NCBI GenBank assembly: GCA_029559155.1
Contig: JAKQCM010000128.1
Location: 1-39,735, forward strand
DNA length: 39,735 nucleotides
Reading direction: 5' to 3'
From: Chloroflexota bacterium
GTDB taxonomy: Bacteria > Chloroflexota > Anaerolineae > Promineifilales > Promineifilaceae
The translations under genes were made by a program, and so were the position numbers. The stretch's first letter is position 1; each line of letters begins with the position of its first letter. Shown here piece after piece: positions 1 through 39,735 of the stretch. The notes beneath the pieces were generated by a model. It saw nothing but the letters and a program-made list of their open reading frames with translations. It ran no database searches and was not told the origin of the DNA.

Positions 1-161
1 GCGCTGGCGACGGCGCGCATGTAAGGATTTTCCAGGAGTATGGTTAGCCAGGGAGGACACGGCCGTTCCTGCCTGTTGCTTACCCACCGCCAGAACAAAG
101 TTCCACTCACAGCTGCCGCCAAAGGGGCGGCTACAATTAACGTGATAGTTTTTCGATTCAT
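1..161 (-). CDS. N-terminal part of a CDS running off the window; possibly a methyltransferase-like protein with an N-terminal membrane/signal segment
   Basis: Open frame from ATG at 161 (minus): MNRKTITLIVAAPLAAAVSGTLFWRWVSNRQERPCPPWLTILLENPYMRAVASA... with no stop before the window edge; contains one palindrome as ERP. Family assignment is weak. Confidence 0.5.
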   Translation of the reverse strand, partial: MNRKTITLIVAAPLAAAVSGTLFWRWVSNRQERPCPPWLTILLENPYMRAVAS

Positions 162-321
162 GGTTGGCTCCCCTGCTACAATACCGGCCAGTTACACAAC
201 TGCCCGATATGCAACCTAGTAATAGTTGTTTGCATTATAACTAATAGTAATTTCACAAACAACTATCAAAATTACTTTTGTGCAAGATTCCCGGCCTCAC
301 CGCCGCTAAAAGGAGAAAATC

Positions 322-1116
322 ATGACCGCCAAATTTGGACTGATCCTGTGTATCTTGTTGGGACTGGGAGGGTGCGGCCTGGTTCGGCCGGAGATAAGCG
401 CGACTGCGCCACAAGAAATCACTGTTTTTGCCGCCTCATCGCTTACGGAAGCGTTCCAGGAGGCGGCCAAAGCGTTTGAGGCGCAGCATCCGGATATCCG
501 GGTGGCGCTGAATTTTGCCGGGTCTTCGCAGTTGGCGGCTCAACTCAGCGAGGGCATTGCAGCGGATGTGTTTGCTTCGGCGAACGAGGCGCAAATGCAG
601 GCGGTCATCGATATGGGCCGCATTCAGGCGGGAACTGAGACGATCTTTGTTTCCAATCGTCTGGCAGTTATCGTGCCGGCAAACAATCCGGCCAACGTGT
701 TTGCGTTGGAAGACCTGGCCAAGCCGGGCGTGAAGCTGATTCTGGCGGTGGCGGGTGTGCCGGTGCGCGACTATACCGACCAGATTGTCGGGCGAATGCC
801 GGCGGATTTTCAGGCGTCATTTTACGCCAACCTGGTGTCCGAAGAGGATAATGTGCGGCAGGTGGCGGCAAAAGTTGCCTTGGGAGAAGCTGACGCAGGC
901 ATCGTGTACACATCGGATGTGACGCCAGAGATTGCCAATCGGGTTTTACAGATCACCGTTCCTGACGCCCAAAACGTGGTTGCTGCTTACCCGATTGCGC
1001 CGCTGGCTGACGCGCCCCATCCGGCGGCGGCGCAGCAATTCATCGACTTTATCCTCAGCCCGGAAGGCCAGATGATTTTCTTGCGCTGGGGTTTTAATCC
1101 GCCGCCGGGAAACTGA
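322..1116 (+). CDS. modA: Molybdate ABC transporter substrate-binding protein (ModA-like lipoprotein)
   Basis: Lipobox GLGGCG; ITVFAASSLTEAFQEAAKAFEAQHPDIRVALNFAGSSQLAAQLSEGIAADVFASAN is typical of ModA; RBS aaaaggag upstream. Confidence 0.9.
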   Translation: MTAKFGLILCILLGLGGCGLVRPEISATAPQEITVFAASSLTEAFQEAAKAFEAQHPDIRVALNFAGSSQLAAQLSEGIAADVFASANEAQMQAVIDMGRIQAGTETIFVSNRLAVIVPANNPANVFALEDLAKPGVKLILAVAGVPVRDYTDQIVGRMPADFQASFYANLVSEEDNVRQVAAKVALGEADAGIVYTSDVTPEIANRVLQITVPDAQNVVAAYPIAPLADAPHPAAAQQFIDFILSPEGQMIFLRWGFNPPPGN

Positions 1117-1118
1117 AC

Positions 1119-1339
1119 CAGATTGGGTCAATCTTCTTGCAGATTAAAAAATTAATCCGGTAATCGAGAGACATGTCATGCTGAGAGCCTGTGCTGAGCT
1201 TGCCGAAGCATCCTCCGAAGCATCCCATTTGCTTGAAATGACCGAGTGATAGGGATTCTTCGCTCCGAAGATTCCGCTCAGAATGACCAGTTCATTACCT
1301 GATTGTTTTCTTAAAGACCAACAAGATTGACCCAATCTG
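1119..1339. mobile_element. MITE-like element (about 221 bp) with 17-bp perfect terminal inverted repeats CAGATTGGGTCAATCTT
   Basis: Left TIR 1119-1135 cagattgggtcaatctt; right TIR 1323-1339 aagattgacccaatctg (exact reverse complement). Nested inverted repeat gtcatgctgag (1175-1185) / ctcagaatgac (1277-1287). No ORF of its own on either strand with recognisable homology. Confidence 0.6.
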
Positions 1340-1387
1340 ATACAATCGGAGGCGTAGGAAAATGGGCTGTTGGCTTGAATTGCGCCT

Positions 1388-4012
1388 TTGGAATATGTTG
1401 TGAAACAAACTTTGGCAGACCTACCATTGGAAAATATCTCCACTATCAAACCTGCGCGGTCCGGCTGGCACAATTTGCTGCGATATATTCTTGGCCGGGG
1501 GGCGTTGTCTTTGCTGGCGGTGGTAACGGCCGTTTACATCATTATTCTCGTGGCCAATTACGGAGGCTTTATTGATGAGATCGTTAAAAGCCGCATTGAG
1601 CTGACGTTGGGCGGCATGGTGCGTGAAGGTTGGCTGCGCGACGTGCCGGAAGAGGAGCGGACGCTTGTTTATGAACAGACACGGGCGGCCATGCAGGAGG
1701 CGGCGGGTCTAAACAGGCCATTCCCGCTGCGCACGCTGAACTGGTTGGTGGACGGCCTGACGCTGAATTGGGGGCAGGCTGACCATCCGCAGGCGTATGG
1801 CCTCAGTGGCAATTCGGCCGGCGTGCGGCAAATTATTCTGGATCATTTATCGCGGACGTTGTTTGTCTTTGGCGCGGCTTATCTGGTGCTGTTTGTGCTG
1901 GCTATTTTTTTGGCGCTGACGCTGAACCGGTATTACGGCCGTTGGTTCGACAAACTATTCGTTCTGCTCTCGCCGCTCTCTTCCGCCCCGGCATGGGTGT
2001 ATGGCGTGATTCTCAGTGTGCTGTTTTTGCGGCTTTTCACTTTTTCGACTGGCGGCGCATTCGACGCCTGGCCGGAAGAGTTTCAGGTGTCATATGTGCC
2101 GCTTTTGCTGCGCCGGATGTTTCTGCCCTTCCTGGCAATTTTGATCAGCGGCCTGTTTTTGACCGTCAATGCCTGGCGGTCTTATTTTCTGGTTTATTCG
2201 AACGAGGATTATGTGGATGTGGCCAGGGCGAAAGGGTTGTCTAACCGGCAAATTGAGCGGCGATACATTTTGCGCCCGGCCTTGCCCGGTCTGCTGACCA
2301 GCTTTGCCTTGATGACGGTTGTGCTGTGGCAGGAAGTCATTGTGCTGGAAGCCATTTTTAACGTGGCCGGGATCGGGCAAGTGTTTGTGAATGCGTTGCG
2401 GGTTTCGGACACGCCGGTTATTGTGGGGCTGGCGGTGATATTTGCCTATTTGCTGGCCCTGACGGTGCTGCTTTTGGACATTGCCTATGCGTTTGTGGAC
2501 CCCAGGCTGTCGGTGGGGAGTCGGGAGAAGACTGGCAATTTGGTGATTGGGCAGGGGGAGGGGCACGGCCGTTTCCGTCCTCATATTCACCTGCCGCGCC
2601 TCAAATTTCCCACCCTGCCCAGGCTCAATCGCTGGTCGGTGCGCTCTGTGTTGGCGGCTGTGGGGCGGCAGGCGCAAGGTTTGGGGCGCATTTTGCGCGA
2701 ATTGGGGCGATACCCGACGGCCGTTTTCGGGTTAATCGTCATCGCTATCTTTGTCGGTATCGCCATCTACACCGTCATCGCCATTCCCTACGACCAGGCC
2801 ATCGCCGATTGGCGCGGCGATAACAACGTCTGGGCGCGTAATCCCGAAGATGCGCAGCCCGCCTGGGTTAATTTTTTCCGCCGCGACAAACTGCCCGAAA
2901 CGATGATCATGAACAGCCAGGACCCGGCCATCCAAAAACAAGTGCGCGTCGTCTCCGACAGCCAGACAGAGATTAGCTATACCTTTGCCTTTGATTACCC
3001 TTACAGCCATTTTCCCCAGGAATTGGCTGTTTACTTTACTTCGCAGTACAACGAAAAACTGCCCTATGTGACCATGACCTGGATCAATCCCGCCGGACAG
3101 GAAACCGAAATCGCCAGTCTGTCCGGCGAGGACGGGTCTGCCTTTTATTTTTCTCGTGACAAACGGTTGCAGCGCCGGCTGCGAGCCGATTATCCCCAAG
3201 AAGCATTATTCCTGGACCGCGACGCGGAAGAAGCGGTTATCTTGCAAGGCCCGTATCAGCTGCGGTTTGATGTGCTGGTTTTTGAAGAGGAGGCGGTGGT
3301 AGACGCCGAATTTGTCTTGTTTGGCCAGGTGCATGGCCTGGCCGGGACAGACGCCAACCGGCGTGATTTGTCTTTGGCCTTGTTATGGGGAACGCCGGTG
3401 GCGCTGGCCTTTGGTCTGGTTGCGGCCGTTGTCACGTCTATTGCCAGCATGTTCCTGGCGGCTGTTGGGGTTTGGTATGGCGGCTGGGTGGACCGGTTGG
3501 TGCAGTTCCTTACCGAAATCAACCTGCTGCTCCCTTTCCTGGCTGTGAGCCTGATGGTGTATACGTTATATTCCAAAAGTATCTGGACCATTCTGGGCGT
3601 GACCATTCTGTTGAACATTTTCAGCCATTCGATCAAGACCTATCGCGCCGTCTTTTTGCAAATCAAAGAGTCGCCTTACATGGAAGCGGCGCAGGCTTAC
3701 GGGGCCAGCGACGGCCGTTTGGTGACGCGATACCTGACCCCGCGTGTCTTGCCCATTTTGCTGCCTAAACTGATTATTTTGGTGCCGAGCTTCGTTTTTT
3801 TGGAAGCGACGCTGGCTTATCTGGGCGTAAGTGATCCGCGCCTGCCGACATGGGGCAAACTGGTGGCCGACGCGCTTGCTTCAGGCGTCTACCGCGAGGC
3901 GTATCATTTGGTGTTGGCGCCATTTCTTTTGCTGTTTCTGGTGGGGTTTGCTTTTGCCATGGTGGGGTTGGCTCTGGAACGAATTTTCGACCCGCGTTTG
4001 CGGGAACGATAA
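1388..4012 (+). CDS. Fused DppB-DppC-type ABC transporter permease (two permease domains in one polypeptide)
   Basis: N-terminal half matches DppB-type features (DVARAKGLSNRQIERRYILRPALPGLLTSFAL...EAIFNVAGIGQ...YAFVDPRL); C-terminal half matches DppC-type features (EAAQAYGASDGRLVTRYLTPRVLP...LEATLAYLGVSDPRLPTWGKL...ERIFDPRLRER). TTG start. Confidence 0.88.
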   Translation: MEYVVKQTLADLPLENISTIKPARSGWHNLLRYILGRGALSLLAVVTAVYIIILVANYGGFIDEIVKSRIELTLGGMVREGWLRDVPEEERTLVYEQTRAAMQEAAGLNRPFPLRTLNWLVDGLTLNWGQADHPQAYGLSGNSAGVRQIILDHLSRTLFVFGAAYLVLFVLAIFLALTLNRYYGRWFDKLFVLLSPLSSAPAWVYGVILSVLFLRLFTFSTGGAFDAWPEEFQVSYVPLLLRRMFLPFLAILISGLFLTVNAWRSYFLVYSNEDYVDVARAKGLSNRQIERRYILRPALPGLLTSFALMTVVLWQEVIVLEAIFNVAGIGQVFVNALRVSDTPVIVGLAVIFAYLLALTVLLLDIAYAFVDPRLSVGSREKTGNLVIGQGEGHGRFRPHIHLPRLKFPTLPRLNRWSVRSVLAAVGRQAQGLGRILRELGRYPTAVFGLIVIAIFVGIAIYTVIAIPYDQAIADWRGDNNVWARNPEDAQPAWVNFFRRDKLPETMIMNSQDPAIQKQVRVVSDSQTEISYTFAFDYPYSHFPQELAVYFTSQYNEKLPYVTMTWINPAGQETEIASLSGEDGSAFYFSRDKRLQRRLRADYPQEALFLDRDAEEAVILQGPYQLRFDVLVFEEEAVVDAEFVLFGQVHGLAGTDANRRDLSLALLWGTPVALAFGLVAAVVTSIASMFLAAVGVWYGGWVDRLVQFLTEINLLLPFLAVSLMVYTLYSKSIWTILGVTILLNIFSHSIKTYRAVFLQIKESPYMEAAQAYGASDGRLVTRYLTPRVLPILLPKLIILVPSFVFLEATLAYLGVSDPRLPTWGKLVADALASGVYREAYHLVLAPFLLLFLVGFAFAMVGLALERIFDPRLRER

Positions 4013-4269
4013 GCTGCCGGACTGTTTGGTGGCGTGTTCGTTCTGTCTGAGTCTGGGCTATGTGTTTTTGGCCGGTTAAACGGCCGTTTCGCGCCCCCTG
4101 GAAAACGTCCACCCATACCTTCTCAATCACATACGCTGTGGTCGGACCTTCCCCGTACGTCAATATCCCACGGTAACTAGTCAATTTCTTGGTTTGGTTG
4201 AACTTTTTCATAGTACAATGACTTTGGACACGTGATGGGTTTACCGCCGTGTAATAATCAAGGCTTGAG

Positions 4270-7200
4270 ATGAAAAGATTTTTTCTTACCTCCCCAATAC
4301 TCCTGGCCGTAAGTTATCTGCTTTTCGGTGTATTTTGGATTGTTATAACAGACCAACTGCTGGCTGCGCGGATAGTCGATGCCAACACAATATCCTATTG
4401 GCAAACTCTGAAAGGCTGGGTGTTTGTGATTGGAAGCACCCTGTTGTTGTATTACCTTTTGCACGTCAGCGCCAGGGAGCACCGCGCCACGCAACGGGTC
4501 CTCCAGAGGCAAGAACACGAGTATCGTTTCCTGTTTGAGAACAATCCCTTGCCCATGTGGCTTTATGATGAGGCCACACTTGTTTTTTTGGCGGTGAACG
4601 AAGCTGCCATTGACCATTACGGTTATACCCGGGCTGAGTTTTTAAAGATGACTTTGAAAGATATTCGCCCAGCGGAGGATATTCCCCGTTTGTTGGCCGA
4701 TATCGCTGCGACCACGCGGCCACTGAACAATGCGGGCGAATGGCGGCACATGCGCCGCGACGGCACGATTTTCCCGGTCGAGATTGTGTCTCATACATTG
4801 GATTACCAGAATCGAAAAGTGCGCCTGGTCGTTGTGCATGATCTCACGGAACAAAAACGGAGCCAGATTGAATTGCAAGCCAGCGAGGAGCGTTTTCGGT
4901 TGTTGGCCGAAAATGCGCCCGATTTTATTTACCGGTACCGGCTGCTGCCGACGCCGGGGTATGAATATGTATGTCCGGCGGCTACGGCCATGACCGGCTA
5001 TACGCCCGACGAGTTTTACGAGGACGTCGGGCTGGATTACAAGCTGGTGCATCCTGAAGATCGCCATTTATTGGACAAGATCCGACGGGGTGATGCCACG
5101 CATGATGAGTCGGTAGTGTTGCGTTGGGTGCGTAGAGATGGCGTGACGTTGTGGATTGAACAGCGCACGGTGTTGATTTTTGATGAGGAGGACGGCCGTT
5201 TAACGGCCGTTGAAGGCATTGCCCGCGATGTGACGGAGAAAGTATTAACCCGTCAGGAACTGCAAGCCAGCGAAGCCCGCTTCCGCACGGCAATTGATCA
5301 AGCGCCGTTTCCTATCATCATCCACGCCGAAGATGGCGAAATTCTGATTATTAACCAGACTTGGGCCGAATTTACCGGCTACGATCTGGCCGATTTAAAG
5401 ACTATCTCCGACTGGACAGAAAGAGCTTATGGCGAAAGGCAAGCCCCGATCGAAGAGGGCATCGACCGTCTGTACGCGCTGAACGAACGTGTGTCCGAAG
5501 GTGAATTTACCATTACTTGCCAGGATGGCTCGCAGCGCATCTGGGATTTCAGCACCTCGCCGTTGGGCCGTTTGCCAGACGGCCGTCGCACCGTTATTAG
5601 CATGGCGATGGATGTGACCGACAAGAAGCTGGCCGAATCCAATTTGCAGGCCGTGGCCGCCGAGTTAAACGGGTACTTCACCAATTCCCTGGATTTGTTG
5701 TGCATCACCGACGCCGCCGGTAATTTTCGGCGGTTAAACAAACAGTGGGAGGAAACATTGGGGTTCCCGTTGGACGAGATGATCGGACAACCGTTCATGC
5801 AATATATCCATCCTGAGGACAAAAGTAAAACCGAAACGGCCGTTGAGCATCTACTCAATCATGGACAGGTGGTCAATTTCGTGAATCGGTACCGGCATCG
5901 GGAAGGCAGCTACCGTTGGATCGAGTGGCGCGCCTCCCAAATTGGCGAGATAACCTATGCTGCGGCGCGAGATATTACCGACCGCATCCAGAATGAGCAG
6001 CAGCTCCGGCTGCAAAGCACTGCGCTGGAGTCGGCGGCCAATGCCATTGTGATATTCGATGGTGACGGCCGTATCGAATGGGTCAACCCTGCGTTTACGG
6101 CCGTCACCGGCTTCAGCAGGGAAGAAGCCCTGGGACAAATGTTATACACCCTGCTGCCATCCGATACCCACAATCAGGCATTTTACGAAGCATTATCCCA
6201 AACCCTCACCGCGCTACAATCCTGGCACGGCGAAATTGTCAACCAGCGCAAAGATGGCGCCTCCTACATTGAGGAAACCTCCATCACCCCAGTTCGAGAC
6301 GATTCGGGTCAGATTGTTCATTTTGTGGCCATCAAACAAGATGTTACCCAGCGACGAAAAGAAGAAAGCGAGCGCGAACAGTTGCTGAGCCAGGTACGCA
6401 TGCAGGCGGAACAGATGAGCCAGATCATGCAGAGCGTGCCGGAAGGCATTCTTCTGCTTAATGGGCAAAATCGCCTTTTGCTGGCCAATTCGCAGGGTCA
6501 GGAATACCTGGCGCTGCTGGGCGGCGAGGGAATTGGCGATGTTCTGACACATCTGGGGGTGCTGTCTTTGGAGGCTTTGCAAACCTCGCCGTTATCCGGC
6601 AGCGGTCATGAAGTGGTGGCAGATGACGGCCGTATCTTCATCGCCGCCGCCCGTCCCATCGAAAAAAATACCCCCAACACCGAAGGATGGGTGCTGGTCC
6701 TGCGTGAAGTAACCAGAGAACGCCTGGTTCAGCAGCAGCTTCAGCAGCAAGAAAAACTGGCCGCCATTGGTCAACTGGCTGCCGGCATTGCCCACGATTT
6801 TAATAATATCTTGGCCGTAATCATTCTCTATGCCGAGCTGTTGCAGAAGGCCTCTTACCCCTCCGCAGACACCCAAACCCGCCTGACAACCATCATCGAG
6901 CAAGCCAACAGGGCCGCAGCGCTGATTCAACAAATTCTAGATTTCAGCCGCCAATCTGTCATGGAGCGACGACCGGTTGATTTGCTGCCCCTGCTTGAAG
7001 AACAATTTCAGCTCATGCAGCGTATGCTGCCGGAATATATTGAGGTCCGCTTCCAAGCCGAACCAGGCCAATTTATCGTTCAGGCCGATCCGACCCGAAT
7101 CCAACAATCGATTATGAACCTGGCAGTGAATGCCCGCGATGCCATGACAAACGGCGGGAAATTATCGTTCGATCTGTCCAGATTGACCGTGCTAAAAGCG

Positions 7201-7878
7201 AAAAATTCACCGGTTCCGAACATGGCTGCGGGAAATTGGGTGCGAATTAGCATTCGTGATACAGGTCACGGCATCAGCCAGGACATTCTCTCGCATATTT
7301 TTGATCCATTTTTCACCACCAAAAAACAGGGCGAAGGAACAGGCTTGGGGTTGGCCCAGGTGCACGGCATCATCGCCCAACATGATGGTCATATTGTTGT
7401 CGACAGCGAGGTGGGCGCGGGCACAACGTTTACCATTTATTTGCCCGCCCTAACAATCCCAGTTGACCAGCTAATTGTGCAATCAGACGCCGATCTTCCC
7501 AGAGGTGACGGGGAGTTGATCCTGATTGTGGAGGATCAGGAATTACTGCGCGAGGTCATGTCTCAGAGTTTGGAGATGTGGCAATATCGCACCCTCAGCG
7601 CCGACAACGGGTTAGATGCTTTAGCTCTCCTTGAAAAGCTGCAAGAACCTGTCGCACTCATTTTCTGTGATGTTATCATGCCGCGCATGGGTGGTATTGC
7701 CCTGCTGCAGAATCTCGCCCAGCGGAACAGGGACATTCCAGTGGTACTCATGTCGGGACACCCGCTGGATGTTGACATGACTCTTTTAGAAGACCTTGGT
7801 GTTATCGCTGTTCTGAAAAAGCCGATTCAATTTGAACATCTGGTTCATACAGTGGCTACCATTTTGGGGAAGTATTGA
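4270..7878 (+). CDS. Multi-PAS hybrid sensor histidine kinase with C-terminal receiver domain
   Basis: Two N-terminal TM helices; several PAS/PAC repeats (VVHDLTEQKRS, VEGIARDVTEK, ISMAMDVTDKK, YAAARDITDR, VAIKQDVTQRR); HisKA GIAHDFNNILAVI; HATPase GTGLGLAQVHGI; REC ILIVEDQELLREV...IFCDVIMPRMGGI. Confidence 0.95.
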   Translation: MKRFFLTSPILLAVSYLLFGVFWIVITDQLLAARIVDANTISYWQTLKGWVFVIGSTLLLYYLLHVSAREHRATQRVLQRQEHEYRFLFENNPLPMWLYDEATLVFLAVNEAAIDHYGYTRAEFLKMTLKDIRPAEDIPRLLADIAATTRPLNNAGEWRHMRRDGTIFPVEIVSHTLDYQNRKVRLVVVHDLTEQKRSQIELQASEERFRLLAENAPDFIYRYRLLPTPGYEYVCPAATAMTGYTPDEFYEDVGLDYKLVHPEDRHLLDKIRRGDATHDESVVLRWVRRDGVTLWIEQRTVLIFDEEDGRLTAVEGIARDVTEKVLTRQELQASEARFRTAIDQAPFPIIIHAEDGEILIINQTWAEFTGYDLADLKTISDWTERAYGERQAPIEEGIDRLYALNERVSEGEFTITCQDGSQRIWDFSTSPLGRLPDGRRTVISMAMDVTDKKLAESNLQAVAAELNGYFTNSLDLLCITDAAGNFRRLNKQWEETLGFPLDEMIGQPFMQYIHPEDKSKTETAVEHLLNHGQVVNFVNRYRHREGSYRWIEWRASQIGEITYAAARDITDRIQNEQQLRLQSTALESAANAIVIFDGDGRIEWVNPAFTAVTGFSREEALGQMLYTLLPSDTHNQAFYEALSQTLTALQSWHGEIVNQRKDGASYIEETSITPVRDDSGQIVHFVAIKQDVTQRRKEESEREQLLSQVRMQAEQMSQIMQSVPEGILLLNGQNRLLLANSQGQEYLALLGGEGIGDVLTHLGVLSLEALQTSPLSGSGHEVVADDGRIFIAAARPIEKNTPNTEGWVLVLREVTRERLVQQQLQQQEKLAAIGQLAAGIAHDFNNILAVIILYAELLQKASYPSADTQTRLTTIIEQANRAAALIQQILDFSRQSVMERRPVDLLPLLEEQFQLMQRMLPEYIEVRFQAEPGQFIVQADPTRIQQSIMNLAVNARDAMTNGGKLSFDLSRLTVLKAKNSPVPNMAAGNWVRISIRDTGHGISQDILSHIFDPFFTTKKQGEGTGLGLAQVHGIIAQHDGHIVVDSEVGAGTTFTIYLPALTIPVDQLIVQSDADLPRGDGELILIVEDQELLREVMSQSLEMWQYRTLSADNGLDALALLEKLQEPVALIFCDVIMPRMGGIALLQNLAQRNRDIPVVLMSGHPLDVDMTLLEDLGVIAVLKKPIQFEHLVHTVATILGKY

Positions 7879-7973
7879 CTGGAGACCACATGATTGAGAT
7901 TTTACCAATTTCGGAGAGGCGCTCTTCGGCCTTGCGCCAGACGTGTGCCCCTAGAAAATTTCCCGGAAGGTAA

Positions 7974-8165
7974 CTGATCCGAATCATCAGCGAAGGCGAA
8001 CTGGGCCTGTCCACTGGCCTGTGGCTTTACCTGCTGTACATTCTGGTTACGCAAATGCTCATGCTGCTGTCCGTTTTGGGTCGCGCCATTGCGCCGCGGC
8101 AGATAGCCGGGCCGCTGGAGAAAGGGCAGGCCTGGTTAGAGCGCAACAATCGTGTGATAATCTAA
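7974..8165 (+). pseudogene. Truncated remnant resembling the C-terminal part of a GAP/SfLAP-family membrane protein
   Basis: Open frame without a start codon upstream of the homologous-looking part: LIRIISEGELGLSTGLWLYLLYILVTQMLMLLSVLGRAIAPRQIAGPLEKGQAWLERNNRVII*. In-frame stop TAA at 7971-7973 immediately upstream. Confidence 0.45.
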
Positions 8166-8223
8166 GTGTGTCGCTGCTGTTTGGACTTTAGTTCTCGTAT
8201 AAAGCGATGATAGGATTGCCTGG

Positions 8224-8892
8224 ATGACAGTTTCCAAAGAACCCATTCCCCTTAGAATACATCTAACCGCGCCGCGGGCTATGGCCGCCGCCGGAATCCT
8301 GTTTGCACTGCTGTTTGCGGTCAGCGTCATTTTGATGCGCCTGGCTGTCCCTGAAACCCTTTCCGGCGACACATCCTGGGTAGAGCAAGGCGCCAGATGG
8401 ATTACGCTTTCTCTCCTGCTCATGCCTTTTGCCGGTATTACGTTTTTGTGGTTTATGGGTGTCATTCGCGATCGTCTTAGCGAGGTCGAAGAACATTTCT
8501 TATCGACCGTGTTTTTGGGCAGCGGCCTCTTATTCCTGGCGATGGTTTTTGTTGCCATGGCCATCGCCGGCGGTATTGTGAACAGCGTCAGTATTCAGGG
8601 CAGTCAGAATTTCCAGCCAGACCTCATCGTTTTCGGCCGCGCCGTTATGCTGCAAATTAGCAATGTCTATGCGCTGCGCATGGCCGGCACGTTTATGATT
8701 TCCTTAGGGACGATCTGGCTGCGCGCCAACCTGATGCCGCGTTGGCTGGTGGTGGTGACGTATTTGGTGGCGCTGATCTTGCTGGTGGTTATAAACCTTA
8801 CTTTGTGGACAGCTTTGATTTTTCCGGCATGGGTATTTTTCGTCAGCGTTTTTATTCTGCTAAACAATTTACGCAGACCGGTGCAGGCCTGA
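8224..8892 (+). CDS. Multi-pass integral membrane protein of unknown function
   Basis: 222 aa, about six hydrophobic segments; clear ATG; no recognised motif. Confidence 0.75.
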   Translation: MTVSKEPIPLRIHLTAPRAMAAAGILFALLFAVSVILMRLAVPETLSGDTSWVEQGARWITLSLLLMPFAGITFLWFMGVIRDRLSEVEEHFLSTVFLGSGLLFLAMVFVAMAIAGGIVNSVSIQGSQNFQPDLIVFGRAVMLQISNVYALRMAGTFMISLGTIWLRANLMPRWLVVVTYLVALILLVVINLTLWTALIFPAWVFFVSVFILLNNLRRPVQA

Positions 8893-8973
8893 GCGTTGGT
8901 CTGAACTAGGTGCTGCCGAACCCATCAGGGGAAAAACTTAAATCGAAGCGCAGGCTAAAACCAGCCGGTTTGG

Positions 8974-9603
8974 TTAGCCAATTTCTGGAAGTCCGTCGAA
9001 AAAATCGACGACGCCGGTTTCCAACGAATATTCTGCCCCCACGACGACTAACCCATCCTCTTGGATCAACTGCTCCAAAATTCGCGAGCCATGCCGAAGA
9101 TGATTGGCGGCGGCGCGGATGTTGGCCCGAACGGCCTGCCGCACCAGCGTCTCCCGGTTTTGCCGCAGGTCGGTTTCTAGCAGTTCTTCCAGCGACGGCC
9201 GTATCCGATCCACGATCGAGCGCAGGTTTGGCGAGCGACTTTGCGATGGTCGTTCCAATTCATCCAGAGTGGCTAAAATCGCGCCGCACATCGAATGACC
9301 TAAGACGACTGCCAGCCGCGTGCCAAATTTTTCGGCCGCAAATTCCACGCTGCCCACTTGTGATGGCGCCACAACATTACCGGCCACCCGGATGACAAAC
9401 AAATCGCCCAACCCCTGGTCGAAGACAATCTCGGCGGGGACGCGCGAGTCCGAACATCCCAAAATAATGGCGAATGGTTCCTGGCCGGACACTAGCTCAC
9501 GGCGGCGCGCCGCGCCGGTGGTGGGTCCGCCCTCCTGAATATCGGCGATGAAACGATGGTTGCCTTCTTGCAATCTTTCCAATGCTGCTAACGCTGAGAT
9601 CAT
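8974..9603 (-). CDS. Beta-class carbonic anhydrase
   Basis: GCSDSRVPAEIVFDQGLGDLFVIRVAGNV and GHSMCGAI zinc-ligand motifs (C-x-D-x-R ... H-x2-C). Confidence 0.93.
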   Translation of the reverse strand: MISALAALERLQEGNHRFIADIQEGGPTTGAARRRELVSGQEPFAIILGCSDSRVPAEIVFDQGLGDLFVIRVAGNVVAPSQVGSVEFAAEKFGTRLAVVLGHSMCGAILATLDELERPSQSRSPNLRSIVDRIRPSLEELLETDLRQNRETLVRQAVRANIRAAANHLRHGSRILEQLIQEDGLVVVGAEYSLETGVVDFFDGLPEIG

Positions 9604-9904
9604 GATATTTTCTCCATAAAAAGATGATCGTTTGCCATGCCATCACCTGCCAGGTTTCTGCCCGCCATTTCTCCAGCTTGCGATTGGTCTCGACGTAATT
9701 GATCGCTGTTTGGCCGTGTGAACAAAGCGCAAGGCAAGTGTTGATGCGGTACCAGTTTACTTGCAAACGCGTCGGGGTAAAACGGCCGTAACAGTTTTGT
9801 AACATTTGGCGGGCGCTCCCAGGCTCATGCGCCAGCGCAAAGCGCCATCTCCGTCTGGCTGAAGGACAACCAGCGCATATTGCAGAGAAGCCGAAACCCG
9901 AGAC

Positions 9905-11743
9905 TTGGTTGGCTGGCAGATGAGAGATAGGAAACATTCATTACCGGATGCCGCCCTGCGTCTGGTCAATTCGCCAATCTGGTCTACAATCCTGCCCGTG
10001 AAAATTAAATCGTTGACTTCCTCGCCGCTGCTTCTTTATTTGCTGGCGCTGTTCACTTTTTTGGCGGTTTCAGGCTTGGTGGCCTGTCATCCGGTTTCTG
10101 CTTCCAACGAGAACCAACCCCCGACGGCCGTTCCTACCCAGGCCTCACCCACAGCCACCGCTACCCAGCTGCCACAGGCAACGTTTACCCCGCCGCCCAC
10201 GCCCACGGCCGCCCCAACGGCCGTGTCCACCCTCGTTCCCACACCGCCGCCGCCACAGTTTACCAACCTGCGCGACGACGCCTGGGCGCAAACGGCCGTG
10301 ACCTACAACGCCGAATTTTTCCTCCCCGAACCGGCCAACACCGGCCTGTGGCAGTTTGCCGCCAACACCTTCATTCATCCTCTGGCGCTGGTGGCGCACC
10401 AGGAAACCGCCTATTTGCTCGATGCCGGCCGCGTGCTTGCTTTCAATCTGGCCCAGCCCGCGCCGCCGGAGCAGCTTCTCGCGCCCGGCGATGTTGTGGA
10501 TGGCGTGATGGTGATCGAGCCGCTGGACATTTATGCCGCCCCCGATGGCTTGCTGGCGCTGGATCGCGCCGGTGATGTTTACCGCCGCGATTGGCTGAGC
10601 CAGACCTGGACTTTGGAACGCGACGACCGGCCGATTCGGGACACATCCAGCCATTATTATGTGGCGCTGGATGGGCTGGGCGACGGCCGTTACCTTCTGG
10701 AAACCAGTTACAAATATGTGATGCAGGTTGTGGATGGCGTGCAGCAGTCGTTGTGGATGCTGCCGGAAGCCCGCGCCGTGGACGTTTCCGCCGCCAGCAG
10801 CCCTGCCGCCGCCGAAAATGTGTACGTTTTGCTGCAAGAGATGGATACCCAGGCGGGCAGCCTGCATCTTTACCGCGACACGGCCAGCTTGCCCACGTTT
10901 CGTTCCCCAGACATGATCTCCCAGCCACGCCAGGTTGTAGCCGCGGCCACGGCCGTTTACGTGTTAGACAGCGACGGCCGTCGCCTGCTCGTTCTGTCGC
11001 CCGATTCCGGCCAGCTGCGCCAGCTTTGGCAGCTCCCGGCCGAAGTCAGCGCCGTGGCCCTGACAGAAGCAGGCGATCTGCTTTTTGCCGGCCGCGACCG
11101 TCTCTATTTTGCCAACCGGCCAGAACGGCTGGCAGCCATCACCGGCGGCGCGCCCCTGCCCAACCCGCAGCCCCACGATCCCGCCTTCCTGGCCAGCATC
11201 AGCGGCTTTGTCTCGCCGATTGGCCCCAACATTTCCACCCGCGATCTGCAAATGCCCGGCGCGCCCCGCCATTACCGCCTCGGCGTCCACCAGGGAGCCG
11301 ATTTCTATTGGAGCGTCGGCTCGCCGGTGTATGCTGCCGCCGCCGGCACCGTCATTCGCGCCATGCATGATTACGCGCCGCCATTCCCGGCCGATTTTTT
11401 CAACTGGCAGGCAGAGGCCCAGCAGTTGGGCTATACCTCAGAAGCCGGGCTGGATTTTTATCGCGGGCGGCAGGTGTGGATTGAGCATGACAACGGTCTG
11501 GTGTCACGGTACGTTCACCTCAGCAGCATCGACTACGGCATTCAGGAAGGCCAGCCGGTGGCTCAGGGACAGCTCATTGGCGCGGTCGGCAATTCCGGCT
11601 CCCCCTCCTCGCTGGAAAGTGAAGATTCGGATGCCCACCTGCATTTTGAGTTGTGGCTGGGTGATCATTACATCGGTCAATTTTTGCGCCCGGTCGAAGC
11701 CCGCGATTGGTTCGAGCGCATTTTGTTGGGACGGCAACCATGA
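9905..11743 (+). CDS. Lipoprotein with low-complexity P/T linker and C-terminal M23 (LytM-like) peptidase domain
   Basis: Lipobox VSGLVACHP; P/T-rich linker; HQGADFYWSVGSPVYAAAAGTVIRA ... GRQVWIEHDNGLVSRYVHLS ... DAHLHFELW. The true start is probably downstream of the ORF start (about 9999). Confidence 0.85.
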   Translation: MVGWQMRDRKHSLPDAALRLVNSPIWSTILPVKIKSLTSSPLLLYLLALFTFLAVSGLVACHPVSASNENQPPTAVPTQASPTATATQLPQATFTPPPTPTAAPTAVSTLVPTPPPPQFTNLRDDAWAQTAVTYNAEFFLPEPANTGLWQFAANTFIHPLALVAHQETAYLLDAGRVLAFNLAQPAPPEQLLAPGDVVDGVMVIEPLDIYAAPDGLLALDRAGDVYRRDWLSQTWTLERDDRPIRDTSSHYYVALDGLGDGRYLLETSYKYVMQVVDGVQQSLWMLPEARAVDVSAASSPAAAENVYVLLQEMDTQAGSLHLYRDTASLPTFRSPDMISQPRQVVAAATAVYVLDSDGRRLLVLSPDSGQLRQLWQLPAEVSAVALTEAGDLLFAGRDRLYFANRPERLAAITGGAPLPNPQPHDPAFLASISGFVSPIGPNISTRDLQMPGAPRHYRLGVHQGADFYWSVGSPVYAAAAGTVIRAMHDYAPPFPADFFNWQAEAQQLGYTSEAGLDFYRGRQVWIEHDNGLVSRYVHLSSIDYGIQEGQPVAQGQLIGAVGNSGSPSSLESEDSDAHLHFELWLGDHYIGQFLRPVEARDWFERILLGRQP

Positions 11744-13572
11744 CGCCAAAGGAAGCCCGCCGCCACGCTCTGACCCGTCAGATAGCCCGCCTGGATGGTC
11801 GCCTGGCGGCTCTGCGCCGCACCAGCGATACCTTGGCGCGTTGGCGGCTGGGATCGTTTTTGGCGGCTGTCGGCCTATCGGCATATAGTTTGCTGACCTG
11901 GGGGATTTGGGCCTGGGTAGGGGTAACGGCCGTCGCCATTCTCCCTTTCATCCTGTTTGTCCGCGCCCACCGAACCATCGAAGAAGCTGTCAGCCGTCAT
12001 GACATCTGGCGGCGCATCAAGCAAACCCACGTGGCCCGCATGAGCCTGGATTGGTCGCAAATTCCCGCGGCCTCGCCTGTGCCGTCGCGGTTGGACCATC
12101 CCTTTGCCCTGGACCTGGATCTGGTGGGCGACCATTCATTGCTGCAGTTGTTGGACACGGCCGTTTCCCTGGAAGGCAGCCAGCGGTTGAGCAGTTGGCT
12201 GCTGGACACCAATCCCCAATTGACCCATATTGCCGCGCGCCAACCGCTTGTCGCCGAACTGGCGGCGATGCCCCGCTTCCGCGACAAACTTGCCCTATAC
12301 GCCACTCTGGCCACCGCCGACGATGGCGAAAAATGGCCCGGTCAGCGCATCCTCGCCTGGCTGGAAAGCCGCGCCGAGGCCAAATCGGTGCGCCCTGCGC
12401 TGTGGGTGTTGTCTGGTCTGGCGGTTGTCAATCTCGGCCTGTTGGCGTTGAATCTGGCCGGGGTGCTGCCGGTTTTGTGGCCCTACTCCTGGCTGGTCTA
12501 TGCCCTGATTTACGCCGCCCGCTCGCGGGATGTCCCGGCTGTGTTTGAGGACGCCTATTTTTTGGAGAAAAACTTGCGCCGCCTGGGTACGGTTTTTGGC
12601 TTTTTGGAGACGTACCGCTACGGCCGTCGAACACAGGTGGCGGCTTTGTGCGCGCCGTTTTTGGCCGCCAGGGAACGGCCGTCGGCCCATTTGCGCGCCG
12701 TTACCAAAGTTCTCACCCTGGCCGGTCTGCGCCAAAATCCCTTCCTCTGGCTCTGGCTTAACGCCCTGATGCCCTGGGATTTGTTTGTGGCGGATCGCCT
12801 GGATGCCTGTCGGCGAGCTTTGCAAACACGCCTGCCGGGCTGGCTGGATCGCTGGTTTGAGCTGGAAGCGCTGAACAGTCTGGCAACGTTCGCTTATCTG
12901 AACCCGGAAACCAGCTATCCAGACATCCAGGCGGATGGCGGACCACTGCTGGCGGTTACGGCCGTTGGCCATCCCCTCATCGGCCATTCGGGACGGGTGT
13001 GCAATGATTTTCGCATCACCCATTTGGGCGATATCGCCATCATCACCGGCTCCAACATGGCCGGCAAAAGCTCGTTTCTGCGGACGTTGGGGGTGAATCT
13101 GGTCCTGGCATATGCCGGCGGGCCGGTTGTGGCCCAATCTTTTGCGGCGCGGTTGTTCCGTCTGTATACCTCCATCCGGGTTAGCGATTCGGTGACGGAT
13201 GGGTTTTCCTATTTTTATGCCGAAGTGCGGCGGTTACAAGGCTTGCTAGCGGCGTTGGAAGAGGCGGATGAACGGCCGTTATTTTTCCTCATCGACGAGA
13301 TTTTTCGGGGAACAAACAATCGCGAGCGCCTGATTGGCAGCCAGTCGTTTGTGCAGGCATTGGTCGGCGGGCGCGGCGTGGGGCTGATTGCCACCCACGA
13401 CCTGGAATTGGTGAAGCTGGCCGATGAGAATACGGCCGTTAGCAATTTTCATTTCCGGGACGATGTGGTAGACGGCCAGATGGTCTTCGATTTCCGTCTT
13501 CGCCCTGGCCCATGCCCTACCACCAACGCCCTCAAAATCATGCGTCTGGCCGGCTTGCCTGTGAACCTGTAG
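11740..13572 (+). CDS. Membrane-anchored MutS-family ATPase (MutS domain V without the mismatch-recognition domain)
   Basis: Two hydrophobic helices near the N-terminus (LGSFLAAVGLSAYSLLTWGIWAWVGVTAVAILPFILFV), a further hydrophobic stretch, then Walker A ITGSNMAGKSSFLRTLGVN, FSYFYAEVRRL, Walker B LFFLIDEIFRGTNNRER, ATHDLEL. Start overlaps the upstream stop (ATGA at 11740). Confidence 0.85.
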   Translation: MTPKEARRHALTRQIARLDGRLAALRRTSDTLARWRLGSFLAAVGLSAYSLLTWGIWAWVGVTAVAILPFILFVRAHRTIEEAVSRHDIWRRIKQTHVARMSLDWSQIPAASPVPSRLDHPFALDLDLVGDHSLLQLLDTAVSLEGSQRLSSWLLDTNPQLTHIAARQPLVAELAAMPRFRDKLALYATLATADDGEKWPGQRILAWLESRAEAKSVRPALWVLSGLAVVNLGLLALNLAGVLPVLWPYSWLVYALIYAARSRDVPAVFEDAYFLEKNLRRLGTVFGFLETYRYGRRTQVAALCAPFLAARERPSAHLRAVTKVLTLAGLRQNPFLWLWLNALMPWDLFVADRLDACRRALQTRLPGWLDRWFELEALNSLATFAYLNPETSYPDIQADGGPLLAVTAVGHPLIGHSGRVCNDFRITHLGDIAIITGSNMAGKSSFLRTLGVNLVLAYAGGPVVAQSFAARLFRLYTSIRVSDSVTDGFSYFYAEVRRLQGLLAALEEADERPLFFLIDEIFRGTNNRERLIGSQSFVQALVGGRGVGLIATHDLELVKLADENTAVSNFHFRDDVVDGQMVFDFRLRPGPCPTTNALKIMRLAGLPVNL

Positions 13573-13614
13573 ATTTGCGATTTACGATTTGCGATTTGCG
13601 ATTTACGATTTGCG
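13573..13614. repeat. Heptanucleotide tandem array, 6 copies of ATTT(G/A)CG
   Basis: atttgcg-atttacg-atttgcg-atttgcg-atttacg-atttgcg, starting directly after the stop codon at 13570-13572. Confidence 0.95.
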
Positions 13615-13640
13615 ATTTTGGGGTTGGGGGATAATATCCA

Positions 13641-13682
13641 ATCTCTAATCTCTAATCTCTAATCTCTAGTCTCTAGTCTCTA
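13641..13682. repeat. Heptanucleotide tandem array, 6 copies of (A/G)TCTCTA
   Basis: atctcta x4 then gtctcta x2, ending 16 bp before the next start codon. Confidence 0.95.
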
Positions 13683-13698
13683 ACGTACAGAAGCATCC

Positions 13699-14841
13699 AT
13701 GAAAATTCTTTGTGTAGATATTGGCACCGGCACGCAGGATATTTTTTTATACGATTCGCGCCTGGACATTGAAAACGGCTTTAAGCTGGTTGTGCCCTCG
13801 CCCACGATGATGGTGCACCATCGTATACAAGAGGCCACACGCCGGGGAACGGCCGTTGCCCTCACCGGTCTTACCATGGGCGGCGGCCCCAGCCAATGGG
13901 CCGCCGAAGCGCACCTGCGCGCCGGTTGGCCGCTTTACGCCACGCCCGCCGCCGCCCGTTCCTTCAACGACGACCTGGACGTGATCCGCGAGATGGGCAT
14001 CACCCTGGTGAGCGACGACGAACTGGCCGCCTTGCCAGGCGACGTGCAGCGGCTCTCGCTGCGTGATTTTGATTTTGGAGCGATTGATCGGGCGATGGGT
14101 GAATTTGGCGTCTCTCTGGCAGACGTAACGGCCGTGGCCGTTGGCGTGTTCGATCATGGCAATTCACCGCCGGATTACTCCGACCGTCTCTTTCGTTTCG
14201 ACTACATCCGCCAGCGGGTGCAGGCCAACAACCGCCTCAGCGCCTTTGCCTACCGCGCCGCCGACGTGCCGCCCATCATGACGCGTTTACAAGCCGTGGT
14301 GCAGTCTGCCCAGAACATCGACGCGCCGCTGGTGGTGATGGATACCGCTCCGGCCGCCGTGTTAGGGGCGCTGATGGACACGGCCGTGCGCGCCGAACCG
14401 CGCATCCTCATCGCCAATCTGGGCAATTTGCACACGCTCGCCTTCCGTGTTGGTCCCACGGGCATCGAAGGCGTCTTTGAACACCACACCGGCCTGCTAG
14501 ACCGGCCCCGGCTCGACGATTTGCTGTATCGCCTGGCGGATGGCAGTTTGCTGCACGACGCCGTCTACCAGGACCATGGCCACGGCGCGTATATTCCTCA
14601 TCGCCAGCCGTTGCCTTTGGGGAACGGCCGTTTTGATGTGGCTGTCACCGGTCCACGGCGGGCGCTGATGGCCGGGTCGGGCTTACGGCCGTATTTCGCC
14701 GCGCCATTTGGCGATATGATGCTCGCCGGCTGTTTTGGCCTGCTCGCTGCCACCGCCGATTTGCTGCCCGATCTCGCTCCTGCCATCCGCGCCTCGCTCT
14801 ACACCACCGGCGGCAGTTCCGCCGCCCCCTGGGATTTTTAG
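13699..14841 (+). CDS. DUF1786-family protein (ASKHA-like fold suspected)
   Basis: MKILCVDIGTGTQDIFLYDSRLDIENGFKLVVPSPT...LTGLTMGGGPSQWA...AVGVFDHGNSPPDYSDRLFRFDY. Confidence 0.75.
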   Translation: MKILCVDIGTGTQDIFLYDSRLDIENGFKLVVPSPTMMVHHRIQEATRRGTAVALTGLTMGGGPSQWAAEAHLRAGWPLYATPAAARSFNDDLDVIREMGITLVSDDELAALPGDVQRLSLRDFDFGAIDRAMGEFGVSLADVTAVAVGVFDHGNSPPDYSDRLFRFDYIRQRVQANNRLSAFAYRAADVPPIMTRLQAVVQSAQNIDAPLVVMDTAPAAVLGALMDTAVRAEPRILIANLGNLHTLAFRVGPTGIEGVFEHHTGLLDRPRLDDLLYRLADGSLLHDAVYQDHGHGAYIPHRQPLPLGNGRFDVAVTGPRRALMAGSGLRPYFAAPFGDMMLAGCFGLLAATADLLPDLAPAIRASLYTTGGSSAAPWDF

Positions 14842-14881
14842 CCCCTCTTCGGCAGCCAACAAGTTGACAAATTGGCAAATT

Positions 14882-14899
14882 ATTGCAAAAATTTGCAAT
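14882..14899. promoter_or_regulatory. Candidate Fur-family operator, inverted repeat ATTGCAAA-AA-TTTGCAAT
   Basis: Perfect 8-2-8 dyad 23 bp upstream of the Fur-family start codon at 14922. Confidence 0.55.
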
Positions 14900-14921
14900 A
14901 GAAAATTTTTGCGAGTAATGC

Positions 14922-15353
14922 ATGTCTCATCACCATCTTGACCTTCCTCAACTCATTCGCGCCCAGGGCTACCGCCTGACGCCGCAGCGCCAACTGGTGC
15001 TGGATACGTTGTGCGCCATGAGCAGCCATGCCACAGCCAGCGAAATTTATGAACAAGTCTCAGCCCAAATGCCAGCTCTGAATCAGGCCACTGTGTACCG
15101 AACTTTGGAATTTTTTGTCGAATTGCGCCTGATCGCCAAAAGCGACATTGGCGGCCAAACCGTTTACGAACTGGTTGGGGAGCAGCCCCATTACCACCTG
15201 GTTTGCCGCCAGTGCAGCCACGTGGCCGAATTAGCCGCCACGCAGCTTGCCGATCTGGCCGATTGGTTGTTGGTCGAGCATGGGTTTCAGGCAGACCTGG
15301 ACCATGTGGTTATTCAAGGCGTGTGCGCCGACTGCCGGGCTTCCAGTCTATAG
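14922..15353 (+). CDS. Fur-family metalloregulator (Zur/Nur/Fur class not resolved)
   Basis: QGYRLTPQRQLVLDTL, HATASEIYEQV, NQATVYRTLEFFVELRLI, HYHLVCRQCSHVAEL, CADC. Confidence 0.93.
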   Translation: MSHHHLDLPQLIRAQGYRLTPQRQLVLDTLCAMSSHATASEIYEQVSAQMPALNQATVYRTLEFFVELRLIAKSDIGGQTVYELVGEQPHYHLVCRQCSHVAELAATQLADLADWLLVEHGFQADLDHVVIQGVCADCRASSL

Positions 15354-15375
15354 TGGTTCATTTGGAGGAAAATTC

Positions 15376-16317
15376 ATGACCTTGTTATCCATCAGCCCGA
15401 TGCATATTCCTGACGGCTTTTTGAGCGTGACGATTTCTGCGCTGTTTTGGGGGTTAACGGCCGTTGCTCTGGCCATCGCCGTGCGTAAGAGTCAGGCGGA
15501 ATTCGACGAACGGCTCGCGCCGCTGGCGGGCATTATGGCCGCCTTCATATTTGCCGCGCAAATGATCAATTTTCCGGTGGCCGGCGGCACTTCTGGCCAC
15601 CTGTTGGGCGGCGCGCTGGCGGCTATCATGCTGGGTCCGTGGGTGGGCATGTTGGTCATGGCCTGCGTGATTGGCGTTCAGGGGCTGCTGTTTCAGGATG
15701 GCGGCTTGCTGGTGATGGGGGCCAATATCTTCAACATGGGCATTGTAACCGTGTTGGTGGGGTACGGGTTGTTTCGCACAACAGGTGGCCGCAGCCGGTC
15801 GTTTCAATTGGCGGCGGCTGGCGTGGCGGCCTGGCTTTCCGTGATGGCCGCAGCGCTCTTCACGGCGCTGCAGCTTTGGCTGAGCGGTACGGCGGCCGCG
15901 GGTCTGGTTGTGCCGGTGATGTTGGGCGTGCATGCGCTCATCGGCCTGGGCGAGGCGCTCATTACGGTGGCGGCGCTGGCTTTTGTGTTTCGCGTGCGCC
16001 CCGATTTGCTCAATGCCGGAGAAGCGCGTAACAGCCGTGGCTGGATTGTGGCCGGCGTGCTGCTTTCGCTGGCGGTGGTGCTGCTGGCGCCTTACGCCTC
16101 GGCCAGCCCGGATGGCCTGGAGCGGGTGGCGCAGGATATGGGGTTTATCAGCACGGCCGTGGCCGCGCCGTATGAAGTCCTGCCGGATTACACCATACCT
16201 TTTGTGGGCAGCGAAAACCTGTCCACGCTGCTGGCGGGGGCGTTGGGTGTGTTGGTGGTGGCCGCGACGGCCGTCTATCTGGTGCGCCTGACACGACGCC
16301 CGACCGGGCGTTCTTAA
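15376..16317 (+). CDS. cbiM: Energy-coupling factor cobalt/nickel transporter S component CbiM with fused PDGLE (CbiN-like) domain
   Basis: MHIPDGFLSVTISALFW N-terminal metal-binding signature; SGHLLGGALAAIMLGPW; C-terminal SPDGLERVAQDMGF. ATG at 15376 with ggagg RBS is preferred over the ORF start at 15247, which lies inside the fur gene. Confidence 0.92.
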   Translation: MTLLSISPMHIPDGFLSVTISALFWGLTAVALAIAVRKSQAEFDERLAPLAGIMAAFIFAAQMINFPVAGGTSGHLLGGALAAIMLGPWVGMLVMACVIGVQGLLFQDGGLLVMGANIFNMGIVTVLVGYGLFRTTGGRSRSFQLAAAGVAAWLSVMAAALFTALQLWLSGTAAAGLVVPVMLGVHALIGLGEALITVAALAFVFRVRPDLLNAGEARNSRGWIVAGVLLSLAVVLLAPYASASPDGLERVAQDMGFISTAVAAPYEVLPDYTIPFVGSENLSTLLAGALGVLVVAATAVYLVRLTRRPTGRS

Positions 16318-16318
16318 A

Positions 16319-17110
16319 ATGCAATTTCATGCGCTTGACCGGTATCAGATAGGCCGCAGCGTTTTGCATCGCCTGGATCCGCGTGTCAAAGTGCTTGGCG
16401 CGCTACTGGTTATTCTATCGACAGTGCTGCTGCCGGATGGCGCGTGGTGGGCGTTTGTAGCGGCCGGGCTGGGTTTGCTGGCGATAAGCCGGGCGGCCGG
16501 ATTTGGCTGGTTGTACGGCGTCAAGCGTTCTTTTGTAGTGCTGCCATTCCTGCTGGCCGCGACGACCGTGATGTTTACTTTGCCCGGACGGCCGTTGCTG
16601 GGCATTCAGCTTGGTTCGTGGCAGTTGATTGTCAGTGACGCCGGTCTGGTTCGCTTTGTCAGCATCCTCATTCGCGGTTTGTTGGCGGTGCAGGCGGCCA
16701 TCTTGCTGGTAGCCCTCACCCGTTTGCCAGATTTGCTGCACGCGCTGCGCCATTTGCGCTTGCCGGCCGTTTTTGTAGCCATCATTTCCTTTATGGTGCG
16801 CTACCTGACGGTGTTGGGCGATGAGGTAAAGCGGCTGCTGCGGGCGCGGGAAGCGCGCAGCGCAGCTCTGGAAGGGCGTCGGGCCGGCGGTTCGCTGCTG
16901 TGGCGGGCGCAGGTAGCCGGCCATATGGTCGGTCAGCTTTTTTTACGCAGCTACGAGCGCAGTGACCGCATTTATCAGGCCATGCTGGCCCGCGGCTATC
17001 GCGGCGAATGGCCGACGAGCAATCCGCACCACATGGCGCGCCGGGATTGGCTGGCGCTGGCGGCAGTTGTCGTGGCGCTGCTGCTCATTCAATTTATCGG
17101 CCGCTTTTAA
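16319..17110 (+). CDS. cbiQ: ECF transporter T component CbiQ
   Basis: HALDRYQIGRSVLHRLDPRVKVLGALLVILSTVLLPDG; LLRAREARSAALEGRR; MLARGYRG. Confidence 0.9.
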   Translation: MQFHALDRYQIGRSVLHRLDPRVKVLGALLVILSTVLLPDGAWWAFVAAGLGLLAISRAAGFGWLYGVKRSFVVLPFLLAATTVMFTLPGRPLLGIQLGSWQLIVSDAGLVRFVSILIRGLLAVQAAILLVALTRLPDLLHALRHLRLPAVFVAIISFMVRYLTVLGDEVKRLLRAREARSAALEGRRAGGSLLWRAQVAGHMVGQLFLRSYERSDRIYQAMLARGYRGEWPTSNPHHMARRDWLALAAVVVALLLIQFIGRF

Positions 17111-17133
17111 TTCGGCCGCATCCCAGGATTTTT

Positions 17134-17901
17134 ATGCCCATTCTTCACGAAGCAAACCGGCCTGCTGTGCCTCCTTCTATCGCCGCAGAAACCACTCTGG
17201 TGGTTGAATCGTTGTCGTTTCATTATCCTGACGGCCGTCAGGCTCTGCATGACGTCTCGTTAACCATCAAACCGGGCGAAAAGGTGGCTCTGGTTGGGCC
17301 GAATGGGGCGGGGAAAAGCACGCTGCTGCTGCATTTGAACGGGCTGTTGAGCGGCGACGGCCGTATCCGCGTTGGCGCGCTGACCCTGGAAAAAAGCACG
17401 TTACCGGCCATTCGCGCCAAAGTCGGGCTGGTGTTTCAGAACCCCGACGACCAGTTGTTTTCGCCCACGGTGCGTGAGGATGTGGCGTTTGGCCCTTTGC
17501 ACATGGGCTTGGCGGCGGAGGAGATTGAAACGGCCGTTACGCGCGCCCTGGCGCAGGTAGGCATGGCCGCCTACGCCGACCGCATTTCCTACCACCTGAG
17601 CGTGGGCGAAAAAAAGCGCATCGCGGTGGCGACTGTGCTGGCCATGCAGCCAGAACTGCTGGTGTTGGATGAACCGTCGGCCGGGCTGGACCCGCGCGCC
17701 CGCCGCAGCCTGATCACCCTGCTGCAAGAATTGCCCATTCCTATGATTGTGGCCACCCACGATTTGCTCATGGTGCGTGATTTGCTGCCCCGCATGGTGA
17801 TCATGGATAATGGGCGCATTATGGCGGATGGCCCCACCGGCCAATTGCTGTCCGATCCGGTCTTTTTGCAGACTCACGGATTGGAACTGCCGTGTCCTTG
17901 A
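17134..17901 (+). CDS. cbiO: ECF transporter ATPase CbiO
   Basis: Walker A GPNGAGKSTLLLHLNG; VGLVFQNPDDQLFSPTVREDVAFGP; LSVGEKKRIAVATVLAMQPELLVLDEPSAGLDPRARR. ATG at 17134 preferred. Confidence 0.92.
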   Translation: MPILHEANRPAVPPSIAAETTLVVESLSFHYPDGRQALHDVSLTIKPGEKVALVGPNGAGKSTLLLHLNGLLSGDGRIRVGALTLEKSTLPAIRAKVGLVFQNPDDQLFSPTVREDVAFGPLHMGLAAEEIETAVTRALAQVGMAAYADRISYHLSVGEKKRIAVATVLAMQPELLVLDEPSAGLDPRARRSLITLLQELPIPMIVATHDLLMVRDLLPRMVIMDNGRIMADGPTGQLLSDPVFLQTHGLELPCP

Positions 17902-17962
17902 GACTTCGTCTCCTCCCTACCTAAATTGACATTGCTGGCAAAAACCCTGCTGGGCTTAGAAG

Positions 17963-19093
17963 ATGCAAATTGAGGCGCACATCATGAATTACGAAATGCA
18001 AGGGCCAATGGGCGCACGGACGATGATAGACGGCCGTGTCGTTGATTATTTTGCCGGCTGCGGCTACCTGGGTTTGCAAAACCACCCGGCCGTGCGGCAG
18101 GCGGCGGTGAACGCCCTGACCACCTATGGCCTGGCTAATTCCGGCGGCTTTGGCAGCAATCATCCTGTTTATCACCAGCTAAGAGAGGCGGTCTGCGCCT
18201 ATTTTGGCGCGGAAGAAATGCTTTATTTTGCCTCCGGTTACCTGGGGAACGCCATTTTGGCCCAGGGTTTACAAACCCGGTTCGAGCGCATTTTTATCGA
18301 CGAACAGGCGCATTACAGCGTGTGGGACGGCGCGCGCACGGCCGGCAAACCGGTCCATGCCTACCGCCATCTGGACGCGGATGACTTGGCGGCGGTGTGC
18401 CGGCGCGAACTGCGGCCTGGGGAACGGCCGTTTGTCATGACCGATGGCGTATTTCCGGTTTCCGGGGAAATTGCGCCTGTGCCGGATTTGTTGGCGGCGA
18501 TACGGCCGTTCGATGGCCAGCTTTGTCTGGACGATGCTCATGCGACGGGCGTTTTGGGGGCAAACGGCCGTGGCACGCTGGAGCATTTTGGCCTGGACGG
18601 CGACGAACGCTGCGTGACCAGCCACACCTTCAGCAAGGCGCTGGGCGCGTACGGCGGCTTTATCGTTGGGCAGGCGGCCTTGATCGATGAATTGGCGACG
18701 AACGCCAACGTACAGGAGGGAGCGAGCCGCCCGCCGCTGCCCGCCGCCGCCGCCGCTTGCGCGGCCGTCACCTTGCTGCGCGACGATGATTCGCTGCGCC
18801 GCCAACTGCGGACCAATGTCGCCCAGGCGCGCGCCGGAGCGCGGGCGCTGGGTTGGCCGGTGTCGGATTCGCCAGCGCCGGTGATTTGCCTGGCGCAGCG
18901 CGATGGGTTGGACCTGGCCCGCATTCAGGCCGACCTGTTTGCCCACGATATTTTGGTGGCGCATTCCACGCATTACACCAGCGTGCCGGATGGCGGGGCG
19001 CTGCGCATAGCTGTTTTTGCGACGCACACGCAGGCACAAATTGACCGGTTGGTGGTGACGTTGGGGTGGGTTCTGCATACGCAAGCAGGTTAG
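17963..19093 (+). CDS. Alpha-oxoamine synthase-family PLP enzyme (BioF/KBL-like)
   Basis: DYFAGCGYLGLQNHPAV; YGLANSGGFGSNHPVYHQLREA; DDAHATGVLG; PLP-lysine region TSHTFSKALGAYGGF. Confidence 0.88.
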   Translation: MQIEAHIMNYEMQGPMGARTMIDGRVVDYFAGCGYLGLQNHPAVRQAAVNALTTYGLANSGGFGSNHPVYHQLREAVCAYFGAEEMLYFASGYLGNAILAQGLQTRFERIFIDEQAHYSVWDGARTAGKPVHAYRHLDADDLAAVCRRELRPGERPFVMTDGVFPVSGEIAPVPDLLAAIRPFDGQLCLDDAHATGVLGANGRGTLEHFGLDGDERCVTSHTFSKALGAYGGFIVGQAALIDELATNANVQEGASRPPLPAAAAACAAVTLLRDDDSLRRQLRTNVAQARAGARALGWPVSDSPAPVICLAQRDGLDLARIQADLFAHDILVAHSTHYTSVPDGGALRIAVFATHTQAQIDRLVVTLGWVLHTQAG

Positions 19094-19169
19094 CGGGCAG
19101 GATGAAGGGGGAGACGGCCGTTTCGCGGCCAATTTAATCCGAGGTAGAAATAGCTCAAGGAGGCGCAAG

Positions 19170-19934
19170 ATGTACCAGACAGATAGGTATGAAGGGATGA
19201 TTGCCGAGACGATTATGATGCCGGGGATGAACGGCGAGCTTATCAACGCTTATTTTGCACGGCCGTTAGGCCCTGGTCCATTTCCCGGCATGGTCATTAT
19301 TCACCACATGCCCGGCTGGGATGACTGGTATCGGGAAGCCACCCGCAAATTTGCCCATCAGGGTTACGCCGCGCTTTCCCCCAATTTATATTTCCGCACC
19401 GGTCATGGCACGCCGGAAGATGTGGCTGCAAAAGTACGGGCGGAAGGCGGCGTCGCCGATGATCAGGTGATGGGCGATATTGCCGGGGCGTTGGGCTATT
19501 TACATGCGCTGCCATATGTGAACGGCAAGGTTGGGGTGTTTGGCACCTGTTCCGGCGGCCGTCACGCTTATCTGGCGGCCTGTCGTGTGCCGGGTTTTAC
19601 GGCCGTTGTCGATTGTTGGGGCGGGCATGTTGTGATGGCTCCAGAGGACCTTTCGCCCAAACGTCCGGTTGCGCCGGTGGACTACACGGCCGATCTGTCC
19701 TGCCCGCTGCTGGGCATTTTTGGCGCGGATGATCGCAGCCCGACGCCGGACCAGGTGGCCATTCACGAACAAGCGTTACAGGCGCATGGCAAACCATACG
19801 AATTTCACATGTACCCCAACGCCGGGCACGGCTTTTTTTATCACAACCGGCCCAATTATCGCCAGGAACAGGCGGTAGATGGCTGGCAGAAGGTGTTTGC
19901 TTTTCTGGACAAACACCTTGGCCCGGCGGCCTGA
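19170..19934 (+). CDS. Dienelactone hydrolase family protein
   Basis: FPGMVIIHHMPGWDDWYREATRKFAHQGYAALSPNLYFR; nucleophile elbow GTCSGGR; NAGHGFFYHNRPNY. Confidence 0.9.
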   Translation: MYQTDRYEGMIAETIMMPGMNGELINAYFARPLGPGPFPGMVIIHHMPGWDDWYREATRKFAHQGYAALSPNLYFRTGHGTPEDVAAKVRAEGGVADDQVMGDIAGALGYLHALPYVNGKVGVFGTCSGGRHAYLAACRVPGFTAVVDCWGGHVVMAPEDLSPKRPVAPVDYTADLSCPLLGIFGADDRSPTPDQVAIHEQALQAHGKPYEFHMYPNAGHGFFYHNRPNYRQEQAVDGWQKVFAFLDKHLGPAA

Positions 19935-19957
19935 TTATTTTTGAATCGAACAGGAGC

Positions 19958-20233
19958 TTGATGATGTGTACGATGATTGTGCAGCAAGTTGAGATTGACG
20001 GCAGCGGGAAGGGAGCCGGCGGCTGGTTCCCGCTGCGTCAGGCCCATGTTTCTTATGACCACCCGTTTGCTGCGCCAATGGAACATGCGCTGAATATCGA
20101 CTTTGTCAATGAGGCTCAGGGCCTCGGCGCGCGCGTGGCCGTGGAATTGAGCGCCGAGGCCGCGCGCGCTTTGGTGGAAACGATTACCGCGGTTTTGGCG
20201 CAGGCCGAGGCGGGCGGCCATCTGGATGCGTGA
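19958..20233 (+). CDS. Small conserved protein (DUF6295-like, tentative)
   Basis: MCTMIVQQVEIDGSGKGAGGWFPLRQAHVSYDHPFAAPMEHALNIDFVNEA; RBS caggagc; immediately downstream of the hydrolase gene. Confidence 0.7.
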   Translation: MMMCTMIVQQVEIDGSGKGAGGWFPLRQAHVSYDHPFAAPMEHALNIDFVNEAQGLGARVAVELSAEAARALVETITAVLAQAEAGGHLDA

Positions 20234-20246
20234 GCGCGGCTTGAAT

Positions 20247-21467
20247 TTAGGAGGGGGAAACGGCCGTTTCCTCCAACCGATTTAGCCCGCTTTGCACAAT
20301 TTGCCACATCTCCCAGGCGATGGGTGCGATAGCCAGGGTCCAGAGGAGGTAGGCTGTGCCGTGCAGCGCCGAGTGGTAATCGACGAGGAAGATGCTGGCC
20401 CATAAAAAGGCAGCGCCCAGGTGAACGGCCGTCAGGCTAAACCAACTGCCGCCTAACCGCGCCGGTTCCCCAGGTTGAAACGCCTGGCGGAAGAAAAAAG
20501 GCAAAATAGCAAACCCAAATTGGAATACCCAGCCGTAAATGAGGGCTTGCGGCGCGTTTTGTTCGATACCTGCGCCGGGGAATCCGGGCACTTTGAGGAT
20601 AATGAGCGGCGCAACCAGGATCGGGGCCAGAATCCAGACGTAGGCGGTGGTCAGGTGCCAGATGCCCGGACGACGCCAGACAGCGGGATCGCGCAGCAAA
20701 GGCTTGATAACGTTCAGCAGCAGCCAGACCGTGGCGGTGACGTGTAAGACGAGGCCGGGAACCGTGAAATAGTTCGATTTGATCCAGGGGCCGATCACCA
20801 GGCCCAGTGCGCCCAGGGTCATCATCCAAAAAATGGCATTGATAGAACGGGGCCAGGCCAACGGCCGTCCCGCAAAACGCGGGTAAATGTCGATGAGGAT
20901 GCCTGCGAAAACCATGGACATCAGCCCCCAATTGTTGGCGTGAATATGGACTTCGATGGGCGTCTTGATGCGTAAAACGTCGCTCCATCCCATCCACAAA
21001 CCCGTGCCGATGATAATGCCCAACAGGAAATAACTCAGCCCAGCGATGTAGAAGAGACGGCCGTTCGGTCCTTCAGGCGCTGGTTTGGCTGTTGGTTTGG
21101 ACGGCCGTAATTGCCGCAGCTGCTGGATCAGGAGCACTGTAGCGATAAAAATCAGGGTTCCGCCAATCAAAATAAGCGGCGTGTTGATGATAGGGATGCC
21201 AAACAACAGGGTCAGCAGGCCCACATTCAACGTCAGCCAGATGTCCCAACGAAACGCCGGTTTGGGTAAACTGGCGCGAATGGCCACCAGCGCCGGCAGC
21301 AGCCCAAAAATAGCTTCGGTCAGCGCGCCCAGCGTGATCAGGTGGACGCGCAGCCAGCGCAGCCCGTTAAACCAGGTCAGAATGTTCCAACTGGTCAGGG
21401 TGGTGTCGAAGGCGGCGATAATTGCCAGCCCCATAAAAATAGCGGTCATCAAGAAGTATAAATTCAT
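20247..21467 (-). CDS. Multi-pass membrane protein resembling heme-copper-oxidase subunit I/NnrS-like proteins
   Basis: About 12 hydrophobic segments; His-containing helices (HIHANNWGLMSMVFAG; GLVLHVTATVWLLLNVIKPLL; HLTTAYVWI; FFFRQAFQPG; DYHSALHGTAYLLWTL). Start ATG at 21467 preferred. Confidence 0.65.
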   Translation of the reverse strand: MNLYFLMTAIFMGLAIIAAFDTTLTSWNILTWFNGLRWLRVHLITLGALTEAIFGLLPALVAIRASLPKPAFRWDIWLTLNVGLLTLLFGIPIINTPLILIGGTLIFIATVLLIQQLRQLRPSKPTAKPAPEGPNGRLFYIAGLSYFLLGIIIGTGLWMGWSDVLRIKTPIEVHIHANNWGLMSMVFAGILIDIYPRFAGRPLAWPRSINAIFWMMTLGALGLVIGPWIKSNYFTVPGLVLHVTATVWLLLNVIKPLLRDPAVWRRPGIWHLTTAYVWILAPILVAPLIILKVPGFPGAGIEQNAPQALIYGWVFQFGFAILPFFFRQAFQPGEPARLGGSWFSLTAVHLGAAFLWASIFLVDYHSALHGTAYLLWTLAIAPIAWEMWQIVQSGLNRLEETAVSPS

Positions 21468-21477
21468 CTGTCTGCTC

Positions 21478-21792
21478 CTAATTTGCGGCTTGTGCGCCGA
21501 GTAAAACGACGCGGGTTGTGGCTTCAAGGCCGCGCCGTGTGCCTTGCGGCACCGTAATGGTCGCGCCGACCGAAACGGCGAAACGTTCGTCGCCGACAGT
21601 CATCCAGCCTTCGCCCTGGATAATGTGGTAGACGGAGGCCGGCGCAGGGTGGGCGGGAATTTGCTGCCCGGCCTCCAGGCCCACAAGGACGGCGCGAAAG
21701 GTGCTGTCTTCGATGATCTTGACAGGCTGAGGGCCGTCGGACGCAAAGCGCACCTGGTCGGCCCATTGGATGGGGTTTTGACTGGTTGTCAC
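21478..21792 (-). CDS. Cupin-domain protein
   Basis: RAVLVGLEAGQQIPAHPAPASVYHIIQGEGWMTVGDERFAVSVGATITVPQGTRRGLEA. Confidence 0.88.
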   Translation of the reverse strand: MTTSQNPIQWADQVRFASDGPQPVKIIEDSTFRAVLVGLEAGQQIPAHPAPASVYHIIQGEGWMTVGDERFAVSVGATITVPQGTRRGLEATTRVVLLGAQAAN

Positions 21793-21810
21793 GGTTGTTT
21801 GCTCCTCTTG

Positions 21811-22056
21811 TCAGGTGGGGAGATCGGGCGGTGGGTGAACGGCCGTATGGACAAATTCCAAACAAAACGGCCGTCTGATGGCTTGCCGGGGGCAAATCTG
21901 CTCGCACAAACCGCTGTATTGGCAGTTGGCGGCCAAAGCCACAACCGCCAGACCTGCTTCGACGGACAGGCAACCTTCCGGACAGGCCGCCGCGCATAGG
22001 CCACAGCCGTCGCACAAGGTCGGATCAATGTCAGGAATAGGCCAAATTACAGCCAC
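21811..22056 (-). CDS. Ferredoxin-like 2x[Fe-S] protein, second motif with Ser in place of one Cys
   Basis: DPTLCDGCGLCAAACPEGC (canonical) and NCQYSGLCEQICPRQAI (CxxSxxCxxxCP). Confidence 0.85.
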   Translation of the reverse strand: MAVIWPIPDIDPTLCDGCGLCAAACPEGCLSVEAGLAVVALAANCQYSGLCEQICPRQAIRRPFCLEFVHTAVHPPPDLPT

Positions 22057-22147
22057 CGCAGTTCTCCATTAACGGTAAATGATGGGTATCAGGTTGTCAG
22101 GATAGCAGGGGGCTGATGGTTTGTCGGCGACTTTTGTCGGATTGAGG

Positions 22148-22849
22148 TTATTGGGCGGCGATTTCGGCCAGTTTTTCACGGTCCAGCACGCGAATGTGAT
22201 GGCGTTCGACGGCGATGACGCCGCTGTCTTCCAACTGGCGCAGGGCGCGTTGGATCACGTCGGGCACGGTTCCCAGGCGCGAGGCCAATTCGGCCTGGGT
22301 ATACCAGCGCGGGCGGTGCAGGATGTCGTCGGTGGCGCCGGTGAGCAGCAGGGAGGCGAGCCGGCCTACAACCGGGCGCAAGGACAGGTCGGCGACCAAC
22401 CCGACCAGGTGGATGACGCGACCGGCCAGTTGTTGGATGAGGTGTTGGGCGAATAACGGCCGTTCGGCCATCAATTCCACCATCGTCTGGCGGGGTAAAA
22501 GCCACAGGCCAACGGGTTCCAGGGCAACGGCCGTCGCCGGATTCGGCTGGTTGGCCAGCGCGCCAATTTCGTTAAACATCTCGCCCGGCCCAAAAAAACG
22601 CAGCGCCTGTTCCCTGCCGGATGGCGTGGTTTTGACCACTTTTAACCAGCCGGCGTGCAGAAGGTACAGCCCGGCGGCCGATTCGCCTTCCCAGAAGATG
22701 ACTTCGCCGGTCTGGTAAGTTTGCCAGCGGGTTTGGGCCGCGAGAACGGCCGTTGTTCCCAGATCCAAATCTTGAAAAAAAGGGAGCGCGTGTAAATTTT
22801 CTAGCAATTGGGTTTCCGTGGGCCGGTTCAACATGGTTTGCCTCTCCAC
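22148..22849 (-). CDS. Crp/Fnr-family transcriptional regulator
   Basis: cNMP-binding fold (TYQTGEVIFWEGESAAGLYLLHAGWLKVVKTTPSGREQALRFFGPGEMFNEIGAL) and C-terminal HTH (YTQAELASRLGTVPDVIQRALRQLEDSGVI). Confidence 0.93.
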   Translation of the reverse strand: MERQTMLNRPTETQLLENLHALPFFQDLDLGTTAVLAAQTRWQTYQTGEVIFWEGESAAGLYLLHAGWLKVVKTTPSGREQALRFFGPGEMFNEIGALANQPNPATAVALEPVGLWLLPRQTMVELMAERPLFAQHLIQQLAGRVIHLVGLVADLSLRPVVGRLASLLLTGATDDILHRPRWYTQAELASRLGTVPDVIQRALRQLEDSGVIAVERHHIRVLDREKLAEIAAQ

Positions 22850-23121
22850 TGGATGATGGTGCGGTCGGTCGCCAGGTGATTTGGGTCAGACACGGCTTGC
22901 CTCCAAAGCCAGGAAATTTTTGCAGATGTGAAGTGTGTGTTATACAATGATACTTGCACCATAACTTATCAAATTATCACATATTTTTGCCGATTCAGGC
23001 GGGAAAAACGCCTTAATTGGACCTGTCTGGTCTGCAAATTTTGGTAAGCATTCGGGTGTACTCAACAAATAGGCTGTCGATCATTAAACTATAGTGCAAA
23101 ATTTAAAAGGAGAGAAATAGT

Positions 23122-23610
23122 ATGAAACGTGTTGCGATTGGTTTGTTGTTGGTGTTGATTGGTGTTTTGGCCGCTTGCTCCACAAGCGAGCCGCAGTCTT
23201 CAGGACAGTTGGAAGTGAAAGATGTTTGGGGGCGCAACTCGCCGATGGCCGCCCCGAACGGCGCATTTTATATGACCATCGTCAACAATACCGGCGAAGA
23301 TGAACAATTGTTGAGCGCGGCGGCCGATGTGTGCAGCGTGGTCGAGCTGCATGAGATGTATACCATGGACAACGGCGCCATGGGGATGCGTCCGGTTGAA
23401 GGCGGCGTGATCAACATTCCGGCGGGCGAGACGGTGCAGCTAAAGGTGGGTGGGTTGCATGTGATGTGCATCGACAAAATGCGCGCTTTGGAAACCGGCG
23501 AGCAAATCCCGCTGACGTTAACGTTTGCCAAGGCCGGCGAAATGGTTGTGAACGCCGAGATTCGTGAAGAAGCAATGGACAGCAGTGGGTCTATGGAAAT
23601 GGGCGGCTAA
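23122..23610 (+). CDS. Periplasmic copper chaperone PCu(A)C family lipoprotein
   Basis: Lipobox LAACS; VKDVWGRNSPMAAPNGAFYMTIVNNTGEDEQLLSA...VVELHEMYT...GGLHVMCIDKM copper-ligand pattern. Confidence 0.92.
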   Translation: MKRVAIGLLLVLIGVLAACSTSEPQSSGQLEVKDVWGRNSPMAAPNGAFYMTIVNNTGEDEQLLSAAADVCSVVELHEMYTMDNGAMGMRPVEGGVINIPAGETVQLKVGGLHVMCIDKMRALETGEQIPLTLTFAKAGEMVVNAEIREEAMDSSGSMEMGG

Positions 23611-23654
23611 TGCCCGATGGCCTGAGGTTTTAGACTTTCCTGTTTACCACTTAG

Positions 23655-23680
23655 AGCCGGTCTTGATGACCGGCTTTTTG
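23655..23680. terminator. Intrinsic terminator between convergent genes
   Basis: agccggtc-ttgat-gaccggct followed by ttttg; 8-bp perfect stem. Confidence 0.85.
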
Positions 23681-23695
23681 TTTATTTGAGCAGGG

Positions 23696-26600
23696 TCAGG
23701 TGGCCAGAAGCTGGTTGTAGAGGTCGGTGGTAACGGCCGTTGGCCCAACCCCCAGTTCTTTTTGCAAATAATCCACACAGCGATGATACGTGCGCAGCGC
23801 CTGGGCGCGGTTTCCCAGTTCGCCATAAGCCGTCATCATCAGGCGGTAGGCCTGCTCCCAACAGTTGTCTTGCGCCAAAATAGTCTGGCAGACGTGGATA
23901 GTCTCTTCCCACAGCCCTTCATCGGCCAGCGCCTGCGCCAGCCGATCAGCCGAGCGGAGATAGAGGGCGATCAGTCGCTCGCGTTCTTCGCTGCACCACT
24001 CTTCATAGCGGCATTCGCTCAAAAATTCACCCTGGTGCAGGACAACGGCCTGGCGATAGGCCTGTATGGCCTGCGCCCGATCGTTGTTTAGCAGGCGGTC
24101 GCCTTCCTCCACCGCTTGTTCAAAGCCCACCACATCCAGCCATACGTCAGCTTCGGGGCGTAGACCGTAGAGTGTGCCATCGCGCAGCACAAAAGCGGAT
24201 GGCGCACGGGGCGACCGTTCCGGTTCCAGAGCCTGGCAGAGGGCGTTGAAAGCGATTTTTAGATTGCGACGGCCGTTTTCCGGGTCCAATTCCGGCCATA
24301 ACAAATCAATAATCTGGTCGCGGTCTAGCACTTCCTGGCGGCGCGCGAGCAAAAGCTGTAAAAGTTGGCGGGCAGTTTTGCGCTGCCACTCTTTGGGCGA
24401 CACCCATTCGGCTCCGCGCCAAACATTGAACTGACCCAACGATTGCACCCGAAGTTGATAACCGGGATGCAGGGTAAGCGCCGAAAAGCCGAGCTGCTTC
24501 AGCAATTGTTGGGCATAAACGGCCTCCAGTTCCGCTTCGCGAGCCGCCAGAAGCAGCGGCACCAACGAGCGCGGATCCGGCGGCCCGATGATGGTGCGTT
24601 TGGTGAAAAGGTAGTCGTATTTGTAGATGCGCGCCAGACGCAGCAAATCTTCCAGACCGGCATGTACCAGGTTCATTTCGCCTTGCCGCTGCCAGGTGAG
24701 GCACTGCCAGAGGAGGGCCAGCGCTTCGCCATAGGTGTCGTTGCATTCGCGGAATGCGGCCAACGCGACCGACAGCTCGCGGGTGGCTTCTGGTATCTGG
24801 CGGGCCAGCGAATAACTCGCGCCCAACGAGAGGCGAATCAACGCTTCGATCCATTCGTCGCCGGCGCTTTGGGCAATGTCGATGCCTAGATTGGCGGCGT
24901 GGGCAGCTTCGGCCAGATGGCCGCGAAAGCCGTAGACCTGGCAAATCCCCCAATACGATTCAACTCTCAGACGAGGAACCATCAACTTTTCGCTGATGGT
25001 GATGCATTGGTGGAAGCAGCGATTGGCTTCTTCGTAACCCTGCTCGTCTTTTTGCAAGAGCCAGGCGTGGCCCTGGCGCATGTAGCCAACGGCCGTAATA
25101 AACGGTGACTGCAACATTTGCCCGCGCTGCATTCCCTGCGTGGCGAAGGCGTGGGCTTGCTCGCGCTCGCCCTGAAACGCCAGGACCAATGAGAGCAGCA
25201 GCGGCGTTTCTCGGTGGGCGCGAGGGCGCAGCACCGGTTCTTGCTGCTCCTGATGGATGCGTTCCTCCAGTAGTTGGCGGGCTTCGGCCAGGCGGCCGGT
25301 GCGCAGCAGCACCCGAACCGAAAGTTCGGCTTCGGCCGGGCCTTCCTGGCGCAGGTCGCGGGCCTGTTGGCGGTAGGTTTCAGATTCTTCCAGATGACCG
25401 AGGTTGAGCATGTTTTCGGCCAGCAGCTCCAGCAGGCGGGCGCGGCTTTCGCGGTCTTCCAGGCCATCGGTGATGCGCATGGCTTCTTGCAGCAGTTGTT
25501 CGGCCTGACTGGGGTTTACGGTGTCCAGGTAGACGCGGGCCTGCCCGCGCAGCGCTTGCCCAATTTCGCGCATGTTGCCGTGGGCGCGGGCGCGGGTTTC
25601 GGCTTGTTGGTACCAGCCCAGGGCTTCATCGAAGCGGCTGTGCAGCCGGGCGATGTCGCCCAGGCAAACCAGCAGGGCGGGGTGGGTTTCCAGCACGTCG
25701 GGCGGCAGGCTGCCAATCCAACCGGCAAGCAGGGGCAGACGGCCGTTGCGGACCATGCGGCGGCCTAAGTCATCGAGGATAACGGCCGTTTCTGCAAACT
25801 CTCCGGCGGCTAGTAGGTGGTGGATGGTTTTTTCTTCATCCCCTTTTTGGCGGTAGTAGTCGGCGGCGCGGCGGTGGACGGTTTGGGCGGTGGCTGCATC
25901 CAGCTGGTTGGATAAAATTTCGCGTAGCAAGTTATGGTAACGCACGACCCCATCACCCAAAGAGACGACAAAGAGGCTGTTTTCTTGCAAGTAGCGCAAG
26001 ATTTGTTCGCTGTCCTGGGCGTGGCGCAGGTGGTTGCAGATGGTGGGGTCCATTTCGGGGAGAACGGCCGTTTCGCGCAAAAAAGCCTGAATGTCGGGCG
26101 CTTCTTGAGCCAGCACTTCCTGCACCAGGAAGTTAAACAGATCGCTGGATGTGCCGGAGAGTTGGGCCAGGGCGTCGTTCAGGGTGGTGTGGGTATCGCT
26201 TTGCCAGCGCTGCCAGACAAGCTGCAAGGCGATAGCCCAGCCCTCGCTTTTGGAAGCTAGCTGGCTGACTTGCTCGGCGGTCAGGTTGAGGCGATATTGC
26301 TCTTCGAATAAGGCCTGGATTTCTTCCGGGGTGAAGGCCATTTCCGCCTGATCGATTTCCAGCAACTGCCCGCGCACCTGCCAATTAAACAGTGTGGGGA
26401 GCTTGAGTGGGTAGCGGGTGGAGAGAATGGTGTGCAAGCTTGTCGGGGCGCGTCCGATCAGTCGGTCGATGATGCGCAGCGGGTCGCCGCTGTCTTCCAG
26501 CAGATGCACATCGTCCAGCACCAGGAAGATGGGGTCGGCAGTGTATTCCGTGAGGGCATTGACGAGCATGTCGACGGCCGTTGCCCAGGGTAGCGGCGTG

Positions 26601-26962
26601 CTGCTTTGGTCCCAGGCTTCTAAAATAGTGAGCGGAGCATTGGAAAAGCCGGGCAGAGTGCCGGCGAAGCCGTGGTAGAGGTGCAAAAGCAAGCGCAGCG
26701 GATCGACGTCGTTGTCATCGAGGTGATACCAGACAAGATGGGGGGTAACGGCCGTGAGCGCTGTGAGGGCTGTGCTTTTGCCATAACCTGCTCCAGCCAG
26801 GACGACGGTCAGGCGATAATCGGCTGCTTCCATTAAGCGGCGTGTCAGCCGCGGGCGTTCCAGAGTGCGTTTGGGCAGGAAAGGAGGGATTAGTTTTGTG
26901 CGGACGACATAATTTTCTGGGTACACAACCAAATTTTCCGAACTAAGGCGCGACGGCGGCAA
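23696..26962 (-). CDS. Large MalT-like NTPase/TPR transcriptional regulator with C-terminal OmpR-type wHTH plus BTAD domain
   Basis: MalT-like N-terminus (KRTLERPRLTRRLMEAADYRLTVVLAGAGYGKSTAL...IFLVLDDVHLL), TPR-rich middle, C-terminal SLGQFNVWRGAEWVSPKEWQRKTARQLLQLLLARRQEVLDRDQIIDLLWPELDPENGRRNLKIAFNALCQALEP (wHTH) and BTAD-like end. Confidence 0.9.
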   Translation of the reverse strand: MPPSRLSSENLVVYPENYVVRTKLIPPFLPKRTLERPRLTRRLMEAADYRLTVVLAGAGYGKSTALTALTAVTPHLVWYHLDDNDVDPLRLLLHLYHGFAGTLPGFSNAPLTILEAWDQSSTPLPWATAVDMLVNALTEYTADPIFLVLDDVHLLEDSGDPLRIIDRLIGRAPTSLHTILSTRYPLKLPTLFNWQVRGQLLEIDQAEMAFTPEEIQALFEEQYRLNLTAEQVSQLASKSEGWAIALQLVWQRWQSDTHTTLNDALAQLSGTSSDLFNFLVQEVLAQEAPDIQAFLRETAVLPEMDPTICNHLRHAQDSEQILRYLQENSLFVVSLGDGVVRYHNLLREILSNQLDAATAQTVHRRAADYYRQKGDEEKTIHHLLAAGEFAETAVILDDLGRRMVRNGRLPLLAGWIGSLPPDVLETHPALLVCLGDIARLHSRFDEALGWYQQAETRARAHGNMREIGQALRGQARVYLDTVNPSQAEQLLQEAMRITDGLEDRESRARLLELLAENMLNLGHLEESETYRQQARDLRQEGPAEAELSVRVLLRTGRLAEARQLLEERIHQEQQEPVLRPRAHRETPLLLSLVLAFQGEREQAHAFATQGMQRGQMLQSPFITAVGYMRQGHAWLLQKDEQGYEEANRCFHQCITISEKLMVPRLRVESYWGICQVYGFRGHLAEAAHAANLGIDIAQSAGDEWIEALIRLSLGASYSLARQIPEATRELSVALAAFRECNDTYGEALALLWQCLTWQRQGEMNLVHAGLEDLLRLARIYKYDYLFTKRTIIGPPDPRSLVPLLLAAREAELEAVYAQQLLKQLGFSALTLHPGYQLRVQSLGQFNVWRGAEWVSPKEWQRKTARQLLQLLLARRQEVLDRDQIIDLLWPELDPENGRRNLKIAFNALCQALEPERSPRAPSAFVLRDGTLYGLRPEADVWLDVVGFEQAVEEGDRLLNNDRAQAIQAYRQAVVLHQGEFLSECRYEEWCSEERERLIALYLRSADRLAQALADEGLWEETIHVCQTILAQDNCWEQAYRLMMTAYGELGNRAQALRTYHRCVDYLQKELGVGPTAVTTDLYNQLLAT

Positions 26963-28271
26963 CCGCTTCTGCGGCGGCGACGGCCGGGGTTTTACTGAGG
27001 GAAATCACATCAAAGACGGCGTTTCCCAGGGCAGACATGATGGCTGTGTTGGCTGCCAGGGGCATGGGGATGGCGCGCTGCAATTCTTCTTGGGCAAAAT
27101 TGGCATAGGGGTCGTCGGCGGGCCAGGTGTCCAGGGCTGCCGGGTTGGCGGGCAAAATTTGGCTTTCCTGGCTCCAACTGCCTGAATTTTCGGGCGTTGT
27201 GAGGAAAGTGATCAGTTCTGCAGCCAGCGCTTTTTTCTGAATGTCGGGGGTTGTGATGGCCCAGGCCCAGCCGTTGATGATTGCCGGCAAGGGTGCGTCT
27301 AAACCGGGGATGGCGGCATATCGGGGCGTGTAACCGGTAATGATGCTTTGCAAAAACACATCGGAGGAAGTGAGCGCATTGTCGGTGGAGCCATCCCGTA
27401 CCAGTAGCACGCCATCGGCGAGGTTGGTGATGTTGCTGCTTTGCTGCAGGATGAAGCCATTGGAACGGCCGTTATAAAGTTGTTCCAGCGCGACGGTTAA
27501 CGGGGCCGCTTCCAACGCGGGTTGCCCGGCTTCGTTGGTCAATTTTCCACCGGCCGCCAGGTAAAATTGCAGGGCTAATCGGGCGCCATCGGGGCCGGCT
27601 GCCGGGAAAACCATATGTTTTGTGGTGTCGGAAATAAAATCTGACCAGATCAAAGGAACTGTGGTGGTGATAACGGTGCTGTATTCCAGGTGCAGCATCT
27701 CGGTAAGGGCGAAGGGGAGGCCGACGAGATGGCTGGCGTTATAGGCCCATTCCTGAGCCGGCGCAAAAAGTTGGTCAACGGCCGTGGGGTCGAGAAAATC
27801 CTCCATCGGCAGGATTAACCCTTCGGTAGCGGCGGCAGAGAGTTGGGTAACGGGCAAGGCGATGAGATCTGGCAGCACGGCCGGAGCGACGTTACGACCG
27901 GTGCGCAAGTAGTTCAGGGTGCCTCCCAGGCCGTTGGTGGGTTTTTGCTCGACGATGATTTCCAGGTCTGGGTGAGCGCCGTTGAAAGCGAGCAGTTGGT
28001 CAGATAGGGTCACGGCTCCGGATTCGGTGCGGGAGGCAACGGCTGGCGGCAGCCAGATGATGAGCGAATTGCTTGTGGGGGTGAGGGTGGCGGCGATGGT
28101 GAAACTGGGCGTGTTTTGGGCGGATGGCGTAAAGAGGGTGGCCGGCGTGGAAGGAACGGCCGTGGCTGACGCATCGGTTTGGCTCTCGGCCGGATTTAGC
28201 AGCGCGCAAGCCGCCAACAGCAAGAGCAGGCTGGTACATCCAATGGCGAGCAACAGGCGGCGTATCAACAT
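26943..28271 (-). CDS. ABC-type extracellular solute-binding lipoprotein (family 1-like)
   Basis: Lipobox LLLLAACALL; LLAFNGAHPDLEIIVEQKP; DLIALPVTQLSAAATEGLILPMEDFL; ELITFLTTPENSGSWSQESQILPANPAAL. Confidence 0.85.
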   Translation of the reverse strand: MLIRRLLLAIGCTSLLLLLAACALLNPAESQTDASATAVPSTPATLFTPSAQNTPSFTIAATLTPTSNSLIIWLPPAVASRTESGAVTLSDQLLAFNGAHPDLEIIVEQKPTNGLGGTLNYLRTGRNVAPAVLPDLIALPVTQLSAAATEGLILPMEDFLDPTAVDQLFAPAQEWAYNASHLVGLPFALTEMLHLEYSTVITTTVPLIWSDFISDTTKHMVFPAAGPDGARLALQFYLAAGGKLTNEAGQPALEAAPLTVALEQLYNGRSNGFILQQSSNITNLADGVLLVRDGSTDNALTSSDVFLQSIITGYTPRYAAIPGLDAPLPAIINGWAWAITTPDIQKKALAAELITFLTTPENSGSWSQESQILPANPAALDTWPADDPYANFAQEELQRAIPMPLAANTAIMSALGNAVFDVISLSKTPAVAAAEAVAAVAP

Positions 28272-28284
28272 GAGAAAATGACGT

Positions 28285-28497
28285 CTAATCCAGATTGGTC
28301 AGTGTAATTGGGTCTTGTTGGGGTTTGCATTCGCCGCACCAGATTGCGCCGGCAACAACAAAGGCTTTGTAGGTGTTGGCCTGGGTGCGGTAGCTGTGGA
28401 GGATATAAGGCATTTCTTGGCTGTGAGTTTTACAGACGGCGCGCCCACAAAAGCGGCAGATGGCGTGCGACGGCCGTTCACAATGCCAGCATTCCAT
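28285..28497 (-). CDS. Small Cys/His-rich zinc-binding protein (B-box-like)
   Basis: MECWHCERPSHAICRFCGRAVCKTHSQEMPYILH...IWCGECKPQ; lies in a tight operon between an ABC-2 permease and a solute-binding lipoprotein gene. Confidence 0.75.
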   Translation of the reverse strand: MECWHCERPSHAICRFCGRAVCKTHSQEMPYILHSYRTQANTYKAFVVAGAIWCGECKPQQDPITLTNLD

Positions 28498-28501
28498 AAG
28501 G

Positions 28502-29338
28502 TCACTCGGTTAGATCCATGTCTTTGTTGGCAAAAATATCGGCGGCCAACATGATCAATAAAGTGGCATACAACAACAACACGGCCGGGGCCAGCGCCTG
28601 GGAGGTGTTAAAACTACCGGCGACGACGGCGTCGGCAATGGCATGGAAGGGCCAGAAAGGCAGGCTAAACAGGTTGCTCAGGGCAGCCGGTCCATCTTGT
28701 TGCAGCCAGCCGGAAAAGGAATTGAGGGGTGATGCGATGATTATCCAGCCGCTGCCCATCATGGAGCGGCTCAGGTCGTTGAGGCGCAAAATGAGCCAGG
28801 TGGTGAGGCTGCTCTTGGTGTTGAGGCTTTGGCCAACCAGGAAAATGGCGATGAGGCCAAACAGGATAATGCGCGACCAACCAGAGGCTACAAAATCGGT
28901 GGCGTGCAGGGCGAGAACGGCCGTGAGAGCATTCAGCGCCAGCCAGATGGGTGGGATCAACATAATTTGGGCCAGGGGCAAATCTGGGCCGCGAAATAGC
29001 GCCAGCACAGCCAGCAACAGTTGTAAGGTGGTGGCAAAGAGGACGGATGTGAGGAGAACGGCCGTTAGATATTCCACCCGGCTTGGCAGGCGCACAACCC
29101 AGGCCACATGAGCTGCCTGATTGGCGCGCGAGGCAATGGTTAACGTAGAGAGAAATGTCAGCCCCACGCCAAACGCCGCCAAAACCAAAATATAATACGA
29201 CGCATCTGGCGTCCGTTGGTCAGGCGAAAACATCACCCGCCAATAAGCCAGACTGAGCAAAATGTACATCAATCCAGTGAGTGATCGTAAAAGGCTACGG
29301 AAAAAATAACCCGACAAAGCCAAAATGCGTTGAGTCAT
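28502..29338 (-). CDS. ABC-2-type membrane permease subunit
   Basis: 278 aa, about six TM helices; start overlaps the stop of the ABC ATPase gene by ATGA. Confidence 0.8.
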   Translation of the reverse strand: MTQRILALSGYFFRSLLRSLTGLMYILLSLAYWRVMFSPDQRTPDASYYILVLAAFGVGLTFLSTLTIASRANQAAHVAWVVRLPSRVEYLTAVLLTSVLFATTLQLLLAVLALFRGPDLPLAQIMLIPPIWLALNALTAVLALHATDFVASGWSRIILFGLIAIFLVGQSLNTKSSLTTWLILRLNDLSRSMMGSGWIIIASPLNSFSGWLQQDGPAALSNLFSLPFWPFHAIADAVVAGSFNTSQALAPAVLLLYATLLIMLAADIFANKDMDLTE

Positions 29339-30207
29339 TGGACAGCCTCGGCATAAATTTCTGATAACGAGACACGGTTGTGCTCCACTCGCACCACGTC
29401 ATAACCGGCTTCCAATAGCATCACCAACACCTGTCGGCGCATGAACATGGCCTCTCCTTTCAGCACAATCAGCTCGTCCTTTACCTCAATCGCGTCATGC
29501 AAGGCCAATAGCGATACGCCAAATTCCTCCAGGGGCTTATTGGCGCGAATGCGAATGTGCGATTGCGCGGCCATCGCCTGCGCCATGCTGTTTTCGTAGT
29601 GAACCTGACCACGGTTCAGAATAACCAGATGGGTGCAAACCTGAGTGACTTCCGGCAGGTGATGGGTACTCATGACAATGGTTTTTCCGGCCTCGTGCAG
29701 GCTGTGAATGACCTCGTAAACTTCAGACTGCCCCGACGGGTCTAGCCCGTTGCTGGGTTCATCTAACAGCAGCAGCGGTGGGTCGCCGATGAGGATTTGC
29801 GCCAGACCCAGGCGTTGACGCATCCCCTTTGAGCATTCCTTGATCCGTTTGTTGGCCGCGCTTTGCAAATTTACCTTTGCCAGGCTGGCGTCTACCGCGC
29901 GCCTGGCTTGCGGCCCGGAAAGGTTGCTTAATTTGGCTACTTGCTGCAGGTATTCATGGACACGTAAGTGATTGGGAAATAAAAGCCTTTCCGGTTTATA
30001 GCCGATTTTGGGCCAGACGCCGCCAGCCGGTTTGATTCTCCCTGCGGAAGGGGAGGAAACGCCGGCGATAAGCTTAAAAAGGGTCGTCTTGCCGGCGCCA
30101 TTGGGACCCAACAGCCCGACGACTTCCCCTGTGGGGATTTGCAGCGTGACATGATCGAGCGCGGTTAGATTTAGATATTTTTTGGTGACGTTACTAATTT
30201 CAATCAC
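29335..30207 (-). CDS. ABC-2-type transporter ATP-binding protein
   Basis: Walker A GLLGPNGAGKTTLFKLIAG; signature CSKGMRQRLGLAQILIGDPPLLLLDEPSNGLDPSGQ; MSTHHLPEV. Confidence 0.95.
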   Translation of the reverse strand: MIEISNVTKKYLNLTALDHVTLQIPTGEVVGLLGPNGAGKTTLFKLIAGVSSPSAGRIKPAGGVWPKIGYKPERLLFPNHLRVHEYLQQVAKLSNLSGPQARRAVDASLAKVNLQSAANKRIKECSKGMRQRLGLAQILIGDPPLLLLDEPSNGLDPSGQSEVYEVIHSLHEAGKTIVMSTHHLPEVTQVCTHLVILNRGQVHYENSMAQAMAAQSHIRIRANKPLEEFGVSLLALHDAIEVKDELIVLKGEAMFMRRQVLVMLLEAGYDVVRVEHNRVSLSEIYAEAVQ

Positions 30208-30290
30208 GAGTTGACCTTAGAGTTGAGTCTTAACGAGCAGTTTGATGTTGATGGATTCTACTCATTGGTTAGTTTACCACAGGCGGCATT

Positions 30291-30322
30291 GGCGGCAATG
30301 GGCATTGGCGGCAATGGGCATT
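30291..30322. repeat. Direct tandem repeat, 2 perfect copies of GGCGGCAATGGGCATT
   Basis: 30291-30306 and 30307-30322 identical; partial upstream copy ggcggcatt at 30282-30290. Confidence 0.9.
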
Positions 30323-30445
30323 GCCGTCTGTGGGAATCAATGAGGGATGAGAATCCGGGCATGTGCTGGCAGCAGTTTCTGCATGCCGCCCCAATTGCTT
30401 CGATTAGGCGTTGCTAATTGAAAACCTGCGTGGGTTGAACCGGAC

Positions 30446-30474
30446 TAGACGGCCGTCCTTGAGACTGTTATAAT
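30446..30474 (+). promoter_or_regulatory. Candidate sigma70-like promoter for secG (TAGACG - 17 bp - TATAAT)
   Basis: -10 TATAAT 30469-30474 with a 4/6 -35 at 30446-30451; the -35 overlaps a copy of ACGGCCGT (30449-30456). Confidence 0.4.
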
Positions 30475-30555
30475 GCCCGTTTGGTTTATCCGGGCGACAA
30501 GCATCATTCTGCTACAGTCCGGGTAGAGAATAAATCATTTTGAAGAGGTAGTGAT

Positions 30556-30801
30556 ATGCAAGCATGGGCCCCTTATTTGGGAGTAATTGAAATCATTTTA
30601 GCGGTTGTGTTGACCGTTTTGGTGCTGCTGCAAACAAAAGGCGGCGGTCTGGGCGGCTTTATGGGCGGCGGTGATTCGGGCGGTAGTTTTAGAACCCGTC
30701 GGGGTGTGGAAGCGACGATGCACCAGGTTACAATCGGACTTTCTATTCTCTTTTTTATCAACACCATTTTAGCGTTCCTCGCCTGGGGACAAGTCGTTTG
30801 A
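30556..30801 (+). CDS. secG: Preprotein translocase subunit SecG
   Basis: VIEIILAVVLTVLVLLQTKGGGLGGFMGGGDSGGSFRTRRGVEATMHQVTIGLSILFFINTILAFL. Confidence 0.93.
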   Translation: MQAWAPYLGVIEIILAVVLTVLVLLQTKGGGLGGFMGGGDSGGSFRTRRGVEATMHQVTIGLSILFFINTILAFLAWGQVV

Positions 30802-30842
30802 CAGTTGGCGTTCACGCTGACGTCTCTTTTGATTTAGCTGAG

Positions 30843-30886
30843 AAACGTGAAACAGGGCGCAGGAATGGGCGCTTTGTTTCACGTTT
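30843..30886 (+). terminator. Strong hairpin downstream of secG, likely terminator
   Basis: Arms aaacgtgaaacagggcgc (30843-30860) and gcgctttgtttcacgttt (30869-30886), 18 bp with 2 mismatches, 8-nt loop, then U-rich tattgtgt. Confidence 0.7.
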
Positions 30887-30897
30887 TATTGTGTGTC

Positions 30898-32586
30898 ATG
30901 AACATTAATCTTAGATGGCAGGTGTTGTTAGCCGGGGTGGCGTTCGCCCTGGTGGTTGCCTTGTTATCTTTTCAGGCCCAGTCTGCCAGTTTTTGTTCGG
31001 TTCGTGTGCCGGCCGCCGGTGGCGATTTTGTCGAAGGGGTGGTTGGCGCGCCGCGAAGTTTGAACCCTCTTTTAAGTGATTTGTACCCGGTAGATCGTGA
31101 ATTAACGAGCCTGATCTTTGATGGGTTGACGCGGTATGATGCGTCTGGTGCGTTGGTTCCGGCTTTGGCTGAACGTTGGGTGGTGAGCGAGGACGGCCGT
31201 TCCGTAACCTTTACCTTACGTGACGACCTGCTGTGGCATGATGGCGAGCCGGTTACGGCCGTCGATGTCGCGTTCACCTACGGCCTGCTGCAAAATGAAG
31301 CATTCCCCGGTCCGCCCGCCCTGGCCGAGTTGTGGCGAAGCGTCACCATCGAACAAACCGATGCGCAGACCATCGTGTTTACTCTGGCGGAACCGTTCTC
31401 GCCATTTCTAGCCGAAACGACGCGGGGGATTTTGCCGCAGCATTTGTTGGCCAACGTGCCCGTTGCCCAGCTGGCCGAGGCGGATTTTAATCAGGCGCCG
31501 GTAGGGACTGGGCCGTTTATGGTTGATCCGGCGAACAACTGGCAGCGAGACGGCCGTCTCCGCCTCATCCCCAATCCAGCCGATTGGCGCGAAGGAACCC
31601 AAATCGCCGCCCTGACCTTCCAGTTCTTCCCTTCCGAGGCCGATTTGATGCAAGCATTTGCAGCCGGCTCTATTCACGCCATCAACCGAGTAAGCGCCGC
31701 TGCGCTGCCCAGCGTGGCCGCCATGCCGGACGTGCGCTTGTTTACGGCGCCAGAACCGACTTACACGGCCGTGTGGTTTAATCTGCGCCAGCCGGCGAAC
31801 GAATTGGTGCGCACCCTATCGGGGCGGCAGGCTTTGGTCGCGGCATTGGACCGGGCTGCATTGGTGGATGTGGCCGTGAACGGCCAGGGGCTTTTGTTTG
31901 AAGGGCCTTATTTGCCTTCGTCGTGGGTCTACAACTCGTCGATATTTACCCCACGGCCGTACGATCCAGGCACAGCTGCGGCGTTGTTGGATACGTCGGG
32001 CTGGCTGTTTGGCGCGGATAGCGGCCTCCGGCAAAAAGACGGTCAGCCGTTAACCCTTCGACTGGTAGCCCTGAACACCCCGCAGCAGACGGCCGTGGCC
32101 GAAACCTTGCGTACTCAGTGGACGGCCGTAGGCGTCGACGCGCAAATCACTTATGCTCAGGATGTCGCTGCGCTGCGCCAGCTGTTGGCGGATGGCGCTT
32201 ATGATGTGGCGGTGGTTACATTCACGCCCTCTGGCGACCCCGACCTGTATGATTTTTGGAGCCAGGAAGCGATTGTGCGCGGGCAAAACTATACCGGCTG
32301 GAACAATCGTCGGGCCAGTGAAGCCTTGGAGGCCGGGCGGCAGGTGTGGGGCATGGAAGAGAGACGGCCGTCTTACGACACCTTCATGCGCTTTTTTGAT
32401 CAGGACATACCGGCGCTGACCCTTTACCAGGACGTCTACACGTATGCCGTTAGCCCGGAAGTCAATGAAGCCCAGATCGGCCTCATCACCCAACCACGCG
32501 ATCGATACAAAACATTTGCCGATTGGTTTTTGCTCTACCGGGATGTTACAGTTGCCTGCCCCGCCGAAAGCGAAGGAAATGGTTAG
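30898..32586 (+). CDS. ABC transporter peptide/nickel-type substrate-binding protein (SBP_bac_5 family)
   Basis: GVVGAPRSLNPLLSDLYPVDRELTSLIFDGLTRYDASGALVPALAERWVVSEDGRSVTFTLRDDLLWHDGEPVTAVDVAFTY. ATG at 30898 preferred because the ORF-track start (30847) lies inside the hairpin. Confidence 0.92.
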   Translation: MNINLRWQVLLAGVAFALVVALLSFQAQSASFCSVRVPAAGGDFVEGVVGAPRSLNPLLSDLYPVDRELTSLIFDGLTRYDASGALVPALAERWVVSEDGRSVTFTLRDDLLWHDGEPVTAVDVAFTYGLLQNEAFPGPPALAELWRSVTIEQTDAQTIVFTLAEPFSPFLAETTRGILPQHLLANVPVAQLAEADFNQAPVGTGPFMVDPANNWQRDGRLRLIPNPADWREGTQIAALTFQFFPSEADLMQAFAAGSIHAINRVSAAALPSVAAMPDVRLFTAPEPTYTAVWFNLRQPANELVRTLSGRQALVAALDRAALVDVAVNGQGLLFEGPYLPSSWVYNSSIFTPRPYDPGTAAALLDTSGWLFGADSGLRQKDGQPLTLRLVALNTPQQTAVAETLRTQWTAVGVDAQITYAQDVAALRQLLADGAYDVAVVTFTPSGDPDLYDFWSQEAIVRGQNYTGWNNRRASEALEAGRQVWGMEERRPSYDTFMRFFDQDIPALTLYQDVYTYAVSPEVNEAQIGLITQPRDRYKTFADWFLLYRDVTVACPAESEGNG

Positions 32587-32867
32587 ATAATCATAAGTAT
32601 TGTCTGGTTTTTGTTATAATGAGGTTCGCTTCCTGGACGAAGCACTCTGATGGCAAATTGATTTCACAAATCAGGACGCAACTATCCACAAGTCCCATAC
32701 CCAATGGCTCTTGGCAAAAAAATTTATAGACGCGTTCTGCTTCAATGTCTTCTAACAATTGAGAAGGCAAATAAATCGTCCACAGATGACGCGGTTGCCA
32801 CAGATAAAACAGTTTGCGCCATTTGCGGGTAAATCTTACTGGTTTATCCAGGCTAGGAGAGAGACAC

Positions 32868-33056
32868 ATGTTAGGTGGATGGGAATGGGTCATTATCTTA
32901 ATCATTGTCATTTTGATTTTTGGCGTTGGTCGAATTGGCAAATTGGGCAGCGAAATGGGTAAGGGCATTCGCGCTTTTCGTGAGGGCTTGCAAGGCGACG
33001 AGCCGGACGATGACGCGCCCAAAACCAAACCAAACAAAGATTCAGATTCAGATTAA
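32868..33056 (+). CDS. tatA: Twin-arginine translocase subunit TatA
   Basis: MLGGWEWVIILIIVILIFGVGRIGKLGSEMGKGIRAFREGL; RBS aggagag. Confidence 0.92.
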   Translation: MLGGWEWVIILIIVILIFGVGRIGKLGSEMGKGIRAFREGLQGDEPDDDAPKTKPNKDSDSD

Positions 33057-33144
33057 TTTTTAGCACATGATACGCAGCTCCTCTGGTGGAAACCCTGAGG
33101 GTTGATGCATCAGGCTTTACCCGCGACTGTGTTGCAAACGACTT

Positions 33145-33594
33145 ATGGATAGTTTTTTTGGCATTGGCGCACCAGAACTGATCCTGATTTTATTCCTGGC
33201 GGGAATCGTTTTAGGTCCGCAGCGTATTCGGCAGGTGGCTTACTGGCTGGGCAAAACGACGGCCCAGTTACAGGCGATTGCGCGCGGTTTTTCGCGCCAG
33301 CTTAATGCGGAGTTGGACGCTGTGGACGGCAGCGGCGAATTGCGGGATACGATGAAAGAGATGCAAGATTTGCGCCGCCAGATGGCCGATCTGCGCCGTG
33401 AAGTGACATCCATTGCTTCGGTTCCCTTTGAGGAAAGCCGCCGGGCGGTTCAGGACAGCCAAAAAGTTATCGAGAACAGCATCAGACCACCGCAGATGTC
33501 GAAGGAAAAATCGGTGGAGGAAACGGCCGTTCCCCGCCAAACCGCAATCCCGCTGCCAAAACCCATCGACGTAGCCGACGACCCCGATTCATGA
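33145..33594 (+). CDS. tatB: TatA/TatB-family twin-arginine translocase protein (TatB-like)
   Basis: MDSFFGIGAPELILILFLAGIVLGPQRIRQVAYWLGKTTAQLQAIARGF with long hydrophilic C-terminus. Confidence 0.85.
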   Translation: MDSFFGIGAPELILILFLAGIVLGPQRIRQVAYWLGKTTAQLQAIARGFSRQLNAELDAVDGSGELRDTMKEMQDLRRQMADLRREVTSIASVPFEESRRAVQDSQKVIENSIRPPQMSKEKSVEETAVPRQTAIPLPKPIDVADDPDS

Positions 33595-34340
33595 GCAAAA
33601 GCACAGAACACGAAGATAGTTTCGTTGAGCAAACCTTGCTAGAGCATCTCAACGAACTGCGAAAACGGATGACTTGGGCCGCACTGGCATTGGTGATCGG
33701 CACAGTTATAAGTTTCATCTTCGCTCAAGACATACTCCTCTTTTTACTGGAACCCTATAACGGCCAATTACAAACGCTGCGGCCAACGGAAGGGATAGAA
33801 ACCTTTTTTAAGGTCGCGCTGGTATCCGGCGTCATCCTCTCCATGCCGGTGATTCTTTTTCAGTTTTGGCTGTTCATATCTCCCGGCCTGACTAAAAAAG
33901 AACGCCGCTACGTGTATCTGTTTATCCCGGCCGCCCTGGGGTTGTTCCTTTTGGGCATTGCTTTTGCCTGGTTTGTGCTTGTGCCTGCGGCCGTTGCATT
34001 TTTATCTTCGTTCATGCCTGCGGTGTTTAAGACCGATTGGACCGGACAAGAATATATTGGCTTTATATTGGCCATGCTTTTTTGGCTGGGGATCAGTTTC
34101 CAGATGCCCATCATCATTTATGTGCTGTCGGTGGTGGGATTGGTGAGTGGTCCGATGATGCGGGATCAGTGGCGTGTGGCCGTGGTGGGCGTGGCTATTT
34201 TGGCGGCGGCGATTACGCCTTCGATTGATCCGGTGACGATGCTGTTGACGATGGCGCCATTGCTGGTGTTGTATTTTTTGAGCATTGGTCTGGCGTTTCT
34301 TGGCTACCGCCGCTTTGAAAAGTCGATGGCTATTGATTGA
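33591..34340 (+). CDS. tatC: Twin-arginine translocase subunit TatC
   Basis: LLEHLNELRKRMTWAALALVIG; ETFFKVALVSGVILSMPVILFQFWLFISPGLTKKERRY; start overlaps tatB stop (ATGA). Confidence 0.95.
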   Translation: MSKSTEHEDSFVEQTLLEHLNELRKRMTWAALALVIGTVISFIFAQDILLFLLEPYNGQLQTLRPTEGIETFFKVALVSGVILSMPVILFQFWLFISPGLTKKERRYVYLFIPAALGLFLLGIAFAWFVLVPAAVAFLSSFMPAVFKTDWTGQEYIGFILAMLFWLGISFQMPIIIYVLSVVGLVSGPMMRDQWRVAVVGVAILAAAITPSIDPVTMLLTMAPLLVLYFLSIGLAFLGYRRFEKSMAID

Positions 34341-34385
34341 GACGGCCGTTGGAAAATTTTGTATCTGTTCGGCTTTCTCTGGCAA

Positions 34386-34444
34386 GACCCCGAGGGTTTG
34401 ATACCCCAAAAAGCCAAATTAATCATGAGCAAACCCGTGGGGTC
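34386..34444. repeat. Imperfect inverted repeat downstream of tatC (possible terminator or short interspersed repeat)
   Basis: gaccccgagggtttg (34386-34400) versus caaacccgtggggtc (34430-34444): 15-bp arms, 2 mismatches. Confidence 0.5.
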
Positions 34445-34705
34445 TGTATAATTACAATTTTTGGACGCCCGATTTGGAACAATCCTCCTATCAGCAGATA
34501 GAGACAACAATCAAACAGTGGGCGCAAAGAGAAACGGCCGTTTCCGCCATTTTGCTGATCAGTTCACGCGCGCGCCAGAATCCTTTACCTTCATTACCCT
34601 CAAGCGGCAGGCCCTAAATTACAGCCGGGCTGCGCGAAATTTACCTGATGTCTAAACACGTGTGACCGGGGCTAGGTATTTCTAGAGCCGGCAAAAGGAG
34701 ACCTG

Positions 34706-35803
34706 ATGTCTATCTTAGGATTGCACCACATCACCCTGGTTTGCACCAACGCGCAACGCACTGTTGATTTTTACACCGGCGTTTTAGGGCTGCGGCTGGT
34801 TAAACAAACGGTCAATTTTGACGATCCCGGCGCGTATCACCTTTATTTTGGCGATGAAATTGGCCGGCCGGGCACGGCCGTTACCTTTTTTGAATGGCCG
34901 CGCGCCGCCCAGGGTCGCCCTGGCATTGGCGGAACCCATCACTTTGCCCTGGCCGTCGCCGATTACGACGGCCTGCTCAAATGGAAACGCCGCCTCACCG
35001 ACCTTGGCCAACAGGTAGATGGTCCCCTTGATCGTCATTACTTCCAATCAATTTACTTCCGCGATCCCGATGGCGTGATCATCGAAATTGCCACCCTGGG
35101 GCCTGGTTTTGCCGTCGATGAGCCGCTGGCCACCCTGGGCAGCGCGCATCGTTACCCGCCGGCCGAGATGATGGTGAACAATCGGGACGAGGCGCGCATT
35201 GCGGCGGCTAACTGGCCGGAGCCGGTACCCGCCATCACGCCGGATATGGCGCTGAGTCACGGTATGCACCACATCACGGCGATTGGTACGGATATCGAAC
35301 GCACCCATGCCTTTTTTGGCGGACTGTTGGGTTTGCAGCGGGTAAAAATGACCTCCAATTTTGATGATCCGACTTCGGCGCACTGGTATTGGGGGGTAGA
35401 TAACGGCCGTCCCGGCACTCTGATCACCTATTTTGAGCGCAACCCGCGGGACAAACGGTATCACACGGTGCAAATGGGCGCGGGGCAGACCCATCACTAC
35501 GCCTTTGCCGTGGCCGACGAAGAAACCCAACTCATCTACCGCGAGAAGTTGCTGCGAGCAGGCCTGCGTGTTTCGCCGGTGATGGATCGCGTTTACTTCA
35601 AAAGCATTTACAGCAGCGATCCGGACGGGCATATTGTCGAAATCGCCACAGCCGGACCTGGCTTTTTGTACGATGAGGCTGCCGCAGACCTGGGTACGCG
35701 CCTGCAGCTGCCGCCCTGGCTGGAAGTCCATCGCGCGACCATCGAAACGCATCTGACCCCTTTGCGCGTGCGTCCCTGGAATGGGGAAACGGCCGTTTCC
35801 TGA
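34706..35803 (+). CDS. VOC-family ring-cleaving dioxygenase, MhqO-like
   Basis: Two glyoxalase-fold repeats: LGLHHITLVCTNAQRTVDFYTGVLGLRLVKQTVNFDDPGAYHLYFGDEIGRPGTAVTFFEWP and MHHITAIGTDIERTHAFFGGLLGLQRVKMTSNFDDPTSAHWYWG. Confidence 0.9.
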   Translation: MSILGLHHITLVCTNAQRTVDFYTGVLGLRLVKQTVNFDDPGAYHLYFGDEIGRPGTAVTFFEWPRAAQGRPGIGGTHHFALAVADYDGLLKWKRRLTDLGQQVDGPLDRHYFQSIYFRDPDGVIIEIATLGPGFAVDEPLATLGSAHRYPPAEMMVNNRDEARIAAANWPEPVPAITPDMALSHGMHHITAIGTDIERTHAFFGGLLGLQRVKMTSNFDDPTSAHWYWGVDNGRPGTLITYFERNPRDKRYHTVQMGAGQTHHYAFAVADEETQLIYREKLLRAGLRVSPVMDRVYFKSIYSSDPDGHIVEIATAGPGFLYDEAAADLGTRLQLPPWLEVHRATIETHLTPLRVRPWNGETAVS

Positions 35804-35812
35804 GGATTCATC

Positions 35813-36457
35813 ATGCAGCCAGACCTATCTCCACACCAAAACCAGCCGGTTCTACACACCGGCGCGCCGCTAGCCGAGGCAAAAGCGGCCATGATCCTGG
35901 TACACGGCCGTGGCGCCACGGCCGAAAGCATCCTCACCCTGGTCCCAGAGTTTGAGCAACCCGATTGGGCTTATCTGGCCCCGCAGGCGGCCGGCAACAC
36001 CTGGTATCCTTACAGTTTTTTGGCTCCCATCGCGCACAACGAACCGGGCATCACATCGGGGCTAACGGCTGTGTCTGATGTTCTGGAAACCGTCATCCGC
36101 GCCGGAATTCCCCCGGAGAAGGTTGTCTTGCTGGGTTTTTCGCAGGGCGCGTGCCTGGCGTTGGAATTTGCGGCGCGGCGCGCCCAGCGGTATGGGGCTG
36201 TGATTGGTTTGAGCGGCGGTCTGATCGGACCGGATGGCACGCCGCGCGATTATCAGGGGTGGTTGGGGGAGACGGCCGTTTTTCTCGGCTGCAGCGACGT
36301 GGATTTCCACATCCCCAAAAAGCGCGTGGAGGAAAGCGCCGAGGTGTTCCAAAAACTGGGCGGGGTTGTAACTATGCGCCTGTATCCCGGCATGGGTCAT
36401 ACCGTCATCCAGGATGAATTAGACGTTGTACGGGCGCTGCTGCGAGGTATTGGGTGA
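35813..36457 (+). CDS. Alpha/beta-hydrolase, carboxylesterase/MhqD-like
   Basis: AMILVHGRGATAESIL; nucleophile LLGFSQGACLALEFAAR; GMGHTVIQDELDVVRALL. Confidence 0.88.
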   Translation: MQPDLSPHQNQPVLHTGAPLAEAKAAMILVHGRGATAESILTLVPEFEQPDWAYLAPQAAGNTWYPYSFLAPIAHNEPGITSGLTAVSDVLETVIRAGIPPEKVVLLGFSQGACLALEFAARRAQRYGAVIGLSGGLIGPDGTPRDYQGWLGETAVFLGCSDVDFHIPKKRVEESAEVFQKLGGVVTMRLYPGMGHTVIQDELDVVRALLRGIG

Positions 36458-37905
36458 AGGAAAAACAATTGATTGCCAGATGGACGGGCCGGCGCACGGC
36501 CGTTTCCCTTTTTAGCAGCGTTCTTATGGCTGTTCTTGGTCTGGGGCTGCTCTTCAGCCAGCTCCATTCCGCCGCACCCCAAAAACCTGATGAGCTGGCT
36601 CTGGGATATGGGGCCAACGTCGCCGCCTGGGACGTGGCGAAAATTCAGACGATGGGTTTCAACTGGATGAAGGTGTTTAACGCCCCCGGCAGCCGTCTGC
36701 CCGTTCATGTGGTGATGCGCGTGCAGGCCAGCGCGGCCCAATTCAGTAATTTACCGGCCTTTAGCGCATCTGTATTCCAATTGGCGCAGTCGCAGGTTGG
36801 CTTTATAGACGCTTACGAGATCGGCAACGAACCTAACCTGGACGCTGCCTACGGCTGGGCCGCGCCGCCCAACGCCGCTGATTACGCCACGCTGCTGTGT
36901 ACCGCCTATGCCCAAATCAAAGCCGCCGATCCTCAGGCCAAAGTGATCTCAGCCGGGCTGGCGCCCACCGGTCGGGTTATCGGCGCGTGGAACGGGCATC
37001 CGGGGCATAACGGGTTGTACCAGGATGAGCGCGAATTCCTCAAGGAGTTTTTGGCGGCCGGCGGCGGGAACTGCCTGGATGCGCTGGGATACCATCCTTA
37101 CGGCTTCAGCGCCAATTTCGATGCCGCGCCGGACGTTTCGTCGCCGGATCCCGACCAGAACTGCACCAACGGTTTTTGCTTCCGCGGCGCGGAGAAAATC
37201 TACGAAATTATGCAGCAGCAGGGGTATGGCCATAAAAAATTGTGGGCGACCGAGTTTGGCTGGTTGGTGACGCCGCCCGATGCCTGCCGCGCCGATGGAT
37301 CGTGGGACGGCCGTCTCTGGCAGCTTGTTTCCGAGCAGGAACAGGCCGATAACCTGGTGGGCGCTTACCAGTACGCCGCCGCCAACTGGCCGTGGATGGA
37401 AGCCATGATGGTGTTTAACCTGAATTTCAACCAACCCGGCCTGTATCAGGAATGCGAACAGATGCGGTATTACGCCATCCAGGGACGCCCGGCAGAGGCC
37501 GCGCTGCGCGATATGCCAAAGGCGACAATCCCCACTTACGCCGCCGCGCAGGTGTGGCCCGGCAGTCTGACGGCCGTCATCACCCCCACGCAGCAGCCTT
37601 ATACCACCACCTGGCCGATCAGCCTGCGCAATATCGGCACGCAGGCGTTCACCTACACGGCGCAAACGGACGAAACGGCCGTTATCCAACCAGTCTTGTC
37701 GTCTGCCAATGGGTTGATTGCGCCCGGAGAGCAGATCACCGTGTTGGCGACGATAAGCAGCCTGGAACGGCCGTTAGGCGTCTACACCGGCACAATCATC
37801 CTCAGCGCGACCGGCGAAACGATTGGCCTGCCGGTTGTGCTGCCGGTTACGCTGGTCGTCGCCGACGAAATCCGCTACACCTATTTGCCGGCTGTGTCGC
37901 GCTAA
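36454..37905 (+). CDS. Secreted glycoside-hydrolase-like protein (clan GH-A TIM-barrel signatures) with C-terminal beta-rich domain
   Basis: N-terminal TM/signal; IDAYEIGNEPNLDAAYGW (acid/base NEP) and KLWATEFGWL (nucleophile). GTG start overlaps the preceding stop (GTGA). Confidence 0.78.
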   Translation: MKEKQLIARWTGRRTAVSLFSSVLMAVLGLGLLFSQLHSAAPQKPDELALGYGANVAAWDVAKIQTMGFNWMKVFNAPGSRLPVHVVMRVQASAAQFSNLPAFSASVFQLAQSQVGFIDAYEIGNEPNLDAAYGWAAPPNAADYATLLCTAYAQIKAADPQAKVISAGLAPTGRVIGAWNGHPGHNGLYQDEREFLKEFLAAGGGNCLDALGYHPYGFSANFDAAPDVSSPDPDQNCTNGFCFRGAEKIYEIMQQQGYGHKKLWATEFGWLVTPPDACRADGSWDGRLWQLVSEQEQADNLVGAYQYAAANWPWMEAMMVFNLNFNQPGLYQECEQMRYYAIQGRPAEAALRDMPKATIPTYAAAQVWPGSLTAVITPTQQPYTTTWPISLRNIGTQAFTYTAQTDETAVIQPVLSSANGLIAPGEQITVLATISSLERPLGVYTGTIILSATGETIGLPVVLPVTLVVADEIRYTYLPAVSR

Positions 37906-37922
37906 AAAGGACGGACCCCAGT

Positions 37923-38732
37923 TTGGAATCGAAAGCCACCACCATCGCCCGGCTGCGCGCCGAAGTGGAAGCGGCGCGCACAGACCTGATCGAGGCCGAA
38001 GCGGAACTGGCCGATTATCGCGCCGATATCGAGGCGTTCGAATTTGCCTACGCGGCGCGGATGGGCGATCGGTTGGTTGTGTTGGCGGCCGTAGAAGCGG
38101 AGGTGGCCGATTTGCTGGACCGCATCCAGCGCCGCCGCAACGAGAAAACATTTGGCATCGATCATCGCTCGGTGGAGGAGCAGTACCGGCGCACCTGGCA
38201 GCAGTCGCCCAAACCGGCCCCAAAACGGCCGTCTGAACCCGTCAGCCAAACCACCGAAGCGCAAATCAAAAAGCTCTACCGTCAATTGGCCCGCCGCCTG
38301 CACCCTGATCTGACCACCGACGCCGAGGATCGCGCCTACCGCACAGAAATGATGACGGCCGTTAATGACGCCTATGCCGCCCGCAGTCTGGCCGAACTTT
38401 TGGCCGTAGCCCGCCAGTTAGACGGCGGCCAGCCCGTCGCCTCGGCTCCCTCCGCCCAGACCGAAGGCGACATGATACGAGCGTTGCAAGAAGAATTGAA
38501 TCGCTGCCGTCGCCGTCTGGCGCGTATTCACCTGGAACGGCAAACGCTGCACACCGATTCGATGGTTGCCTTGAGTCTGGAAGTGACGCTGGCCGAACGT
38601 CAGGGCCGTGATTTGTTGGGTGAAATGGTGGCCGAAGTGGACCGAAAAATCGCCCGAAAACAAGTCGAGCGCGACATGATCAAGGCACAGTTCGAGAGTT
38701 TAAATCGGCCGTCAGGTTCAGAGCTGGGCTGA
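37923..38732 (+). CDS. Coiled-coil J-domain protein
   Basis: TTG start at 37923 (ORF-track start 37452 is inside the previous gene in another frame): LESKATTIARLRAEVEAARTDLIEAEAEL...IKKLYRQLARRLHPDLTTDAEDRAYRTEMMTAVNDAYAARS (HPD motif). Confidence 0.8.
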   Translation: MESKATTIARLRAEVEAARTDLIEAEAELADYRADIEAFEFAYAARMGDRLVVLAAVEAEVADLLDRIQRRRNEKTFGIDHRSVEEQYRRTWQQSPKPAPKRPSEPVSQTTEAQIKKLYRQLARRLHPDLTTDAEDRAYRTEMMTAVNDAYAARSLAELLAVARQLDGGQPVASAPSAQTEGDMIRALQEELNRCRRRLARIHLERQTLHTDSMVALSLEVTLAERQGRDLLGEMVAEVDRKIARKQVERDMIKAQFESLNRPSGSELG

Positions 38733-38742
38733 TTGGCGGCCG

Positions 38743-38771
38743 CTGGCATCGGTTAACATAGCCGGTATAAT
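38743..38771 (+). promoter_or_regulatory. Candidate sigma70-like promoter (CTGGCA - 17 bp - TATAAT)
   Basis: TATAAT at 38766-38771, 4/6 -35 at 38743-38748, upstream of the CDS at 38864. Confidence 0.4.
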
Positions 38772-38863
38772 ACACCAGCTTGCGAGAGAAGGATCCGCGC
38801 AGCCATCCTATAACCACTACCGCCGCAAGGGCGGTCGGCGTCATAGCAAGGAGACACAGAAGA

Positions 38864-39319
38864 ATGACCACGTCGGCTGAAGTAAAAAAGATGCAGTTGG
38901 AAACGGCCGTTCACTACCTGGCCGGATTATTGGAAGAAGGCTCGTTGGTGTCGCATTACCACCAGGAAACCCGCCAGGAAATTGCGGAAGTGTTGGAGCT
39001 GATGTTGGCTAAAGTGAGCGGCCTGCCCGATAATGTGCCGGATAATTTAGTGCAAGCGGCCGTGGTGCGCGCCATCGTTGGGGCAACTGAAAATTTGCAC
39101 GTCGCCGAAATGGCCGAAAAAGAAGTGTTTCTTAGCCGCCAGATGCGCGAAGCGGAAGCGTTTGCCAGCATTCGGGGGCATGTTCTGACGGCCTGGGAAC
39201 CGGTTTCGGGCGAGCAAGGCGTCGAATATCAGGCTTCTTGCAAAGATTGTGGCGGATTTGTATACGTTAGTTTGTCGGGAACCTACAACCTGTTATTAGA
39301 TAGCTGCGAGCGCTTGTAA
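38864..39319 (+). CDS. Conserved hypothetical protein with C-terminal CxxC
   Basis: ATG at 38864 after caaggaga RBS; MTTSAEVKKMQLETAVHYLAGLLEEGSLVSHYHQETRQEIAEVLELML...ASCKDCGGFVYVS. The ORF-track start at 38780 has no RBS. Confidence 0.7.
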   Translation: MTTSAEVKKMQLETAVHYLAGLLEEGSLVSHYHQETRQEIAEVLELMLAKVSGLPDNVPDNLVQAAVVRAIVGATENLHVAEMAEKEVFLSRQMREAEAFASIRGHVLTAWEPVSGEQGVEYQASCKDCGGFVYVSLSGTYNLLLDSCERL

Positions 39320-39399
39320 CCTGGTTGGTTGGTTTGATTGGGGGTTGGTTTATTGTGCATCATCCAGTCGTCGTACAGCCCTCTTGTACCTGATAGTGT

Positions 39400-39735
39400 A
39401 TGAAAACAAAGGAAACAATTTGGTTAGACAGCGGGTATGATTGTGACCACTGCGGCGGGGAGATTTTGCGGCAAAAAGGCAAACGTCCGGTCCGGCCGCA
39501 GTCGGCTTTTTATCGCTGCCGAACGTGCGGCTGCGAGTGGACCATGCAGGGTGATGTGGTGCACATTGGGACGGGGGAATTTTGCCGCGAAGCGCAGAGC
39601 CGACGATTAAACCCATCTTCTTTTGACAGCACGGATTGGTGGACGCGTCTGCGCCAGATCCCCGGATGGGCGCAGGTGATCATTGGCTTGCTGCTGTTGA
39701 TTGTGTTTTTGCGGTTTGGCGGCTTTATGCTGCTG
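39400..39735 (+). CDS. Partial CDS running off the window: zinc-ribbon protein with TM helix
   Basis: ATG at 39400, open to the window end: MKTKETIWLDSGYDCDHCGGEILRQKGKRPVRPQSAFYRCRTCGCEWTMQ...WAQVIIGLLLLIVFLRFGGFMLL. Missing from the ORF track because no stop lies in the window. Confidence 0.7.
   Translation, partial: MKTKETIWLDSGYDCDHCGGEILRQKGKRPVRPQSAFYRCRTCGCEWTMQGDVVHIGTGEFCREAQSRRLNPSSFDSTDWWTRLRQIPGWAQVIIGLLLLIVFLRFGGFMLL

Follow-up and report, generated by a model that had tools for sequence, protein, structure and literature searches.

Heptamer repeats have so far been reported piecemeal, from Calothrix, Nostoc, Xanthomonas, the Beggiatoaceae and trnL introns. Among the heptameric short tandem repeats (STRRs) of cyanobacteria, the unit CCCCART is present in Calothrix and Nostoc. 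In Xanthomonas, heptamer repeats lie near stop codons and form 70-75 convergent pairs, with few in divergent gaps, and their lengths differ between species; the units described for Xanthomonas and Nostoc are GGGAATC and GGGGA(C/T)T (Rehm et al., 2015; PMC4692102). In addition, the P6b arms of the Nostoc trnL intron are built of Class I (TDNGATT) or Class II (NNTGAGT) heptads, which are replaced wholesale (PMC4476775). Earlier work, as cited in two of these studies, links the over-representation of heptamers to polymerase slippage (PMC4692102; PMC4679880). The study by Rehm et al. covers no Chloroflexota (PMC4692102), and no report of heptamer repeats in this phylum was found in the open-access literature, which is not proof of their absence.

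The window analysed here, a stretch of 39,735 nucleotides, belongs to a 5.8-Mb, 519-contig Chloroflexota genome (G000). Between a gene for a MutS-like protein and one for a DUF1786 protein (Table 1), the gap reads (GATTTRC)6 - spacer - (RTCTCTA)6. The original prediction described this gap as filled by two arrays, one of six ATTTRCG units (13573-13614) and one of six RTCTCTA units (13641-13682), which proved exact both in the sequence and by Tandem Repeats Finder; direct reading also confirmed that each array uses two unit variants and that the second ends 16 bp upstream of the ATG. The first array was further said to start right after the stop codon. This holds for the coordinates given and can be refined, as in the GATT frame common to all relatives the TAG stop (13570-13572) contributes the G of the first unit, GATTTGC. 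In the GATTNNN frame, the unit order of the left arm is TGC-TAC-TGC-TGC-TAC-TGC, which Tandem Repeats Finder also scores as a perfect 21-bp repeat, and the right array consists of four ATCTCTA units followed by two GTCTCTA units. The period-7 scores of 34 and 28 far exceed the maximum of 12 reached when the whole window was block-shuffled 100 times, so the arrays are not a product of chance. They had been regarded as two independent direct-repeat arrays, a framing that has to be abandoned: the two carry one pattern on opposite strands and together make up a single inverted element, (GATTNNN)n - spacer - (NNNAATC)n, in which two period-7 arms share a GATT/AATC core. The end of the left arm and the adjoining spacer (13616-13630, TTTTGGGGTTGGGGG) contain two long G-runs, which are partly kept in a genome of the same genus (TTTTGGGGCTGG).

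Table 1. Features of the MutS-DUF1786 junction, in window coordinates.
Feature	Position	Strand	Basis and remarks
MutS domain V protein gene (610 aa)	11740-13572	+	Pfam PF00488, E=3e-25; upstream neighbour
Left arm: six GATTTRC heptads and the start of a degenerate seventh (GATTTTG)	13572-13618	+	Tandem Repeats Finder, period 7 and 21
Inter-arm spacer, about 22 bp, includes GGGGTTGGGGGATAATATCC	13619-13640	+	Direct reading
Right arm: six (A/G)TCTCTA heptads (minus-strand reading GATTAGA/GACTAGA)	13641-13682	-	Tandem Repeats Finder, 13632-13683
16-bp leader from right arm to start codon	13683-13698	+	Direct reading; without promoter-like site
DUF1786 protein gene (380 aa)	13699-14841	+	Pfam PF08735, E=2.6e-72; downstream neighbour

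A genome-wide search for both heptamers, as had been proposed, revealed two dispersed families. In G000, three consecutive units of the first heptamer were matched at 37 positions, corresponding to roughly 17 arrays, and three of the second at 52 positions, or about 20 arrays, the arrays being counted by hand from the places of the matches. The genome contains dozens of similar elements. In a 587-kb sample of it, period-7 arrays passed the threshold 66 times and other periods 4-11 times, while periods 14 and 21, both multiples of 7, gave 46 and 32 arrays; four of the period counts are the same in the shuffles and probably stem from runs of N. Some contigs of this sample were picked because they carry arrays, so that the density is biased and the contrast among periods is the informative quantity. 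Related units catalogued include GATTGGA, GATTAGA, GACTGGA, GATTTGC, GATTTAC, GAGTGCG and GATGCGT. At the level of the family, a five-unit GAYTNNN pattern was found in 37 of 52 genomes; in G000 it matches at 419 positions, compared with 3 for a reversed-letter control. The control matches are numerous in a few genomes of the family (e.g., G001 and G051), so other heptads are present there. The HIP-like octamer that had been remarked on alongside the heptamers is also real. The palindrome ACGGCCGT occurs 97 times in the window (e.g., at 59, 1526 and 13849), whereas base composition predicts 1.0 occurrence; the 587 kb contain 1231 copies of it and 103 of the next palindromic octamer. It is a HIP1-like highly iterated palindrome in Chloroflexota.

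Comparison with a congener, G031, showed that copy number differs between relatives. At the orthologous junction, the left arm reads TGC-TAC-TGC-AGC-TGC, five units versus six in the window, and the right arm has about three degenerate units versus six. Five orthologous element loci could be read in both genomes. Four of them keep the element and its polarity with changed units, including one where a left arm of (GATTTGC)6 in G000 is mostly of the GATTGGA/GATTTGA type in G031. At the fifth, the heptad element of G000 (L049:1496-1589) corresponds to a different perfect palindrome, AGACCCCAAGGGTTTG...CAAACCCTTGGGGTCT, in G031 (L143:18869-18958). Unit number and even unit class change among congeners, while position and polarity stay. 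The two heptamers are thus neither confined to this place nor invariant, as both recur genome-wide and their copy number differs in G031. In more distant genera with DUF1786 homologues, the MutS-DUF1786 junction is not kept.

The arms of these elements follow a strict order. In samples of G000 and G031, neighbouring arms within 50 bp were arranged plus then minus in 31 cases and minus then plus in none. Both arms belong to the same unit class in 19 of 25 pairs (13.5 expected, p=0.0006), the window element being one of the mixed-class minority (6/25). Mirroring of unit order among GTDB hairpins lay slightly above shuffles at fixed anchors (outer units 0.540 vs 0.511, inner units 0.550 vs 0.492), and the excess was absent at the best shift; the idea that the arms derive solely from exact palindrome copying was rejected on these grounds. 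Single plus arms are nearer to the left gene in 28 of 36 cases and single minus arms nearer to the right gene in 30 of 34 (p=2e-8), as expected if single arms represent elements whose other arm has decayed. The unit that flanks the arms on the outside is often AATTNNN (48 of 160 arm ends, L150-L229 hairpins), as if marking the outer edge of the element. A further class of heptads, GATGCGT, whose core is not GANT, occurs in inverted pairs under the same polarity rule (L089:5434-5497, L066:10774-10837 and L079:1818-1875).

Gene placement was assessed with genes called by a simple codon-usage script rather than a standard gene finder. Among 113 intergenic elements with both neighbours, 92 lie in tandem, 17 in convergent and 4 in divergent gaps, compared with 613, 70 and 175 background gaps of at least 100 bp; divergent gaps are hence depleted of elements (4/113 vs 175/858, p=1e-6). 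Clusters overlapping called genes, some of them perhaps caller errors, make up about a quarter in G031 (27/109) and 7 of 48 in G000. The same type of element adjoins many other genes, at both ends of gaps and in either gene orientation. This breadth bears on the original prediction that the copy number of the second array could affect DUF1786 expression, which would make it a contingency locus. The 16-bp distance to the ATG and the altered copy number in G031 speak for such a role; yet no promoter-like site was found on the coding strand of the gap and no intrinsic terminator (GC-rich stem plus T run) on either strand, and the arms are not specific to one gene. The proposal is therefore neither supported nor needed, and we consider it very improbable.

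The same placement would be explained by selection for RNA structure, with the transcribed arms folding into a hairpin by which the upstream transcript is terminated or protected, hence arms after stop codons and not at divergent promoters. The preference for tandem and convergent gaps fits this explanation, as do the different perfect palindrome at one orthologous site in G031 and a predicted RNA fold of the window copy that is somewhat better than shuffles (z=-1.55). The DNA fold of that copy, however, is no better than shuffles (z=-0.02), by which a stable hairpin was rejected there; the predicted pairing of the arms is chiefly GATT to AATC, and the spacer self-pairs weakly. When fold energies of both strands were compared through the asymmetry of G-U and A-C, the sense strand was the more stable in 11 of 21 two-arm elements, and selection on sense-strand RNA was rejected. 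Furthermore, the gap holds no terminator-like site, the Rfam search of the window copy returned no family at gathering score and one chance-level match, and mirrored complementarity beyond composition is slight. Given the weak fold, the even strand result and the slight mirroring, strict conservation does not extend to base pairing, and selection for a transcribed structure appears unlikely.

Beyond this family, a four-plus-four-unit hairpin pattern searched in 84,980 species genomes gave at least 117 stretches; the matches listed include Chloroflexota, Acidobacteria, Bacteroidota, Planctomycetota, Verrucomicrobia, Cyanobacteria, Xanthomonadaceae, Gemmatimonadetes, Omnitrophota and CPR lineages. 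The cyanobacterial genomes with the GATT hairpin pattern are those of Nostoc, Dulcicalothrix, Brasilonema and Microseira. Across 301 Chloroflexota genomes, GATT-first pairs match at 838 positions in 19 genomes of 8 families (hand sums), the opposite polarity at 6 positions in 3 genomes and the reversed-letter control at none; the match positions overlap, so that elements are fewer than positions. The opposite polarity was seen in 3 of 26 named genomes, all of which carry GATT-first pairs by selection. Polarity was checked fully for GATT only, with CTAA as the reversed control. Viral contigs contain 72 matches to GATT, none to the reversed polarity, 28 to TAGT and 4 to GTAT, so GATT is the commonest of the tested cores and not the sole one. 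Outside the viral contigs, a CTAA pattern at 422 positions in Microseira is a further case of another core. TAGTNNN heptads (TAGTGGT, TAGTGGA) form inverted arms of a second core type in viral contigs (L331-L357).

The heptads may also be phased DNA sites for a widespread protein recognising GATT or a related core, for instance a nucleoid or repair protein, with the architecture selected and the NNN letters free. Across phyla the core is kept and NNN varies, in a sample partly selected for the core, position and polarity are retained in orthologues, and polarity is fixed in the wider genome and viral searches. On the other side stand the lack of a candidate protein, the patchy presence (37 of 52 family genomes, and pairs in 19 of the 301 sampled Chloroflexota) and the existence of other cores, namely the TAGT heptads of viral contigs and the GATGCGT class of G000. 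A protein-binding role is accordingly judged improbable.

Spread as a mobile unit is suggested for some relatives by a single genome, that of Acidobacteria bacterium 13_1_20CM_3_53_8 (G366), in which many copies of roughly 64 bp with heptad arms (e.g., C24:54027-54090) occur in both orientations with a similar spacer (about GGAAGAAGCGGAAAGCTTTTAA) and vary in the NNN letters. These copies, along with the resemblance of the inverted pairs to REPINs (PMC3116915), favour a dispersed REPIN- or MITE-like element whose heptad arms are copied as a unit. However, G000, which is among the array-richest genomes and 93% complete, has no match to the Y1 transposase (PF01797), which disfavours a REPIN origin, and G026 has three Y1 matches and no arrays. 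As Y1 presence does not track array counts, a RAYT-driven REPIN was rejected. The spacers of G000 do not look shared by eye, and the orthologous loci of G000 and G031 showed no empty site bearing a duplication. Altogether, mobility is a rather improbable explanation for the elements considered here.

The account that we favour, and hold to be somewhat likelier right than wrong, is that of one bipartite heptad element that is driven by slippage and tolerated at gene ends, rather than a switch specific to DUF1786. Under this slippage account, the element would be related both to the cyanobacterial heptameric STRRs and to the convergent heptamer pairs found in Xanthomonas. To judge from the two congeneric genomes, the arms would gain, lose and homogenise units through replication slippage in 7-bp steps, and a perfect 21-bp duplication such as that of the left arm is what slippage or unequal exchange produces. 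The second arm probably arose from the first as a hairpin-templated (snap-back) copy that later evolved independently, an origin, likewise suggested by the two genomes, that would explain why the arms are usually of the same class yet weakly mirrored. The element would then persist presumably because its position, directly behind a stop codon and ahead of a gene in the same direction, tolerates insertions. Slippage alone predicts neither a GATT core across many phyla nor a polarity of 838:6, and an architecture that is conserved despite the turnover of units could reflect selection.

A more speculative possibility, in our estimate also improbable, is that inverted GATT-type heptad pairs constitute one class in most bacterial phyla and that a dedicated strand-specific process makes them. 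In each pair, the G/T-rich strand would always run inward from both sides, by analogy with telomere repeats fused head to head, and the arms may have arisen as 3'-end extensions on either side of a chromosome break that was later joined. Were such chromosome-end extension true, the mixed-class pairs (6/25, window included) would represent two independent extensions.

At the level of the locus the result is modest: copy number is variable, and nothing found shows control of the neighbouring gene. The wider value lies in the arrangement of (GATTNNN)n facing (NNNAATC)n, whose almost exceptionless polarity in Chloroflexota and many other phyla turns scattered reports into one testable class and raises the question of what holds GATT and its direction while three bases drift and the arms turn over within a genus.

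Several known systems resemble the element in part. REPINs and REP pairs are also short inverted pairs scattered between genes, but they lack a heptad period and are thought to depend on RAYT transposases (PMC3116915). The TAACTGA repeats of Beggiatoaceae are intergenic heptamer arrays near start codons with a patchy distribution across phyla, but they form direct arrays of one fixed heptamer that are almost never inverted (PMC4679880). The nearest relatives so far described are the convergent pairs of Xanthomonas, the CCCCART/GGGGAYT repeats of Nostoc and the trnL P6b arms of Nostoc. The P6b arms are inverted heptad arms with GATT or GAGT cores, and whole arms are swapped for another class between close relatives; GATTTRC of the window fits GATTTDN, and GAGTGCG of G000 fits GAGTNNN. 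Unlike the present element, they occupy a single site within an intron whose structure requires base pairing.

The suggested parallel with cyanobacterial STRRs holds: in both cases tandem 7-bp units are present in many dispersed intergenic copies, here with copy number varying between genomes of the same genus, and a GAYT core is common to the window element, the Nostoc repeats and the TDNGATT arms of the trnL intron, as CCCCART is the complement of GAYTGGG. The window units, GATTTRC and GAYTAGA, are not those of CCCCART STRR1 proper; they differ in their letters (TRC and RGA classes), and most descriptions of STRRs concern single direct arrays. The heptamers of Xanthomonas and Nostoc correspond in period, in intergenic location near stop codons, in rarity at divergent genes and in frequent convergent inverted pairs, and they likewise keep their position while length changes among related species. 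They are, however, G-rich and can form G-quadruplexes, whereas the quadruplex G-tracts are missing here, the twelve units of the window having no G-run of three, and the window element pairs two different heptamers. It is thus a non-G-quadruplex, mixed-arm variant of the known heptamer repeats, in Chloroflexota.
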